NCBI GenBank assembly: GCA_951813085.1
Contig: OX638348.1
Span: 2,117,627-2,181,626 of the forward strand
DNA length: 64,000 nt
DNA from: an uncultured Opitutaceae bacterium
GTDB taxonomy: Bacteria > Verrucomicrobiota > Verrucomicrobiia > Opitutales > Opitutaceae
Direction of reading: 5' to 3'
The notes under the pieces were generated by a model, which was not told where the DNA came from, ran no database searches, and saw only the letters and a list, made by a program, of their open reading frames with translations. Shown here piece by piece: positions 1 through 64,000 of this stretch (position 1 is its first letter; each line of letters opens with the position of its first letter). The translations under genes were made by a program, and so were the position numbers.

Positions 1-68
1 TTCAGGGACAGCGGTATCCCGGCACGCAGGACCCCTGGTTGAGCCAAGGCGAGGATCCCTTCGTGTAG
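1..68 (+). CDS. Possible 3' end of an unidentified CDS (partial)
   Basis: In the frame starting at base 3 an open stretch of 21 codons ends at TAG (66-68). Its composition (Pro, Gly, Trp and acidic residues, ending in DPFV) looks protein-like, but the piece is too short to identify. The other two forward frames also close within the first 80 bases, so this could be chance. Confidence 0.25.
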   Translation, partial: QGQRYPGTQDPWLSQGEDPFV

Positions 69-166
69 GGAGTAGATAAGCCTCATCGCTCCGAACCCTA
101 GGACCGAGATCACCACCTTTGAACAACGCAACGACGATTTACCGTAGCGCGTCACTCAAAATCAGC

Positions 167-742
167 TCAAAGATTCTTCTCCAAAGGCTCTCTATCGACT
201 TTACGGGCGCTTTCTACCCACAAAGATCCCCCTTTGCGGTTCCACTCTTCCCCAATAAGCGCCCATCGTTCGTGATCTCTCCACTCGCCGCCAATCTTCA
301 AGTACTGCGGCGAAAAGCCCTCCTTCTTAAGTCCCAATCGGCGCACCAATGCGATAGAGGCGGTGTTGGCAGGTTGGATGTTGATTTCCAAGCGGTGCAA
401 TCCCAGCGACTGAAACGCCGCGTCGAACACCAAGGCCAGACCCTCCGTCAAATAGCCTTTCCCTGTGAATCCCTCAAAACCCCAGTAACCAACGAAGGCG
501 CTATTCATTGCGCCACGAATAATCTCGCTCAAATTGACGACTCCCACCAAAGCGGCATCTTCCTTGCGGCAGATAAAGTACCCTTGGTACCTGCTTTCGT
601 GCAATCGCTCCAAATACGCCTGATAACCAACCGGAGTAGTAGGCGGAGAAACCCACGGACGGTGGAGCGAAAGGCTTGCCCGATTGCTCTCTAAAAATAC
701 CTCTTCGTCGGTATTGCGAGGTTCCCGGATAAAAACTCTCAT
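167..742 (-). CDS. GNAT-family N-acetyltransferase (RimJ/RimL-like)
   Basis: A 191-residue protein with the layout of the RimJ/RimL branch of GNAT acetyltransferases, which transfer acetyl from acetyl-CoA to N-terminal amines of ribosomal proteins or to small substrates. The N-terminus has the IREPRNTDEEVFLE element, the middle has YWGFEGFTGKGYLTEGL, whose G-x-G-Y stretch matches the acetyl-CoA-binding motif A, and the IQPANTASIALVRRLGL segment is the typical motif B with Asn and Arg. The length is usual for the family. The ~30 residues after the domain are basic and hydrophilic. It stands alone, divergent from the DciA-like gene. The true substrate cannot be told from sequence. Confidence 0.85.
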   Translation of the reverse strand: MRVFIREPRNTDEEVFLESNRASLSLHRPWVSPPTTPVGYQAYLERLHESRYQGYFICRKEDAALVGVVNLSEIIRGAMNSAFVGYWGFEGFTGKGYLTEGLALVFDAAFQSLGLHRLEINIQPANTASIALVRRLGLKKEGFSPQYLKIGGEWRDHERWALIGEEWNRKGGSLWVESARKVDREPLEKNL

Positions 743-967
743 ATCTCAAATACGGTCGTGCGGGATGCGAGCCTACTTGGCAAAACAATACCTACGATTT
801 TCCGCAGCTGAAGCATTCCAGACAGGAAAAGGCTCATGACAGGCTACCGCAATCGTTATCGAGTTTTCTCAGGCCGAGCAAAACGAGCGCGATTCCTGAT
901 CAATTGCGCGACTGGCAATGTAAATGGGCTAGACAATCTATTTCCCTACGCGTTCAAATAGGAACGC

Positions 968-1348
968 ATGGCCGACACGCCTTACAAATTTTCTCGGCAC
1001 GCCGAAAACTTGATCGCCAATCTTCGCGGGGTACCGGAAGACTACAGCCCTATCGTACGCGAAACCGTAGATATGGGGGTCGTGTTCGACAAGATCCTGT
1101 ATCGCTACAAGATTGGAATCGATTCGCTAGAGGATCGAATTCGCGAGCAATGGATTCAAATCGTCGGTCCGGCTAACGCGAACCATTGCAATCCGGTGAG
1201 AATTGAGCGAGAAACTACTCTCATTATTTCCGTATCCAACCCGATAATACGTCAAGAATTACAGTTCAATCAACGATTGATATTGAAAAACTTGTCGCCC
1301 ATCAAGGACGGAAGGAGGATTCGCTCCCTCGTATTTCGCTCTGGCTAG
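968..1348 (+). CDS. dciA: DUF721 / DciA-like protein
   Basis: A 126-residue protein resembling the DUF721 family. The DciA branch loads the replicative helicase DnaB in bacteria lacking DnaC or DnaI. The C-terminal half carries the characteristic pattern of the domain: a Trp in a helix (EQWIQIVGP), then TTLIISVSNPIIRQELQFNQ, then a strand-forming end (RRIRSLVFRSG). The N-terminal ~55 residues are less conserved. The ATG follows GGAACGC with no strong ribosome binding site. The window also encodes a DnaB, consistent with the role but not adjacent. Family assignment is by pattern recognition. Confidence 0.65.
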   Translation: MADTPYKFSRHAENLIANLRGVPEDYSPIVRETVDMGVVFDKILYRYKIGIDSLEDRIREQWIQIVGPANANHCNPVRIERETTLIISVSNPIIRQELQFNQRLILKNLSPIKDGRRIRSLVFRSG

Positions 1349-1462
1349 AGAGGTCAGCCAAAGGCCGAATTTCGTCAAAATCACTCGCCACTGGTGATCA
1401 AATTGAGTTTTCACTCGCAAGGTTTTCCAAGATAGGTTTTTGGATAGGTAAGAACTTAACGA

Positions 1463-4273
1463 ATGGCCACCGCTCACTCCCTTGCAAAACGCATCCGCTC
1501 TCAGGCGAAAAAACGTCTCTCCTTCGACAGACAGGCGAGCGATGCTAGCAATCTGGAATCCTATCGCGAGTTTCTGAAGACAGAAACAGACTTGGTGAAG
1601 AAAAGCCATCGCGAAGGCGCCTCTGGCCGGGCAGTCGTCGCCGCGCTCACAGCCATAGTAGATGCTATGCTCGAGAGTTTGGCCGCTCCGGCATTCGCTA
1701 CCTACAAAGCGAATGCCAACGGTGCAGGCATGTCGATCTCCCTCGTCGCTATCGGCGGCTACGGACGATCAGAACTTTGTCCACTGAGCGACATCGACTT
1801 GATGTTTCTCTATCCCACAAAGACCAGTCCAAAGACGCTCGAGGCCGCTCAGGAGCATATGGTTCAGAATATCCTCTACCCTCTTTGGGACATTGGACTC
1901 AAAGTCGGGTATTCATCGCGGACGGTCGATGACGCGTTCGAAGAAGCGAAAAAGGACATCCAAACCAAGACGGCCTTGCTTGAATCGAGACTCGTCTACG
2001 GTCCGAAGTCGCTTTTCGAAGGATTCGAAAGCTCATACAACACATTTTACCGCAAGGAGGATCCGAAAGGCTACATCCAGCAGCGGTTGAGAGACCAACA
2101 AGAGAGACGTAGTCGCTATGGCGATACAGTCTTCATGCAAGAACCGGATATAAAGAACGGCGTCGGTGGACTGAGAGACTACCACAATACCTTTTGGATG
2201 GCCCGTGTACGACTGAACGTGGAATCCATCGATGGTCTCGGAGAGCAGAATTACTTGCGAAAAGAAGAGCTCGCCCAGCTCAAGGAAGCCTACGACTTTC
2301 TATTGCGAGCCCGCAACGAGCTGCACTTTAGAAGCAAGCGTCCCACCGACCTGCTATCCCTCGAGATTCAACCCAAAGTCGCGTATCGACTTGGCTACAG
2401 GGAACGGAACCTTCTCGCTCGCGTGGAGCTGTTTATGCGCGACTACTATCGCCATGCCGAAAATATCAATCGGCTTTCGAAAACGGTCGAGAGTCGCATG
2501 TCGATCAATTCGCAACCGGACCCAGGAATCAATCCACTGAAATCCATGAAGGATTTTCTCCTCGCGCGGAGAAAAGAACGTATACGGCGCATTGACGGCT
2601 TTATAATTCGAGGAAGGGAATTCGGGTACGAAAACAAAGAGGTATTCGCGGAAGATCCCGTTAGGCTCATTCGCGTATTTCGCCATACGCAACAGCACGG
2701 TCTTGATCTGGATATAGATCTGAGCGCCCTCATTCGAGTCTCGGTCGATAAAATAGACGATACGGTTATTAGATCCCAAGACGCGAACCTAAGCTTTCGA
2801 ACCATACTTCAAGAAAGCGGCAATGTATACGGCACCTTGAAGTCCATGCACGAGCACGGAGTTCTCGGCAAGTTCGTACCCGAGTGGGATCGGCTGACCT
2901 GCCTCGTACAGCATGAATACTACCACCGCTATACTGCGGACGTGCACACGCTCCACACCATTCGAGAACTAGACAATATCTTCTCGAGCTCGGATCCGAT
3001 CTTCGAACGATATCGCAATGAAATCCACGAGTTGCGACTCCCCAACCTCCTCTACCTCATTCTATTTCTGCATGACATCGGGAAGGGCGTAAAGATCAAG
3101 GGTCACGCTGAAATTGGGCTCGAGATGGCCGAGCCCATTCTCGACCGCATGCAAATAGCGGAAGAGAATCGCAACTTGATTCGCTTCGTTATTAAAAACC
3201 ACCTGCAAATGGCTCGTTTTTGGCAGCGTCACGATATCGACGATCCGGATACAGCTAAGGTATTCGCGGATCAAGTCGAGTCGATGGAGAAGTTGAGATT
3301 GCTCTATATCCATACGTTTTGCGATGCGCGTGGCACTGCAAAAGGACTATGGAATCAATACAAGGACAGTCTTCACTCCACTCTGTTTCACCGAGCGATG
3401 GTCGCTCTAAAGGCGGGCGGAAAAACGCAGGAACACTACCAGGAGCACAAAGCCAACGTTCTAGAGAAAGTTCTGGAATCGGGTATCCCTGAGGTGTCCA
3501 CCGAAGAAATCACCGCCCACTTCGACACACTTCCAGATCGTTACTTTATCAATACCTCACCCAAGGAGATCAAGCTGCACATCAAGATGATCAACCGGCT
3601 TTTCGCCGAATTTGCCGAAGCGGGTTCCATGGAAACATTAGCTCCTGTAATCGATTGGGAACAAGATATCAATCGTAGCTTCATTGTAGTGAATGTCATC
3701 ACCTGGGACCGGGCTGGACTTTTCCACAAACTGGCTGGATCACTAAATATTGCCGGGTACAGCATTTTGAGCGCAAGGGCAGTTTCTCGCGAAGACAACA
3801 TAGCAATCGATACTTTCTTCGTAACGGAAAACGATGGCAAGTCGCGAACCGTAGGCGATGCGACGATGATTTTTGAAGAGTGCATCAAAGATACCTTGAT
3901 AAACGGTACGGAACTTTACCCTGTATTGCAAAGCATCATACAAAAAGCGTCCAAGAATATTTTCTATAAGAAGGAAAATCCATTGGCCGATACCTTTCAG
4001 TCGCAGGTGACGATCTACAAAGACGAAGCCCTTAACCGCACTATACTGGAGGTACAGTCGCCCGACAGCCTCGGTCTTCTCTACTCAATTTCAAAATGCG
4101 TTTATTCAAACGGATTCACGATCAACTTCGCCCGGATCAATACCGAACGAGATATCGCGATAGACACGCTTTATATAGAATCCATTGAAGAGCCGAGCGA
4201 CGAGCGCCTCGCAATCCTGGAAGAGCGTCTAAGTGAGGCTATCGCTATCGAGCGCGAACCGGTCGAGAACTAA
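1463..4273 (+). CDS. glnD: [Protein-PII] uridylyltransferase / uridylyl-removing enzyme
   Basis: A 936-residue bifunctional nitrogen-status sensor that uridylylates PII proteins when glutamine is low and removes UMP when it is high. Domain order is canonical: a nucleotidyltransferase domain with GGYGR (98-102) and the metal-binding SDIDL (109-113); a helical GlnD region with PDIKNGVGGLRD; an HD phosphohydrolase domain with LFLHDIGKG (His537, Asp538); and two C-terminal ACT domains that sense glutamine (about 745-825 and 860-930, the second starting QSPDSLGLLYS). Length is as usual for GlnD. No PII or glutamine synthetase gene lies in the window. The reading frame is intact. Confidence 0.96.
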   Translation: MATAHSLAKRIRSQAKKRLSFDRQASDASNLESYREFLKTETDLVKKSHREGASGRAVVAALTAIVDAMLESLAAPAFATYKANANGAGMSISLVAIGGYGRSELCPLSDIDLMFLYPTKTSPKTLEAAQEHMVQNILYPLWDIGLKVGYSSRTVDDAFEEAKKDIQTKTALLESRLVYGPKSLFEGFESSYNTFYRKEDPKGYIQQRLRDQQERRSRYGDTVFMQEPDIKNGVGGLRDYHNTFWMARVRLNVESIDGLGEQNYLRKEELAQLKEAYDFLLRARNELHFRSKRPTDLLSLEIQPKVAYRLGYRERNLLARVELFMRDYYRHAENINRLSKTVESRMSINSQPDPGINPLKSMKDFLLARRKERIRRIDGFIIRGREFGYENKEVFAEDPVRLIRVFRHTQQHGLDLDIDLSALIRVSVDKIDDTVIRSQDANLSFRTILQESGNVYGTLKSMHEHGVLGKFVPEWDRLTCLVQHEYYHRYTADVHTLHTIRELDNIFSSSDPIFERYRNEIHELRLPNLLYLILFLHDIGKGVKIKGHAEIGLEMAEPILDRMQIAEENRNLIRFVIKNHLQMARFWQRHDIDDPDTAKVFADQVESMEKLRLLYIHTFCDARGTAKGLWNQYKDSLHSTLFHRAMVALKAGGKTQEHYQEHKANVLEKVLESGIPEVSTEEITAHFDTLPDRYFINTSPKEIKLHIKMINRLFAEFAEAGSMETLAPVIDWEQDINRSFIVVNVITWDRAGLFHKLAGSLNIAGYSILSARAVSREDNIAIDTFFVTENDGKSRTVGDATMIFEECIKDTLINGTELYPVLQSIIQKASKNIFYKKENPLADTFQSQVTIYKDEALNRTILEVQSPDSLGLLYSISKCVYSNGFTINFARINTERDIAIDTLYIESIEEPSDERLAILEERLSEAIAIEREPVEN

Positions 4274-4310
4274 GACTGATTGCAGTCTAGGAGGGTCAAC
4301 GACCTTCCTA
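4274..4310 (+). terminator. Two small hairpins after glnD
   Basis: Directly after the glnD stop, GACTG-ATTG-CAGTC (4274-4287) and AGGAGGGTC-AAC-GACCTTCCT (4289-4309, one mismatched pair) can form adjacent stem-loops. No T-run follows, so this would be a weak or factor-assisted terminator at best. Confidence 0.35.
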
Positions 4311-4458
4311 CAAGCGTGGATACCCGAGGAAAGACCCCTTGGGCAAAGATTAGAAAATCATCATCGCCTCGAAGCAACGGACGAGAATCAAGCAAACCGC
4401 GCCCCAAGAAAATCCTACTCGCTCTCTCATCCGTGTCCCTATTTATCTAGTACGAACG

Positions 4459-6210
4459 ATGAAAAACGCCCAGATCACAGCCCTCCTATCTTTCCTAGCC
4501 CTCTCGACGCTTTCATACTCTCGACAGCCTAACGTGATCGTGTTCCTGACCGACGACCAAGGCTGGGGCGATCTCAGCATCAATGGGAATACGAACCTAA
4601 GCACACCCCACATAGACTCCCTCGCCGAAGAAGGGCTCACTCTCGAGAATTTCTACGTATGCTCCGTTTGCGCGCCGACCCGCGCAGAATTTCTCACCGG
4701 TCGATACTACCCTAAGACTGGAGTGAGCGGCGTCTCCACAGGCCAAGGACGACTAAACTACGACGAAACCACCATAGCGGACGTCTTCAAGTCCGCTGGC
4801 TACGCAACGGGAGCATTCGGCAAATGGCACAATGGCACGCAGTCCCCCTATCACCCCAACGACCGTGGCTTCGACGAGTACTATGGTTTTACGTCAGGTC
4901 ACTGGGGACACTACTTCAGCCCACCTCTCGACCACAATGGGAAGCGCGTACGAGGAAACGGCTATGTTGTCGATGACTTCACCGACAAAGCGATTGCGTT
5001 TATCGAGGCAAACCACGCGTCGCCATTCTTTTGCTACATCCCCTACAACACGCCTCACTCTCCCATGATGATTTCGGAACGGTTCTTTGGCAAGTTCCGA
5101 GACGCCGAACTCGACATGCGCAATAGAGATCCTGAGAAGGAAGATCTCAACATGACTCGCGCCGCTCTGGCCATGTGCGAGAATATCGACTGGAATGTCG
5201 GCAGAGTCCTCCGCACGCTCGAAGAGCTCAATCTAGCAGAGGACACGATCGTCATCTACTTTTCGGACAATGGACCTAATTCCCTGCGTTGGAACGGCGA
5301 TATGAAAGGCCGAAAAGGCTCAATTGACGAAGGTGGAGTCCGCTCTCCTTTCTTCATTCGTTGGACGCGGTCGATACCGGCAAACCAATCGGTGAATCGC
5401 ATTGCCGGAGCAATCGATCTTCTGCCTACGCTTGCTGACCTTGCAGGCATCGAAGCCCAAACTCAATACGACCTCGACGGACGGAGCATACGTCCTCTGC
5501 TAGAGGGCAATCTAGCCAATTGGGAGGATCGAGCCCTCCTGTCAATCCGGAGAAATCAAGTCAGCATCCGTACGCAACGCTTTCGGTTAGACGCCTCTGG
5601 TAAGCTCTACGATATCGAAAACGACCGCGGACAACGGATCGATGTAGCTCAACAATTCCCCGAATTAGCCAAGCAACTCAAAACCAAAGCAGACGCTTTT
5701 TCGGTAACGATGCAATCAGAGCTCGAACGCCACCAAAACCGCCCATTCACAGTGGGCTATGCCGAATCGACCACGCTTCCTGCTCGCGACGGGGTTGCGC
5801 ATGGCGATATCAAGCGTAGTTCCAGAGCGCCCAACAATTCTTTCTTCACCAATTGGAATCGTACCGAAGATTCAATTACATGGAATATTCACGTCGGCAA
5901 TCCCGGCAACTACGAAGCTATCCTCTACTACACCTGCCGCTCAGGAGACGAAGGCGCGGAGATACAAATATCATCCAGCAACGGAGGGGCAGCGAAGTCG
6001 ACGATTTCCCAGGTATTCGACCCGCCTCTCTACGACAAGTCCATCGAACGCATGGAAGCCTCCCACTATTTCGTGAAAGACTTTAAACCCCACAGCCTAG
6101 GGTCGCTTCAATTGGAAAGCGGTAAGGCAACCCTCACATTGAGGGCGACCCGAATTCCCGGAAATGCTGCGATCGATGTGCATTCCGTCGATCTCATTAA
6201 GCAACGTTAA
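4459..6210 (+). CDS. Exported type I sulfatase with C-terminal accessory domain
   Basis: A 583-residue sulfatase (alkaline phosphatase superfamily). Residues 1-21 form a signal peptide. The metal-binding start NVIVFLTDDQGWGD (25-38) and the sulfatase signature with Cys71 in CAPTR are present; Cys71 is the residue normally converted to formylglycine, so an FGE-type maturase is expected elsewhere. The second half of the active site is seen in FGKWHNG, NTPHSPM and YFSDNGPN. After about residue 430 comes a ~145-residue beta-rich segment resembling the extensions of arylsulfatases in marine Planctomycetota and Verrucomicrobiota. It likely acts on sulfated polysaccharides or glycans in the periplasm; the substrate cannot be assigned. 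It stands alone, with no second sulfatase or glycoside hydrolase beside it. Confidence 0.92.
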   Translation: MKNAQITALLSFLALSTLSYSRQPNVIVFLTDDQGWGDLSINGNTNLSTPHIDSLAEEGLTLENFYVCSVCAPTRAEFLTGRYYPKTGVSGVSTGQGRLNYDETTIADVFKSAGYATGAFGKWHNGTQSPYHPNDRGFDEYYGFTSGHWGHYFSPPLDHNGKRVRGNGYVVDDFTDKAIAFIEANHASPFFCYIPYNTPHSPMMISERFFGKFRDAELDMRNRDPEKEDLNMTRAALAMCENIDWNVGRVLRTLEELNLAEDTIVIYFSDNGPNSLRWNGDMKGRKGSIDEGGVRSPFFIRWTRSIPANQSVNRIAGAIDLLPTLADLAGIEAQTQYDLDGRSIRPLLEGNLANWEDRALLSIRRNQVSIRTQRFRLDASGKLYDIENDRGQRIDVAQQFPELAKQLKTKADAFSVTMQSELERHQNRPFTVGYAESTTLPARDGVAHGDIKRSSRAPNNSFFTNWNRTEDSITWNIHVGNPGNYEAILYYTCRSGDEGAEIQISSSNGGAAKSTISQVFDPPLYDKSIERMEASHYFVKDFKPHSLGSLQLESGKATLTLRATRIPGNAAIDVHSVDLIKQR

Positions 6211-6287
6211 TCGTCAAATGTCGTATAGCTGAACAAGGCGACCCTTCACTTATATCTCGAGCATGGCCGGACGCGCCACTAGGATGT

Positions 6288-6432
6288 CTAATGAGCCATT
6301 TCCTCGTTGAATTCAATCGACACCGACGACGATCCAAACGGCGTGCCTGATCCTATCTGACCCTCTACAATCTCACGCGTGACCTCAAAAGAGGCACCAT
6401 CGTTCCATGTTTCTGATGACTTCCGGATACTT
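6288..6432 (-). other. Coding-like remnant without a start codon
   Basis: On the minus strand a ~45-codon stretch bounded by TAA and TAG reads as a plausible protein end (for example NDGASFEVTREIVEGQ) but has no ATG, GTG or TTG start. It lies in the otherwise empty 6211-6494 interval. It may be the remains of a deleted gene or chance; no family is recognised. Confidence 0.25.
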
Positions 6433-6494
6433 TAAAACCCGCCAAATAAGCTAAACGTTCGTTCTACGACTTGATCCCTACTCAAATATCTTGA

Positions 6495-6968
6495 GACTTC
6501 CACTCTATCGAACTTCGGATAAAAAAAGTAAAAGTCTCTGCCAAGGGGATAATCGTTCAGCTAGGCCGCATACTCGTTATACGGACAGTCCTGAAAAACG
6601 GAACCTCCGCCTATAAGCTACCCGGAGGAAGACAGAAATCTGGGGAAACGCTTGATCGAACATTGATGAGGGAGATCTTTGAAGAGACTGGAGAGCGCGT
6701 AAGGATCGAAGGTCTAGTCGACGTCGTGCAAAAAGACAGGATGTTGAAAGAAGCTCCGGAAGAGGTACACCGAAAGATCGACTTCATATTTCGCTGCACC
6801 TTGCTTTCTGAATACAATCCAAAGCTGGGAGGGAAACCAGACATGAATCAAACAGGCGTCCAGTGGCTTGATTTCAGCTCGATCGATTCCTACGATCTCC
6901 GTCCGAAGCGAATCAAGGAACGGCTCTTGAAAGAGCGCGCCTCAATGGCCCAAGACGCATCGACCTAG
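6495..6968 (+). pseudogene. Nudix hydrolase lacking a usable start codon
   Basis: The frame encodes a Nudix domain that hydrolyses nucleoside-diphosphate-linked compounds. The Nudix box is complete: GRQKSGE (6627-6647), then seven residues and REIFEETGE (6669-6695), fitting G-x5-E-x7-RE-U-x-EE-x-G-U. The usual N-terminal strand (KGIIVQLGRILVIRT, about 6543-6587) is also in frame, so the real protein must begin upstream of it, near 6519-6531. Between the in-frame TGA at 6492 and the TTG at 6663 there is no ATG, GTG or TTG, only ATA and CTG. A start at 6663 would cut the Nudix box in half. Either the 5' end has decayed (an A-run at 6521-6527 is a likely indel site) or a rare start is used. Confidence 0.6.
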
Positions 6969-7080
6969 TTTACAAAAAGGAACCATTCAGCGCTCGCCGA
7001 ATCCTTTTGTTGAGGCAAAGGGTCTCTTGCAAATTCCGGATCGCAAAGGAAGAATCGGCGACTAAAGTTGGTGGCGTATT

Positions 7081-10017
7081 ATGGGCTTCAATAGGAAACG
7101 AAAGCGATGGATATGGGTGAGACGTCTCTTCGCCGCCAGCATCGCTTGCGCAATTGGAGCTCTCGCCGGTGTCTACTACGGACGAGTCTCGCTAGCCAAT
7201 TACGCAGTTCAGAAAGCGCTCGATATCGAAGGCCTTGAAACGCTGCAATTCGAGTTTACTAAGCTGAATATTGACGGATGCGCTGCCCGCAATCTGCGTT
7301 TCGACTCCGATTCGCTAACGCTTGAAATTGATTCGCTAGAAATGAGCTATGACATTTCCGAAATCCGAGAGGATCGCGTAGCGCGAGACATAGAAATTTC
7401 CGGCATTCGGATCACCTACGACCTAAGAGGACCGTCAACATTGGATATGAACGAGGTAGACCGTTTCATAAAGTCCGGGATCCCTTTTCCAGCTCGGTCT
7501 ATCCAACTCGATTCTGTAATCCTCACGCTTATCGCCGATTCAGGACCCCTTGAGTTTGATGGATCCACTACAATCGTTCGCGATACGAATAGCGCCATCA
7601 AAGGAGCGCTGCTTGCATCGGGAACTCATGATGACCTGGATTTTCAGTTCACGATCGATGATCGAATTCGGTATATAGCAAAGTATTCTAGTTCGAATAT
7701 TTTGGACGTCCTAGAAAGCTACCAACCAGATTGGCGCGAAGCTCTTTCGATACCTAGCGACACTCTGCTAGCTGCCTCCGAAGCGTCGATACACGTTGAC
7801 GGGATCTTTCATGGCATCCATTCCCAAGCGACCGATATCGTGATCCGCTCGGGACCGCTATCCTACAAGGAACCTGGCAGAGAAATCGATATTGAATCAA
7901 TCCATTCACGAATTCAGCTCACTGGCGAAGCGATCAAGGACAGCGAAATTCGCATTCAATCTACCCATGGCTCAATTAACGAAATCCCATTCTCAATTTC
8001 ATCGATTAACTTAGAATCCCAAGACATAACAACGCCGGTCATTAAAGTCTTTAACGCTCAATGGGCGCTGGAAGGGGGTGAACGCGGAATTTTCAGCGCA
8101 ACTATCGAGCCCCTTCTGAGTGATACCTTAGATCTAGACACGTTTTCCGCAAGGCTCTCCATAAGAGAATTGATGGGGGAAAGCTTTGAAATCGAACCGT
8201 TCGTCGCAACCGTACGTGGAGACTTGAACGAAGTGGAGATATCAACTAACGGTATTCTATTTTTAGGTACAGAAAATCTAGAAATTAACGTATTGAGAGT
8301 GAATGCGATTGATTTTTTAGAGACCGATTTTGAAGTTTCGCTTGAAGCTGATTTGATCGTTTCGGATTCAATCGATCCGACGTTTCCCATTACTGGCGAA
8401 TGGAAGCTAGAAGGCGCGATTCATCCTAACGCCGTTCCAATTAGCGCTCAATTTGAATTGAACCCGAAAACGGATTCATCGGTAGTTCAAGGCGCTGGCT
8501 TCGACGTGGCTGGCAACGCAACTGTCAATGCCAACCTGAACTATTGGCCCGATGCAGGTGACGTTAAAGTCTCAATGCTAGCTAAAGGATCTGATCTTAC
8601 GGTTGAAGCGCAAGAATGGACGACAACGGGAATGTCTTTCGACCTGCAAGCCCATGCAGAACGATTGAATATCGCTGAAATCGATAGTCGCGCGAGCGCC
8701 GCCGAAGACCTCCTTTCCTATCTCGCCAAACGAGTTTCATACACGGGTTCTTGGCAAGGCTCTGAGCTTGCCTTTGGCGAATTTGCTAATTTCAAGTGGC
8801 TTTCAGGAACTGTTCAATCCCAAAATAATCCTATCGACATTGTATCCAACATTCCGATTCAATGCACCATCCAATTCGGAGCAGGGATTGGTAGATTTGG
8901 TTCAGAAGAAATTCAACAGATCGACTTGAACCTAGCCATGGAGAGCGATGTTGAAACCACCTCATCAATAGCATCCGGGCAATTTCTTTTCGAAGGCGAA
9001 CCCGTCACATTTGAGGCCAAGCAATCCACTGCGCTTGACTCAGGTGATATCTCATCAAGCGGCGACTACCACATCGAGGGAATCTCGCTCGTCAGTTCAG
9101 ACCTTCTTGCGCGGCATATAGATAGCCTAGCGGGATCCATCGTGAATGCGGAGATTGAGCTAGAGGGAAATTTGCGTTTCGATGAGAGCGAGAGTGATGC
9201 GAGCGCGACGATCAAGCTGCGTGAGGGCTCCCTAGCCATTCCTTCGCAGGAGCTCTCGATCGAGTCCATTTCTACCGACTTTTCGCTCTCATCCGTCAAC
9301 AATTTACTAACGTCGGGGCCTCAAGCCGTAAGAGCGGAGTCCATCACCATAGGGGACTTGGAGGCAACCGCGTTCAGTTCCTTGGTTTCGCTCCCGAAGC
9401 CTGGATGGCTTTCCGCTCAGGATTCCGAAGTCACGGCATTTGATGGCCAAATCTCTATCGACCCGTTTTCCATTTCCTACGACAATCCATCCGCAGATCT
9501 CGTGGTTCGATTCAATGGAATATCGATCGCTCCCGCTGTCGCGATGCTCGACTTCTTCGATGGGACCGTTAGCGGACGACTCAATGGAAGCCTCCCCATA
9601 AGCCTAGAAAACGGGTACCCCGTTTTGGGTGAAGGGTATCTGGAGCTTGATCCCAATTCTCAGGCTACATTCTCCTACAATGCCAATGGATTTTTTACCA
9701 ACGAAGATCCTAGCAATCCAACGCCCAAGGCCCTGGGAGACAAGTTGCTCGAAACGCTCGACCTCGAACCCAACGCGCTTCTAGAAGAAGCGCTGGGCAA
9801 CTTGAACATTAACGATATGCGACTCGATCTTTTCAGCAAAGATCTGCCCAGAACACCCATGCGAATCCAGCTCTCTGGGATTGCCAATGCTAGCGAAACC
9901 GAAATTCCACTAAATATCACGACCAACATCAACGGAACTGTCGCGGAGCTCATCAACTTTCTTACCCGACTCGATTCCCTAGGCTTGGTCGCAGGGGCCC
10001 AATCCACAGGGAACTAA
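7081..10017 (+). CDS. ydbH: YdbH-family envelope lipid-transport protein (AsmA-like)
   Basis: A 978-residue protein with one N-terminal membrane anchor (about 12-34) followed by a very long beta-rich, repetitive periplasmic region. This is the architecture of the AsmA/TamB/YdbH proteins that bridge inner and outer membrane and move phospholipids. The C-terminal ~160 residues, with FFDGTVSGRLNGSLPI and a final segment containing LNINDMRLDLFSKD, resemble the conserved YdbH C-terminal domain. The assignment is strongly supported by the neighbours: a YnbE-like lipoprotein and a YdbL-like protein follow in the same order as in E. coli. The sequence is much diverged, so the family call leans on context. 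Confidence 0.75.
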   Translation: MGFNRKRKRWIWVRRLFAASIACAIGALAGVYYGRVSLANYAVQKALDIEGLETLQFEFTKLNIDGCAARNLRFDSDSLTLEIDSLEMSYDISEIREDRVARDIEISGIRITYDLRGPSTLDMNEVDRFIKSGIPFPARSIQLDSVILTLIADSGPLEFDGSTTIVRDTNSAIKGALLASGTHDDLDFQFTIDDRIRYIAKYSSSNILDVLESYQPDWREALSIPSDTLLAASEASIHVDGIFHGIHSQATDIVIRSGPLSYKEPGREIDIESIHSRIQLTGEAIKDSEIRIQSTHGSINEIPFSISSINLESQDITTPVIKVFNAQWALEGGERGIFSATIEPLLSDTLDLDTFSARLSIRELMGESFEIEPFVATVRGDLNEVEISTNGILFLGTENLEINVLRVNAIDFLETDFEVSLEADLIVSDSIDPTFPITGEWKLEGAIHPNAVPISAQFELNPKTDSSVVQGAGFDVAGNATVNANLNYWPDAGDVKVSMLAKGSDLTVEAQEWTTTGMSFDLQAHAERLNIAEIDSRASAAEDLLSYLAKRVSYTGSWQGSELAFGEFANFKWLSGTVQSQNNPIDIVSNIPIQCTIQFGAGIGRFGSEEIQQIDLNLAMESDVETTSSIASGQFLFEGEPVTFEAKQSTALDSGDISSSGDYHIEGISLVSSDLLARHIDSLAGSIVNAEIELEGNLRFDESESDASATIKLREGSLAIPSQELSIESISTDFSLSSVNNLLTSGPQAVRAESITIGDLEATAFSSLVSLPKPGWLSAQDSEVTAFDGQISIDPFSISYDNPSADLVVRFNGISIAPAVAMLDFFDGTVSGRLNGSLPISLENGYPVLGEGYLELDPNSQATFSYNANGFFTNEDPSNPTPKALGDKLLETLDLEPNALLEEALGNLNINDMRLDLFSKDLPRTPMRIQLSGIANASETEIPLNITTNINGTVAELINFLTRLDSLGLVAGAQSTGN

Positions 10018-10112
10018 CATCGCAAATTCGCCTCGTATTAATCGGCCTAAGCCTACAATCTAAAAAATCTCTTTGAATCCGCCTGAGACTTTGAACGTCT
10101 TATCACCGCACC

Positions 10113-10322
10113 ATGAAACTCGAAATACGCTCTCTTAGAAATTTGGCGCTGGTCTTGCCGCTAGCCTACTGTCTCGCTGGCTGCATCAGCGTAAAAACGC
10201 ACAGTTCTTTCGAGCCGATTTACATGACGCTCGACGTCAATCTAAAGGTCCAGCTCGAGCAAGAGCTTTCTGACGTATTCGGCGATATCGACGCCGCATC
10301 GAGCTCCCTTTCCGACTCCTAG
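10113..10322 (+). CDS. ynbE: YnbE-like small outer-membrane lipoprotein
   Basis: A 69-residue lipoprotein: signal sequence with lipobox LAGC (modified Cys24), followed by a short mature part containing FEPIYMTLDVNLKVQ, which matches the PI-x-x-x-x-NVK core of YnbE. In E. coli YnbE partners with YdbH, forming the outer-membrane end of the bridge. It sits 95 bases after ydbH and 21 bases before the YdbL gene. Mature residues do not show Asp at +2, consistent with outer-membrane sorting (Ile follows Cys). Confidence 0.8.
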   Translation: MKLEIRSLRNLALVLPLAYCLAGCISVKTHSSFEPIYMTLDVNLKVQLEQELSDVFGDIDAASSSLSDS

Positions 10323-10343
10323 CATTTCAACCAATACCATCCG

Positions 10344-10730
10344 ATGAAAACACTGAATTGGACCCTCGCAATCGCATTTTCTTTATTGGCGATCGGACTT
10401 GCCCCCGAGCAAGCGGCAGCCCAAAACGACGAAACGTCGATCAAGCAGCGACTCCTAGAGCGTGTCGCAAGCGTAGATACGCTGAAGATCAGCGGCGCAG
10501 TGGGCGAAAACAACAAAGGTTTTCTGACGCAACGGGCAAACTTGAATCCGGCTCAGACCAAGACCATGAACGATGAAAATGCCGACCGAAAGGCGCTGTA
10601 TACCATTCTCGCGCAGCGGCTAGGGCTCTCCGCAGCCGTCGTAGGTCAAGGGCGCGCTGAATCGATTCGCAAAAAGTCAGCGGCCAAGGTTTGGATACAG
10701 GACCCGAATGGAAGTTGGTCGCAAAAATAG
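10344..10730 (+). CDS. ydbL: YdbL-like periplasmic protein (DUF1318)
   Basis: A 128-residue protein with a signal peptide ending near AAA-QN (residue ~26), followed by a soluble domain typical of DUF1318/YdbL: helical start KQRLLERVASVDTLK, a GAVGENNKGFL loop, and the conserved NADRKALYTILAQRLG segment. In E. coli YdbL modulates the YdbH-YnbE complex. It is the last gene of the three-gene operon. The stop is at 10728-10730. Confidence 0.82.
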   Translation: MKTLNWTLAIAFSLLAIGLAPEQAAAQNDETSIKQRLLERVASVDTLKISGAVGENNKGFLTQRANLNPAQTKTMNDENADRKALYTILAQRLGLSAAVVGQGRAESIRKKSAAKVWIQDPNGSWSQK

Positions 10731-10760
10731 GGCTGATGATTCACGTCATGTCTACGTTCA

Positions 10761-10930
10761 TCACACTGTTGTAGACACCTCAATTCTGTCCACCTTGCCT
10801 GCTAGGAATACTTTCTCCGTATGGAGAAAACGGTTCTCCCAATTCTCCATGGGAGCATCGAAGTCATCCGCGAAGCGTGCATCTTTCGCTAGATAATCAC
10901 CGCTCTCAATTGCCTGTAGAGAGCCAATTT
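10761..10930 (-). other. Coding-like remnant downstream of the sensor kinase
   Basis: Between YdbL and the sensor kinase the minus strand has a ~55-codon open stretch ending at TGA (10761-10763) that reads like protein, including KDARFADDFDAPMENWE, but has no start codon at its 5' end, where it abuts the kinase stop. The ADDFDAP stretch is loosely reminiscent of C-termini of Phd-type antitoxins; that resemblance is weak. It may be a gene remnant left beside the broken kinase. Confidence 0.3.
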
Positions 10931-13900
10931 CTAGTTACTTCCAAAATCGCCACAGGATACTGCGTCTTCCAATGCAGAACGAAGTGACTCGATCTTCATC
11001 GGCTTGCTGACAAAGCCATCCATACCCGCTTCATTGCATCGGCCCTTGTCCTCCTGGGATACACCCGAGGTCAGGGCTATGATCTTTGGCTGGCGGTCTG
11101 CAGGAAAGTCTTCGCGAATCCTCCGAGTCGCCTCCAATCCATCCATTACAGGCATTTGGACATCCATCAATATGACATCGTAACTCGAACGTCCAAGAGC
11201 ATCCAAAGCTTCCTTCCCATTCGTCGCTGTATCCACTCGGCCATAACCAAGTCGCTTCAGCATATGCATCGCTACCTTCACATTGACGGCATTGTCATCG
11301 GTAATCAGAAGCTTTAGCCCGTCTTCCGACAATACTTGCTCATCTACATCCGACGGATCGCGACGTTTTTCGGCAACGCCTGGCGAGACTTTAACCGGAC
11401 GCGCTGGCTTGCCTGCGATCGCTTTGAATGAAGCCTCCAGCAGCTTGCGCTGCCGCGCAGGTTTCGCGATGCATTGAACTTTGCCACCGCACAATCGGCG
11501 AGCTTCATCAATCCGAATTGTCTGCGGCAGCAAAACAAAGCCCATTTCGGATTCGCTAGCCTGTTCGCTGACTTTTTCCAAAAACGCTTCGCAACCAATC
11601 CCTGGAAGATCGTACCGAATCCAGAGAACATCAAATCCATCAGGATCTGTTTCTATCAATCTGAGCGCCGAATCGGTTGTTGCTACGGCTCTAGAGCGCA
11701 TGCCTGCGCGCAGGGCGATTTCTTCTAACGCAAGGGATACAGGCTCTTTTTCCCCGACAATAAGGACTCGTTTTCCCGCAACATCCTTAATCATTGGATA
11801 CTCCTGACTCGCATTGACATCGAGGGACTCAGGAAAATCGAACCAGAATACGCTTCCTTGGCCTACTTCGCTGTGAGCGCCAATCTCTCCACCCATAAGA
11901 TTGGCAAGGTCTTTGCAGATGGAAAGCCCAAGACCTGTTCCACCAAACTTTCGAGCTGTCGAACTATCCACTTGAGTAAACGGCTGAAACAGTTCCTTTA
12001 ACTTTTCCCTAGGAATCCCAATTCCCGTATCCGAAATTTCAACATTTATGAACCTCTGACCTTCTTTAAGGACCCGTTTCAAGTATATCGACACACTCCC
12101 TGATTCGGTAAATTTTATAGCATTGCCCACCAGGTTCACTACTAGCTGCTTGAAGCGCGTCACATCGCCCACAACATGAACGGCAATACCTGGTTCTTCG
12201 CGATATATCAATTCGATACCCTTCTTGTGAGCCACTTGCGCCATCAGCTCTAAAACGCCTTCGATGCTCTCGCGCAAATCGAATGGAGCGCTTTCTAGCT
12301 GAAACTTGCCAGCTTCTATCTTCGAGCGATCCAGGATGTCGTTGATGATCTTAAGCAGTCCTTCTCCAGATTCCTTGGCCGTGTTCAAGAAGGACTCTTG
12401 ATTCTCGTCTAGCTTAGTATCCGAGAGTAGTGTACACATCCCGAGTATCCCGTTCATGGGAGTTCTCAATTCATGCGACATATTCGCTAGAAAATCCGAC
12501 TTCGCCCGAGTCGCTGCCTTGGCCTCATCGGCCAGTTGAATGGAACGGGTCAGCGAGACCTCCAACTGAGCATTCTTCTCTTTCAAGATCCTGGAATGGT
12601 GCTCCACATCCTTAGTGCGTTCCGCCACTAGCCTACTTAGCTCCAAGTTTCGCTTAATCAGCTTTCGGCTTCTCGCCTTTACGATAGTCCAAACAACGAT
12701 GACGAACAGCGCAACGTAGACCAAGTACGCATAAGCCGTCGCATAGTAAGGTGGAATGATCGAGAATGCGAATGAGTCGATCTCTCCAATCTCGCCAAAT
12801 CCATTTCTCCCGAGAACCTTGAATTCGTAGTTTCCCACCGGCAAATTCGTATACTCCTTATATATCGAATCGCTATACTCGCTCCAACCATCGTTAAGAC
12901 CGTCCAAGCTTACCTGATACCAATTTTGAAAGGAGTCTCAAAATTGAGCAGCGCGAACTCAAACCTCAATGACCGCCTTGAGAATGGAATCTTCAATGGC
13001 TCGCTACCGCCACGATACGACCGCTCGTAGATCGACTCATTTCGGTCTAAATCGAATATACCCGTTATTCTCGTTTCGATGTCGCGAATTTTCGGTGGCT
13101 CGAAATCCAATCGCGTTTTCACAACTCCCGAGCTGTTGGCGATCCAAATAAACCCTTTCGAATCTATAAAAAACGCGGTCGCCCTAAAATCAGAACCCCC
13201 TGCAAGATTCTTCAAGCCCCGAAAATAGTCACCCGCAGGCAAAGGACTCAATTCGCCACTCATCGCATCCTGATTGACCCAAATGACATCGTCGTCGTCC
13301 TGGATCATTATTTGGAAGCTAGACAAGAAGTCATCACTGGGAATCGAAGCCCATCCGTCCAAAGGCGCGAAGCGATCGCTAGATTCATCATATCCAAGTA
13401 GATCGCCACCTTGGGCATACGCTATCAATCGATCTCCCGCGCGGAGAAACCTATAGTCTTCGCCAACTAAGCCTGATTCAGGGCCATAGTACTTGAAATC
13501 TCTATAGTCCGCATTGGCGAAAACGCGCATCACCGATTGGTCAATCAAACTCGCCCATAAGTCGCCATTAGCGCTTATCGTGATGGAACTAACCTGCGCC
13601 GTTCTGGAGCCTAGCAACCGTTCGTGAAGCGCACCCTCTTTAATCCTCTCCAATCCGCGGGCATTCATCGTCAATGCAGATTCGCCATCAATAGCTGTTA
13701 TGAATCTTCTGTCCCCTCCTCCAATTCGATGCGCTTGTCCGTTCTCTAGCAACGCCAGCCCTCGACTCCCTCCTAGCAACAATCCATCTTCAGTGGGAAT
13801 CAGAGTCGGGGTATTGTCGGCATGATAGACGATTTCGAATTTACGATGATCAACTTTCGCAAATTGATTGTATCGATAAACTCCTGACAGAGTCCCAAAG

Positions 13901-15004
13901 TATAGTTGACCCTCGTATTCTTCGATGTCCATAACAGCGCCTTCGAGACCCTGCATATAGCTGTACAACACGATTTGAGATTGATAATCGACACGAAACA
14001 GCCCAGAAGAGTGGCCCAATCAGAGCGAACCATCCCGAGCATTATAATGCGGACTGCAGCGATCGGATATCGACAGAGAAGAAATCTGACAAATACCGTT
14101 GGATTTCACCCGACTCGGACGAAATCGCCACGCCATCTTGATAGGTCACTACCGCGAGACGCCCATCGGACAAGGCTTCCACTTTCGAAACGGGGTGTTT
14201 GCGCACTTCTCCATCGAAGCTGAACTGTACGGACTGGAGCTGCTGGCCATCGAATTTCAACAGGCCATAGTCCCCTGCCGCAATATACACTGCGGAACTG
14301 TCAATTTGAGCGAAGTTCCTAGTATCCTCGAATTCAGCAACCTTCGGAATATCGAATACCTCATGAGTGCCATCGGGATTGAGCTTTCCGAGTGCCAGGC
14401 TTCTCGTGCAGTAGCAAATTTCGCCGTTTATCTGGAATACTCCCCTCGCCTTGCTCACCAGATTTTCCCAGACCTGGTGAACCTTACCGTCCTTCCAGGT
14501 GAACACATCTCGATCGGAAGAAACATAAAGATACCCTTTGGCATCGATAAATTGCGGACGCCATTCGATGTTGGATCTAAAGCGCTCGGGAAGCTCATCC
14601 AATAGTGAACGGTACCTGCGCTCTCCATTCACTTCCCCTTCCACGTACCCGAAATCCCGACGAAATCCGACATACGCTCTACCGCTCGGGTCGATCACTA
14701 CGCCACGGGTAGTCTCGAAGGGGTAGTCCAGCACCTTCTTCCACGTCTCTCCGTTTCCGTAGAGAAACCCGTGCTCTACGATCGCATGGATCTTTCCATC
14801 GCTACACTCGCCTATCCACTGATAAGTCCTCGAGCCGAACATCTCTTCCGAAGGGATATGGCTTATCAGTCCCGAATCCCTACCATCAAGCGCATACCCA
14901 GCAAGTGGGCACAAGAGGAGCCCTAATACCAGGGCAATCCGGAAAGAGTTGTGGGGACAAGCGATCAATTCGGTGCTACTAGATTTCACACACGCAATCG
15001 TCAT
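10931..15004 (-). pseudogene. Hybrid sensor histidine kinase with beta-propeller sensor, broken
   Basis: A ~1350-residue one-piece two-component system of the SusR/BvgS-like type: signal peptide, periplasmic two-component-regulator propeller repeats, Y_Y_Y domain (near 12780-12960), one membrane helix (near 12680-12740), HisKA with [10 protein letters not shown] (phospho-His codon 12473-12475), HATPase_c with GTGLGLSI, a degenerate receiver and a second receiver with [12 protein letters not shown] (phospho-Asp codon 11162-11164). The reading frame is broken three times: a frame change near 14040-14046, an in-frame TGA at 14020-14022 where the propeller motif SLWLG expects TGG, and a frame change at 12929-12931 that fits loss of one base from a T-run (A-run on the plus strand). 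The first in-frame ATG is at 15004; a TTG lies at 15073. It is divergent from the porin and PBP-like genes, which it may once have controlled. Confidence 0.85.
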
Positions 15005-15073
15005 CGCAGACGCTTTCTTAAAGGGGCGTCTTCCAGTATTAGCGGTCTCAAGCGAAATCTTCCTTCGAAACAA

Positions 15074-15301
15074 GCTTAGGCAGCGGTGACCGAACGAATT
15101 CCAGCTACAGCTAAGAAATCGTTCAATCTTGGTTCAAAAAAACTCTAGAGTGTTGTACAATAACGTTTTATGATACATCCTCAAGGCATGGGTTGAGTAG
15201 CTGATCGATCGCATAACCCGACCGGGCGTTAAACGAATCGTAAATCCACCCCCGTAGATCTATTCAGGGCCAATAGAGTCGATAGTCTAAGCAATCGCGC
15301 T
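15074..15301. promoter_or_regulatory. Divergent intergenic region between kinase and porin
   Basis: This region must hold the promoters of both diverging genes. It contains a perfect 10-bp palindrome ACTCTAGAGT (about 15143-15152) followed by an AT-rich stretch with TTGTACAATAACG. No clear sigma70 pair with good spacing was found on either strand, so promoter positions are not assigned. Confidence 0.3.
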
Positions 15302-16552
15302 ATGACCCAAACGCCTGTCCCACCTCTCGCTCGCTCCTTATTGATACCCATTCTGATGCTCGGGCTTTGCCCGCTATCCCTCGCTCAGCAAATTAGAGTG
15401 AGCGGATTTCTTAGCCAGGGCTACATCGAATCCTCCCAATACAACTACCTCGCGGACACCGAAGACGGAGATTTCGAATTCGCAGAACTGGCTTTGAACA
15501 TATCTTGGACTCCGTTTGAGAGGACGACGATAAATGGCCAGCTCTTATCCTTCGATCTCGGCCAATACGGAAATTTTCAACCGATCATCGAGTATCTGTT
15601 TCTGGACTACAACCTAGATAAGTGCTTTGGCTTTCGTCTCGGGCGAATCAAGCGCGAGCAAGGCATCTACAATCATATTCAAGATATCGATATCGCTCGA
15701 ACTGGGATTCTTCTTCCGATGGGTGTCTATGATCATCGATACCGCGACACCAGCTCTTTCCTAGATGGGATTAGCGCCTACGGCACGATTGCCTTTCACG
15801 GAAACCAGTCTATCGACTACTCGATCTACGGAGGCGTCCTTGGACTCGAGAGAGATGGTGGCGTAGCGGGTTTCGCGCTTTCAGAGATCTCGCGATTCGC
15901 GCTCGATCCACGAATTGAGTCCATTGATTCCCAATACAACGTAGGGGGCCAAGTATGGTACAATCCTGGTATCGAAGGATTGCGAATCGGGGCAGCGATA
16001 TCGTACTACCCCAACGGACAAAATGTCTCCGTCGCTACCATTCCCGTTGATTTTCCCTTACCCGAGTTCGCTGGGGGAGCCTTTCGGGGAATCAGCAACG
16101 AAATTGATACTCAAAATGTCACCTTTTCCGCTGAGTACTTCACGGGCGATTGAACTTTCTCTGGAGAATTTTCCCAAAAAACCAACAACCTGGATATCGA
16201 GAATCAAGTGAATGGAATTCCTGTTCAAGTCACACACAATCATCGCGGATCTGATTTCTGGTATCTAAGCGGCGCTCGCCGATTTGGACAATTCGAGACC
16301 GCTGTAACATATTCTGAATACAAGGACGTATCAGATGCTTTAGAGGGGACGCCTCCAAAACCGTTCGGAGCCGATTTCAACAAAGATATCCAAGTTTCTA
16401 TTCGATATGATCTGTCCGAAAACTGGACCTTAAAAATCGAATCCCATTCGATCGAGGGAACCGGGATGCTTTTCAACCAATACGGCCAAAACCCGACTCT
16501 AACCGCAACGTCGTGGACGCTTTGGGCAGCCAAGACCACTTTGCATTTTTAG
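15302..16552 (+). pseudogene. Outer-membrane porin-like beta-barrel with in-frame stop
   Basis: A ~416-residue exported beta-barrel: signal peptide ending near SLAQ (residue ~29), alternating hydrophobic strands with acidic turns, and a C-terminal Phe (TTLHF), the hallmark of BAM-inserted outer-membrane proteins. The frame is interrupted by TGA at 16151-16153 but continues in the same frame to TAG at 16550-16552, with clear coding quality on both sides (YFTGD-stop-TFSGEFSQ). A Trp codon TGG changed to TGA is the simplest explanation. It is followed after 12 bases by a PBP-like gene, also broken. No specific porin family is recognised. Confidence 0.75.
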
Positions 16553-16564
16553 GGAACCCGAAAC

Positions 16565-16977
16565 TTGAAAGCCATTCTCCAGATTTCGTTTGCCATTGCA
16601 GTCTACGCGCTAGCCTGCGCGAACGCGAACGCGTCTGGGATCGCTCTTAATTCAGAAAACAAAGAGGCGCTCGATCGGGATCGCATCAAGCTGATGCTGG
16701 TGGGTAAGGAACGGTTTTGGAACGACGGCTCCGAGGTCGTCATCGTACTCCTGAAGAACAATCCGCTCGTCGATGAAGCGGTAAAGTCGCTTTGCGGAAT
16801 GAATCCAAGCAAGTTCAAGAACCACTGGCAGCGAATCGCCTACAGCGGGCGCGGGAAATGCCAAAGATGTTCAGCAACTTAGACGAGCTCGTTGAATTCG
16901 TGGATCAAAACAAAGGCGCCATCGCCATCGTTCCTCCCGGGATTGAAATGGCATCGCTTCGCATCGTTCCCAACTAG
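16565..16977 (+). pseudogene. Small periplasmic phosphate-binding-like protein, frameshifted
   Basis: Signal peptide (to about residue 23), then a compact domain of the PBP-like type seen beside outer-membrane proteins and sensor kinases: LMLVGKERFWNDGSEVVIV, NPSKFKNHWQRIAYSGRG, and after a frame change FSNLDELVEFVDQNKGAIAI. The first frame closes shortly after 16855. Restoring one G in the GGG at 16853-16855 joins the two halves without other change and gives a ~137-residue protein of usual length. The start is TTG. It is downstream of the porin in an apparent two-gene operon. Confidence 0.7.
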
Positions 16978-17075
16978 TACGCAGCATAACGCTCTGGGAA
17001 TCTCGGCAGAATTCGAATTCAACCATTGTAATCCATTCGTGCCGGCCGCAGAATTTGCGGGATCCAATAATCCGA

Positions 17076-18008
17076 ATGAAAACGAGAAGACAATTCTTAA
17101 CCGGCGCCGCCGGACTCGCATCCGGCATCGGAGCCACCAAGCTCGGAGCCGCTACTAGTTCCCCGGATACTACCCAGTATCGAAATCCAATCGGCGTATC
17201 CACTTACTCATTTTGGGGGTTCCGCAGGGACGACTTCCGGTCGATTGAAAAATGCCTAGAACTTGCAGCGGACATGGGATTTGACGGCGTCGAGATTCTC
17301 CATCGACAAATGGAGGACGAATCCAATGGCGCCCTTCAGAGAATCAAGCAGCGCGCGTTTACGCTCGGCCTCGACCTAATGGGATTTTCCACCCATCAAG
17401 GTTTCGTCAGCCCGGACCCGGCCACCCGCCAAAGGAACATCGATCTCACGATCGCCCAGATCGAACTCGCCTACCGTATGGGCATTCCCACGATGCGCAT
17501 CAATACCGGTCGCTGGGGAACGACTAAAAGCTTTGACGAACTGATGGCGAACAAGGGAATCGAACCGGCCTTGGAAGGCTATACGGACGAAGAAGGATTC
17601 AAATGGGTAATCGATTCCATCGAAAAGACTATCCCCAAGGCAGAGGAATGCGGCGTTACGCTCGGGCTCGAAAATCACTGGGGACTCGGACGCACCGCAG
17701 AAGGAGTGGCCCGCATCGTCGAGGCCATCGACTCTCCTTGGCTGCAGGTCACCTTGGACACGGGCAATTTTCTCGAAAATCCCTACCCGAAATTAGCCCA
17801 GCTAGCGCCCCGAACGGTCCTCCTTCAAACGAAGACCTACCACGGCGGCGGCACTTGGTATACGCTTGATCTCGACTATGCCCGCATCGCAGGCATCATG
17901 CGCGACGCAGGGTTTCGTGGATACGTTTCCCTAGAGTTTGAAGGCAAAGAAGATCCGCTGACCGCAATACCCAAGAGCCTCGATATGCTTCGATCGCGCT
18001 TCCAATAA
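17076..18008 (+). CDS. Tat-exported sugar phosphate isomerase/epimerase-like protein
   Basis: A 310-residue TIM-barrel protein of the AP-endonuclease-2/xylose-isomerase-like superfamily. The start at 17076 places a Tat signal at once (TRRQFLTGAAGLASG). Barrel strands include IGVSTYSF, GFDGVEIL, MRINTG, GVTLGLENHWG, LQVTLDTGNF and GYVSLEFEGKEDP; the Glu, His and Asp residues in these strands are the usual metal and substrate ligands. Such exported homologues are common in Verrucomicrobiota and Planctomycetota beside Gfo/Idh/MocA genes and are thought to act on sugars or keto-sugars. It stands alone here, 6 kb from the DUF1080 operon. The substrate is unknown. Confidence 0.88.
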   Translation: MKTRRQFLTGAAGLASGIGATKLGAATSSPDTTQYRNPIGVSTYSFWGFRRDDFRSIEKCLELAADMGFDGVEILHRQMEDESNGALQRIKQRAFTLGLDLMGFSTHQGFVSPDPATRQRNIDLTIAQIELAYRMGIPTMRINTGRWGTTKSFDELMANKGIEPALEGYTDEEGFKWVIDSIEKTIPKAEECGVTLGLENHWGLGRTAEGVARIVEAIDSPWLQVTLDTGNFLENPYPKLAQLAPRTVLLQTKTYHGGGTWYTLDLDYARIAGIMRDAGFRGYVSLEFEGKEDPLTAIPKSLDMLRSRFQ

Positions 18009-18009
18009 A

Positions 18010-18031
18010 AAAGCCCCCGAAAAACGAGGGC
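18010..18031. terminator. Bidirectional terminator hairpin
   Basis: AGCCCCCG-AAAAA-CGAGGGCT forms an 8-pair stem with one mismatch between two converging genes. The A-run just before it gives a T-run on the minus strand for the azurin gene. Confidence 0.7.
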
Positions 18032-18057
18032 TCCTAGAAATTTAATTGATCAAACGG

Positions 18058-18510
18058 CTACTTGGCAGTGATCGTTCCTTTCATCAGGGCGTAGTGCCCT
18101 GGGAACGAACAAATGTACGTGTAAACACCCGCTTCCGGGAGCGTGAACGTTATGGTGTCGCTCTCTCCGGGTCCGAGAAGTTTTGTGTAGGCTAAGACCT
18201 GCCCCGCCAACGGACCGCTTTGAGGGACATATTCGGTTGCCGCTGCGGCCACCGCTCCCGCGCCAAACCCCATAACATCGGATCCAGGCTTAAGGATCAC
18301 AACATTGTGCCCCATCGCCGCCTTCGGCAACGCTCCCTTGTTGGTGAAAACAAGCGTAATCTCTTCTCCCACAGGAGCTTCGAACGCCTTGTTATCAAAT
18401 TGCATTGTGTCGTTCGCCGTAAGCTCAAGCGTGGTCCCCGCAAGCGCAACCGAGGAGAACACGGATAGGCTGATTAACGACATTAGGATAAGCGCGAATT
18501 TGCTATTCAT
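18058..18510 (-). CDS. Azurin-like blue copper protein
   Basis: A 150-residue periplasmic cupredoxin. A signal peptide runs to about residue 24 (VALA). All four type-1 copper ligands are visible: His68 in AMGHNVV, Cys134, His139 and Met143 in the CSFPGHYALM loop. The N-terminal LELTANDTMQFD is characteristic of azurins. It shuttles single electrons in the periplasm, for example between a cytochrome c and an oxidase or peroxidase. No redox partner is adjacent; the following gene on the other strand is an exported glutathione peroxidase. Confidence 0.93.
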   Translation of the reverse strand: MNSKFALILMSLISLSVFSSVALAGTTLELTANDTMQFDNKAFEAPVGEEITLVFTNKGALPKAAMGHNVVILKPGSDVMGFGAGAVAAAATEYVPQSGPLAGQVLAYTKLLGPGESDTITFTLPEAGVYTYICSFPGHYALMKGTITAK

Positions 18511-18712
18511 TTTATTTCAGTTTATCGTTCCAGAAGTTTGCGGAACATTGGACAGGCATTCTGATCGTTCAACTGTTATTTTGTTCCCTGGCATCCTATT
18601 TTCGCAAGTCATTGCCTGAGTTTATCTTAGAATCTTGTTCAAAGCAGATTCACCTTAAATCCGGAGTTGCCCCAAGTCCGGATCCGTGGCATCAACTTAC
18701 CCTATTGTCATC

Positions 18713-19252
18713 ATGAAACTAAAATTCACCCTGCTCGCCACAATACTCGCAACAGCCGCAACGACGCTCAACGCTGATATGATCTACGAAATCCCGGTTA
18801 CCACAATTGACGCAGAGAACACTACCTTGGCCGCGCATCAAGGAAAGGTGATGCTGATCGTGAACGTGGCATCGAAGTGTGGTTTCACAGGGCAATACGA
18901 GAATCTCGAAAATTTGTATCAAAAATACAAGGACGATGGATTCGTCGTCCTTGGATTTCCTTGCAATCAATTCGGCGGGCAAGAGCCAGGGACCAGCGAT
19001 GACATCAAAGCATTTTGCTCGCTCACTTATGGCGTCTCTTTTCCGATGTTCGATAAGATCGATGTCAACGGAGACGACCAGCACGCGCTATACGCCCTTC
19101 TGACCGATGAAAGCGCGGCCTTCCCCGGTAAAATCAAATGGAATTTCAACAAGTTCCTAGTAAGTCGCGATGGAACCGTAATTGAACGCTACGGAAGCAT
19201 GACGAATCCTGAATCCGGCAAGATTACCAAAGCGATCGAAGCGGCGCTTTGA
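18713..19252 (+). CDS. Exported glutathione peroxidase family protein
   Basis: A 179-residue thiol peroxidase of the GPx/BtuE family with an N-terminal signal peptide (1 to about 21, ending LNA). The catalytic elements are present: Cys56 in NVASKCGFTGQY (Cys in place of selenocysteine), Gln in PCNQFGGQEPG, and Trp-Asn in WNFNKFLV. The ATG at 18713 is preferred over an upstream GTG at 18686 because it starts the signal peptide directly. It would reduce hydroperoxides in the periplasm, probably with thioredoxin-like donors. It ends in TGA. Confidence 0.92.
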   Translation: MKLKFTLLATILATAATTLNADMIYEIPVTTIDAENTTLAAHQGKVMLIVNVASKCGFTGQYENLENLYQKYKDDGFVVLGFPCNQFGGQEPGTSDDIKAFCSLTYGVSFPMFDKIDVNGDDQHALYALLTDESAAFPGKIKWNFNKFLVSRDGTVIERYGSMTNPESGKITKAIEAAL

Positions 19253-19309
19253 GCAGGACTTTCCGGGAACATTATCGAGTCGGGCCAGTCGATAAATGGG
19301 ATCAATCCG

Positions 19310-19728
19310 ATGCCCATGGCCCTACGCATCTATCTCGTCCTCGCCTTTGCCTCCTCACTTGCTGGTTTCGCGTCCGAACGCGACACAGCCCGAAATGCTT
19401 GGGTCCCCCAAGGGATGGACCCGGGACTATTCCACTACGGAATGATGGAACAGGCGCTTGTGGAAGGAAACGCGCATCCGCCCATGCCCAAGAGAGAACG
19501 CAACACCTTACATTGATCTCTCGGCCCGCCAGCTTGAAACGCTCATACCCGGAGCTCATAGAGAAGATTCGGTCTCTTCGCGTCCAGATCCGCGACGCCA
19601 AAGCATCCACCAAGGAACCCTCACCGGTTTCCATAAAGCTTCCCATTCAAGAAGATATCTCTCAAGCCATCGAAGAGGCGATAAAGGAAAGCCAAGAGTG
19701 GATCGAAACGATTGAAGAAGTGGACTAG
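19310..19728 (+). pseudogene. Small exported protein, possibly frameshifted
   Basis: The first part (19310-19516) encodes a 68-residue ORF with a signal peptide (MALRIYLVLAFASSLAGFAS) and a Met/Pro-rich mature start. A second open frame, shifted by one base, overlaps it and runs to 19728, encoding a charged helical tail (SYPELIEKIRSLRVQIRDA and a Glu-rich end). A one-base loss between about 19450 and 19516 would join them into a ~139-residue exported protein; alternatively they are two short ORFs or only the first is real. No family is recognised. Confidence 0.4.
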
Positions 19729-19871
19729 CAAACGTCCCCCGTCTCTCGATATTGAACTGCTCGTAGTGCAGCACCCTCTTTACCGAGGATACCGAAGCGA
19801 ACTCGGATATCTCCCGCAGCGCGATTTCTGTATTGCGAAGGCTACGTTTTCCTATCACCAGATTCCTGACA

Positions 19872-21437
19872 ATGAACGAAGGCAAACGACCTGTCCTCCT
19901 CGTCATCCGCGATGGCTGGGGATCCAATCACAACTCGGAGCAAGACGCATTCAACGCGATCAAGCTCGCGGATACGCCAGTATCCGATGATCTATCGCAA
20001 AACTGGCCGCGTACCGAACTCGCAGCCTGCGGTCTAGATGTAGGGGTCCCCGAGGGCGTCATGGGCAACAGCGAAGTCGGCCATCAAAACATCGGCGCCG
20101 GCAGGATCGTAGACCAGGAAATCGTCCGCATCAACAAGGCCTTCGAGACTGGCAGCATTCGCGGCAATGCCGCCCTCGAGGGCGCGTTCGATAGGGCAGC
20201 GCTCCACTATATGGGTATTGCATCCGACGCGGGCGTGCACGGACTGCTCGATCACCTCTATGGCCTGTTGGAAGAGGCCAAGGCTGCCGGAATTGAGCAA
20301 GTATACATTCACGCGTTCACCGATGGACGCGACACGCCTCCACATAGCGGCAAGGGATTCCTAGAACAGATCGACTCCCGATGCGCTGAGCTAGGCATTG
20401 GGAAGATCGCATCCATCTGCGGGCGCTTTTGGTGCATGGACCGCGACAACCGGTGGGAACGCGTCTCTAAGGCCTACCGAATGCTTACCGGTCAAGAAGC
20501 CACGGGAACCGCCACCAACGCTTCGCGAGCCATAGCGGAATACTACGAGAACCCCAGTGACAATTCCTCGGTTGGCGACGAGTTCGTGCCCCCCACTTGG
20601 ATCGTCGACGACAACGGAGACCCGATCGCGACAATCGGCAACGGCGACGCAGTCGTATTCTACAACTATCGCGGCGATCGACCCAGAGAGATCACTCGCG
20701 CATTCATTGAAGACGGATTCAACGACTTCGATCGCGGCGGAAAGCTCGACCTGTTCTACGTCGCCATGACCGAGTGGAAGAAAGGACTTTGCGAAAACGT
20801 CGTCTTTTTAAAGCCCGAGAAAATGCCCAATATATTGGGAAGCTATATCGCCAGCAAGGGACTGAAGCAATTTCGCTGCGCGGAAACGGAAAAGTATCCA
20901 CATGTCACCTTCTTCTTCAATGACTACACGGAAGAACCCTTCGAAGGAGAAGACTGGGGGATGGCGAATAGTCCAAAAGTGAATACGTACGACCTCGCCC
21001 CGGAAATGTCAGCGGAAGAGGTTAAGGAGCTCACCAAGGACGCGATCCTCTCCAGCAATTACGATTTCATACTCGTGAACTTCGCCAACCCGGACATGGT
21101 CGGCCATACAGGAAATATCGAAGCGGTAAAGGCCGCCTGCTCAAAGGTGGATAGCTGCATAGGCGAGCTGCTTGCCGCTATTGACGAAGTTGACGGAGCC
21201 GCGCTCGTAACTGCCGACCATGGCAACAGCGATCAGATGTGGGATCCCACCGTGGACGGACCGCATACCGCCCATACGCTCAACCCAGTCGAGCTCGTGC
21301 TTTATGGGAAAGGTTGCCAATCGCTCGTCCTCGACCAAGACAATCGGCGGCTTGCCGATATCGCTCCCACCGTCCTAAAGCTCATGGGACTCGAGCGCCC
21401 GGCTGAAATGACAGGCCAATGCCTGATCCAGGAATAA
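19872..21437 (+). CDS. gpmI: 2,3-bisphosphoglycerate-independent phosphoglycerate mutase
   Basis: A 521-residue glycolytic enzyme interconverting 3- and 2-phosphoglycerate using two Mn ions and a phosphoserine intermediate. Seen: metal-binding Asp14 in VIRDGWG, catalytic Ser67 in [17 protein letters not shown], the inserted phosphotransferase domain with [12 protein letters not shown] and [13 protein letters not shown], and the C-terminal metal site with [12 protein letters not shown] and [11 protein letters not shown]. The ATG at 19872 is chosen because it starts [17 protein letters not shown]; the upstream extension adds 13 unconserved residues. Length is typical. The frame is intact. Confidence 0.96.
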
Positions 21438-21479
21438 GGCAAATCCAGAAGCCGCTTCGTTGAGCGAGCCTCCGCGGGC

Positions 21480-22589
21480 TCAAGCGAATCGCGTCCGCAT
21501 CCATACGCCAAAGAACGGATTAGCAAATCGGTACTCATCCCGTTGGCGATAGATGATGCGCAGGTCCTCCAGGCGCTGCACCGCTTTGGTGATGGATCCC
21601 ACTACCGTGACCCCTGAGCTGAGCTTGAAATCAGACGAATAGATCCCCTTGCCTCCATGGACCGCCAAGGCGCCAAGCACCTTTAGCTGCGTCGCCGAGA
21701 TATTCAGAACCGCGTCCTCGTACTTCGAGCGCTCTATCTGAAAGATCGTGTCCAAGGCGCCCTCGATGGATACGACATCGATCGTTTCGCCTGGCTCGCT
21801 CGCGAACCACATCGCCCAGCAAAGCTGCTGAACATCTCCCGTAACCGTTACGCCCATATCTTCGATCGCCTCGAAAAGACCTTCCCCAATTGCCCGCTTC
21901 GTCACTGCGAACTTCCGCGTCAGGAATTTCCGGAAAGACGCTCCCGAATGCGCGGCTACCTCGAGCGTGATCGCAGACTTGAAAAAAAGACTGTCTGGGT
22001 CCGAGAAGATCATCTCCATCTTATCCCGAGCAGAGCCTGAAAACACATAGGGCAAATTTCCCTGGAATTGGATTACGCTGCGCATGCGCGCCAAGGCGCG
22101 TTTCGATTCCTTGATTCGCAATACATCCTGAAACTCATCGAGTATGACCACGATTGACTTTTTCTTGTGAAGTTCGCCCAGCTTTTCCAACGCCTCCTCG
22201 ATGCTGTCGATCGTCATCTTCGATCCGCCCGTATCCAACGTTGCTCCGATCGCGCCCGTGTCCGGATCGATCGTCACCTTTGGACGCAAGGACGCGAACG
22301 CTTTGAGAGCAGTATCCAGCAATCCGGCATGGTTCGCCGCCTTCATCGCCGCCTTGACAATCCGCTCCGTCACCTCCCCCGCATCGTTGCATGCAAGGAA
22401 GTCGACGTATACCGTGCGCCTCTTTCGAGCGGCCCGCACCGCCAGCGACGTCTTGCCTACCCGGCGCTCTCCGTACAGGACGACATTCTGGCCCGATGAC
22501 AGCATACCCGCTAGCAACTTTTCCAGTTTCGGCCTAGGACAATAGTCATCGCCCTCCACCACTCTTCCATAGGCAAACGGATTCTTCAT
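21480..22589 (-). CDS. AAA/STAND-type ATPase with C-terminal winged helix
   Basis: A 369-residue ATP-binding protein. Walker A is GERRVGKTS (about 41-49), Walker B is VVILDEFQD (about 146-154), and a sensor-like FSGSARDKM follows. The C-terminal ~90 residues (LKVLGALAVHGGKGIY through DLRIIYRQRDEYRFANPFFG) fit a winged helix. This is the layout of archaeal-type AAA (ATPase_2/ORC-like, MNS clade) proteins, whose roles are poorly defined and include DNA-associated or defence functions. It is next to a large inverted repeat at 22601-22655 on its promoter side. No partner gene is evident; it converges with gpmI. Confidence 0.8.
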   Translation of the reverse strand: MKNPFAYGRVVEGDDYCPRPKLEKLLAGMLSSGQNVVLYGERRVGKTSLAVRAARKRRTVYVDFLACNDAGEVTERIVKAAMKAANHAGLLDTALKAFASLRPKVTIDPDTGAIGATLDTGGSKMTIDSIEEALEKLGELHKKKSIVVILDEFQDVLRIKESKRALARMRSVIQFQGNLPYVFSGSARDKMEMIFSDPDSLFFKSAITLEVAAHSGASFRKFLTRKFAVTKRAIGEGLFEAIEDMGVTVTGDVQQLCWAMWFASEPGETIDVVSIEGALDTIFQIERSKYEDAVLNISATQLKVLGALAVHGGKGIYSSDFKLSSGVTVVGSITKAVQRLEDLRIIYRQRDEYRFANPFFGVWMRTRFA

Positions 22590-22600
22590 TATGCCGTTTA

Positions 22601-22655
22601 GCGTAACGCTAATTTACATAATAGCAACCTTTTATTATGCTAAATAGCGTTATGC
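22601..22655. repeat. Imperfect 22-bp inverted repeat upstream of the ATPase gene
   Basis: Two 22-bp arms (22601-22622 and 22634-22655) match as inverted copies at 18 of 22 positions, separated by 11 bases. The left arm overlaps the perfect smaller palindrome TAGCG-TAA-CGCTA. A further GCATAATT lies at 22661-22668. It starts 12 bases upstream of the ATPase start, so it may be an operator, possibly autoregulatory, or a structured leader. Confidence 0.7.
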
Positions 22656-22765
22656 CTTTTTGCATAATTTTGATATTACGATTAAAATCAACTACTTCCG
22701 CCCCTCAGGCATTGAATCGTAAATTTTACCTTGACGATAAGATAATTACAAGTCATTCAGGCCAC

Positions 22766-23215
22766 GTGCTATCAACTCAAAATATCAAAGGCGAGCACCT
22801 CTTTCTCCTCCAGTACAAGGCAAGCAAAGCGATCGGGATTTACGACACCCGCAGCGTGAAGGCTCTCGGATTCGACAGCCTGTCCGACTTTGCCGTTCTC
22901 GAATATCTGAAGGCCAAAGGACCTCAGCCCGTCAACACGATCGCCCAGTCGATGATGCTGACCAGCGGATCCATGACCACCGCTATCGATAGAGCAGAAA
23001 AAAGCGGACACGTCACGCGTAGCCGAGATCCCGACGATGGAAGAGTCGTAATCGTTTCCCTCACTCCAGCAGGTCAATCGCTTATCGACTCCGCGTTCGA
23101 AAAGCACGCCGCTAATCTCGAGAAACTATTCGCAGTGTTCTCGCGGGAGGAGAAAATCGAGTACGCCCGACTTACAAAGAAAATCGGTACCGCCGCCGAT
23201 GCGATGAACCTCTAA
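22766..23215 (+). CDS. MarR-family transcriptional regulator (MhqR-like)
   Basis: A 149-residue winged-helix regulator when started at GTG 22766; the frame is open further upstream to 22637 but that part is not conserved. Domain features: N-terminal helix, SLSDFAVLEYLKAKGPQPVNTIAQ, recognition region LTSGSMTTAIDRAEKSGHV, wing RDPDDGRVVIVSLTPAGQ, and a dimerising C-terminal helix. It resembles the MhqR/YusO branch that represses genes for quinone or electrophile stress. The pirin gene follows after 77 bases and has a 6+6 palindrome over its -35, a likely binding site. Confidence 0.88.
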   Translation: MLSTQNIKGEHLFLLQYKASKAIGIYDTRSVKALGFDSLSDFAVLEYLKAKGPQPVNTIAQSMMLTSGSMTTAIDRAEKSGHVTRSRDPDDGRVVIVSLTPAGQSLIDSAFEKHAANLEKLFAVFSREEKIEYARLTKKIGTAADAMNL

Positions 23216-23252
23216 AGGACTAGGATACAAGCTCTGCAAGCTGCTTTTATTT

Positions 23253-23283
23253 TCTTGACATCAAGACATAAGACGTTTCAAAT
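23253..23283 (+). promoter_or_regulatory. Pirin promoter with overlapping MarR-type operator
   Basis: TCTTGA-CA-TCAAGA (23253-23266) has perfect 6-bp arms and overlaps a consensus -35 TTGACA (23255-23260). With a 17-base spacer the -10 would be TCAAAT (23278-23283), only 9 bases before the ATG at 23293, so either the message is nearly leaderless or another -10 is used. The position fits repression by the MarR protein encoded upstream. Confidence 0.55.
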
Positions 23284-23292
23284 CCCAAGGAA

Positions 23293-24084
23293 ATGAAAAC
23301 CGCTCCAATCACAGCGAACTACTCGATTGACGTCTATTCTCCTGACGAGCAAGGATCAGGATCCTTCGACGGAGGGAAGATTAGCGAAATCAAGCCCATC
23401 CCCTTTCCCCATGAATCGGGGGGCGCGAATCGCACGGGACCTCTGCTGTACTGGGCGTGGGCATCGGCTCGAGGCGATGGCGTTATCGGAATGCATCCTC
23501 ACCAAGGATTCGAGATCGTCTCTTACGTAATGGAAGGGTCGGTTGGGCACACAGACACCGCAGGAAACAACCGCCGCATCGGCGCTGGCGGCATACAAGC
23601 GATGCAAACGGGTTCAGGCATATCGCATCAGGAAGAAATGTACGGGGATCGTACCGAATTCTTCCAAGTCTGGTTCGAGCCCGATATGAGGCAATCGCTG
23701 CGCAAGGCGCCTGTGTATTCAGAAGTTCAAGAATCTGACTCCCCTATTCAGCGTGTAAACTCGCAGGTTTCGCTCAAGCAGATCATTGGGCCAAACGGAT
23801 CCCTCCAGCTTGAAGCGCCCGTAGTTTGGAATGAAGCGCGTATCCAATCAGGCGCAAGCTATACAATGCCGCTGGATGCGCATTCATTCGCCGCGCTCGT
23901 AGTCGCCAATGGCAGCGCAACGCTGAACATAGGAAGCGACGAGCGAGCGCTGTCCCGCCGGGACTTCGCCATGATAAAGACTAGCAGCTCAGAAACGCTC
24001 AAAATCGCAGCAGGCGACAAAGGAGCTACGTTGTCTGTCATCACTGCCCATTCGGATCCCGGCTATCCGCTTATTTCATTTTGA
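23293..24084 (+). CDS. Pirin family protein (bicupin)
   Basis: A 263-residue pirin-type bicupin. The N-terminal cupin carries the Fe ligands in HPHQGFEIVSYVMEGSVGH (His, His, His) and a Glu/His pair in GSGISHQEEMY; the C-terminal cupin is shorter and lacks ligands, as usual. Bacterial pirins include quercetin 2,3-dioxygenase (YhhW) and are often controlled by MarR-type regulators sensing aromatic or quinone stress, which matches the gene upstream. An AAGGA ribosome binding site precedes the ATG closely. Confidence 0.92.
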   Translation: MKTAPITANYSIDVYSPDEQGSGSFDGGKISEIKPIPFPHESGGANRTGPLLYWAWASARGDGVIGMHPHQGFEIVSYVMEGSVGHTDTAGNNRRIGAGGIQAMQTGSGISHQEEMYGDRTEFFQVWFEPDMRQSLRKAPVYSEVQESDSPIQRVNSQVSLKQIIGPNGSLQLEAPVVWNEARIQSGASYTMPLDAHSFAALVVANGSATLNIGSDERALSRRDFAMIKTSSSETLKIAAGDKGATLSVITAHSDPGYPLISF

Positions 24085-24143
24085 TTCAATTAGGACGCTA
24101 CTAGCCGCTCATCGCATTCTCCGGTTTCGATCCCCAAAGATAG

Positions 24144-24404
24144 CTAGGGATTCGTCAAAACGAACAATACGATAGCGAGAAGAAGCAAAGCGGCCGCCAT
24201 CGTCAAACGAACCCACAAGGGTCTCTCCTTTTTTGCAGGAGCCTCTGCGCTGTCTCCGGAGTCAGGAAGGTCAAGCCCATCATAGGCCGTCTCCTCGTTC
24301 CATCCGGTCTCGGGACAGCTTCCGCAACTTTTGCAAGAGGTGTCACCGGCGGGGACAAATTCTCCGCATACGGGACAATCTCCTGGAGGTGAAAAGGTAT
24401 CCAT
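24144..24404 (-). CDS. Small zinc-ribbon membrane protein
   Basis: An 86-residue protein with an N-terminal zinc ribbon (DCPVCGEFVPAGDTSCKSCG, Cys pairs CPVC and CKSC, plus a further CP), a linker rich in Asp, Pro and Ala, and one C-terminal membrane helix (LTMAAALLLLAIVLFVLT). Such proteins recur in Verrucomicrobiota but have no known function. It ends the minus-strand DUF1080 operon or is a separate gene 8 bases beyond it. Confidence 0.75.
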   Translation of the reverse strand: MDTFSPPGDCPVCGEFVPAGDTSCKSCGSCPETGWNEETAYDGLDLPDSGDSAEAPAKKERPLWVRLTMAAALLLLAIVLFVLTNP

Positions 24405-24411
24405 TGTTCAA

Positions 24412-25704
24412 CTAAAGCTCTTTCAACGAAATGCGGCGAAATTGGAACCAGTGGGCTCCATGCCCTGCAAAACCGATTTTACCGGATTTACGAAGCTTGC
24501 CCGGATGCGGCTTGTCCGCCAAGTACTCTGTAATCTCAGACAAATCCGTATCCAAAATCCGGACGCCATTCAAGTCCACTTTGATCGTGGATCCTTCCAC
24601 CCTCACCTCCTGAAAGTTCCACTCTCCAGAAGGTCTCAGGTAGCCTCGATGCGCTGCCGCCATTCCGTAAGCGCTGCCGTGGGCTTGTCGCGGATCGATC
24701 CCCGCATATCGCTCGAAACCGTCGTCCAAGATCTGCAGCTCGCACATGGCGACGTAGGCGGGATCGCCCGATCCCGGCGAGCGAATCGCAAGGCCGTTGT
24801 TCGCGCCGGGCGACATCGTAAACTCGAACCGGAACACAAAGTCATCGTAGTCCTCTTCCGTGTAAAGGTGCCGTCCCCCCGACCATTCCAGGATCCCGCT
24901 GGAAACCTGCTTGCCTTTCAAATCGCCTTCCCATCCGTCTAGATTTCGACCGTTGAACAAGGGCTCGAACTCCGAACCGAATTCTTCGCCGCGGAGAATT
25001 TGATTGGCCTCTTCCGGATCGATTTCCCTCAGAAATACATTTCGCCAACGAATCTCTCCTCCATGCGTCTGCAAGTGGATCGGTCCCTTCTTGGGCATTG
25101 GCTTGGTCTTGTCGTAGAAGGAATGGAAAATTGCGCCGTCAACGACCTTCTTTGAATTGAGCCACACCCAAATCCGATCGCCCACGTGCCGAATCTTCAA
25201 GCTATTCCACTCGCCAAAGGGTCGGTCCGCGTGAACTAACGGATGCTTTCCATTCGTGTCCGCATCTTCCTTCGGATTGTTGTACAAGCCGCCGGAACCC
25301 CTAGCCGCGCCAATGTCCCATTTTCCACCCGCTTCCGTTGTATCCCAGATCTGCACCTGTGGCGATCCGCGCAGATAGACTCCGCTATCCGCCAAGGCAA
25401 CCGTCTTGTACTCCAGCATCAGCTCTATATCGCCATATTCTAATTGGGACATCGCGTAGGGGCCCTTGCCATCATTAACAAGCTCGCCGTTTTCTACAGT
25501 CCAATGCGTCTTGAACGCCTCTTGCTGCTCCTTGATCGCCTCAGCTCGATCATCCGCTTTCAGCGATTGGTGGGGATTATCTCCATACCATCCCTCCAGA
25601 TCCTGGCCATTGAAAAGGGCCCTAAATCCATGCGGCGGTTCAATGCCAATGAGCAAAGTTGCCGGTAGTAAAGCAAGTATAGAAAGCGCGCGTATCGTTC
25701 TCAT
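24412..25704 (-). CDS. Exported double-DUF1080 protein (3-keto-disaccharide hydrolase family)
   Basis: A 430-residue secreted protein with a signal peptide (1 to about 21) and two consecutive DUF1080 (PF06439) domains, about 26-215 and 243-430, each opening with a FRALFNGQDLEGW- or FEPLFNGRNLDGWEG-type motif. The fold is a concanavalin-like jelly roll. Family members cleave 3-keto-glycosides produced by Gfo/Idh/MocA oxidoreductases, which fits the genes upstream. Its ATG overlaps the TGA of the preceding oxidoreductase (ATGA), so translation is probably coupled. Its first 68 codons are duplicated three more times in the tandem array at 25501-30924. This is the only full-length copy. Confidence 0.9.
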   Translation of the reverse strand: MRTIRALSILALLPATLLIGIEPPHGFRALFNGQDLEGWYGDNPHQSLKADDRAEAIKEQQEAFKTHWTVENGELVNDGKGPYAMSQLEYGDIELMLEYKTVALADSGVYLRGSPQVQIWDTTEAGGKWDIGAARGSGGLYNNPKEDADTNGKHPLVHADRPFGEWNSLKIRHVGDRIWVWLNSKKVVDGAIFHSFYDKTKPMPKKGPIHLQTHGGEIRWRNVFLREIDPEEANQILRGEEFGSEFEPLFNGRNLDGWEGDLKGKQVSSGILEWSGGRHLYTEEDYDDFVFRFEFTMSPGANNGLAIRSPGSGDPAYVAMCELQILDDGFERYAGIDPRQAHGSAYGMAAAHRGYLRPSGEWNFQEVRVEGSTIKVDLNGVRILDTDLSEITEYLADKPHPGKLRKSGKIGFAGHGAHWFQFRRISLKEL

Positions 25705-26786
25705 GTCAGTTCAATGGTTTTACCCGTTCTAAAGCTCTCATCCGCCGCCAATACAATGCGGCTCGCATTGCATGCGGCCTCCAGCAATTCCGAAACATCC
25801 AGATCCTCGTCTAGGACTTTGAGAAAATATTCCTGCTCGCGAAAAAAGAGCGAATCCTGATTGGGCTCCGATTCCATGGAAATAAACGAGTCATCGCTTA
25901 CGAAAGATCCGGATGCATCAATCTCGCTTGAATGGAACTGCAAGCGTTCGGTCACAGTATGAGAATCTATGTTGGCGTTTTGCCCTTGGCCTCCCGCCTT
26001 GTCCGCCACGATCGATAGGCTACCCTTAGGACCCACGACGTCCTTAATGAAAAACGCGTTCTCGCTCATCATGGGTCCCCAGCCTGCTTCATACCACCCC
26101 ACAGAACCATCGTCGAACGTCACCTGTAGCTGGCCATAGTTGATTTTTCCTTCCGGCAAATCATCCGTCAAGCGAGCGCCTATTCCAGAGACGCGAACAG
26201 GTTTCGCCTGAGTCATCTGGCACATAACATCCACGTAATGCACCCCGCAATCTACAATTGGCGATATTGACGAAAGCAGCGCTTGATGCGTTTTCCACAC
26301 CTCGCCCGAGGACTGCTGATTCAGGTTCATCCGCATCACCAGTGGCTTTCCAAGCTCCTTTGCCTTTTCCACAAAGCGGATCCAACTAGGATGGTGACGC
26401 AAGACGTAGCCGACAACTAGCTTGCGATTGACTGCGATTGACAGAGCAACCAATTCTTTCGCCTGCTCAACAGTCTCCGCCAACGGCTTTTCCAAGAAAA
26501 CGTGGCATTCGGCCTCCAAAGCCATTTTAGTGTATTCGTAATGGGTATCGAGATAGGTCGATATGCAAACTGCATCCGGTTTCGATTCCGCCAGAGCCTT
26601 CTCATAGCTATCGAATTCGGGGTATGCGCAGCCCATCTCTTCCAATACTGACTTTCGAGATGAAGGGCTTCGGGTACAGATTCCGGCTATTTCGAACCCT
26701 TCAAGTCGATGATATGCAAGTATGTGCGATCGTCCGGTATTGCCGGCGCCTACGCACAAAATTCGATGCTTTTTCCTAGACTCCAT
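25701..26786 (-). CDS. Cytoplasmic Gfo/Idh/MocA oxidoreductase, copy 1
   Basis: A 361-residue NAD(P)-dependent sugar oxidoreductase. The Rossmann motif is CVGAGNTGRS (11-20), the EKP motif is FLEKPLAE (Glu99-Lys100-Pro101), and the substrate-binding DCGVHYVDVM contains the catalytic-type Asp and His. No signal peptide, so cytoplasmic. Members oxidise or reduce sugar hydroxyls, often at C3. This copy is the one directly upstream of the full DUF1080 gene, with ATGA overlap. The gene is present four times in identical form in the tandem array. Confidence 0.93.
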   Translation of the reverse strand: MESRKKHRILCVGAGNTGRSHILAYHRLEGFEIAGICTRSPSSRKSVLEEMGCAYPEFDSYEKALAESKPDAVCISTYLDTHYEYTKMALEAECHVFLEKPLAETVEQAKELVALSIAVNRKLVVGYVLRHHPSWIRFVEKAKELGKPLVMRMNLNQQSSGEVWKTHQALLSSISPIVDCGVHYVDVMCQMTQAKPVRVSGIGARLTDDLPEGKINYGQLQVTFDDGSVGWYEAGWGPMMSENAFFIKDVVGPKGSLSIVADKAGGQGQNANIDSHTVTERLQFHSSEIDASGSFVSDDSFISMESEPNQDSLFFREQEYFLKVLDEDLDVSELLEAACNASRIVLAADESFRTGKTIELT

Positions 26787-27060
26787 AGTAAGCGGATTGA
26801 GCGAAAAATATTTGCCTAAAATTCTCTGTATTCGCGCGACAAGTACTTATTCGCTTCCAATGCGTCTTGAACGCCTCTTGCTGCTCCTTGATCGCCTCAG
26901 CTCGATCATCCGCTTTCAGCGATTGGTGGGGATTATCTCCATACCATCCCTCCAGATCCTGGCCATTGAAAAGGGCCCTAAATCCATGCGGCGGTTCAAT
27001 GCCAATGAGCAAAGTTGCCGGTAGTAAAGCAAGTATAGAAAGCGCGCGTATCGTTCTCAT
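26776..27060 (-). pseudogene. Chimeric truncated DUF1080 ORF, junction 1
   Basis: A 94-codon ORF made by the duplication junction: residues 1-68 are the signal peptide and start of the DUF1080 protein (to AFKTHW), then 26 residues read out of frame through the end of the upstream oxidoreductase region (starting KRISTCRAN). It starts with ATGA overlap on oxidoreductase copy 2 and its stop overlaps the start of copy 1 by 11 bases, so ribosomes could pass from gene to gene. It lacks almost all of the DUF1080 domain and is not expected to be active. Confidence 0.8.
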
Positions 27061-28142
27061 GTCAGTTCAATGGTTTTACCCGTTCTAAAGCTCTCATCCG
27101 CCGCCAATACAATGCGGCTCGCATTGCATGCGGCCTCCAGCAATTCCGAAACATCCAGATCCTCGTCTAGGACTTTGAGAAAATATTCCTGCTCGCGAAA
27201 AAAGAGCGAATCCTGATTGGGCTCCGATTCCATGGAAATAAACGAGTCATCGCTTACGAAAGATCCGGATGCATCAATCTCGCTTGAATGGAACTGCAAG
27301 CGTTCGGTCACAGTATGAGAATCTATGTTGGCGTTTTGCCCTTGGCCTCCCGCCTTGTCCGCCACGATCGATAGGCTACCCTTAGGACCCACGACGTCCT
27401 TAATGAAAAACGCGTTCTCGCTCATCATGGGTCCCCAGCCTGCTTCATACCACCCCACAGAACCATCGTCGAACGTCACCTGTAGCTGGCCATAGTTGAT
27501 TTTTCCTTCCGGCAAATCATCCGTCAAGCGAGCGCCTATTCCAGAGACGCGAACAGGTTTCGCCTGAGTCATCTGGCACATAACATCCACGTAATGCACC
27601 CCGCAATCTACAATTGGCGATATTGACGAAAGCAGCGCTTGATGCGTTTTCCACACCTCGCCCGAGGACTGCTGATTCAGGTTCATCCGCATCACCAGTG
27701 GCTTTCCAAGCTCCTTTGCCTTTTCCACAAAGCGGATCCAACTAGGATGGTGACGCAAGACGTAGCCGACAACTAGCTTGCGATTGACTGCGATTGACAG
27801 AGCAACCAATTCTTTCGCCTGCTCAACAGTCTCCGCCAACGGCTTTTCCAAGAAAACGTGGCATTCGGCCTCCAAAGCCATTTTAGTGTATTCGTAATGG
27901 GTATCGAGATAGGTCGATATGCAAACTGCATCCGGTTTCGATTCCGCCAGAGCCTTCTCATAGCTATCGAATTCGGGGTATGCGCAGCCCATCTCTTCCA
28001 ATACTGACTTTCGAGATGAAGGGCTTCGGGTACAGATTCCGGCTATTTCGAACCCTTCAAGTCGATGATATGCAAGTATGTGCGATCGTCCGGTATTGCC
28101 GGCGCCTACGCACAAAATTCGATGCTTTTTCCTAGACTCCAT
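27057..28142 (-). CDS. Cytoplasmic Gfo/Idh/MocA oxidoreductase, copy 2
   Basis: Identical in protein sequence to copy 1 and located in the second 1356-bp unit. It is flanked on both sides by chimeric DUF1080 fragments, with start and stop overlapping them. It has no promoter of its own that can be recognised, so expression would depend on read-through from the operon promoter. Confidence 0.9.
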   Translation of the reverse strand: MESRKKHRILCVGAGNTGRSHILAYHRLEGFEIAGICTRSPSSRKSVLEEMGCAYPEFDSYEKALAESKPDAVCISTYLDTHYEYTKMALEAECHVFLEKPLAETVEQAKELVALSIAVNRKLVVGYVLRHHPSWIRFVEKAKELGKPLVMRMNLNQQSSGEVWKTHQALLSSISPIVDCGVHYVDVMCQMTQAKPVRVSGIGARLTDDLPEGKINYGQLQVTFDDGSVGWYEAGWGPMMSENAFFIKDVVGPKGSLSIVADKAGGQGQNANIDSHTVTERLQFHSSEIDASGSFVSDDSFISMESEPNQDSLFFREQEYFLKVLDEDLDVSELLEAACNASRIVLAADESFRTGKTIELT

Positions 28143-28416
28143 AGTAAGCGGATTGAGCGAAAAATATTTGCCTAAAATTCTCTGTATTCGCGCGACAAGT
28201 ACTTATTCGCTTCCAATGCGTCTTGAACGCCTCTTGCTGCTCCTTGATCGCCTCAGCTCGATCATCCGCTTTCAGCGATTGGTGGGGATTATCTCCATAC
28301 CATCCCTCCAGATCCTGGCCATTGAAAAGGGCCCTAAATCCATGCGGCGGTTCAATGCCAATGAGCAAAGTTGCCGGTAGTAAAGCAAGTATAGAAAGCG
28401 CGCGTATCGTTCTCAT
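28132..28416 (-). pseudogene. Chimeric truncated DUF1080 ORF, junction 2
   Basis: Second identical copy of the 94-codon junction ORF (68 residues of DUF1080 start fused to 26 unrelated residues), placed between oxidoreductase copies 3 and 2 with overlaps on both sides. Confidence 0.8.
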
Positions 28417-29498
28417 GTCAGTTCAATGGTTTTACCCGTTCTAAAGCTCTCATCCGCCGCCAATACAATGCGGCTCGCATTGCATGCGGCCTCCAGCAAT
28501 TCCGAAACATCCAGATCCTCGTCTAGGACTTTGAGAAAATATTCCTGCTCGCGAAAAAAGAGCGAATCCTGATTGGGCTCCGATTCCATGGAAATAAACG
28601 AGTCATCGCTTACGAAAGATCCGGATGCATCAATCTCGCTTGAATGGAACTGCAAGCGTTCGGTCACAGTATGAGAATCTATGTTGGCGTTTTGCCCTTG
28701 GCCTCCCGCCTTGTCCGCCACGATCGATAGGCTACCCTTAGGACCCACGACGTCCTTAATGAAAAACGCGTTCTCGCTCATCATGGGTCCCCAGCCTGCT
28801 TCATACCACCCCACAGAACCATCGTCGAACGTCACCTGTAGCTGGCCATAGTTGATTTTTCCTTCCGGCAAATCATCCGTCAAGCGAGCGCCTATTCCAG
28901 AGACGCGAACAGGTTTCGCCTGAGTCATCTGGCACATAACATCCACGTAATGCACCCCGCAATCTACAATTGGCGATATTGACGAAAGCAGCGCTTGATG
29001 CGTTTTCCACACCTCGCCCGAGGACTGCTGATTCAGGTTCATCCGCATCACCAGTGGCTTTCCAAGCTCCTTTGCCTTTTCCACAAAGCGGATCCAACTA
29101 GGATGGTGACGCAAGACGTAGCCGACAACTAGCTTGCGATTGACTGCGATTGACAGAGCAACCAATTCTTTCGCCTGCTCAACAGTCTCCGCCAACGGCT
29201 TTTCCAAGAAAACGTGGCATTCGGCCTCCAAAGCCATTTTAGTGTATTCGTAATGGGTATCGAGATAGGTCGATATGCAAACTGCATCCGGTTTCGATTC
29301 CGCCAGAGCCTTCTCATAGCTATCGAATTCGGGGTATGCGCAGCCCATCTCTTCCAATACTGACTTTCGAGATGAAGGGCTTCGGGTACAGATTCCGGCT
29401 ATTTCGAACCCTTCAAGTCGATGATATGCAAGTATGTGCGATCGTCCGGTATTGCCGGCGCCTACGCACAAAATTCGATGCTTTTTCCTAGACTCCAT
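28413..29498 (-). CDS. Cytoplasmic Gfo/Idh/MocA oxidoreductase, copy 3
   Basis: Identical in protein sequence to copies 1, 2 and 4, in the third unit of the tandem array. Its context is the same as that of copy 2. Confidence 0.9.
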   Translation of the reverse strand: MESRKKHRILCVGAGNTGRSHILAYHRLEGFEIAGICTRSPSSRKSVLEEMGCAYPEFDSYEKALAESKPDAVCISTYLDTHYEYTKMALEAECHVFLEKPLAETVEQAKELVALSIAVNRKLVVGYVLRHHPSWIRFVEKAKELGKPLVMRMNLNQQSSGEVWKTHQALLSSISPIVDCGVHYVDVMCQMTQAKPVRVSGIGARLTDDLPEGKINYGQLQVTFDDGSVGWYEAGWGPMMSENAFFIKDVVGPKGSLSIVADKAGGQGQNANIDSHTVTERLQFHSSEIDASGSFVSDDSFISMESEPNQDSLFFREQEYFLKVLDEDLDVSELLEAACNASRIVLAADESFRTGKTIELT

Positions 29499-29772
29499 AG
29501 TAAGCGGATTGAGCGAAAAATATTTGCCTAAAATTCTCTGTATTCGCGCGACAAGTACTTATTCGCTTCCAATGCGTCTTGAACGCCTCTTGCTGCTCCT
29601 TGATCGCCTCAGCTCGATCATCCGCTTTCAGCGATTGGTGGGGATTATCTCCATACCATCCCTCCAGATCCTGGCCATTGAAAAGGGCCCTAAATCCATG
29701 CGGCGGTTCAATGCCAATGAGCAAAGTTGCCGGTAGTAAAGCAAGTATAGAAAGCGCGCGTATCGTTCTCAT
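29488..29772 (-). pseudogene. Chimeric truncated DUF1080 ORF, junction 3
   Basis: Third identical copy of the 94-codon junction ORF, between oxidoreductase copies 4 and 3. Confidence 0.8.
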
Positions 29773-30854
29773 GTCAGTTCAATGGTTTTACCCGTTCTAA
29801 AGCTCTCATCCGCCGCCAATACAATGCGGCTCGCATTGCATGCGGCCTCCAGCAATTCCGAAACATCCAGATCCTCGTCTAGGACTTTGAGAAAATATTC
29901 CTGCTCGCGAAAAAAGAGCGAATCCTGATTGGGCTCCGATTCCATGGAAATAAACGAGTCATCGCTTACGAAAGATCCGGATGCATCAATCTCGCTTGAA
30001 TGGAACTGCAAGCGTTCGGTCACAGTATGAGAATCTATGTTGGCGTTTTGCCCTTGGCCTCCCGCCTTGTCCGCCACGATCGATAGGCTACCCTTAGGAC
30101 CCACGACGTCCTTAATGAAAAACGCGTTCTCGCTCATCATGGGTCCCCAGCCTGCTTCATACCACCCCACAGAACCATCGTCGAACGTCACCTGTAGCTG
30201 GCCATAGTTGATTTTTCCTTCCGGCAAATCATCCGTCAAGCGAGCGCCTATTCCAGAGACGCGAACAGGTTTCGCCTGAGTCATCTGGCACATAACATCC
30301 ACGTAATGCACCCCGCAATCTACAATTGGCGATATTGACGAAAGCAGCGCTTGATGCGTTTTCCACACCTCGCCCGAGGACTGCTGATTCAGGTTCATCC
30401 GCATCACCAGTGGCTTTCCAAGCTCCTTTGCCTTTTCCACAAAGCGGATCCAACTAGGATGGTGACGCAAGACGTAGCCGACAACTAGCTTGCGATTGAC
30501 TGCGATTGACAGAGCAACCAATTCTTTCGCCTGCTCAACAGTCTCCGCCAACGGCTTTTCCAAGAAAACGTGGCATTCGGCCTCCAAAGCCATTTTAGTG
30601 TATTCGTAATGGGTATCGAGATAGGTCGATATGCAAACTGCATCCGGTTTCGATTCCGCCAGAGCCTTCTCATAGCTATCGAATTCGGGGTATGCGCAGC
30701 CCATCTCTTCCAATACTGACTTTCGAGATGAAGGGCTTCGGGTACAGATTCCGGCTATTTCGAACCCTTCAAGTCGATGATATGCAAGTATGTGCGATCG
30801 TCCGGTATTGCCGGCGCCTACGCACAAAATTCGATGCTTTTTCCTAGACTCCAT
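29769..30854 (-). CDS. Cytoplasmic Gfo/Idh/MocA oxidoreductase, copy 4
   Basis: Identical in protein sequence to the other three copies. This one keeps the ancestral upstream junction: it begins 29 bases after the stop of the Tat-exported oxidoreductase. It would therefore be translated first on the operon transcript. Confidence 0.92.
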   Translation of the reverse strand: MESRKKHRILCVGAGNTGRSHILAYHRLEGFEIAGICTRSPSSRKSVLEEMGCAYPEFDSYEKALAESKPDAVCISTYLDTHYEYTKMALEAECHVFLEKPLAETVEQAKELVALSIAVNRKLVVGYVLRHHPSWIRFVEKAKELGKPLVMRMNLNQQSSGEVWKTHQALLSSISPIVDCGVHYVDVMCQMTQAKPVRVSGIGARLTDDLPEGKINYGQLQVTFDDGSVGWYEAGWGPMMSENAFFIKDVVGPKGSLSIVADKAGGQGQNANIDSHTVTERLQFHSSEIDASGSFVSDDSFISMESEPNQDSLFFREQEYFLKVLDEDLDVSELLEAACNASRIVLAADESFRTGKTIELT

Positions 30855-30883
30855 AGTAAGCGGATTGAGCGAAAAATATTTGC

Positions 30884-32203
30884 CTAAAATTCTCTGTATT
30901 CGCGCGACAAGTACTTATTCGCTTCGCGAGAATTTCCAATCTTCATCGAATTGGCATTCCACGACAATCGGCGACCCGGAAATCGGCTCGCTATCACGCC
31001 TAACTGCAGCGCTTCGCACAAGGGACCCCCAAAAGAGAATGGGGAGCCGGTCTTTCCTTTGCCAAGGCAGGCATCGACCCACTGACCATGGTGATCAATC
31101 GGTTCGAGGTCGGGCCTCGGGACACTGCGAATCAATTCTTTCGGAAAAGTCTGCGGGCCACTCAAATGCGGCATCATCAAAGCGCCTTTCTCACCGATCA
31201 TGACGCAACCTTGGTTCGGTAGCTCTATCGAACCGTCCTCATTGAAGCCAGGAATGCGCTTGGGAGGAGCGCTATCGCCATCATACCAGACCCATTTCAA
31301 GCTCTTAGTCGTATAGTTCGTAAACGGAAAAATGTACTCGGCCTGGACGCTCATAGGATGCGAATAGCCATTCGGCTCACGGCAAACACTCACGACCGAC
31401 TTGGGAGCTCCCAATTCCAAAGCTCGGTAAGGCGTATCGAATATGTGGACACCCATATCCCCAAGCGTTCCCGTTCCAAAGTCCAACAATCGACGCCACT
31501 GCCCAGGATGGAAAATCTCATCTCGATACAGTCGCTCCTCCGCAACGCCGAGCCATAGGCCCCAATTAAGCCGATCAGGCGCAGGTGTCGATTCAACTGG
31601 CAGCAATTCATCAGTGCCCCACTTCTTATTGGACCACACATGGACCTCGCTCACTTTCCCGATCAAACCGCTCTGAATGTACTCAACAGTCATTCGTTGG
31701 CCGATCGTGGCGCTGACTTGAATCCCCAACTGGGTCACCAAATCGTTCTCTTCCGCGAGGAGCCTAAGCTCTCGATTCTCTGCCACATTGTGAGCGAGCG
31801 GCTTCTCGCAATAGACATGCTTCCCCATGGACATCGCTAGCGAAGAAATCGGCGCGTGCATATGGTCCGGAGTCGAAACCAGCACCGCGTCGATCAAGTC
31901 GCCCATCGCGTCGAACAGCTTTCGATAGTCGGCGAAGGTCTTCGCCCGAGGCAGTTCAGCGGATGCAGCCGCAAGGAATTGGCTATCCACATCGCACAAG
32001 CCAACCATCTCCACATTGGGCAGCCGAGTCAGCGCGCTCATATTGCCTTTCCCGCGACCCCCGACGCCAACCTGCGCAATCTGCAGTTTCCCATTCGGGG
32101 AAACGGCCCATGCCCGGCTCGGCAGTATTGAAAACGTTGCGACCGCTCCAAGACCTTTCAGGAAATCACGCCGACTAGCAGTAGAGTTTGATCGAGTATT
32201 CAT
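30884..32203 (-). CDS. Tat-exported Gfo/Idh/MocA oxidoreductase
   Basis: A 439-residue oxidoreductase with a Tat signal (SRRDFLKGLGAVATFSIL, twin Arg 11-12), a Rossmann motif VGVGGRGKGN, the EKP motif in HVYCEKPLAHN, and the family C-terminal domain with GTLGDMGVHIFDTPYRALELG. Periplasmic members carry a tightly bound cofactor that can be recycled by substrate exchange. With the transporter upstream and the cytoplasmic oxidoreductase and DUF1080 protein downstream it fits a C3-oxidation route for glycoside cleavage. The last ~14 codons lie in the segment at the end of the amplified unit; only one full copy exists. Confidence 0.93.
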   Translation of the reverse strand: MNTRSNSTASRRDFLKGLGAVATFSILPSRAWAVSPNGKLQIAQVGVGGRGKGNMSALTRLPNVEMVGLCDVDSQFLAAASAELPRAKTFADYRKLFDAMGDLIDAVLVSTPDHMHAPISSLAMSMGKHVYCEKPLAHNVAENRELRLLAEENDLVTQLGIQVSATIGQRMTVEYIQSGLIGKVSEVHVWSNKKWGTDELLPVESTPAPDRLNWGLWLGVAEERLYRDEIFHPGQWRRLLDFGTGTLGDMGVHIFDTPYRALELGAPKSVVSVCREPNGYSHPMSVQAEYIFPFTNYTTKSLKWVWYDGDSAPPKRIPGFNEDGSIELPNQGCVMIGEKGALMMPHLSGPQTFPKELIRSVPRPDLEPIDHHGQWVDACLGKGKTGSPFSFGGPLCEALQLGVIASRFPGRRLSWNANSMKIGNSREANKYLSREYREF

Positions 32204-32225
32204 GTGACTAATAATCTGACTCAGA

Positions 32226-33563
32226 TTAGTTCTCCTCTTGGTTTCCTGCTTCAGGAACTACTTCTGTCTTATCCCAAAAAGTCGCGAAAAATACGATAGC
32301 AATCGCTCCAGCCATTATGGCAGGAAATATCCAAAACTCCTTCCATTGCTCCATGGCAGTATTGATCAAACTCACCTCGACGCCATCCGGCATTTCAACA
32401 GAAAACATACGGAACAACTGCTCAACAAATGTCACTTCTCCACCTCCCCGAGCGGCTACCATAGCATCGTTCAACGGTCCATAGCCGGTAACCATGGCAT
32501 TCTTGGCAAATGCTACTTTGTAACCGAAATACATTCCCACACCCTGTGTCAGAAATACCAATAGACTCTGCGCCTGACTACGGATTTCCTTCGGCGCAAT
32601 TCGGTCCGTATACATAAAGCCTGTTACAAAAAAGAAATCATAACAAATCCCATGGAGAGCAATGGCAGCAAATAACATCCAGGCAACTTGGTCTGGAGCC
32701 CCAAATGCAAACAGCAAGTATCGCAGTATCCACGCGCCCATCCCAACCAGAATCATCCACTTCACCCCAAGTTTTCGGAAAAAGAAGGGTATCAGCAGCA
32801 TGAACACGATCTCCGACATTTGCCCGATTGTCATCGACGAAGCCGCTTGCTCAAATCCAGCGTTGGTCAAGTAATTCGCCGTCAAACCATAGTAATAAGC
32901 TAACGGAATACAAATCAAGGTCGAGCATAGCAGGAATACAGCGAAGCCTGGATTCTTCAGGAGCTTGAAGGCATCTACCATCAGAAGGGCATTGAAGTTT
33001 AGCGGCTGCCCTTTAGCGGGAGCTGGCGTGTGCGGAAGCAGGAAAGAATAGATTCCTAGTAGTATCGAACTAATAGCCGCCACTAGAAAAATATTCATGC
33101 TAGACGTCCAACCCATGAAACCCACTACTAACCCAGCTGCGATCCATCCGATCGTTCCCCAGACCCTCACTTTCGGAAAATCCACACGATTGAGATGCGT
33201 AAAGGTAATCGTATTCCCAAGACCCAATGTTGGCATGTAACAAAGCATGTGCCCTACCATTAACCACACCATAAGACTTCCATTCCCCGAGGCTGCCACC
33301 ATTGGCACAGCCATCAAAAATCCTCCGCCAATCAGAAAAAGCACCCCCATGACAATTTGCGATGGGAAAAAGCGATCGGCAATGATACCCAGAAACAAGG
33401 GCGCAATAATTGCCGCGATGGGCGCGCTGCCGTATGCGCCGCCCCCAAAATCGCCTAAGCCATTTCCAGCTAGGCATTGAGCCAAAGTAGCAAACCATGC
33501 TCCCCAGATAAAGAACTGGAGGAACATCATGATGGATAGCTGAAGTCTAATGGAAGGGTTCAT
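32226..33563 (-). CDS. MFS transporter, nucleoside/sugar:H+ symporter type
   Basis: A 445-residue inner-membrane protein with about 12 hydrophobic helices. It opens with the RLQLSIMMFLQFFIWGAWFAT motif region typical of the NupG/nucleoside:H+ symporter branch of MFS proteins widespread in Planctomycetota and Verrucomicrobiota, and has GLGNTITFTHL and a TM10-11 loop with FAKNAM. It is the first gene of the minus-strand operon, 22 bases before the Tat oxidoreductase, and is the likely importer of the sugar or keto-sugar handled by the operon. Specificity cannot be predicted. Confidence 0.88.
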   Translation of the reverse strand: MNPSIRLQLSIMMFLQFFIWGAWFATLAQCLAGNGLGDFGGGAYGSAPIAAIIAPLFLGIIADRFFPSQIVMGVLFLIGGGFLMAVPMVAASGNGSLMVWLMVGHMLCYMPTLGLGNTITFTHLNRVDFPKVRVWGTIGWIAAGLVVGFMGWTSSMNIFLVAAISSILLGIYSFLLPHTPAPAKGQPLNFNALLMVDAFKLLKNPGFAVFLLCSTLICIPLAYYYGLTANYLTNAGFEQAASSMTIGQMSEIVFMLLIPFFFRKLGVKWMILVGMGAWILRYLLFAFGAPDQVAWMLFAAIALHGICYDFFFVTGFMYTDRIAPKEIRSQAQSLLVFLTQGVGMYFGYKVAFAKNAMVTGYGPLNDAMVAARGGGEVTFVEQLFRMFSVEMPDGVEVSLINTAMEQWKEFWIFPAIMAGAIAIVFFATFWDKTEVVPEAGNQEEN

Positions 33564-33915
33564 ATACAGGGGATTTAAGGAGTGTAACTAATCAGCTTAC
33601 AGAATTCGGCGTGTCTGTCTAACCCTCGTTAAAGCAACCCAGTTGACCTAGAAGGCGGTAGCGACCAACCGATGATTCTGTAAGCGTTCGAATACTAGCA
33701 AATTTCTCTCGGGCTACAATTGATTAATTAGGCCAAAAAATTGATAATTCCGCCTGCCCTATCCAGGAGCAATCCATCAAGGGCGACACTCGAAAACAGT
33801 CGAGCCTGTTCATTTAGGAAAATGAACAGGCTCGCGAATGCGCCATAGGAACGTTCAGAGTCCTAAAGACGCTAATTTCTAGTACAAATAATTAGGCCAG
33901 AGCCTTAGACAGCGC
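33564..33915. other. 352-bp non-coding interval
   Basis: No convincing ORF. It holds the promoter region of the MFS operon at its left end (no clear -35/-10 pair identified) and a long hairpin at 33801-33834 (listed separately) at its right end, downstream of the metY remnant. Confidence 0.6.
33801..33834 (-). terminator. 15-bp stem hairpin after the metY remnant
   Basis: CGAGCCTGTTCATTT and its perfect inverse complement are separated by an AGGA loop. On the minus strand the stem is followed by GACTGTTTTCG, a weak T-run. It lies 82 bases beyond the metY stop and most likely terminates that transcript. Confidence 0.65.
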
Positions 33916-35115
<1,200 letters not shown>

Positions 35116-35245
35116 TCATGAAATTTTTGGAACGCGCACTATGATAACAATTTAAGCGGGCGCCCAGCCGAATTTTAAGAAACGGCAAATCATTGCCCTG
35201 CGATCGACGAAATTCGATTTCTGAAGCGTATCGCATCGCTATTGG

Positions 35246-36412
35246 CTAATCCCCGTTCACGTATTTCGGGTTTCTCGTCCCCGAATACAATTCGTATTCA
35301 AGCAAGCGACATTCGATGGGGCCATTGTAGAACTCGATCTTGCGCTTGGTCTTTAAGCCCACCCGTTTACCGAGATCACGATTACCAGTGAATACGTACC
35401 CCCAATAGCCCGCGCATTTCTGCTTAAACAGATCCCCGATCTCCTAGTAGGTGGGCGCCAATTTTTCGCGTTCTCCCATTCGATCTCCATATTCGGGATT
35501 GAATATCATGACCCCAGGGGCCTCAGGGATCCGAGTCCGCTTGAAGTCGCATACATCGAACTCGATCAAATGCTCCACTCCAGCAATTTCCGCATTGCGG
35601 AGCGCGGCTTCGATCGCCGCGGGATCTCGGTCAGTGGCTATGATGGGAAATTCGAGTCGATCGCTTCCCTCCCCTTTCAATTCATTTCGGATTCTATCGA
35701 AATCCGTTCGTTGATAGCCCACTAAATGCATGAACGCGAAATTCTCGCGCAACCGTCCAGACGTACGACCTGTGGCCCAGAGGGCTGCTTCGATCGCCAG
35801 CGTGCCACTTCCGCACATGGGATTGACCAATGGCGAACCTCGATCCCATCGCGTCGCCCGCAACACCGAGGCCGCAAGATTCTCGCGCATGGGCGCCTTT
35901 CCCGGGCTCACTCGGTACCCTCGATTGCTCAACGGTACACCAGATGTATCCAAGTATAGGCATACATCGATTTCGTGCCAGTAAAGGAATAGCATCGCCT
36001 TGTCTGAGTCGTTACCCGTATCAGGCCGACGACCATGCTTGTCGCGAATTCGATCTACCATCGCGTCTTTCAAGCGCAAGCCAGCGAACTTGGTATTGCG
36101 AATCGTGTCATTGCGTACGGACGAGCCGATAGATACGTAGCCGTCCGCTGGAATCCATTCCTCCCAAGGCAATTCAATCGCTTTTCGATAGAGCTGATCG
36201 CCATTGCCAGCGTCAAATTGAGCCACCTGCCATAGGACGCGCAACCCAGTCCGCAACTGAAGATTGAGTCGCATGCAATCCTCCATCGAACCTCTCGTGA
36301 ATACGCCTGCTGCGGCTTCCCTCTCAACTGGGAACCCGAGCTCAACGAGCTCGTCGCGAAGATAAGGAGCGCACGCTTTAGGGCAGGTTACGAGGATTGT
36401 GTTTTCTGGCAT
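35246..36412 (-). pseudogene. RlmL-like THUMP RNA methyltransferase with in-frame stop
   Basis: A 388-residue class I SAM-dependent RNA methyltransferase: N-terminal ferredoxin-like plus THUMP region (to about 155), then the UPF0020 methyltransferase fold with PMCGSGTLAIEAAL and motif IV as NPEYG where the family normally has NPPYG. The frame is cut by TAG at 35444-35446 (residue 323) yet continues in the same frame with strongly family-like sequence (EIGDLFKQKCAGYWGYVFTG, then FYNGPIECRLLEYELY) to TAG at 35246. Gln CAG to TAG is the simplest change. The truncated product keeps the SAM-binding core but loses the last ~65 residues. Confidence 0.85.
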
Positions 36413-36591
36413 GGCCGGATTTTTAACTCAATCACGCGGATAAGGAGGTTCTGTTCAAGAAACAACGAACGCTGCCGCGGAAAATTGCCTGCGTTTGCGG
36501 CGTTCGTCAGCGAATCGAGATTACCCGAAGCTATCGCATGAGAGAATATTCGGTCAACTCAAGCGCGCTTGACCAAACGCCAGGAATTAAA

Positions 36592-36617
36592 AAAAGCCTG
36601 CCATAAGGCAGGCTTTT
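36592..36617 (-). terminator. Rho-independent terminator of the cytochrome b562 gene
   Basis: AAAAGCCTGCC-ATAA-GGCAGGCTTTT, a perfect 11-bp stem. Read on the minus strand it is followed by a T7 run; it lies 36 bases beyond the stop of the cytochrome gene. Confidence 0.9.
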
Positions 36618-36652
36618 GAAGTGGTTGTGCGACTTAGGCGCGAATCTAGATC

Positions 36653-37099
36653 CTAGTCGTCCGCAGGCTTATAATTGTCGTGGCCATGCTTGCGAGCATC
36701 GTTGATTTTTCCAACGATCGCTTCCGCGCCGGCATTGTCGCCTTTTTTCAAAGCGGCTTCCAGTTCACCGATCAAAGCAACGGTACGCTTCATACCCTTC
36801 TGGTAACCCGCCATGAATTTCTCCTTGGCAGCGCCTGATTTTTCTTTTGCGAGAATGGGTGTCAGCTCGACCGACTTCTGAGCGGCCTTCTTCACTTTGG
36901 CAACTAGTTCCAAAGTAGACTCGTTCTTGGACGGATCCTTGATTTGGCGGCGAATCGAGCGCCAAGCCTTGTTCATAGCGCTCATTTGGTCCTCTAAGGG
37001 AGTGTGCTCGTGTTCTCCATCTTCGTGGCTGTTAGCTTCCATAATGGGAAGGTAAGAAACGAGCATGGCAAGGGTCAGGATAAGGGATCGTCTTTTCAT
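36653..37099 (-). CDS. cybC: Cytochrome b562-like periplasmic protein
   Basis: A 148-residue exported four-helix bundle. A signal peptide runs to about residue 22 (MEANS), followed by a His/Glu-rich linker (HEDGEHEHTP). The heme ligands of cytochrome b562 are in place: Met in PLEDQMSAMNK of helix 1 and His in ARKHGHDNYK of helix 4. The intervening helices KVKKAAQKSVELTP and LIGELEAALKKGDNAGAEA match the family. Function of b562 proteins is poorly defined; non-covalent heme electron carrier is assumed. A clear terminator follows. Confidence 0.82.
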   Translation of the reverse strand: MKRRSLILTLAMLVSYLPIMEANSHEDGEHEHTPLEDQMSAMNKAWRSIRRQIKDPSKNESTLELVAKVKKAAQKSVELTPILAKEKSGAAKEKFMAGYQKGMKRTVALIGELEAALKKGDNAGAEAIVGKINDARKHGHDNYKPADD

Positions 37100-37222
37100 A
37101 AATGGTATTTTGCTAGATTTACTCTAATAACTTCAGGATTGGACCTTAGGTTACACCCGATTGTCAACGCGGATTACACCGCAAGGCCCATTTGGAAGAG
37201 GATTGTAACCAACAATATGCGG

Positions 37223-38410
37223 TTAACGTGAGGAGACCCCCGAATCTACAAAACGATCCACGATTTTTCGGTATACCCAGTAAAAGGGGCCCAAAATGCA
37301 GTATAGAAACTTCAGCCTCCGAGGAAGCGGGAATCGCTCGTAAAACGATGGCCAGCTAAAGAGATTCACCAAATACCCTAGCTTGTTCCGAAGCCCAATA
37401 GCGCAAAAGAACACGAGAAGAGTCCGGCCCAGTACCTTAGAAGGGCTATCCGGCCCCCGCTTATAATTAACAATCTGAGCGATTGATTGCTTAGCGAGCA
37501 TTCGGCATTTCAAGTTCGAGGCAGGCAGAGAAACGTCACTCTGGGCGTCAAAAAACAATAGGAATCTCAATCGATCTCTAACGCCTTTGGCTCGAGCCAA
37601 GCCCGTTTGCCCAAGGGCCTGTGTTTCAATATTCTTAGCCATCTCGATATCGTACAGCCACTTCAAACGGTGCCAACAATGAGCGGTCCCATGCAAAGTC
37701 AGGTAATCGATCAGATCGACCTCGCCCAATAAAGGAACGGAGCAGCCGCCGATTTGGACAAAGTTTCTCCGGGAATAGAGAACGTCTATCGAATCCGAAT
37801 ACATGAAATCCAAACTGGAAACCCTCCAATGAACCTCCACTTGGCTTCCTAAGCGACAATAGTGCTCATGGTGCGAGAGGCCTTCAAACGCTTCCCCATC
37901 CTCAATTCTCCTATCAAATGCCTCGCCTCCACGCTCGTATCCCAGTCCATTCAAAACCACAGGCACTTTTGGAAAATCAGATCTCAATACCACGAAATCC
38001 AGGTCATTGCAGTGCCGCTTCGCCGCTTCGCCGTAAAGAAACTGGGAGACTGCTGGACCTTTCAGGGTCAGAAAACGAATTTTTTCTGCATCAAATGCCC
38101 GCGTGATCTCTAGCAGCTCTTGCACCTTGCTGAGCTGACGCAGCTGCAGCGATCGGTTCAAATCAGAAAATCTTTGCCAAGTTTCGCTACCAATAGCATC
38201 GGCAACCCCAATTTGTATCAAAGTATCATATACGATTGAGACGACTCGATGCTCAATCACGAGACGCTCAAATTCGCTCCAGTCTATCGCCTCGGTCTCG
38301 ACAAGCTCGCGGCAAGTATCCAAAGCCATCTTGCCAAGGCTAGCGTTGAGAAGCGCGAGCAACAACTTGAATTCAGGCTCGAATCCTGGATTGCTACCGC
38401 GCGCCTTCAA
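37223..38410 (-). CDS. Lasso-cluster nucleotidyltransferase (NTP_transf_5 family)
   Basis: A 395-residue protein of the uncharacterised nucleotidyltransferase family PF14907. The catalytic region is FLTLKGPAVSQFLYG (Lys117-Gly118) followed by CNDLDFVV (Asp136, Asp138, metal-binding). A long helical C-terminus follows, with LHGTAHCWHRLKWLYDI. This family is frequent in lasso-peptide clusters that also carry an HprK-like kinase, where it is thought to modify the peptide further after phosphorylation. The start is TTG, 5 bases after the stop of the PqqD-like gene, with GAGGG upstream as ribosome binding site. Its role here is inferred from context. Confidence 0.85.
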   Translation of the reverse strand: MKARGSNPGFEPEFKLLLALLNASLGKMALDTCRELVETEAIDWSEFERLVIEHRVVSIVYDTLIQIGVADAIGSETWQRFSDLNRSLQLRQLSKVQELLEITRAFDAEKIRFLTLKGPAVSQFLYGEAAKRHCNDLDFVVLRSDFPKVPVVLNGLGYERGGEAFDRRIEDGEAFEGLSHHEHYCRLGSQVEVHWRVSSLDFMYSDSIDVLYSRRNFVQIGGCSVPLLGEVDLIDYLTLHGTAHCWHRLKWLYDIEMAKNIETQALGQTGLARAKGVRDRLRFLLFFDAQSDVSLPASNLKCRMLAKQSIAQIVNYKRGPDSPSKVLGRTLLVFFCAIGLRNKLGYLVNLFSWPSFYERFPLPRRLKFLYCILGPFYWVYRKIVDRFVDSGVSSR

Positions 38411-38415
38411 ATTCT

Positions 38416-38709
38416 CTAGCCCTCTGATGCAAGCACGAATGAACCCGATTCAACAAGGGATTGGCAGAACGCCAATGTTTCCTTTTTGCAGGTCGCTTCA
38501 TCGATTTCGAAACGTCCCATCAATTCCCGGCAGATATCGGCAATTGAAACCGGTTGTTCCGCGATATCCCAAATACTGCTGCCAACTCGGTTAATCCCGT
38601 AGTACTTTCCCAATGCGATATCCAGGAATACCTTATCCTGGTCAATATCCGTCGCCACCAAATCTGCTCGACGGCTCACAATCGAATCCATATCCAATTC
38701 AAGCCTCAT
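38416..38709 (-). CDS. PqqD-like RiPP recognition element (lasso B1)
   Basis: A 97-residue PqqD-family protein, the stand-alone RiPP recognition element that binds the leader peptide and presents it to the B2 protease and the cyclase. Typical features: KVFLDIALGKYYGINRVGSSIWDIAE (strand-strand-helix), the conserved Trp-Asp, and the C-terminal helical part ICRELMGRFEIDEATCKKE. It is the first gene of the short minus-strand arm and diverges from the B2 gene with overlapping promoters. Confidence 0.92.
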   Translation of the reverse strand: MRLELDMDSIVSRRADLVATDIDQDKVFLDIALGKYYGINRVGSSIWDIAEQPVSIADICRELMGRFEIDEATCKKETLAFCQSLVESGSFVLASEG

Positions 38710-38741
38710 CTAAACGGCATGACAATGCCTCAGCCCACTAG

Positions 38742-38769
38742 TTGTCAAGGCTTCTATTCGCTCTATTCT
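38742..38769 (+). promoter_or_regulatory. Predicted promoter of the lasso plus-strand operon
   Basis: TTGTCA (38742-38747), 16-base spacer, TATTCT (38764-38769), ending 46 bases before the B2 start. On the opposite strand TTGACA (complement of 38743-38748) can act as -35 for the PqqD arm, with TGTCAT as a weak -10 (complement of about 38719-38724). The two -35 elements overlap, so polymerases for the two arms would exclude each other. Confidence 0.5.
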
Positions 38770-38815
38770 TCAAGTCTGCAATTCAAGTCAGCCCTATCGC
38801 TAGAAACCAAGCTTC

Positions 38816-39253
38816 TTGGAAACAAACGAAAAAGCAGTTCCAAAGTCCCTCACCGCATCCGAACTCTTCGAATTCGCGCTGGCGTGCGTTCTATTGCCTC
38901 TGAGCGTGATCGGCATCCACCTTCTCCCGTTTCGGCTATTAGCAAAGGCATGCCTACTCAAACCGCTATCGTTGGATCCGCCAATTTATCTTGAGCGCTC
39001 AAACGCCCAGCACCCGGTATCGATAGCAGTTAAAAGAGCCGCCCGAAAACTCCCTGGAAGTTATGTATGCTTGCCTCAAGCTCTAGCAGGAAAGCTATTG
39101 CTTCGAATTCAAGGTAAGGAATCAACTCTCGTCCTCGGGGTCAAAATCGACGAACGCAATGCTATGAATGCACATGCTTGGCTCATCTCCGAAAACTCCG
39201 TCCTGCTTGGAGGAAATCAAGGCGAGTTCAAACCCGTAGCCGCATTCAAGTAA
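38816..39253 (+). CDS. Lasso peptide B2 leader peptidase (transglutaminase-like)
   Basis: A 145-residue protein of the PF13471 transglutaminase-like family, the cysteine protease that removes the lasso leader. Catalytic Cys85 is in YVCLPQALAGKLLLR and His120 in NAHAWLIS; the third residue of the triad is not obvious (Glu126 or Asn134 are candidates). A hydrophobic helix at about 21-42 precedes the domain. The start is TTG, and no ATG is available upstream of the in-frame TAG at 38801. The gene lies 10 bases before the ABC exporter. Confidence 0.9.
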   Translation: METNEKAVPKSLTASELFEFALACVLLPLSVIGIHLLPFRLLAKACLLKPLSLDPPIYLERSNAQHPVSIAVKRAARKLPGSYVCLPQALAGKLLLRIQGKESTLVLGVKIDERNAMNAHAWLISENSVLLGGNQGEFKPVAAFK

Positions 39254-39262
39254 TCTACAAAC

Positions 39263-40963
39263 GTGAAAATCGAGTTGCCTACTGCCTTTGTTAAGTGCCT
39301 GGTTCAAAGAACTCGGGGGCGAGCCCTCCTTTCCGCGCTTTTACATCTAGTTTTGAATGGCATTCAAGGAATCGGGCTCCTGAGCATCCTTCCATTGCTC
39401 TATCTGTCCGGATACGGCTACGGAAAAACAACGGATAGCCCGCTTATCGGCATCGCCCAAGCGATCGAAGATCTGGGATTCTCATTCACTCTATCAAATA
39501 TACTACTCGCATTCACAATGGTCATCGTCGCTGGGTCCGCGCTCCGGCGCTATCAGTCCGTCTTTAACGAACGAATACAGCAAAATTTCATTGGTGACCT
39601 CGGTCTGGATCTCGTACACGCTCTAAACGCAGCCCCATGGTCCCTTCTCGCCAAGTCCAGGCATTCACGCATTACGCAGGCGCTCTCCGACGATCTGAAG
39701 CAAATACACATCGCGACCGTACTCAGTTTCCAACTATTTGGCGGATTCTCTTTGCTAGCAATCAACCTCATCGTCGCCTGCTTCATTTCTATAAAGCTCG
39801 TCATCCCCTCAATACTGGCGATGTCCATTATTTGGGCGCTGCTGCGACCATTCCACAAGAAGAGCAATCTGCTGGGTGAGCGACTCCGAACCGCTCGCGA
39901 ACGATTTTTCGATCTACTCGCGACCAATTTGAGTGGTTTGAAACTTATCCGTATCCACTCCAAGGAATCGCTGCAGAATGACCAATTCACTGAGATTCGC
40001 GACGAAACCGTGGATCAAGCCAATCGATTTCGAAAGTCTCACGCCACCGCATTATGGATCTTCGAATCCGGAGCCGCCATCGGACTCGCCGTGTTCATCT
40101 ACGCATCCATTTTCTGGATGGAATTGCCCACCGCGAGCCTGCTGCTCCTCATCTTCATCTACGCCAGATCGCTTCCGCTCTGCTCGCGAGCTCAACAGTC
40201 TTGGCACGCTATTCTCCACGCCATGCCATCCTTTGCAGCCTACCAGAAAATCTGCCAGGATTTCCAGGCGCCTGACGACGCAATGTCATCCCAGTCGACG
40301 GATATCGAGAATTTCTCATTGGCCCAGTCTATCCGCTTCGAGAACGTTTCGTTTTCCTACGGCAATCGCTTGATCTTCGACGAGTCCACCTTCAACATCG
40401 CGGCGAACAAGACAACGGCGTTGATCGGCGAATCCGGCTCAGGCAAGAGTACGCTCGCCGACCTGATCTCCGGACTGATTTCACCCCAGTCGGGGAAAAT
40501 ATACATCGACGAAAAAGAGCTGACACAGGAGAACGCATCCACCTGGCGACGGCAAATCGCCTACATCCCCCAGGAGAACGTCCTCTTTCACACGACGATT
40601 CGAAATAATTTTCTCTGGTCCAATCTCCATGCATCGGATACTGATATCGAATCCGCTCTCGCCACCGCGAACGCCCAATCCATCGTAAAGAACCTTCCAG
40701 AGGGTCTCGACACAATCGTAGGCGAACGCGGTTCTTTGCTATCTGGCGGCGAGCGTCAGCGAATCGCCCTCGCCAGAGCGCTCGTAGCCAAGCCGAAACT
40801 TCTAATCCTAGACGAAGCCACCAATGCCCTTGACATGGAAAATGAGACCCAAGTCAGAAATGCGATCCAATCGCTACAGGGCGAACTCACGGTCCTCGTC
40901 ATTGCCCATGACTCAAATGTTGGATCCATGGCGGATCACATCTACCGAATCGAGCGCAAATAG
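39263..40963 (+). CDS. Lasso peptide ABC exporter (D protein)
   Basis: A 566-residue single-chain ABC exporter: six membrane helices in the first ~310 residues, then an ATPase domain with Walker A GESGSGKST (about 388-396), Q-loop YIPQENVLF, signature LSGGERQR (about 492-499) and Walker B LLILDEATNALD. In lasso clusters this transporter exports the mature peptide and gives self-immunity. The start is GTG. It follows the B2 gene by 10 bases and precedes the kinase by 42. Confidence 0.93.
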   Translation: MKIELPTAFVKCLVQRTRGRALLSALLHLVLNGIQGIGLLSILPLLYLSGYGYGKTTDSPLIGIAQAIEDLGFSFTLSNILLAFTMVIVAGSALRRYQSVFNERIQQNFIGDLGLDLVHALNAAPWSLLAKSRHSRITQALSDDLKQIHIATVLSFQLFGGFSLLAINLIVACFISIKLVIPSILAMSIIWALLRPFHKKSNLLGERLRTARERFFDLLATNLSGLKLIRIHSKESLQNDQFTEIRDETVDQANRFRKSHATALWIFESGAAIGLAVFIYASIFWMELPTASLLLLIFIYARSLPLCSRAQQSWHAILHAMPSFAAYQKICQDFQAPDDAMSSQSTDIENFSLAQSIRFENVSFSYGNRLIFDESTFNIAANKTTALIGESGSGKSTLADLISGLISPQSGKIYIDEKELTQENASTWRRQIAYIPQENVLFHTTIRNNFLWSNLHASDTDIESALATANAQSIVKNLPEGLDTIVGERGSLLSGGERQRIALARALVAKPKLLILDEATNALDMENETQVRNAIQSLQGELTVLVIAHDSNVGSMADHIYRIERK

Positions 40964-41005
40964 GTTGCGCCCGCCTCAATGGATTGCTAGAAAATCGTCT
41001 CTATC

Positions 41006-41896
41006 GTGAAATATGCTTACCACGCATACGGGCTTTGCATCGAAAGCGCCACGCCGCTTCAAACGCTCTCCCGTTACCATCCACAACTGGGCGACCTACC
41101 GAATATCTCGCTAGTCGAAGGACCTATCGAAACGCAATCGACATCGGCAACGACTGAAGTTCCCGTAGTCTTCAAGGCTTCTACAGGTAAATTGTACGCG
41201 GAGGTTCTTGGGGCCGGTCGCTATGAGGTGACCGCTCGCAATATTCGGATTGAACGGGCAGCAAAATGCGACGAGCCCCTTCTGAACACCTTCCTATATG
41301 GCGTTATCCTGGCAACGAGCACCTACTTCAACAACCGCCTTCCCCTGCATGCAAGCACGATCGAATACAATGGAAGCGCGATTGCTTTCTGCGGGGATTC
41401 GGGGTCAGGAAAGTCTACTACCGCAGCAATTTTCGCAAACGCTGGCCATAAGATGATCACCGACGACGTCCTCGCCCTGGCTCAAGCAGCAGAAGGGGAC
41501 TTCCGCTGCTTCCCAGGACCACCGTTTTCAAAGCTCACAGACGTCAGCATGAAAATCACCCAACAGGAAAAAGAAAATGTAGAGTATTCAATAGGCAAAT
41601 ACCACATTCATTCAAAAAACTGGATCTCCGAATCATTTCATTCGCCTTCTTCAATATTCATTATCGAAATCGATCAAGAAATCGATGGATTCACCATAAC
41701 TCCTCTTTCTGGAATCGAGAAAGTTCAAGCGATATTAAGATACTTGTACCGCAATTACTGGATCGATTCGTTTGGTCTAGCGGACGAGATCAATCGCCAA
41801 GTCATGGCGCTTTCTCCTCAAGTTTCCGTATTCAGGCTTCAAATGCCGAAAGAGAAAGTCATAGCTCCCAATTTACTCATGAACCAGATAACCTAA
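41006..41896 (+). CDS. HprK-like kinase of the lasso cluster
   Basis: A 296-residue kinase of the HPr-kinase-related family. The P-loop is CGDSGSGKSTTA (129-140), preceded by PLHASTIEYNGSAIAF and followed by KMITDDVLAL (149-158) with the paired Asp that binds metal and activates the serine. In paeninodin-type clusters such kinases phosphorylate the C-terminal Ser of the precursor or core; the precursor encoded downstream does end in Ser. The start is GTG. A stand-alone role in PTS control is unlikely: it has no HPr partner and sits inside the lasso operon. Confidence 0.88.
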   Translation: MKYAYHAYGLCIESATPLQTLSRYHPQLGDLPNISLVEGPIETQSTSATTEVPVVFKASTGKLYAEVLGAGRYEVTARNIRIERAAKCDEPLLNTFLYGVILATSTYFNNRLPLHASTIEYNGSAIAFCGDSGSGKSTTAAIFANAGHKMITDDVLALAQAAEGDFRCFPGPPFSKLTDVSMKITQQEKENVEYSIGKYHIHSKNWISESFHSPSSIFIIEIDQEIDGFTITPLSGIEKVQAILRYLYRNYWIDSFGLADEINRQVMALSPQVSVFRLQMPKEKVIAPNLLMNQIT

Positions 41897-41919
41897 CGCC
41901 TAGAACAAGTATCTACTTT

Positions 41920-43824
41920 ATGAGCGCGATTTGCGGAGTTTTCAGTAAGCGATCAGGCCCAGAGGAAAGAGAGGAAGCTATTTCTCGGATGACTGAGAGC
42001 ATGAAGCTTATCGGTCCAGACAGCCTCAATATTTCAAAGTTCGACGGCGTTACCTTGGCTCATCAAGCGCTTTTGGTCACCCCTGAAGAATATTCCAACA
42101 CGCAACCGATCACTCTTTCTGATGAAGGGCTATCAATCGTATTCGACGGACGGATATACAATCGAAACGAACTACTTGCAGCCCTTAAACGCAAACCTCC
42201 CCTCAACTCTCCTGACGCACTGCTAACGCTATTTCTTTACGAACAATTTGGAACTGCGGGATTTTCGAAGATCAATGGAGAATTCGCAGCGTGCATATTC
42301 AATCATCGTAGAAGTGAAATGCTTCTCATTCGAGATCCTATTGGTCTCCGAACCCTGTACTATACAGAAACGATCTACTATTTCGCATTTGCTACCTCTC
42401 CTGATGCTATCGCCACATTGCCCAATTTAGATAGATCATTCGATGCTGAAGGAATCGCCTCCGAGATTCTTCTCACTCAAGATATTCGCCATGGGAAATC
42501 GATTCGCAAGTCGATCTCAAGTGCACCGTCTGCCCATATCGTTCGATACAGCGACCGTGAAATATCCATTGATCGCTACTACCAGTTCTCGAATAGGCTT
42601 GGGACAGGAAACTACTCAGAATCGGAATCGGTTGAAGGCCTTCGCTATCATCTGACTCGTTCCGTAGCGGAACGTTTGCGAGGAATTGCCTGCTCCGGCT
42701 CGACCCTAAGCGGCGGAATCGACTCTTCCGGCGTGTCTTCGATTGCGGCAAAGTACATGGAGTCCCAACAAGCTACGCTTCATTTGCTATCAGCAACTCC
42801 AAGTCGTATATCGAGCGACCTCGCACAAGAAGAAATTGGCCACATGAAAACGGTCGCCAGAGAATTCCCAGAGGCGCCCCACCATATGATCGCGTCCGAC
42901 GAGACAGGTCCGTTTACACACCTCAAACGCCATGTTATGGACGAGGACATTCCACTAGGAGCCTTTCATCACGTACTCGATTCTTTAGCAACAAAGGCCT
43001 CTCAATTAGGAGCTCATACATTGCTATCGGGCATTGGGGGAGACATGATTCCTTCACTTAAAGGACAAGGTCTGTTCCTCAATCAGTTTACCTCATTCGA
43101 CCTATTCAGGAATGGGATACATCTAAAAAACAGCCTCGCACGAAATAGAGGGCTTGGGCGATTTTTACTACGCGAGATCGCTCTCCCAATTCTTCCCGAA
43201 ATTTTTAGTAATCAGGTCAGCAAAGAAAAGCGAATTGCTCAAAGCATAAGGCAATCGATATTAAATAAGGAATTCCTTAGGGAGATTGAGTTCGAAACAA
43301 GACTCAATGATTCAAATGCGATTCGATTTCGAACATTTCGAAACGAACTAACTAAGGCAGCAGCTGTATTGGATTCTGGATATCTTTCCCATGTACCTCA
43401 TCAATGGAACCGTAGATCGGGAACCGAACTTCTCTATCCGCTTATGGATCTCCAATTGATCGACTTCTGCCTAAGTCTACCCGGGCGGCACTTCAACATC
43501 GGGAGCAGCCCTCGCGGACTGTATCGAGAAGCGACGAAAGGGATAATTCCAGATTCCGTCCGAACTCGGACCACGAAGGGCGCATTCATTCCTCAATTCC
43601 ATGCCTCATTTAGAAATGAGAGGACCATGGTAGAGGAGTTACTAAAAGAAATCGGGCCACATCATGAGATCTGGAACTACGCTGACTTAGGGAATTTTAA
43701 CGCCCTTTTGACAAAGGCATTCGATGATGTAAACGACTATCAATTAGGTAGTTGGAATACATCGATACAAACGCATCTATTTCCACCTATAGCTTACGCT
43801 CTATTGCTCTCGATGAAAACGTAA
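41920..43824 (+). CDS. Lasso cyclase (asparagine-synthetase-like, C protein)
   Basis: A 634-residue homologue of asparagine synthetase B that closes the isopeptide ring by adenylating an Asp or Glu side chain. The N-terminal domain is glutaminase-like but the Cys is at position 5 (MSAICGVF), not directly after Met, so glutaminase activity is unlikely, as for lasso cyclases. The synthetase domain has the pyrophosphate loop LSGGIDSSGVSS (Ser264 to Ser269 region) and LLSGIGGDM. Length fits known lasso cyclases. It is followed after 41 bases by the precursor gene. Confidence 0.93.
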   Translation: MSAICGVFSKRSGPEEREEAISRMTESMKLIGPDSLNISKFDGVTLAHQALLVTPEEYSNTQPITLSDEGLSIVFDGRIYNRNELLAALKRKPPLNSPDALLTLFLYEQFGTAGFSKINGEFAACIFNHRRSEMLLIRDPIGLRTLYYTETIYYFAFATSPDAIATLPNLDRSFDAEGIASEILLTQDIRHGKSIRKSISSAPSAHIVRYSDREISIDRYYQFSNRLGTGNYSESESVEGLRYHLTRSVAERLRGIACSGSTLSGGIDSSGVSSIAAKYMESQQATLHLLSATPSRISSDLAQEEIGHMKTVAREFPEAPHHMIASDETGPFTHLKRHVMDEDIPLGAFHHVLDSLATKASQLGAHTLLSGIGGDMIPSLKGQGLFLNQFTSFDLFRNGIHLKNSLARNRGLGRFLLREIALPILPEIFSNQVSKEKRIAQSIRQSILNKEFLREIEFETRLNDSNAIRFRTFRNELTKAAAVLDSGYLSHVPHQWNRRSGTELLYPLMDLQLIDFCLSLPGRHFNIGSSPRGLYREATKGIIPDSVRTRTTKGAFIPQFHASFRNERTMVEELLKEIGPHHEIWNYADLGNFNALLTKAFDDVNDYQLGSWNTSIQTHLFPPIAYALLLSMKT

Positions 43825-43865
43825 TTTTCTTGCCAATACGGCGATATCATGGAAAAAGCGATAGC

Positions 43866-43979
43866 ATGGAAAAACAGCACTGGGAATCTCCCAAATCGAC
43901 CGAACTTGATGTGAGATCCACAGAGAACGACATAGGGATCGGTGGAGATTGCGCAGGGGGAGGCTTCGGCGCTAGCTAA
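43866..43979 (+). CDS. Predicted lasso peptide precursor (A gene)
   Basis: A 37-residue ORF directly after the cyclase gene. The leader starts MEKQHWESPKSTELDVRSTE and shows the landmarks of paeninodin-type leaders: Trp6, Pro9, Leu14-Asp15-Val16 and Thr19 at the penultimate position. The predicted core after Glu20 is NDIGIGGDCAGGGFGAS, with Asp8 as ring-closing acid to the Asn1 amine (8-residue ring), a Gly-rich 9-residue tail with one Cys and Phe14, and a C-terminal Ser that could be phosphorylated by the kinase. An upstream in-frame start (43752) would overlap the cyclase and is less likely. The ribosome binding site is weak (GGAAAAAG 8 bases upstream). Confidence 0.8.
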   Translation: MEKQHWESPKSTELDVRSTENDIGIGGDCAGGGFGAS

Positions 43980-44012
43980 TTCCCAAAAAGGGCAAATATA
44001 GCAACTGAAAGA

Positions 44013-44036
44013 GCCTCAAGAGAAATCTCTTGAGGC
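44013..44036. terminator. Terminator hairpin between lasso operon and VPDSG-CTERM gene
   Basis: GCCTCAAGAG-AAAT-CTCTTGAGGC, a perfect 10-bp stem between converging genes. A T-rich stretch follows only on the minus strand (TCTTTC), so it best serves the VPDSG-CTERM gene, but it also bounds the lasso operon. Confidence 0.75.
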
Positions 44037-44071
44037 CCATTCCCGTTGCGTAGAAAGTATTGTTATTTTGA

Positions 44072-44704
44072 CTAGCGGTTGATGAACTTTCGTCTCAACC
44101 CAACGAGAGTCACTAGGGCGATTCCGAGGAGGTCGGCACTTGCTCCCGCGTCTGGAACCGATTGGGTGTTGACTGCCAACGATGCCGCTTGAAGGGGGGC
44201 AGGCTCAGCGCCGTCTCCCGCTTCGACGTACAAGCTCCAATTGAGCTTACCGGTTTCAACGAGATTCATGAGCAGCGATCCGGTTATACTCGGCCCAGCA
44301 AAATAAAAATCGTAAACGAATGAACCGGCCATGAGACCGCCAATCGCCGAATAATCGCTCACGCCATTGGGTTGGTCAAATTCACCGAATTTCAAATCGA
44401 TCAATTGACCACCAACTACAAAGAGTACTTCAACTTCGGTAATCGTCTCTGTCAACGGATCGTAGCCCATATTGTCGAAGTTATCGAGCGGTGTGTTATC
44501 GGAGGGCGAATTATCCGAAGACACGTCAAGAACACCCGTGAGTGGCTCGACGCTATCACCATAGACAGGAATCATGAAAGGGTCGTCTGCCCAGTATTCC
44601 TGGTCTACATACTTCGCAGTTTTATACAGATATACCGCCATGGCAGATTGGCTTATAATCGCCCCAACTACCACGAGTCCTAGAATTTTTGTGAATGTTT
44701 TCAT
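44072..44704 (-). CDS. VPDSG-CTERM-type sorted surface protein
   Basis: A 210-residue exported protein. Signal peptide 1 to about 23 (SAMA), a beta-rich acidic middle part, and a C-terminal tripartite sorting signal: VPDAGAS, a hydrophobic segment (LLGIALVTLVG) and a basic end (LRRKFINR). This is a variant of the VPDSG-CTERM signal (PEP-CTERM class) found in Verrucomicrobiota and processed by an exosortase system, not seen in this window. The function of the mature part is unknown. It converges with the lasso operon. Confidence 0.85.
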   Translation of the reverse strand: MKTFTKILGLVVVGAIISQSAMAVYLYKTAKYVDQEYWADDPFMIPVYGDSVEPLTGVLDVSSDNSPSDNTPLDNFDNMGYDPLTETITEVEVLFVVGGQLIDLKFGEFDQPNGVSDYSAIGGLMAGSFVYDFYFAGPSITGSLLMNLVETGKLNWSLYVEAGDGAEPAPLQAASLAVNTQSVPDAGASADLLGIALVTLVGLRRKFINR

Positions 44705-44954
44705 ACGGCAAAAAGGTTAAATTTTTCTCCCTGTTTTTGTTTTCTGAGCCTCTAATATCCCATTAATTTTGTCCTCCGACAAGGGTTCCACCGTCAAAAC
44801 CAGCTCTACCAGCAAATCCCCTATTAGGCGTCTCAGGGCAGACAGAGGAGGTCCCCTAGGGGCTCGTAGCATCCTCACTCTATGGAGGGTCGAAACGCCC
44901 CGATAGCTCGTTAAAAAATAGTCAGGAAACCGCCAAAAATCGGCTTCAATCGAT
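44705..44954. other. 250-bp non-coding interval
   Basis: No credible ORF. It contains the palindrome CCCCTAGGGG (near 44852-44862) of unknown meaning, and must hold the promoter of the VPDSG-CTERM gene at its left end. Confidence 0.4.
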
Positions 44955-45350
44955 CTATCGCGACTGGATGCGGATTTTACTCAGTCCGTTCAGGCGGCAG
45001 GCATCCATCACCTCGGTGACGGTTTGCAGGGGCGTCGTATTGTGCGCCTTCAGGAGCACAGGGATATCATTGGATATCTCGGATAGCCGCGAAAGCACTG
45101 CTTGCAGCTCTGCCATAGGCACTTGCTGGTTTTCCAAGAAAATCCTCCCCTCTTTGTCCACTCCAATCAAAATTCGGTCCGGAAAATCATTTCTCCCTGC
45201 GGACTCAATCTTGGGCAAAGTCAGATTCAAGGTAGTCATCTCCTTGAATTGCATGCTGACGAGGAAAAAGAATATCAATATCGTCAATACATCCATCAAA
45301 GGGATGATATTGATATTCGCTTTGCTTCGCCTTCGAGCAAGCAAGCTCAT
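44955..45350 (-). CDS. ExbD/TolR-family biopolymer transport protein
   Basis: A 131-residue inner-membrane protein with the family architecture: basic N-terminus, one membrane helix containing the proton-relay Asp (PLMDVLTILIFFFLV), and a periplasmic domain ending with VTEVMDACRLNGLSKIRI. It works with ExbB/TolQ to couple the proton motive force to TonB-like or Tol-like partners. Its start overlaps the ExbB stop by 4 bases. No TonB or TolA gene is adjacent. Confidence 0.93.
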   Translation of the reverse strand: MSLLARRRSKANINIIPLMDVLTILIFFFLVSMQFKEMTTLNLTLPKIESAGRNDFPDRILIGVDKEGRIFLENQQVPMAELQAVLSRLSEISNDIPVLLKAHNTTPLQTVTEVMDACRLNGLSKIRIQSR

Positions 45351-45904
45351 GCGTCCTTGGATCCCATCTGCTCGAGCAATGATTCGAACTCAACCGCATA
45401 GGTTTCCACACGACGCTGCAAGTAGCTGTTTGCGACCAGGCAGGGAATGGCGACTGCCAAACCGATCACCGTAGTCGTCAGCGCCAACGCGATTCCTTGA
45501 GTAAAGGCCGAGGGATCAGGCATGCCGGTTTCCATGGAGACGTTCCCGAACACTTGAACCAAACCCGTTACCGTCCCAAGCAATCCTAGCAAAGGAGCAG
45601 CCCCAATGATGACCTCCAAAAATACCAGCCCCCGCTCCATTCGGTTTACCTCGAGCCGCGCATACGCCTTGACCGCTCCATCATCTTCAGAGTGGCGCTT
45701 CCAGTAGGCGACGACGCGTCCAAGCGACGAACGTCCACCTCCATCGGTCGGGCTTCCCTCGACCACGCCTTCTACCAAGTGCGGCGGTATGATCGCCGCT
45801 CGCCGCAAGGCGAACATCCTCTCGAATATGATGAAGCATCCCACAACGGAACACAGCATGAGAGGGTATACGAATACGCCTGCTCCTTTTAGTATCTCTA
45901 GCAT
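45347..45904 (-). CDS. MotA/TolQ/ExbB proton channel family protein
   Basis: A 185-residue inner-membrane channel subunit: N-terminal helix (GVFVYPLMLCSVVGCFIIFERMFALRR), then the two conserved helices GLVFLEVIIGAAPLLGLLGTVTGLVQVF and ALTTTVIGLAVAIPCLVANSYL. It forms the motor with the ExbD protein encoded immediately downstream. Length is on the short side but complete. Confidence 0.93.
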   Translation of the reverse strand: MLEILKGAGVFVYPLMLCSVVGCFIIFERMFALRRAAIIPPHLVEGVVEGSPTDGGGRSSLGRVVAYWKRHSEDDGAVKAYARLEVNRMERGLVFLEVIIGAAPLLGLLGTVTGLVQVFGNVSMETGMPDPSAFTQGIALALTTTVIGLAVAIPCLVANSYLQRRVETYAVEFESLLEQMGSKDA

Positions 45905-46061
45905 GACTTCAATTCTGGTTCGGGGTAGAACATGAAACGATTAAGGGACCCATATTATCAAATCTTGTTCAAATGCAAGATCCGCCTCTCATGGGGCTCG
46001 CCTCGAGTTGACCCGATATGGGAGAGAGCGCCTTAACACAACGTCTCGCCTTTGATAATCG

Positions 46062-46664
46062 TTACTTCGACATATAGCTTAGACGACCTGCAACGGCCGC
46101 AATCTCGGAGGAGGCTTCATTCAATTCACCTATCATATCCCATTTGCCTTCACAAAGCGCTTTTCGGGCAGTCTCGCGTACCGTCGCCTCCACGGACTGA
46201 TCGCCAAATCGGATGCGTTCGTTAGCTACATCAAGCGTAATCTCGATGCTTGGATCCGCCTCGATCGCCGCAGCGATCGACTGAATGTCCTCCTTAGACG
46301 CGCAGAAGCAGGGAATCCCTAGCGTGGTGCTATTTCCAAAAAATATCTCTGCGTAGCTTTCAGCAACCAGGCCCCGGAAGCCATAGCGGTAGAGCGCCTG
46401 CGGGGCATGCTCCCGAGAACTGCCGCAACCGAAGTTCTCGCCGGAGAACAATAAGTTCGCTCCTTTGAATCGCTCGTCGTTGAGCGGATGCTCCTTATCC
46501 GAGCCGTCTTCGTGCTTGCGAACGTCATAAAAAAGATACTCGCCCAATCCATCGAACGTTACGCATTTCATGAACCGCGCCGGGATAATCCGATCGGTAT
46601 CAATTTCGTCACCGGGAACGAATACGCCATTTCCACTTACTTCTGTGATTTTTTCTAATGCCAT
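46062..46664 (-). CDS. leuD: 3-isopropylmalate dehydratase, small subunit
   Basis: A 200-residue LeuD with the swivel-domain features: DTDRIIPARFMK, the GENFGCGSSREHAPQAL loop that contributes the active-site Ser and Arg, and GLVAESYAEIFFGNS. With LeuC it isomerises 2- to 3-isopropylmalate in leucine synthesis. It lies 18 bases downstream of leuC. Confidence 0.95.
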   Translation of the reverse strand: MALEKITEVSGNGVFVPGDEIDTDRIIPARFMKCVTFDGLGEYLFYDVRKHEDGSDKEHPLNDERFKGANLLFSGENFGCGSSREHAPQALYRYGFRGLVAESYAEIFFGNSTTLGIPCFCASKEDIQSIAAAIEADPSIEITLDVANERIRFGDQSVEATVRETARKALCEGKWDMIGELNEASSEIAAVAGRLSYMSK

Positions 46665-46682
46665 TTTACTGTCTCCTCTTTC

Positions 46683-48107
46683 TTAGGCGCTTGCCAATTC
46701 TCCCACTCCAAAAACTTCCCGAGCATCGGAAATTTCGCCCGTAATCGCAGCAGCAGCGACCATGACCGGACTCATCAACACCGTACGGCCGGTCGGGCTG
46801 CCTTGCCGGCCCTTGAAGTTACGATTGCTCGAACTCGCGCTCAATTGATCTCCAACGAGCTTATCCGGATTCATGGCCAAGCACATGGAACAACCCGCGC
46901 CGCGCCATTCAAATCCAGCATTCTCGAAAACCGTATGCAGCCCTTTTTCACGGCAAATCGCATCGACGACCTGGGAGCCTGGCACAGCGATCGCTTTTAC
47001 CCCCTCAGCCACCTTATGGCCCTCGATGTACTTGGCTGCCTCTTCAAAGTCAGAGAGACGACCGTTGGTGCAGGACCCTATAAAGCAAACATCCACTTTC
47101 GTGCCCTTGATCGGTTCCCCTGCAGGAAGCTTCATATATTCAAGCGCTTCGGCGACGAGCGCCTTGTCGCCATCCGCAGCTCCCTCTACCGTTGGAACAT
47201 CCTCGACCACTGAAATCGCTTGTTCTGGATTTATGCCCCAGGTTACAGTCGGCGCGATATCGGCGGCATCGAATTCTACCACGTCGTCATAAGAGCAATC
47301 GGGATCGCTCGCAAACGATTTCCAGTTCTCGACAGCTTGATCCCATTCGTCACCAACTGGTGAATACGCTCGCCCTTTCAAGTAGGCAAACGTCTTCTCA
47401 TCCGGATTTACGTAGCCAACTCGAGCGCCGCCCTCGATCGACATGTTGCACACCGTCATGCGCTCTTCCATTGAGAAATTGTCGAAAACCTCTCCACCGT
47501 ATTCGTAAGCAAAGCCGGTCCCCCCTTTGACGCCGAGAGTCCGAATAATGTGCAAGATCACATCCTTCGCATACACTCCTGGGCGAAGCGATCCGTTAAC
47601 GTTTATGCGACGGACCTTAAGCTTGGCCAAAGCCATCGTTTGCGTCGCCAACAAGTCTCTAATCTGCGTCGTACCAATACCGAATGCGATCGCTCCAAAC
47701 GCGCCGTGAGTCGAGGTATGGGAATCGCCGCACGCGATCGTCGTACCGGGCTGAGTAATCCCTTGCTCAGGTCCCACTACATGCACGATGCCTTGCTTAC
47801 CGCTTGGCAAGTCGAAGAACGTAACACCCGTCTCTTCGCAGTTCTTCCGCAATTCGCGAATCATTGCATCCGCAAGCGGATCCGCGAACGGCTCCTGCCG
47901 CTGGTCCGTTGGTACGATATGGTCGACCGTTGCGAAGGTACGATGCGGATAGGCTACCTTCAGATTCAAGTCCCTTAGCATTCCGAATGCCTGCGGACTG
48001 GTCACTTCATGGATCAAGTGCGTTCCGATAAGAAGCTGCGTTTGCCCATTTGACAATGTCTTCACCGTATGGGCGGCCCATACTTTTTCGAATAATGACT
48101 GGCTCAT
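46683..48107 (-). CDS. leuC: 3-isopropylmalate dehydratase, large subunit
   Basis: A 474-residue aconitase-family protein. The three Fe-S cysteines are in FIGSCTNGR and [11 protein letters not shown]; substrate motifs [24 protein letters not shown] and VRRINVNG are conserved. Length is typical for LeuC. It starts the leuCD operon. An AraC-family gene lies 90 bases upstream on the same strand; whether it regulates leuCD is unknown. Confidence 0.96.
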
Positions 48108-48197
48108 ATGCGTATAAAATTGAGTTACCTGCCTCGAACGATCAGTCGGCTCTGGATACCACGCAAGCGAGAAGCCGCAAAAATGAGCGTACCCTCG

Positions 48198-49070
48198 CTA
48201 GGGTTGCAACCACTCCAAATCCAACCGCTTGCGGTACTCTCGCGGCGTGACTCCAAGTCGCATCCGAAATTGACGATTGAATGCGCTTTGATTCGAAAAA
48301 CCGCTTTCCCGAGCGATTTGAGAAATCGGCGTTCGATGGCGGGCGCCTAGCAGCGTCGCTGCATGACGCACTCGAATCACCGAGAGATAATCGCTCAAGG
48401 ACTGTCCGCTGGATCGTCGAAAAAAGCGAGAGAAGGAGTTGGGCTCCATTTCCACTAAGCGGGCAAGCGCGTCGCGACGAACCGATCCCCTAAAATGAAT
48501 ATCCAAAAAGTCGTAGACGCGTTTCAGGCGTACTTGATCCCGTCGACCCAGTTCCTTTTCTCCTTTATCATCAATAACTTGCCAATCCTCTATTTGTGAG
48601 AGCAAATTTAGCAATGCATGTGTACGAGCGATCCTCAACATGCCCCGCGAACCGACGATCGTTCGAACGCGGGCCTGCACGCGCTCGAAATTGTAGGCGC
48701 GGACAACGCCGCCAACGCCCAATGATTCAAGAAAGCTCTTAACCACCGACGCTTCTGCGAGCTGCAGGAAAGACCCGGCCAGCAGGTTCTCAGGAATATG
48801 GATCACAAAAGCGGAGATAGGAATCAGCGATCCATTCCGACTCTCGGAATTCCACGAACGCAGAGCGCGCGACCTAACATAACCGATGAATCCTGGATTG
48901 ATTTCTCCTCCTTCTGGCCCAATCTGATACGTTCCGTGCCCCTTGGTAACTAAAATGATCTCATCTCCGACCCTCGAGTGAATCGGATCCTCAAGTATTT
49001 GATCTTCAACAGTATATACTAGTATCGAGGCATCCTCACTCGACAAATCGCTTCGTGTGCCAAAGATCAT
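48198..49070 (-). CDS. AraC-family transcriptional regulator
   Basis: A 290-residue regulator: an N-terminal cupin-like sensor (DEIILVTKGHGTYQIGPEGG) and a C-terminal double helix-turn-helix (RRDALARLVEMEPNSFSRFF and ISQIARESGFSNQSAFNRQF, ending GVTPREYRKRL). Similar proteins in Opitutae control sugar-use genes. Its target is not evident; neighbours are leuCD and cysK. Confidence 0.9.
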   Translation of the reverse strand: MIFGTRSDLSSEDASILVYTVEDQILEDPIHSRVGDEIILVTKGHGTYQIGPEGGEINPGFIGYVRSRALRSWNSESRNGSLIPISAFVIHIPENLLAGSFLQLAEASVVKSFLESLGVGGVVRAYNFERVQARVRTIVGSRGMLRIARTHALLNLLSQIEDWQVIDDKGEKELGRRDQVRLKRVYDFLDIHFRGSVRRDALARLVEMEPNSFSRFFRRSSGQSLSDYLSVIRVRHAATLLGARHRTPISQIARESGFSNQSAFNRQFRMRLGVTPREYRKRLDLEWLQP

Positions 49071-49164
49071 CGTAAAAAATAGTCATTTTATACCCAATTA
49101 GATCCAAATAGAGTTTATGGGTTATAAATTCGCTATTTCAAGCAATACTCGCGATCAGAACCGC

Positions 49165-49196
49165 CAAAAAAGGACGGCTTTCTCAACAAGCCGTCC
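49165..49196 (-). terminator. Rho-independent terminator of cysK
   Basis: GGACGGCTT-TCTCAAC-AAGCCGTCC, a perfect 9-bp stem, followed on the minus strand by a run of about seven T. It begins 26 bases after the cysK stop. Confidence 0.92.
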
Positions 49197-49222
49197 CTGA
49201 AATAAGTGAGCGCGAGGGCGCC

Positions 49223-50182
49223 CTATGATGCTACCGCTTCCGATGCGATTGCCCGAGCCGCTTCACCGAGGGGCGTGCTAATGTAGCGTTCGCTGCTGCT
49301 AGCGGCCACGGTTACGATCTTTTTGCCAGCCATCTCCGGCCGTTTTGCCAGCTCTAGAGCGGCCCAGATCATCGCCCCTGACGAGATCCCAACGCTTAGG
49401 CCGTCTTTGAGGGCCGCCGCCTGAGCGGTCGCGAACGCATTCTCGTTATCCACTGTGATCACGTCGTCGATGATACCTGTATTGCAGTTTTTGGGGATGA
49501 ATCCGGCTCCAATTCCCTGAATCTTGTGTGGGCCAGGAGCGCCCCCAGAGATTACCGGGCTATTAGTTGGCTCCACTGCAACGGTAGTCAAATTGCGGCG
49601 ACTCTTAATCACTTCGGAAACACCCGTGATCGTCCCGCCCGTTCCCACGCCAGAAACGAACGCGTCGATCTCGCCGCCGGTCGCCTCCCATATCTCCTCG
49701 GCGGTAGTGCGACGATGAATCTCGGGATTTGCCGGGTTCTCGAATTGCTGAGGCATGAATGCCTTGTCTCCGATCTCCTCTATCAGCTCGTTGGCGCGAG
49801 CGATCGCTTCTGGCATTCCTTTCGGACCAGGGGTCAGGACAAGCTCCGCGCCTAGCATATTCAGCAATACGCGGCGCTCCATCGACATCGTCTCCGGCAT
49901 GGTTAAGATTAGTCGGTAGCCTTTTGCGGCTGCGATAAACGCCAGGGCGATCCCCGTATTTCCCGAGGTCGGCTCAATCACAACTCCCCCTTCAGAGAGC
50001 CTGCCCACCTTCTCCGCGGCTTCAATCATCGCAACTCCGATCCTATCTTTTACGCTCGAAAGCGGATTGAAGTATTCGCACTTTACGTAGATCTCCGCAT
50101 CGAGACCTTCAGCAATAGCGTTGAGCTTGATTAGGGGAGTGTTTCCGATCGCGGCGGTAATATTTGGGAATGCTTTAGCCAT
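49223..50182 (-). CDS. cysK: Cysteine synthase A
   Basis: A 319-residue PLP-dependent O-acetylserine sulfhydrylase. PLP lysine is Lys45 in LSSVKDRIG; the substrate loop is PTSGNTGIALAF; the PLP phosphate loop is GVGTGGTITG; the end has SVGISSGAMIWAALELAKRP. It makes cysteine from O-acetylserine and sulfide. Intact, in contrast to the broken metY in this window. Confidence 0.96.
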   Translation of the reverse strand: MAKAFPNITAAIGNTPLIKLNAIAEGLDAEIYVKCEYFNPLSSVKDRIGVAMIEAAEKVGRLSEGGVVIEPTSGNTGIALAFIAAAKGYRLILTMPETMSMERRVLLNMLGAELVLTPGPKGMPEAIARANELIEEIGDKAFMPQQFENPANPEIHRRTTAEEIWEATGGEIDAFVSGVGTGGTITGVSEVIKSRRNLTTVAVEPTNSPVISGGAPGPHKIQGIGAGFIPKNCNTGIIDDVITVDNENAFATAQAAALKDGLSVGISSGAMIWAALELAKRPEMAGKKIVTVAASSSERYISTPLGEAARAIASEAVAS

Positions 50183-50247
50183 AGTAATGCCATAGTCGAA
50201 AGTTCAAAGAAAAGAGTCAATCATTCGCGAAGTCGACCTCAGCGCAG

Positions 50248-51621
50248 TCAAACGGATTTAGGATAGCCGAGAGTAAACCTAAATGCGTCACCAATATCAG
50301 GATACAAAAATCGATATTCAATTGAGTGAAGCCTCTCTGGTTTCACTCGCTCGCTTGACAGGAGCCCTTCCTTGGCAAAGTCACCCAATCCGAGACTCAA
50401 TAGAGAAGCAGGGACACGCGCAATCGCAGGCCTATTGAGTACACGACCCAGTTTTCTGACGAACGATTCGTTCACCACAGGTTCCGGCGCCACCAAATTG
50501 AACGGGCCCGATTCCCCATTCATCATTATAGAATACAATCCCCCGATCCAATCTTCCATCGAGATCCACGACATCCATTGCTTTCCATTTCCAAATGGAC
50601 CGCCCAATCCCAATAGAAAAGGCAAATGCATCTTTGCCAATGCCCCGCCGCCCGCATCCAATACGACCCCCGTTCTAAGGTAGGCTACTTGCCCGGCAAA
50701 GTGTGAAGCCTTAGATGCCTCCCCTTCCCAAGCGGCGCATAGCTCCGCCAGAAATCCGTCCCCTCGACAATCCGACTCGGATAGGATCGTATCCCCTCGA
50801 TCCCCATAGTAGCCTACTCCTGAGGCGCATATGAAAATCCGCGGCGGGCGCCGCGTTTTGGCGAGTGACTCGACGAGCAACCGGGTGCCATTCACCCGAC
50901 TGGACCATATCGCCTCTTTTCTTCGCGAATTCCAGCGACCCGAAGCCAAGCTTTCGCCGGCCAGGTGGACTACGGCGTCGAAGCCTTCAAGGCCCTCTAG
51001 AACTACCTCCCCGCTATCAGGGCGCCAAAGGACATCGTTCAGCTTTGGACTACGAGACAGCGCCGCCACTTGGTGGCCTTGAGCTCGAAGGAAAGCGCAC
51101 AGCTTCGACCCAATCAAGCCATAGCCTCCGGTAACGAGAATTTTCAGGCGCGGATGTTCCGAATACCGAGTCAAGCAATCGATATCGTTCCGGGTGATAG
51201 CATGGCGATACCTAAAAACACGCTCAAGCTGCGACTTGATATGCCCTCCTGCCACCGAGGTCCCTGCGCTACCGAACGGTGCGGTATAATGAACCGAGTC
51301 AACCAACTCAGAGACCCCGTTCTCCATATCCTTGAACTCGTGCCGATGCTCCCACTTCGCGAAAGGTCCCTCCACCTGCCGATCAGTGAATGATCGACTA
51401 GGCAAATTCTCTACGATTTCCGCAATCCAGTCCCGCCAAACTGGGCCTTGCTTCAGTCTCACATGGACCGTCGATCCTAATTCTATGCTCACTGACGGCG
51501 ATACGAGCTGGATACGCTGCCAGGGAGGAGCCAGCCTTTCGAACGCTCCGTCGCGAGCGTGCCATTGGTATAGAGATTCCGCCTCGCAGCCAATCGTCGA
51601 TCTTTTCTGGTAAGCGCCCAT
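50248..51621 (-). CDS. SRPBCC-TIGR01777 family epimerase fusion
   Basis: A 457-residue two-domain protein. Residues 1 to about 150 are a START/SRPBCC-like domain (WHARDGAFERLAPPW, FTDRQVEGPFAKWEHRHEF). Residues about 157-457 are an extended SDR of the TIGR01777/YfcH family with NAD(P) motif ILVTGGYGLIGSKL, the Y-x-x-x-like ICASGVGYYGDRGD, and the DUF1731 C-terminal end. Such fusions are common in Verrucomicrobiota and some other phyla; biochemical function is unknown. Confidence 0.9.
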   Translation of the reverse strand: MGAYQKRSTIGCEAESLYQWHARDGAFERLAPPWQRIQLVSPSVSIELGSTVHVRLKQGPVWRDWIAEIVENLPSRSFTDRQVEGPFAKWEHRHEFKDMENGVSELVDSVHYTAPFGSAGTSVAGGHIKSQLERVFRYRHAITRNDIDCLTRYSEHPRLKILVTGGYGLIGSKLCAFLRAQGHQVAALSRSPKLNDVLWRPDSGEVVLEGLEGFDAVVHLAGESLASGRWNSRRKEAIWSSRVNGTRLLVESLAKTRRPPRIFICASGVGYYGDRGDTILSESDCRGDGFLAELCAAWEGEASKASHFAGQVAYLRTGVVLDAGGGALAKMHLPFLLGLGGPFGNGKQWMSWISMEDWIGGLYSIMMNGESGPFNLVAPEPVVNESFVRKLGRVLNRPAIARVPASLLSLGLGDFAKEGLLSSERVKPERLHSIEYRFLYPDIGDAFRFTLGYPKSV

Positions 51622-51657
51622 CTGGATTAAATCAGAACGCAGGCCATTAGATTCCGC

Positions 51658-53106
51658 CTATATGGAATCTGAATGCAGGCTCTCGTACTCCTTTACCACG
51701 CTCGTCCAAGAGAAGTTCCGCTGCAGGCAATTCGATTGCATGGCTTGGTAGCTTTCCTTCGAATCGAACAATTTCAATGAATCGAATAACGCCTTCTTAA
51801 AGTCCGCGTCCTTAGGATCGAAAAGTAAACCAGATCCATTGGCCTTGTCCGTTCGGTAGTCTACCACAGTATCGTGCAGCCCACCCACGTCCGATACCAA
51901 AGGAGGCGTTCCGTATCGTTGACTATACATTTGATTCAATCCGCAAGGCTCGAATATGGAAGGCATCAGATAGAAATCAGATCCTGCTTCCACTAAATGG
52001 GACATCCTCTCATCCAGCGCCATGCAGATCCCAATCTTTTCCGAGTGCGATTTCGCCCACCGCTTCAAGGCGTGTTCGTATGATGGGTCACCCATCCCAA
52101 GAATCACCAGACGACAGTCGTTCTCCACGAAAAAGCTCATTTGCTTGAGGAGCAAATCCAGGCCCTTTTGCTCCGTAAGCCGACATACGATGCCATACAC
52201 TGGCTTCTCGGTGTCTGATAATTTCAATGTATCCAACAGATGCTTACGACATTCTCGCTTCCCTGATAAATCGGTTGCAGAATAGTTCGCAGGTAAATGG
52301 CTGTCAGTTTCAGGATTCCAAACATCCGTATCGATGCCGTTTGCGATCCCGACAAGATCGTCCTCTCGCACCTTTAGGGCTCCTTCCATGCCGCAACCGA
52401 AATCGGGCGTAAGGATTTCCTTGGCATAATTCGGGCTGACAGTGACGATCTTGTCCGCAAAAAATATCCCCCCTTTGATCATGCTGATCTGCTCGTAGAA
52501 TTCGATTCCATCTAGCTCATTGAACTCATCCGGCAGATTGGTGAACCGGAACGAGCGATTGGGAAACAGTCCTTGAAATGCAAGATTGTGGATTGAAAAG
52601 AAAGTCTTCAACGCAAGCGATATTCCGTGCTCCTGCTCTACAACTCTCAGAAACAAGGGCGCCAAACCCGACTGCCAATCGTGGCAATGGAATATGTCAG
52701 CCTTGATTTCAAGGACATGCATTGCTTCCACAATAGCCTTGCAAAACCAAATGAACCTCCGATCATTATCGTCGTAATCGCGGTTTGCCGCGCCGTAGGG
52801 ATTCGAACGATCGAAAAATTCGTCACGACGCAACACATACAAAGTCTGGCGTTTCCCAATTGGCAAAGCGTATACCTCGCCACGCAGGAAATCGCTTCCT
52901 AACTCGACTTGAAGCACGGTTTTTAGCTTGGCTTTCGCGAACTCTGGAGATTCCAGGATTTTGCGATATCCAGGTATGAAAAATGAAATATCGTGACCAA
53001 ATCGTGATAGCGACTTGCACAAAGCTCCCGTTACATCAGCCAATCCACCCGTTTTCAAGTAGGGGAACATTTCGCTAGCCGCGTGTACAATTTTCATCGA
53101 TTTCAA
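51658..53106 (-). CDS. glgA: Glycogen synthase
   Basis: A 482-residue GT5 glycosyltransferase using ADP-glucose. The N-terminal substrate motif is KTGGLADVTGAL, the acceptor region has HCHDWQSGLAPLF, and the C-terminal GT-B half has VCRLTEQKGLDLL and PSIFEPCGLNQMYSQRYG with the catalytic Glu. Length is usual. It diverges from the RNase R gene with 49 bases between starts; no other glycogen gene is in the window. Confidence 0.95.
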   Translation of the reverse strand: MKSMKIVHAASEMFPYLKTGGLADVTGALCKSLSRFGHDISFFIPGYRKILESPEFAKAKLKTVLQVELGSDFLRGEVYALPIGKRQTLYVLRRDEFFDRSNPYGAANRDYDDNDRRFIWFCKAIVEAMHVLEIKADIFHCHDWQSGLAPLFLRVVEQEHGISLALKTFFSIHNLAFQGLFPNRSFRFTNLPDEFNELDGIEFYEQISMIKGGIFFADKIVTVSPNYAKEILTPDFGCGMEGALKVREDDLVGIANGIDTDVWNPETDSHLPANYSATDLSGKRECRKHLLDTLKLSDTEKPVYGIVCRLTEQKGLDLLLKQMSFFVENDCRLVILGMGDPSYEHALKRWAKSHSEKIGICMALDERMSHLVEAGSDFYLMPSIFEPCGLNQMYSQRYGTPPLVSDVGGLHDTVVDYRTDKANGSGLLFDPKDADFKKALFDSLKLFDSKESYQAMQSNCLQRNFSWTSVVKEYESLHSDSI

Positions 53107-53155
53107 TTTTTTGAATGAACTCTAGTCGAACCAATTCAGAATCCAACTCAATACA

Positions 53156-55432
53156 ATGAAACTAAGAGAACGAATAATCGCGCTCATGCAAGCGGAGGAT
53201 TACATTCCTCTAACTAAAAATAAGCTATCCGAGTCTCTCGGTCTAGCAAAACGCGATCGTCGCAAGCTAGATTTCGAGCTGCGGAACCTCATGAGCAAAG
53301 GCGATCTCGTCAGTATCAAAGGAGACCGCTACTGCATCCCCCGAGATGCTAATCTCGTCACGGGAGTCATCAAATTTCGTCAGAAAGGGTCTGGATTCGT
53401 TATTCCTAAGGCCGGTTCCGTGTCTGATTCCGAGCCTATCGAGATCGACGCGACGGATACAGGGGTTTCCATGCATGACGACAGCGTGGTCGTTCGGCTT
53501 TATGAGTCCTACGACCTTCCCAAGAAGCAAGGGCGCGGACGCCGAGGCTCCAAGCCACTTATAAATCCGGACCGACCCCGAGGCCGTGTCATTCGAATCA
53601 ATGAACGGGCCCGCGACACGATCGTGGGAAATCTTCAGAAGACCCGATTCTTCTACTACGTTGTCCCCGACGACCCCAGAATCATTCACGACATATATGT
53701 ACCCGATCCTAAGAAATCGAGCGTAAGGCCACGGCCAAGCGTGGGCAGCAAAGTAGTCGTGAAGCTTCATGAATGGGAGCAGAAGCACGTTAATCCCGAG
53801 GGAGAAATCATGCTCAACTTGGGAAATACGCACGAGCCGCAAGCTGAGCTCATGTCCATTCTTCACAAATACGACTTGAATCCCGACTTTCCCAAAGCGG
53901 TTCTCAACGAAGCGAAAGCGATTCCGCAATCCGTAGGCAAAAAGCAGCTAAAAGGCAGAGAAGATTTAAGGGACGTATTTACGTTCACGATCGACCCGGA
54001 CGACGCCAAGGACTTCGACGACGCCCTTTCGATCGAAACCCTTTCCAACTCCCTCATCCGGGTTGGTATTCACATCGCGGATGTCGGCGCTTACGTGCAG
54101 CCCAATTCGCAACTCGACAAGGAAGCCCACAAGCGCGGAAACTCTACCTATCTCGTCGGCACTGTCATTCCCATGCTTCCCCACGCTCTCTCGAATGGGG
54201 TGTGCAGTCTCAAGGAAGATGTCGATCGGCTAACGAAATCCGTATTTCTCACTTTCACCAAGAATGGCAAGTTGAAGGATACCGAATTCGCCAATACCGT
54301 GATTCGCAGCAACAAGCGACTGACTTATAAGCAAGCCTATACCCTACTCTTCAAAGATAGCTTGCAAGCAGCTCGCAAGCTAAAGCTCCCACCATCGCAC
54401 CAAACAGGTTCGACGGGGAGAGCACTATCGGAGCTCGATGACAAGGAACTCGGGAAACTGCAGAAGTCCATACGAGCCCTTTGGAAGATCGCCTCGAAAA
54501 TGCGGTACAACCGCATGCGCGATGGAAGCCTGAATCTCGAAATGAGCGAGACCAAGATATTTGTCGATGAGGAAGGCTATGCCGATCGACTTGAAAAGGT
54601 CAGCAATGATGAAAGCCATCAACTCATCGAGGAATTCATGCTCGCCGCAAATGAGGCGGTCGCTAAAGCAATGCGAGAATCTAGCCTACCCTGCATTTAC
54701 CGCGCTCACGACGACCCGGACGAGGAACGCCTGAACGAACTAAGGGACTTCCTGGCCACATTTGGAATTACCGTTGCAAATCTTAGCGTCCGATCTGAAA
54801 TCATAAAGCTTCTCCAAATACTGGATACGCATCCTCAAGGTCATATATTGAAGACACAGCTTCTTCGGTCGATGAAAAAGGCCTGCTATCGCTCAACTCC
54901 AGATGGGCACTACGGGCTCAATAAAAAGAACTACTGCCATTTCACCTCACCAATTCGCCGCTATTCGGATCTCATCGTGCACCGAATATTCAATTATTTC
55001 CTCGTCAAGGTGAAGGGACGCGACCCCTTGTCAGGACAGCTTCCTCAAACCAATATCGCCCGAGCGAACGCCCTATCGGAACACTTGAGCCAAACGGAGG
55101 TGAACAGCACCGAGGCAGAGCGAGAATCGGTCAAGGTGAAGTTGCTCGAATTTTTCGAACGCGAAATCGAAAAACCGAAAAAGTCCCAGTTCACCGCGGT
55201 GATTACAGAGGTTAGGAATCACGGCATGTTCATTGAGCTGGTGGACTCGAACGCGTTCGGCATGGTTCACACCTCCACATTCAAAGACGACTTATATCGC
55301 GTAAACGATAGCGGGACCGCCTTGGTAGGACGACGCACGCGCAAGAAATATAGAGTTGCCCAGAAAGTGAACGTCATTGTCCATCGAGTGGACCGATTCA
55401 AGCGACAGATCGACTTTCGCGTTTCAGGATAG
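53156..55432 (+). CDS. rnr: Ribonuclease R
   Basis: A 758-residue 3'-5' exoribonuclease of the RNB family. Order: N-terminal winged helix (ESLGLAKRDRRKLDFEL), cold-shock domains (GVIKFRQKGSGFVIP; RGRVIRINERARDTIVG), the RNB catalytic domain with DPDDAKDFDDALS (about 280-292, Asp cluster), HFTSPIRRYSDLIVHR, and a C-terminal S1 domain (FTAVITEVRNHGMFIEL). No long Lys-rich tail. It degrades structured RNA. Confidence 0.95.
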   Translation: MKLRERIIALMQAEDYIPLTKNKLSESLGLAKRDRRKLDFELRNLMSKGDLVSIKGDRYCIPRDANLVTGVIKFRQKGSGFVIPKAGSVSDSEPIEIDATDTGVSMHDDSVVVRLYESYDLPKKQGRGRRGSKPLINPDRPRGRVIRINERARDTIVGNLQKTRFFYYVVPDDPRIIHDIYVPDPKKSSVRPRPSVGSKVVVKLHEWEQKHVNPEGEIMLNLGNTHEPQAELMSILHKYDLNPDFPKAVLNEAKAIPQSVGKKQLKGREDLRDVFTFTIDPDDAKDFDDALSIETLSNSLIRVGIHIADVGAYVQPNSQLDKEAHKRGNSTYLVGTVIPMLPHALSNGVCSLKEDVDRLTKSVFLTFTKNGKLKDTEFANTVIRSNKRLTYKQAYTLLFKDSLQAARKLKLPPSHQTGSTGRALSELDDKELGKLQKSIRALWKIASKMRYNRMRDGSLNLEMSETKIFVDEEGYADRLEKVSNDESHQLIEEFMLAANEAVAKAMRESSLPCIYRAHDDPDEERLNELRDFLATFGITVANLSVRSEIIKLLQILDTHPQGHILKTQLLRSMKKACYRSTPDGHYGLNKKNYCHFTSPIRRYSDLIVHRIFNYFLVKVKGRDPLSGQLPQTNIARANALSEHLSQTEVNSTEAERESVKVKLLEFFEREIEKPKKSQFTAVITEVRNHGMFIELVDSNAFGMVHTSTFKDDLYRVNDSGTALVGRRTRKKYRVAQKVNVIVHRVDRFKRQIDFRVSG

Positions 55433-55492
55433 TAGGTTCCTCGAACTCCAAGCTCGCAATCCAACTGCTCGCTCATCAGTTATATCTTCAGC

Positions 55493-56038
55493 ATGCAACA
55501 CTTCAACTACCAGGAAACGTTCAAGAGCCTGTTCGACAAAGCGGTCGCGCAATACGAATCGGGTAACCGCGACAAGGACAGCTATTTCACGGATGACGAA
55601 ATCGCCCAGATAGAGGCCAACGGCTGGAGAACGCAGGACTTTTTCGACTACGCTGAAGACCTATTGCAGCTGGGCGAACCTAGCTACGAAATCGCTCAAT
55701 CGATCGAGCAAGCCCGGCGTGAGTACTTTCTCCACATTCTTGAAGGGAAACCATCGGACAACCGAATCTCGCCAGAAGCGCTACCCGCAAAGACGGATGC
55801 GATCGACGGAATAAAATGGCTTCCTCGGATCCTTCCTAAGGCTCGCGGAAAACTCCTCGGAGAGCTTCCTGACGAGATCATGTACTGCTGCGGTGGAGAT
55901 AGGCACTTCCTATCCACGCACGATATTCATCCGTCGGAATTTCTCAGAGTCGTTTGGGCGAATATGGACGACGATCAAGGTATCGTCGATTTCGTCAAGC
56001 GCCGCAGTCCTGTGGCCAAAGAGCTGACTACCTCCTAG
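55493..56038 (+). CDS. DUF5069 domain protein
   Basis: A 181-residue protein. The C-terminal ~80 residues match DUF5069: GIKWLPRILPKARGKLLGEL, DEIMYCCGGDRHFLSTHDI and a final DDDQGIVDFVKRRSP. The N-terminal ~100 residues are helical (FNYQETFKSLFDKAVAQYES). This domain is typical of Verrucomicrobiota and Planctomycetota and has no known function. It follows rnr by 60 bases. Confidence 0.85.
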   Translation: MQHFNYQETFKSLFDKAVAQYESGNRDKDSYFTDDEIAQIEANGWRTQDFFDYAEDLLQLGEPSYEIAQSIEQARREYFLHILEGKPSDNRISPEALPAKTDAIDGIKWLPRILPKARGKLLGELPDEIMYCCGGDRHFLSTHDIHPSEFLRVVWANMDDDQGIVDFVKRRSPVAKELTTS

Positions 56039-56121
56039 CTTTCCAGCTAAACGAAAACCGGCCGAATCCAGAATGGATAGGCCGGTCGAAACTATCAATA
56101 CGCGCTCGATGCGTGAAGCGG

Positions 56122-57552
56122 CTACTCGATTTCCAATGCCATGTATCGATAGAAGCCTTCGACATATACGAACAACGCTACTTTAGATCTGGACTCGAGC
56201 AGTTTTTGCGCATCGCTAACCGTGTAAACGGTTTCGTCCTTGATCTTCTCGATCACCATACCTGGGACCAATTGCCTAGCGTAGGGACTATCTGGCGACA
56301 CGCTAGTGATCACTATCCCGCTTTCAACCTCCTCGCTAATTCGAAATCGCTCCCTTAATTCATCGCTCAAGGGTTCCGCCTGTATTCCCTCCAAAAGCTC
56401 TCGTGGGCTGGGGCCGTCCATAAACGCTTGCCCATTTTGCGGTCGCTTGCCGAGCACCACATCGGTTTTGAAGTACTTGTCATCTCGGTACACCGTTAGC
56501 TCCACTGATGATCCAGGAGACTTGGCGGCAATCTTCAATCTCAGATCACTCGCGGATTGCACCTCTTCATCGATTATTTTCACAACGACATCTCCGACTT
56601 TCAAGCCCGACTCATCCGCGGGCGAACCAGGAACCACGCTATTCACAAGCGCCCCTTTCGTATCCGAGAGCCCCATTGCCTCCACGAGATCGCTATTGAG
56701 AGGCTGAATGCCCACTCCTAGGAACCCTCGCGAAACAGATCCTTCTTCAACCAAGCTCACCATCACGTTGTGAGCCAGCACAGTAGGGATCGCAAATCCG
56801 ATACCGATATTCCCACTGCTTCGTCCGTCAGTGAGTATGAGCGTATTGATCCCAATCAATCGTCCTCGAGCGTCGACTAAGGCGCCGCCTGAGTTCCCTT
56901 GATTGATGGAGGCGTCTGTTTGAATGAAATTCTCAAATCCGTCATCAATCATGCCAAGGTCATCTCGGCCTTTGGCGGAAACGATTCCCATGGTTACAGT
57001 CTGACCTACGCCTAGCGGATTTCCAATGGCGAACACGACATCCCCCACTTCGACCTGATCACTATTCGCTAGTGTTGCATAGGGTAGATTCTCGGCGCTC
57101 TCTACTTTTAAAACAGCCAAGTCCGTTTGCGGATCCGTTCCCACTACTTTCGCATCCATCACCCGACCATCCTGAAAGCTGATCGTAACTTCACTCGCAT
57201 CCTCCACGACGTGGTTGTTCGTTAATATGTATCCATCTTCCGATACAATGACACCCGATCCTTGCCCTTGGATTTCACGTTGCCGCGGCAGTTGGCCTTC
57301 TCCAAAGAATCTCCAAAACGGATCACTTGGCATTTGCCCACTTGTATTCAAAACACGGGTGGACGCTATATTTACGACCGCTCCTCGAATTGCCTCTAGC
57401 GACTCCGCGTAGCTAACGACACCGCCATTCAAGCTTCTATCTAAAGGTTCATCAGTGATTTTCACTTTGTCTGCAATCGACTCGTCAGCCGCGAGAGACG
57501 ATACGAGAGACAACGACATGATTGCGATTAACGCTTTCCGAATGTAATTCAT
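56122..57552 (-). CDS. degP: Periplasmic serine protease/chaperone DegP (HtrA)
   Basis: A 476-residue Do-family protease. Signal peptide in residues 1 to about 21 when started at 57552; three codons-in-frame starts upstream would only lengthen it. Catalytic triad: His in YILTNNHVVEDA, Asp in QTDLAVLKVE, Ser in NQGNSGGALVD. Two PDZ domains follow (SVSRGFLGVGIQPLNSDLV and the end with TVYTVSDAQKLLESRS). It degrades or refolds misfolded envelope proteins, fitting the BamA/Skp genes that follow. Confidence 0.94.
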   Translation of the reverse strand: MNYIRKALIAIMSLSLVSSLAADESIADKVKITDEPLDRSLNGGVVSYAESLEAIRGAVVNIASTRVLNTSGQMPSDPFWRFFGEGQLPRQREIQGQGSGVIVSEDGYILTNNHVVEDASEVTISFQDGRVMDAKVVGTDPQTDLAVLKVESAENLPYATLANSDQVEVGDVVFAIGNPLGVGQTVTMGIVSAKGRDDLGMIDDGFENFIQTDASINQGNSGGALVDARGRLIGINTLILTDGRSSGNIGIGFAIPTVLAHNVMVSLVEEGSVSRGFLGVGIQPLNSDLVEAMGLSDTKGALVNSVVPGSPADESGLKVGDVVVKIIDEEVQSASDLRLKIAAKSPGSSVELTVYRDDKYFKTDVVLGKRPQNGQAFMDGPSPRELLEGIQAEPLSDELRERFRISEEVESGIVITSVSPDSPYARQLVPGMVIEKIKDETVYTVSDAQKLLESRSKVALFVYVEGFYRYMALEIE

Positions 57553-57633
57553 ATTCTTCTGTCCTATATCCATATTTTTTGATTCTGACACAACCTAAGG
57601 TATTTGGTTTCCGCTTATACAACGATTAATTGA

Positions 57634-58677
57634 CTAGGTCGATTGGTCTAAATGCGATTCCAGTCGCTGGAGGCGTTTGAACAATTCAGGCAACTTTCTC
57701 TGCACAACGGTGATTCGCTGATAAGCATTCAATGGAATCGCTGGCGTTCCCCCGGAAACGCTCTTGGGATCTAGATCGCTAAAGGCGGCGGAACATCCAG
57801 CGATTTGGGCCCCTTCTCCGATTGTCAAATGCCCAGAGGCCCCTGCTCGACCTCCGAAGACAACGAAATCCTCTATGACCGTGCTTCCCGCTATCCCTAC
57901 TTGCGCGCACAGAATGCAGTGCTTTCCAATCTGAACGTTGTGCCCAATTTGCACGTGGTTGTCTATTTTCGTACCTTCCCCAACTCGCGTTGCCACAAGC
58001 CGGCCTCGATCAATGGCGGAGTTAGCTCCGATTTCTACATCCGATTCAATCTCGACCCATCCCAGCTGGGGTTCCTTCTCATGAGAGCTCCCATTGAACT
58101 CATAGCCGAACCCATCCGCTCCAATAACTGCGCCCGAATGGATCCGTACACGGTCGCCTAGCTTGGTGTCACGCAGCAGTATCACATTCGGGGAAAGCCA
58201 ACACTCCTCACCGATTGATACGTCGGTTCCGATCGCTGTTCCCGAGTGAACTTGCGACGCGGGGCCTACGCTAGCGTTCTCACCAATCACGCAGAACGGG
58301 CCAATATAGGCGGATTCATGTACCGAGGCCGAGGAATCAATCACCGAAGATGGGTGGATACCGCCCGGACGCTTAGGCCAAAGCGCTTGAGCGAGCGATT
58401 CGCATGCGCGAGCCAACGCTAGGCTGGGATGCTTCACCTTGAAAAAGGCCTGACCCGAACGGGGCTCATGCGGGCAGTCTTCTGGAACAAGGACGATCGA
58501 TGCTTCTGTTACCTTGAGCTCCCCAATAAACTTGGACGAACTCATAAAAGTAAGATCGCCCGCTACCGCTTCCTTCAATGTCGCAATTCCAGTAACGGAT
58601 TCTCCGTCGAACTGGCCGGACTCCTCAATTACGTCCGCTTTCGCTCTTATCTCGTCTATGCTCAGTTTCGCGCGCAT
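57634..58677 (-). CDS. lpxD: UDP-3-O-acylglucosamine N-acyltransferase
   Basis: A 347-residue left-handed beta-helix acyltransferase of lipid A synthesis. The N-terminal uridine-binding domain has GDLTFMSSSKF; hexapeptide repeats include IGPFCVIGENASVGP and IGEECWLSPNVIL; HNVQIGKHC carries the catalytic-type His; the C-terminal helix follows. It shows the organism makes lipid A. It is the last gene of the bamA-skp-lpxD series, behind a hairpin. Confidence 0.95.
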   Translation of the reverse strand: MRAKLSIDEIRAKADVIEESGQFDGESVTGIATLKEAVAGDLTFMSSSKFIGELKVTEASIVLVPEDCPHEPRSGQAFFKVKHPSLALARACESLAQALWPKRPGGIHPSSVIDSSASVHESAYIGPFCVIGENASVGPASQVHSGTAIGTDVSIGEECWLSPNVILLRDTKLGDRVRIHSGAVIGADGFGYEFNGSSHEKEPQLGWVEIESDVEIGANSAIDRGRLVATRVGEGTKIDNHVQIGHNVQIGKHCILCAQVGIAGSTVIEDFVVFGGRAGASGHLTIGEGAQIAGCSAAFSDLDPKSVSGGTPAIPLNAYQRITVVQRKLPELFKRLQRLESHLDQST

Positions 58678-58736
58678 GGGGCAAGGGGCCGTGAATGTTC
58701 AAACAAATGAGTGCAAGATAAACTTGGACACGAAAA

Positions 58737-58763
58737 AAACCTGCCGTTCAAGGCAGGGTTTCA
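58737..58763 (-). terminator. Hairpin between skp and lpxD
   Basis: AAACCTGCC-GTTCAA-GGCAGGGTTT: a stem with one unpaired G, followed on the minus strand by a T-run. It lies just after the skp stop, before lpxD, and probably lowers lpxD read-through. Confidence 0.75.
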
Positions 58764-58780
58764 GCAAAATATAAATTAGG

Positions 58781-59389
58781 CTATTCAGCCGCTTCTTCGG
58801 CTGCAGCCTCTTCCTGAGTCGCGTTGATGCGTTCAATCACTTCGGCGGTGATATCAATGGTTTCGTCAAATGAGATGACGGAAGGCATCCCGTTTTGGGA
58901 AACGCCAGAGGTATCGAGCACGATCGACGCTCTGCGTTCCTTGGAAACTTCGGTCACCACTTCCATGATTTCCTTGGTGAACAAGCTCATCTGAGTGTTT
59001 TGGCGGGCTGCCAGCTGGCGTTGGACATTCTCCATGAACTGGCGAAGCTCGTTCTGCTTTTGAGCGATTTCCTGATACTTGATCCGCGCGTCTTCCGTGG
59101 CATCGTTGCGTGCTTCCTCGGTCAGAATCTCGCTGCTCGCTTGTTCGAACAGCTCTTTATACTCCTGTTCGAGCGCCTGGACTTCTTGATTGAACGCAGC
59201 TACGCGTTCTTGAACCTGCTCGGATGACGCCTGGATCTCGCTCAGGAAGTCCCGCACCTTGTAGAATTGTTCAGCGGCATTGCTAACGCTGATCGTCAAG
59301 ATCACGACTTCCGCCTTCGCGGACAAGGTCCCGAAGGTCGCAACCGCGAACATTGTAATGAGAGATGTGAAATTTTTCATTGGTTTCAT
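58781..59389 (-). CDS. skp: OmpH/Skp-family periplasmic chaperone
   Basis: A 202-residue protein: signal peptide 1 to about 26, a beta start (VVILTISVSNAAEQFYKV), a long coiled coil (AFNQEVQALEQEYKELFE to ENVQRQLAAR), then a return strand region (RASIVLDTSGVSQNGMPSV). Skp trimers hold unfolded outer-membrane proteins. It lies between bamA and lpxD, the classic order. The Glu/Ala-rich end is not functional by itself. Confidence 0.92.
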   Translation of the reverse strand: MKPMKNFTSLITMFAVATFGTLSAKAEVVILTISVSNAAEQFYKVRDFLSEIQASSEQVQERVAAFNQEVQALEQEYKELFEQASSEILTEEARNDATEDARIKYQEIAQKQNELRQFMENVQRQLAARQNTQMSLFTKEIMEVVTEVSKERRASIVLDTSGVSQNGMPSVISFDETIDITAEVIERINATQEEAAAEEAAE

Positions 59390-59420
59390 AGTGAAGTTTC
59401 AAAATTGGGGGACCTACAAA

Positions 59421-61901
59421 CTATAATCTTCCCCCAAATGTAAAGTTGAATTGAGCGCCATTGTCATTTCCTCCGATGCTCGGGTCACCGGATGTGCTCA
59501 TTGGAATCGCGTAATCGAGGCGCAAAGGCGTTCCCATCACTGAAATCCGAATCCCAACGCCGAAGTTGTCATTCCAGCCGCTGTTGTCCCATCCGGTCGT
59601 GAAGCCTTGCCCCCCAATCAGCGTCGTATTCAGCTTTCGGTCTAGGCTGAAATCGCCCGCGACCCTGTTGACGAAGCCTCCATCGTAAAATATCGCCCCA
59701 TGGAACCCATCCGTGAATCCGATGGTGTACTCCGCGCTGAACATTCCATAAGTCTTTCCGCCAAACTCATAGGGAGTTCGTTCCAAGAATGGGATTTGAC
59801 CTCTCAAATTGGGATCCAAGGGAACCAGCCCCGATTTTGGAGATACATCGCGGAACTCGAAACCGCGCAAGGTGTTTGGTCCACCGAGGTAAAAGCGTTC
59901 GTCGATGGGGACAAAGGTGCTGTCGTGGGTCTCGTGAACGATCCCAGCTCGAAACAAGAATGCGATCGTCTGCGAGTGCCAGGGAGAGATTGGCAGGTGG
60001 ATCAAGTTTCGGCTCTCGATTTTATTGTAATCGAAGGTTCCCGCTAGAGGGCCTCCTGCCATCGTCAGATCCAGTTCATAGCGAGATCCGCTATAAGTAT
60101 TGATGATCCGGTCTCGGCGGTCGCGAAGAAGCAGTACATTCACCCTAGATATTTCACCACGGCTTTGGTTTAGCTGATCCCTGAGCTCCGGTTCCACGCT
60201 CGAGTTGAAATTCGAGTATCCCACCGTCGTGAGGGAGTAGGAGATCCGCGCTTCAATCAACTCGATCAAGCGTTTACGGATATAGACGTCGAATCCCTGT
60301 TGCTGATAATCGAAATCGCGGCTAACGCTGCTTGAGGTGTCGAAAATATTGAAGCCGAACGCCAAGCGCTTCTCGAACAGCCAGGGCTCTTCGAACGCGA
60401 GCATTATCTGGGAAGACAATGACCCGATTTGGGCCCGCAGACGGAATTTTTGCCCATCCCCTTGGAAGGCGCCTCGCCAATTGAAAATATCGAAATTGGA
60501 CTGAGTAAGCTCAATGAAGAAGGTTCCCTTCTCCAGTGAGCTAAATCCTGCTCCAAAGGAAAAGTTCCCGGTTCGTCCCTCGCGGAACGTTACTCGTAAA
60601 TCGCGGCGTCCTGGAATTTGAGTCGTTTGCGGAGTTACGTTAACATCATCAAAGTAACGCGTATTCTCCAATCTCATGCGAGATGCATCCATTCGTACGC
60701 TATCGAACGTACTTCCAGGACCGAGAGCCAATTCGCGAATGACCACCGTACTTCGCGTTTTGGTATTCCCTTCTATCTCGATAGACTCGACCTGATACTT
60801 CTCGCTTTCGTAAATCTGGTATACGAGATCAATGTTCCCAGTCGTTACATTGGGAACGCGAGTCAAGCGCACACGCGTTTCCATGTATCCAAATTGACCA
60901 TAAAAATCCTCGATGCGCTCCAGGTCCTCGTCCAACCGTTCAGGGCGATATAGGTCACCGGGCTTCACTCGAAGCATAAGTGAAAGAATGTCATCCTTAT
61001 AGAGCTCGTTCCCTTCGAAATCGATGCTCCCCACATTGTATTCCTTCCCCTCGTGCACATCGATCTCGATCACCATAGCGCGCTTCGATGGATACGAATA
61101 ACGCACCTGCGAAGGGTCGATTCCGACATCGAGATGCCCTTCTTCCATGTAGAGATCTTGCAAGATCTCGAGATCATCCTCGAACTTGTCCGCATCGAAT
61201 TTCCCTGATCCAGTAAACAGTGAGAAGAGCCCCTTCTTCTTGGTCTTCATCTTCCGGCGGAGCTTACGGCTGCCCATATTCTCGTTTCCGGTAAACTTTA
61301 CTTTCGTGATCTTGTACTTGCCGCCCTCGCGCACCTTATAGATCACGTTGCCGAATCCCGTAGCCGGGTTGCGATCGATCTCGTAGTCTACGCGCGCTTG
61401 GGAAAAACCCCGCTTAATATAATATTCCTTGAGCGCTTGAGCGCCTTCCTTGACACGGCGTTCGTTCAAGACGTGGTTTACTTGAATGACGAGCTCGTCT
61501 TCAAGCCGGCGATCACGAATCTTCTCATTCCCGTCGAAGGCTATGGAGGAAACTCGAAATTTAGGACGAATATCGAAGAACAAATCAACCTCGTCCGTGC
61601 CGATCGGCTGAAGTCTCACTTCCACGTGCTCGAAAAGCTGCGTCCTGTAGAGCGTTCGAATGTCGCGGTCGATGGCCACCTGATCGTAGAGCTCGCCCTC
61701 ACGCAGAGACATGTTCGCTCGCGCCACTTCCTCATTTACGTTGGAAAGTCCTGTAAAGTTGACGATCAACTTTCGGATTGTGGGGGGAGTAATTTCCTCC
61801 GGACTGGGTGGCGTAAGCTGTCCGATCGCCAAAGGCAGCGTCGCTATCGCAAGCAGTGGGAGAAGAAATTTTCTGGTGGAGCTATTCCGTATGATTTTCA
61901 A
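59421..61901 (-). CDS. bamA: Outer membrane protein assembly factor BamA
   Basis: An 826-residue protein: signal peptide, five POTRA repeats (for example IRKLIVNFTGLSNVNEEVA, VSSIAFDGNEKIRDRRL, YNVGSIDFEGNELYKD, VESIEIEGNTKTRSTVV) and a 16-strand barrel with the VRGF-type motif TLRGFEFRD. It ends in RL, with a C-terminal beta signal (NFTFGGRL). Its start overlaps the dnaB stop by 20 bases, suggesting coupled translation. Confidence 0.96.
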   Translation of the reverse strand: MKIIRNSSTRKFLLPLLAIATLPLAIGQLTPPSPEEITPPTIRKLIVNFTGLSNVNEEVARANMSLREGELYDQVAIDRDIRTLYRTQLFEHVEVRLQPIGTDEVDLFFDIRPKFRVSSIAFDGNEKIRDRRLEDELVIQVNHVLNERRVKEGAQALKEYYIKRGFSQARVDYEIDRNPATGFGNVIYKVREGGKYKITKVKFTGNENMGSRKLRRKMKTKKKGLFSLFTGSGKFDADKFEDDLEILQDLYMEEGHLDVGIDPSQVRYSYPSKRAMVIEIDVHEGKEYNVGSIDFEGNELYKDDILSLMLRVKPGDLYRPERLDEDLERIEDFYGQFGYMETRVRLTRVPNVTTGNIDLVYQIYESEKYQVESIEIEGNTKTRSTVVIRELALGPGSTFDSVRMDASRMRLENTRYFDDVNVTPQTTQIPGRRDLRVTFREGRTGNFSFGAGFSSLEKGTFFIELTQSNFDIFNWRGAFQGDGQKFRLRAQIGSLSSQIMLAFEEPWLFEKRLAFGFNIFDTSSSVSRDFDYQQQGFDVYIRKRLIELIEARISYSLTTVGYSNFNSSVEPELRDQLNQSRGEISRVNVLLLRDRRDRIINTYSGSRYELDLTMAGGPLAGTFDYNKIESRNLIHLPISPWHSQTIAFLFRAGIVHETHDSTFVPIDERFYLGGPNTLRGFEFRDVSPKSGLVPLDPNLRGQIPFLERTPYEFGGKTYGMFSAEYTIGFTDGFHGAIFYDGGFVNRVAGDFSLDRKLNTTLIGGQGFTTGWDNSGWNDNFGVGIRISVMGTPLRLDYAIPMSTSGDPSIGGNDNGAQFNFTFGGRL

Positions 61902-63282
61902 AGCGGGTGTATTCTTTTCGGAAGGTTAACTTGAGATCCCCAACCGGACCATTTCGTTGCTTGGCTATTATCAGGTCGGCTGAGTCGGCAGCAACCGAAT
62001 GTTCATCTCCCGCATCCTTAGGACGCGCCAAAAGCAGGACGACATCGGCATCTTGCTCGATGGATCCTGATTCGCGGAGGTCTGAGAGTTTCGGTTGTCG
62101 TTTTTCTTTCTCGGAATCACGGTTTAGCTGACTTAGTACAATCACAGGAACGTTGAGTTCCTTGGCAAGGGTTTTTAATCCACGGGAAATCTCGGAAATC
62201 TGCTGTTCGCGCTGTATTTTAGGGTCCGTTCCCGTGATCAATTGCAGGTAATCGACCACGATTAAGCCCATGTTGTCATTCCGAGCCCAAATGCGCCTCG
62301 CCTTGGCCCGCAACTGATTGATCGTCACCTGCCCAGAGTCGTCGATCCATAGCCGCGCATTCTTCAATTCTTTGGCCGCTTGAGCCAATGCCTGCTGCTC
62401 CTCCTTGTTCACGAAGCCTTCCCGCAAGCGTTGAGAGCTCACTTTCGCTCGGCTCGTCAGCAAGCGCATCGCCAATTGCTCCGAGCTCATTTCCAGGCTA
62501 AATATCAGAACGCCAGCGCTTTTCTGCTTCGGTCTCGAGGGCAAAGCGACCGATTCCGCGATATTCATGGCCAAGCTCGTCTTGCCCATCGATGGCCGAG
62601 CAGCGAGAATAAGCATCTCCTGAGGATGCAAGCCAAAGGTCATCTTATCGAGATCGTCGAATCCGGACGATAGCCCAGCCAACTCTCCACGTCCTGCGAT
62701 GAGCTTCTGAACCAGCTTAACGGCGGCGTCCACGGACTTCTTGATGGGCTGAGAGGTGTCCGCCACGCGATCGTCGCTAATCGCGAAAATCTCCTTTTCA
62801 ATGTCGTCGATGAAATTCTCGAGCCCCCCGTCGAGCTGTGGCTCAAAACAGCTCTTTACCGTTTTGGTCGCGGTGTAGATCAGGCGCCGCAGCAGATATT
62901 TCTCTCGAACGATGTCCAAGAAATAAGTGGCGTGAGCGGTCGTTTCGATCTGGGTCGCCAGCTCGGCAACGTAGACCGGACCCCCTACCTCGGCGAGTTG
63001 ACCGCGAGTATTCAGCTCCTCCGCTAGTATCTTTGCGTCAAGGATCGACTTGTTCTCGAAGACCTCTACGCACGTCTTGTAGATTGTCTGGTGCGCCTGG
63101 CTATAGAATGCTTCGGCAGGCAGCTTCTGGGCTAAGCACCGTGAGATCACCTCCGCAGGATCGATCAAGCAAGCAGCAAGCAAACCCTTCTCTGAATCGA
63201 GGCTATGCGGAAGCGTCCTACCTGACGTTATCAAGTCGACAGGCGCGTTTAGCGTCTCAGTACTTGAAGGCTTAAGCGGCAT
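61882..63282 (-). CDS. dnaB: Replicative DNA helicase
   Basis: A 466-residue DnaB: N-terminal domain (HSLDSEKGLLAACLIDP), linker, and RecA-type domain with Walker A ARPSMGKTSLAM, Walker B GLIVVDYLQLI, and VPVIVLSQLNRDSEKEKRQPKLSDLRESGSIEQDADVV split across motifs H3-H4. No intein. It is followed by bamA with a 20-base overlap and preceded by rplI. Confidence 0.96.
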   Translation of the reverse strand: MPLKPSSTETLNAPVDLITSGRTLPHSLDSEKGLLAACLIDPAEVISRCLAQKLPAEAFYSQAHQTIYKTCVEVFENKSILDAKILAEELNTRGQLAEVGGPVYVAELATQIETTAHATYFLDIVREKYLLRRLIYTATKTVKSCFEPQLDGGLENFIDDIEKEIFAISDDRVADTSQPIKKSVDAAVKLVQKLIAGRGELAGLSSGFDDLDKMTFGLHPQEMLILAARPSMGKTSLAMNIAESVALPSRPKQKSAGVLIFSLEMSSEQLAMRLLTSRAKVSSQRLREGFVNKEEQQALAQAAKELKNARLWIDDSGQVTINQLRAKARRIWARNDNMGLIVVDYLQLITGTDPKIQREQQISEISRGLKTLAKELNVPVIVLSQLNRDSEKEKRQPKLSDLRESGSIEQDADVVLLLARPKDAGDEHSVAADSADLIIAKQRNGPVGDLKLTFRKEYTRFENHTE

Positions 63283-63306
63283 AACCCATTAAGCCTGAAG
63301 GCCCTA

Positions 63307-63825
63307 TCAGTCTTCGGAAGCGGGGGCTTCCTCTGCTGCCTCTTCGTCCGCCTCTTCCTCGACGATCGGATTCTCGGATACCACGTCGAATTTGAGAGTG
63401 GCTTCAACATCCTCGTAAACCTTGATCGTCACCGTGTGCTGACCCAGCTCTTTGATCGGAGCGTCAAGCTTGACCTGCTTGCGCTTGATCGTATCGAAAC
63501 CGGCTTCAACCAGATTCTCGTGGATGCCGATGGTGGTGACCGCTCCGAAGAGCTTTCCAGATTCACCTGTCTTTACAGCGATAGCGAAGTGCGTCTCGCC
63601 GATCTTCGCCGCCTGAGCCCTAGCGTCTTCCAAGTTCTTCGCTTCACGCTCGGCGCGGCGCACCTTCAGCGCCTCGATCTGCTTGCGATTGGCCCGGGTA
63701 ACCGGAACCGCATATTTTTGAGGGAAGAGGAAATTACGGGCGAAGCCCGCTTTCACCTTAACCTGATCGCCTTCGGCGCCCAGTGATTCAACGGGCTGAA
63801 TAAGTAGTACTTCGCTTGTAGCCAT
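63307..63825 (-). CDS. rplI: 50S ribosomal protein L9
   Basis: A 172-residue L9. The N-terminal domain has LLIQPVESLGAEGDQVKVK and AGFARNFLFPQKYAVP; a helix and the C-terminal rRNA-binding domain (IGIHENLVEAGFDTIKRKQV) follow. A Glu/Ala-rich 20-residue tail is beyond the usual length. It sits between ssb and dnaB, the common bacterial order. Confidence 0.95.
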   Translation of the reverse strand: MATSEVLLIQPVESLGAEGDQVKVKAGFARNFLFPQKYAVPVTRANRKQIEALKVRRAEREAKNLEDARAQAAKIGETHFAIAVKTGESGKLFGAVTTIGIHENLVEAGFDTIKRKQVKLDAPIKELGQHTVTIKVYEDVEATLKFDVVSENPIVEEEADEEAAEEAPASED

Positions 63826-63866
63826 GGCCTTATAGATTCAAATTTTCTTTTTGCGGATAAATTATT

Positions 63867-64000
63867 TTAGAAGGGTACATCTTCTTCGATGTCTTCGCTT
63901 TGCTTTGCGGGAGCAGCGGTAGGCGTCGCAGCCTGGGGAGCGGAAGCGGGGGGAGTGAAGCTGCCCGATTCACCGCGCTGACTGATCAGCTGCATATTCT
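63867..64000 (-). CDS. ssb: Single-stranded DNA-binding protein, C-terminal part
   Basis: Only the last 44 codons are in the window. The Pro/Ala/Ser-rich linker and the acidic tip EDIEEDVPF, the partner-binding tail of SSB, are unmistakable. The OB-fold lies past the window edge. It precedes rplI and dnaB. Confidence 0.9.
   Translation of the reverse strand, partial: NMQLISQRGESGSFTPPASAPQAATPTAAPAKQSEDIEEDVPF

Follow-up and report, generated by a model that had tools for sequence, protein, structure and literature searches.

A very probably acquired lasso-peptide cassette with a predicted Asn1 core in a genome of the Opitutaceae (Verrucomicrobiota)

Does a member of the Opitutaceae carry a complete set of genes for a lasso peptide, and what would that peptide look like? 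These questions are raised by positions 37223-43979 of the window, which is the whole analysed stretch of 64,000 nucleotides. A complete lasso-peptide cluster had been proposed here in the preliminary description, and Pfam and NCBIfam profile searches found all seven genes in place; every earlier gene assignment (B1, B2, C, D, kinase, NTP_transf_5 and precursor) proved correct. N and B1 lie on the minus strand. The second, divergent arm consists of B2, D, K, C and A, which follow each other on the plus strand with a spacing of 9-42 bases. An intergenic stretch of 106 bases separates B1 from B2 (38710..38815), and the gene spacing makes it the likely site of the promoters of both arms. This stretch holds a single weak promoter-like match (38742-38769). 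Over the region, promoter-like matches fall below chance (4, against a shuffled mean of 7.8), and terminator-like matches are about as frequent as the shuffled mean, the strongest being a 12-pair stem at 44011-44038. Between 37100 and 45000 the short repeats, direct or inverted, match only weakly, and none was seen to bracket the cassette. The best explanation of the whole, which is held with high confidence, is an acquired and intact-looking lasso-peptide cassette.

B2 (38816..39253, plus strand) encodes the leader peptidase, a transglutaminase-like cysteine protease. It scores 65.5 bits with the lasso_biosyn_B2 model NF033537 (cut-off 33), and Cys85 and His120 are invariant in all 17 aligned proteins. 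D (39263..40963, plus strand) encodes an ABC exporter in which a permease is fused to an ATPase (ABC_membrane 39.6 and ABC_tran 125.2 bits, both above cut-off); no peptidase domain is listed in it. K (41006..41896, plus strand) encodes an HprK-like precursor kinase, whose matches to HPr kinase models are weak (Pfam 25.7 bits, below the cut-off of 33.3) and which also stays below the cut-offs of the NCBIfam kinase models. His115, Lys136 and Asp153 are invariant among 14 aligned proteins, and Asp154 is kept in at least 90% of them. According to the available part of a 2022 review, lasso kinases share a His-Lys-Asp-Asp motif, as found in K (PMC9266682). The kinase alignment was too diverse to serve as a scanning query.

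B1 (38416..38709, minus strand) encodes a PqqD-like RiPP recognition element (Pfam PqqD 50.6 bits, cut-off 23.4). It reaches 75.4 bits with the NCBIfam model lasso_PqqD_Bac (NF033536), slightly below the cut-off of 80, and its best PDB matches are the solved lasso proteins 9x90 (3.6e-13) and TbiB1 5v1u (9.2e-7). C (41920..43824, plus strand) encodes the asparagine-synthetase-like lasso cyclase (Asn_synthase 92.2 bits, cut-off 21). Among the NCBIfam models, the lasso cyclase NF033535 matches it best (249.8 bits, below the cut-off of 525), ahead of the asparagine synthase TIGR01536 at 172.9 bits. The N-terminus of C, MSAICG, does not have the Cys2 that is kept in all three asparagine-synthase-like proteins examined from the same genus. 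A true asparagine synthase was rejected, because Cys2 is absent and the lasso cyclase model scores higher. Of B1, B2 and C, B2 passes the cut-off of its NCBIfam lasso model, and B1 and C stay below theirs. In the cyclase tree, C of the window stands on a long branch in no starred set, and the tree does not place the window. A search of genome contigs with the cyclase alone as query found no relatives. On plasmids, tblastn with C returned 287 records, all below 60% identity; most of the 20 matches listed are annotated asparagine synthases, and two lasso-annotated Priestia plasmids (22-23% identity) are also among these 20.

N (37223..38410, minus strand) encodes an NTP_transf_5 nucleotidyltransferase-like tailoring enzyme of the PsmN/BsfN type (PF14907, 156.6 bits, cut-off 31.2). 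Its active site is intact: K117, G118, R132, D136, D138, H240 and others are invariant in the alignment of 11 proteins, including the DxD motif. The predicted fold has a mean pLDDT of 74.7 and finds no PDB match at E 0.001. The weak matches are mainly nucleotidyltransferases such as ANT(2''), the best at E 2.7e-3, and FKRP, a sugar-phosphate transferase, appears at E 0.17 or worse. As a guide to the function of N, these matches to a predicted model are suggestive only.

A (43866..43979, plus strand) is the precursor gene, which encodes 37 amino acids from an ATG start, with the leader MEKQHWESPKSTELDVRSTE and the core NDIGIGGDCAGGGFGAS. Neither Pfam nor NCBIfam gives a family match for it at E<=1. 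It combines a WxxP leader motif at -15/-12 with Thr at -2, Asp8 and a C-terminal Ser (Ser17), which is the only hydroxyl residue of the core. A filter for an aromatic-xxP leader, Thr, Ile or Val at -2 and Asp or Glu at 7-9 was run over 34001-46000 and retained the A frame and one other, antisense inside K. Laxer patterns added four frames, all of which overlap some other gene or frame, either lying within it or running antisense to it; one laxer scan skipped A because an earlier start overlapping C was taken. Applied to mononucleotide-shuffled sequence, the filter passes 40 frames per Mb, which corresponds to about 0.5 per 12 kb. With Thr at -2 and a C-terminal Ser required as well, the rate falls to 0.70 per Mb, or about 0.008 per 12 kb; the Ser criterion was added only after the frame had been seen. 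Thr at -2 together with an acid at 7-9 leaves NDIGIGGDCAGGGFGAS, with Asn1 and Asp8, as the sole acceptable core.

Asn1 is the oddest part of the cluster, and the preliminary description does not mention it. Asn is rare as ring residue 1, and one experimental precedent was found, metanodin (2025), for which the available part of the paper reports mass spectrometry showing that the cyclase can use Asn1 (PMC12670498). This rarity speaks for a misread precursor, in which the core would start at another residue (e.g. Asp2, with a ring of 7 and Thr at -3) or the substrate would be encoded by a different small frame. Such a misreading is improbable, since Asn1 alone fits both Thr at -2 and an acid at 7-9, and neither the strict nor the laxer scans of 34001-46000 gave another credible frame. 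Further evidence came from 44 scored loci, namely the window, sets of 20 and 17, and 6 of the 9 loci from a search with the B2 alignment, the other three being already in the set. From 25 of these loci, 30 candidate precursors were kept by eye, and frames that were inside or antisense to genes or unlike lasso precursors were dropped; the core boundary is uncertain for L077 and three Lys1 rows. The 19 loci without a candidate are explained in part by contig ends. Asn1 is predicted in 4 of the 30 hand-curated candidates (the window, L044, L029 and L079), and no kinase was found for L029 in the stretch examined. In one family of relatives (L079, L081, L082 and L084), lined up by eye and ungapped as far as Asp8, residue 1 is N, A, A and S, and this exchange at the same position supports Asn as residue 1.

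The same candidates connect the kinase with the end of the core. Of the 19 precursors whose locus has a strong kinase gene (at least 190 bits with a model built from these loci), 17 end in Ser or Thr, against 3 of the 11 precursors without one (Fisher p 0.001), in hand-curated and partly non-independent rows. When Ser alone is considered, 14 of the 19 and 2 of the 11 have it at the C-terminus (p 0.007). One of the two laxer patterns demanded a C-terminal Ser; the added rows L076 and L085b fit the other. L033b, which ends in Lys, and L072, which ends in Gln, are exceptions despite a kinase gene. The kinase BsfK phosphorylates Ser3 and not the C-terminus (PMC10368454), so the presence of a kinase alone does not fix the site. 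Judged from these sequence features, the core most likely forms an Asn1-Asp8 ring and is phosphorylated by K at Ser17, and Ser17 is perhaps sugar-capped through N, by analogy with pseudomycoidin.

The following pathway can be proposed. B1 would bind the leader at WxxP and present the precursor, and K would place a phosphate on Ser17. B2 would cut after Thr(-2)-Glu(-1), and C would activate Asp8 by adenylation and link it to the Asn1 amino group, which would close an eight-residue ring. The tail CAGGGFGAS would then thread, the only obvious candidates for stoppers being Phe14 and/or the modified Ser17. N would act on the phosphate, with a sugar as the probable outcome, as reported for pseudomycoidin, and D would export the product, whose role might be guessed to be competition with other bacteria. 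With Cys free, the calculated [M+H]+ is 1449.606 for the product of A, B1, B2 and C, 1529.573 once K has acted, and 1691.625 as a possible value once N has acted too. The core is very Gly-rich and Phe14 is the only bulky one of nine tail residues, which makes stable threading uncertain. The enzymes might instead make a branched-cyclic (lariat) peptide that never threads, or one whose small Gly-rich tail slips out. This outcome is unlikely, given that the core genes belong to lasso families and that a C-terminal phosphate or sugar could serve as stopper.

Several known systems come close to the present cluster. The core of paeninodin begins with Ala1, and its leader spacing resembles that of A. 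The paeninodin cluster (pade, Paenibacillus dendritiformis) shares the kinase and C-terminal Ser, as far as the available part of its description goes; a nucleotidyltransferase is present here in addition. The psm cluster of Bacillus pseudomycoides has both kinase and nucleotidyltransferase, and the available parts of the sources report that the C-terminal Ser of pseudomycoidin is phosphorylated and then hexosylated (PMC9266682, PMC8498205). The two clusters are likened by gene content; the present one belongs to another phylum, has N and B1 in a separate divergent arm and has an Asn1 core. N, with its intact active site, fits a pseudomycoidin-type N gene by family and DxD. The bsf cluster of Bradymonas sediminis, outside Firmicutes, comprises all seven functions found here (A, B1, B2, C, D, K and N), with Ile at -2, Gly1 and phospho-Ser3 in place of Thr at -2, Asn1 and a C-terminal Ser (PMC10368454). 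Compared with the Bradymonadales leader motif YxxPxL at -17/-14/-12 (PMC10368454), the aromatic residue and Pro of A lie two residues nearer the cut, and Ser replaces Leu. Metanodin, from a soil metagenome (Steroidobacterales-like), shares Asn as ring residue 1 and Thr at -2, but the available part of the paper gives it a nine-residue ring (nine linear forms) and the tail NIQGDHGLNI, whereas the present cluster has a predicted eight-residue ring, a C-terminal Ser, K and N; the word kinase was not found in that text (PMC12670498).

The preliminary description had called the genome Verrucomicrobiota-like, and this is borne out: it belongs to the same family as G478, whose stretch L044 (the same as L094) is letter for letter part of a contig of Pelagicoccus mobilis KCTC 13126 (Verrucomicrobiota, Opitutia). 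L044 and the window share predicted Asn1-Asp8, a C-terminal Ser and a kinase in the locus. The predicted core of L044 has 13 residues (NTGGGGGDTSFQS), its C is 28% identical to that of the window over 579 columns, and no N gene was found in the 20 kb examined around it. It can be tentatively hypothesized, though the odds are somewhat against it, that lasso peptides with an Asn1 ring, a C-terminal phosphate and a sugar cap form a loose group in Verrucomicrobiota. The group would draw on unrelated precursor families and include the peptide of Pelagicoccus mobilis, and where a tail is too small to keep the knot in place, the phospho-sugar cap would act as its stopper. The combination of Asn1 ring, C-terminal phosphate and sugar cap is not reported in the literature searched. 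As had been stated earlier, no characterised lasso peptide from this phylum was found in open-licence literature. If true, the present reading would extend lasso chemistry to such a phylum and provide one more example of Asn at the first ring position. It would also supply systems in which to test the actual chemistry of nucleotidyltransferase-like N enzymes, which the available part of the 2022 review leaves open (PMC9266682).

The cassette is missing from the matching site in all six sister genomes compared. A decaying or silent acquired cluster would agree with this absence, with the GTG or TTG starts of four of the seven genes as drawn and with a promoter signal no higher than chance, but it is the least probable alternative, as all seven frames are open and the active-site residues are conserved. 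Lasso gene sets are spread thinly but widely in Verrucomicrobiota: the B2 model matches 15 of 387 genomes of the phylum (13 above cut-off) and 9 of 150 genomes of the family, the window genome included in both counts. Clusters with kinase and nucleotidyltransferase had been described as best known from Firmicutes; the pairing is not special to that phylum, as the Bradymonas sediminis cluster carries both (PMC10368454). Both genes occur in 13 of the 44 scored loci by strict scores and in 21 by loose scores, most of these loci coming from the same phylum because the search was made there.

All seven lasso-peptide genes that the preliminary description had placed at 37223-43979 of the window were confirmed there, and they form a complete lasso-peptide cluster of ordinary gene content. 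The NTP_transf_5 nucleotidyltransferase gene (N, 37223-38410) and the PqqD-like RRE gene (B1, 38416-38709) lie on the minus strand. The leader peptidase (B2), ABC exporter (D), HprK-like kinase (K), cyclase (C) and precursor (A) genes follow in that order on the plus strand with successive gaps of 9, 42, 23 and 41 bases, and the spacing between B1 and B2 is 106 bases. The assignment of B1, B2 and C to lasso families by HMM was fully borne out for B2, which scored above the curated lasso cut-off. For B1 and C, lasso models were the nearest, but at scores below their cut-offs: B1 reached 75.4 bits against 80 and exceeded the Pfam PqqD cut-off, while C scored 249.8 bits with a lasso cyclase model (cut-off 525) against 172.9 with the asparagine synthase model. 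K gave weak HPr-kinase scores, and alignment showed that it retains the His-Lys-Asp-Asp residues reported to be essential in lasso kinases (PMC9266682). The DxD motif and further invariant residues of N are kept in all 11 aligned proteins. The cluster is probably functional as a lasso-peptide cluster, and D would export its product.

The precursor frame (A, 43866-43979, plus strand) encodes MEKQHWESPKSTELDVRSTE followed by NDIGIGGDCAGGGFGAS. With Thr at position -2 and an acidic residue at position 7, 8 or 9, the sole fit for the core is Asn1-Asp8; the predicted Asn1 depends on this spacing, and a tail threaded through the ring would complete the fold. A leader-and-acid filter gave 40 matches per Mb of shuffled sequence, and the same filter with Thr -2 and C-terminal Ser gave 0.70 per Mb. 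Pattern scans of the frames in 34001-46000 found no rival credible precursor. Among 30 hand-curated candidate precursors from 25 of the 44 scored loci (the window and 43 others), residue 1 was Gly in 9, Ala in 5, Asn in 4, Ser and Lys in 3 each, Thr and Ile in 2 each, and Leu and Glu in 1 each. The four Asn1 precursors belong to the window and to three loci of other genomes, L029, L079 and L044, the last identified as Pelagicoccus mobilis from identical sequence. In L079, there is good evidence for Asn at position 1, since close relatives have Ala, Ala and Ser there. Ring-forming Asn1 had been predicted earlier; its first observation came with metanodin, in October 2025, and the second-closest relative of the metanodin cluster has Gln at residue 1 (PMC12670498). 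The Asn1 core of the window peptide is uncommon.

Several compared loci deserve mention in their own right. The predicted Asn1 precursor of P. mobilis, a named and deposited strain (L044, 12320-12493; core NTGGGGGDTSFQS), adjoins B1, B2, C and a kinase gene. L090 (10492-10632) and L092 (10485-10625) have precursors with predicted Ile1-Asp8 rings, C-terminal Thr and an adjacent kinase gene. The title of the L090 record, which names a Klebsiella pneumoniae metagenome bin, is probably wrong: the L090 cyclase is almost identical to that of L092, a Verrucomicrobia bacterium, and the two precursors resemble each other. L081 and L084, from genomes of one genus, contain two adjoining lasso-type gene sets, with a separate cyclase and precursor in each set (Lys1-like and Ala1/Ser1).

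The kinase is associated with the last residue of the core. C-terminal Ser or Thr was present in 17 of 19 precursors with a strong kinase gene in the locus (at least 190 bits with a model built from the scored loci) versus 3 of 11 others (p 0.001), and Ser alone in 14 of 19 versus 2 of 11 (p 0.007), p-values that are optimistic because some rows are related to one another and selection was by eye. The exceptions with a kinase gene nearby are L033b (Lys) and L072 (Gln); those where no strong kinase was found are L029 and L032 (Ser) and L080 (Thr). Ser17 is the sole hydroxyl residue in the window core and hence the likely kinase target. Heterologous work on pseudomycoidin showed hexoses on phospho-Ser and left the true chemistry of the nucleotidyltransferase open (PMC9266682); a sugar may likewise be added to the phosphate predicted for the window product. 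Strict scores place K and N together in 13 of the 44 loci, loose scores in 21. Such clusters had been described as best known from Firmicutes; the pair is not limited to that phylum, as these counts and clusters published for Bradymonadales (PMC10368454) indicate.

Of the 11 genus members searched, the window genome alone gave a full-length C. Matches in two others were partial, at 29% and 33% identity; L068, the one of these inspected, keeps Cys2 as in asparagine synthases. The cytochrome b562 and exbD-like genes that flank the lasso region were compared in six of the ten other genomes, the remaining four having incomplete flanks or flanks on different contigs. In five, these genes are 132 to 325 bases apart, measured from homology end to homology start; in the sixth, the distance is about 1.9 kb, with a VPDSG-CTERM-like protein between. 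The lasso region had no blastn match in the six genomes, and tblastn with N, B1, B2, D, K and C gave only three short C matches (93-94 residues, 31-34%), all at a leuD-like gene beyond exbB and none inside the flank interval. Since the cassette is absent from all six sites, it is most simply read as an insertion; the alternative is that all six sisters lost it. Stretches of 6.8 kb across the window span a range that includes the G+C content of the cassette (0.490, versus 0.512 and 0.525 in the flanks). The nearest cyclase over a long alignment, that of L044, is 28% identical over 579 columns; the best identity in the tree alignment was 26%, and the cyclase tree gave window C no placement.

As the preliminary description supposed, no characterised lasso peptide from Verrucomicrobiota was found in the open-licence literature. 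A table of PMC4289311 lists none for two anaerobic Verrucomicrobia, and PMC9177762 gives lassopeptides in Firmicutes only. According to PMC8692599, the main cluster types of Verrucomicrobia are terpenes, arylpolyenes, PKS, NRPS and ladderanes, and its discussion, speaking of Acidobacteria and Verrucomicrobia, mentions new lassopeptide clusters also in underexplored phyla. PMC7298704 reports newly found lassopeptide clusters in Latescibacteria and Armatimonadetes; for Verrucomicrobia it emphasizes ladderanes. Predicted Verrucomicrobial clusters may well be included already in surveys of the RODEO kind; as far as open-licence literature and sequences were searched, the window cluster is new as a sequence. 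The B2 model (E<=0.001) matched 15 of 387 genomes drawn from the phylum (13 over the cut-off), 13 of 384 from the class (12), 14 of 372 from the order (13) and 9 of 150 from the family (9), in overlapping draws that each count the window's own genome.

A VPDSG-CTERM-like protein gene (44072-44704), scoring slightly below family cut-offs, adjoins the cluster, and a 39% identical relative occupies the same site in sister L102, which is without lasso genes. The interval from the rlmL-like gene to cytochrome b562 (36412-36653) also varies in gene content among the sisters (L098-L103), so gene uptake and loss in this neighbourhood are not confined to a single site. At 33916-35021, two overlapping frames (33916-34443 and 34395-35021) together look, by eye, like one PLP-dependent Cys/Met-metabolism-like enzyme, which a frameshift or a sequencing error may have split.
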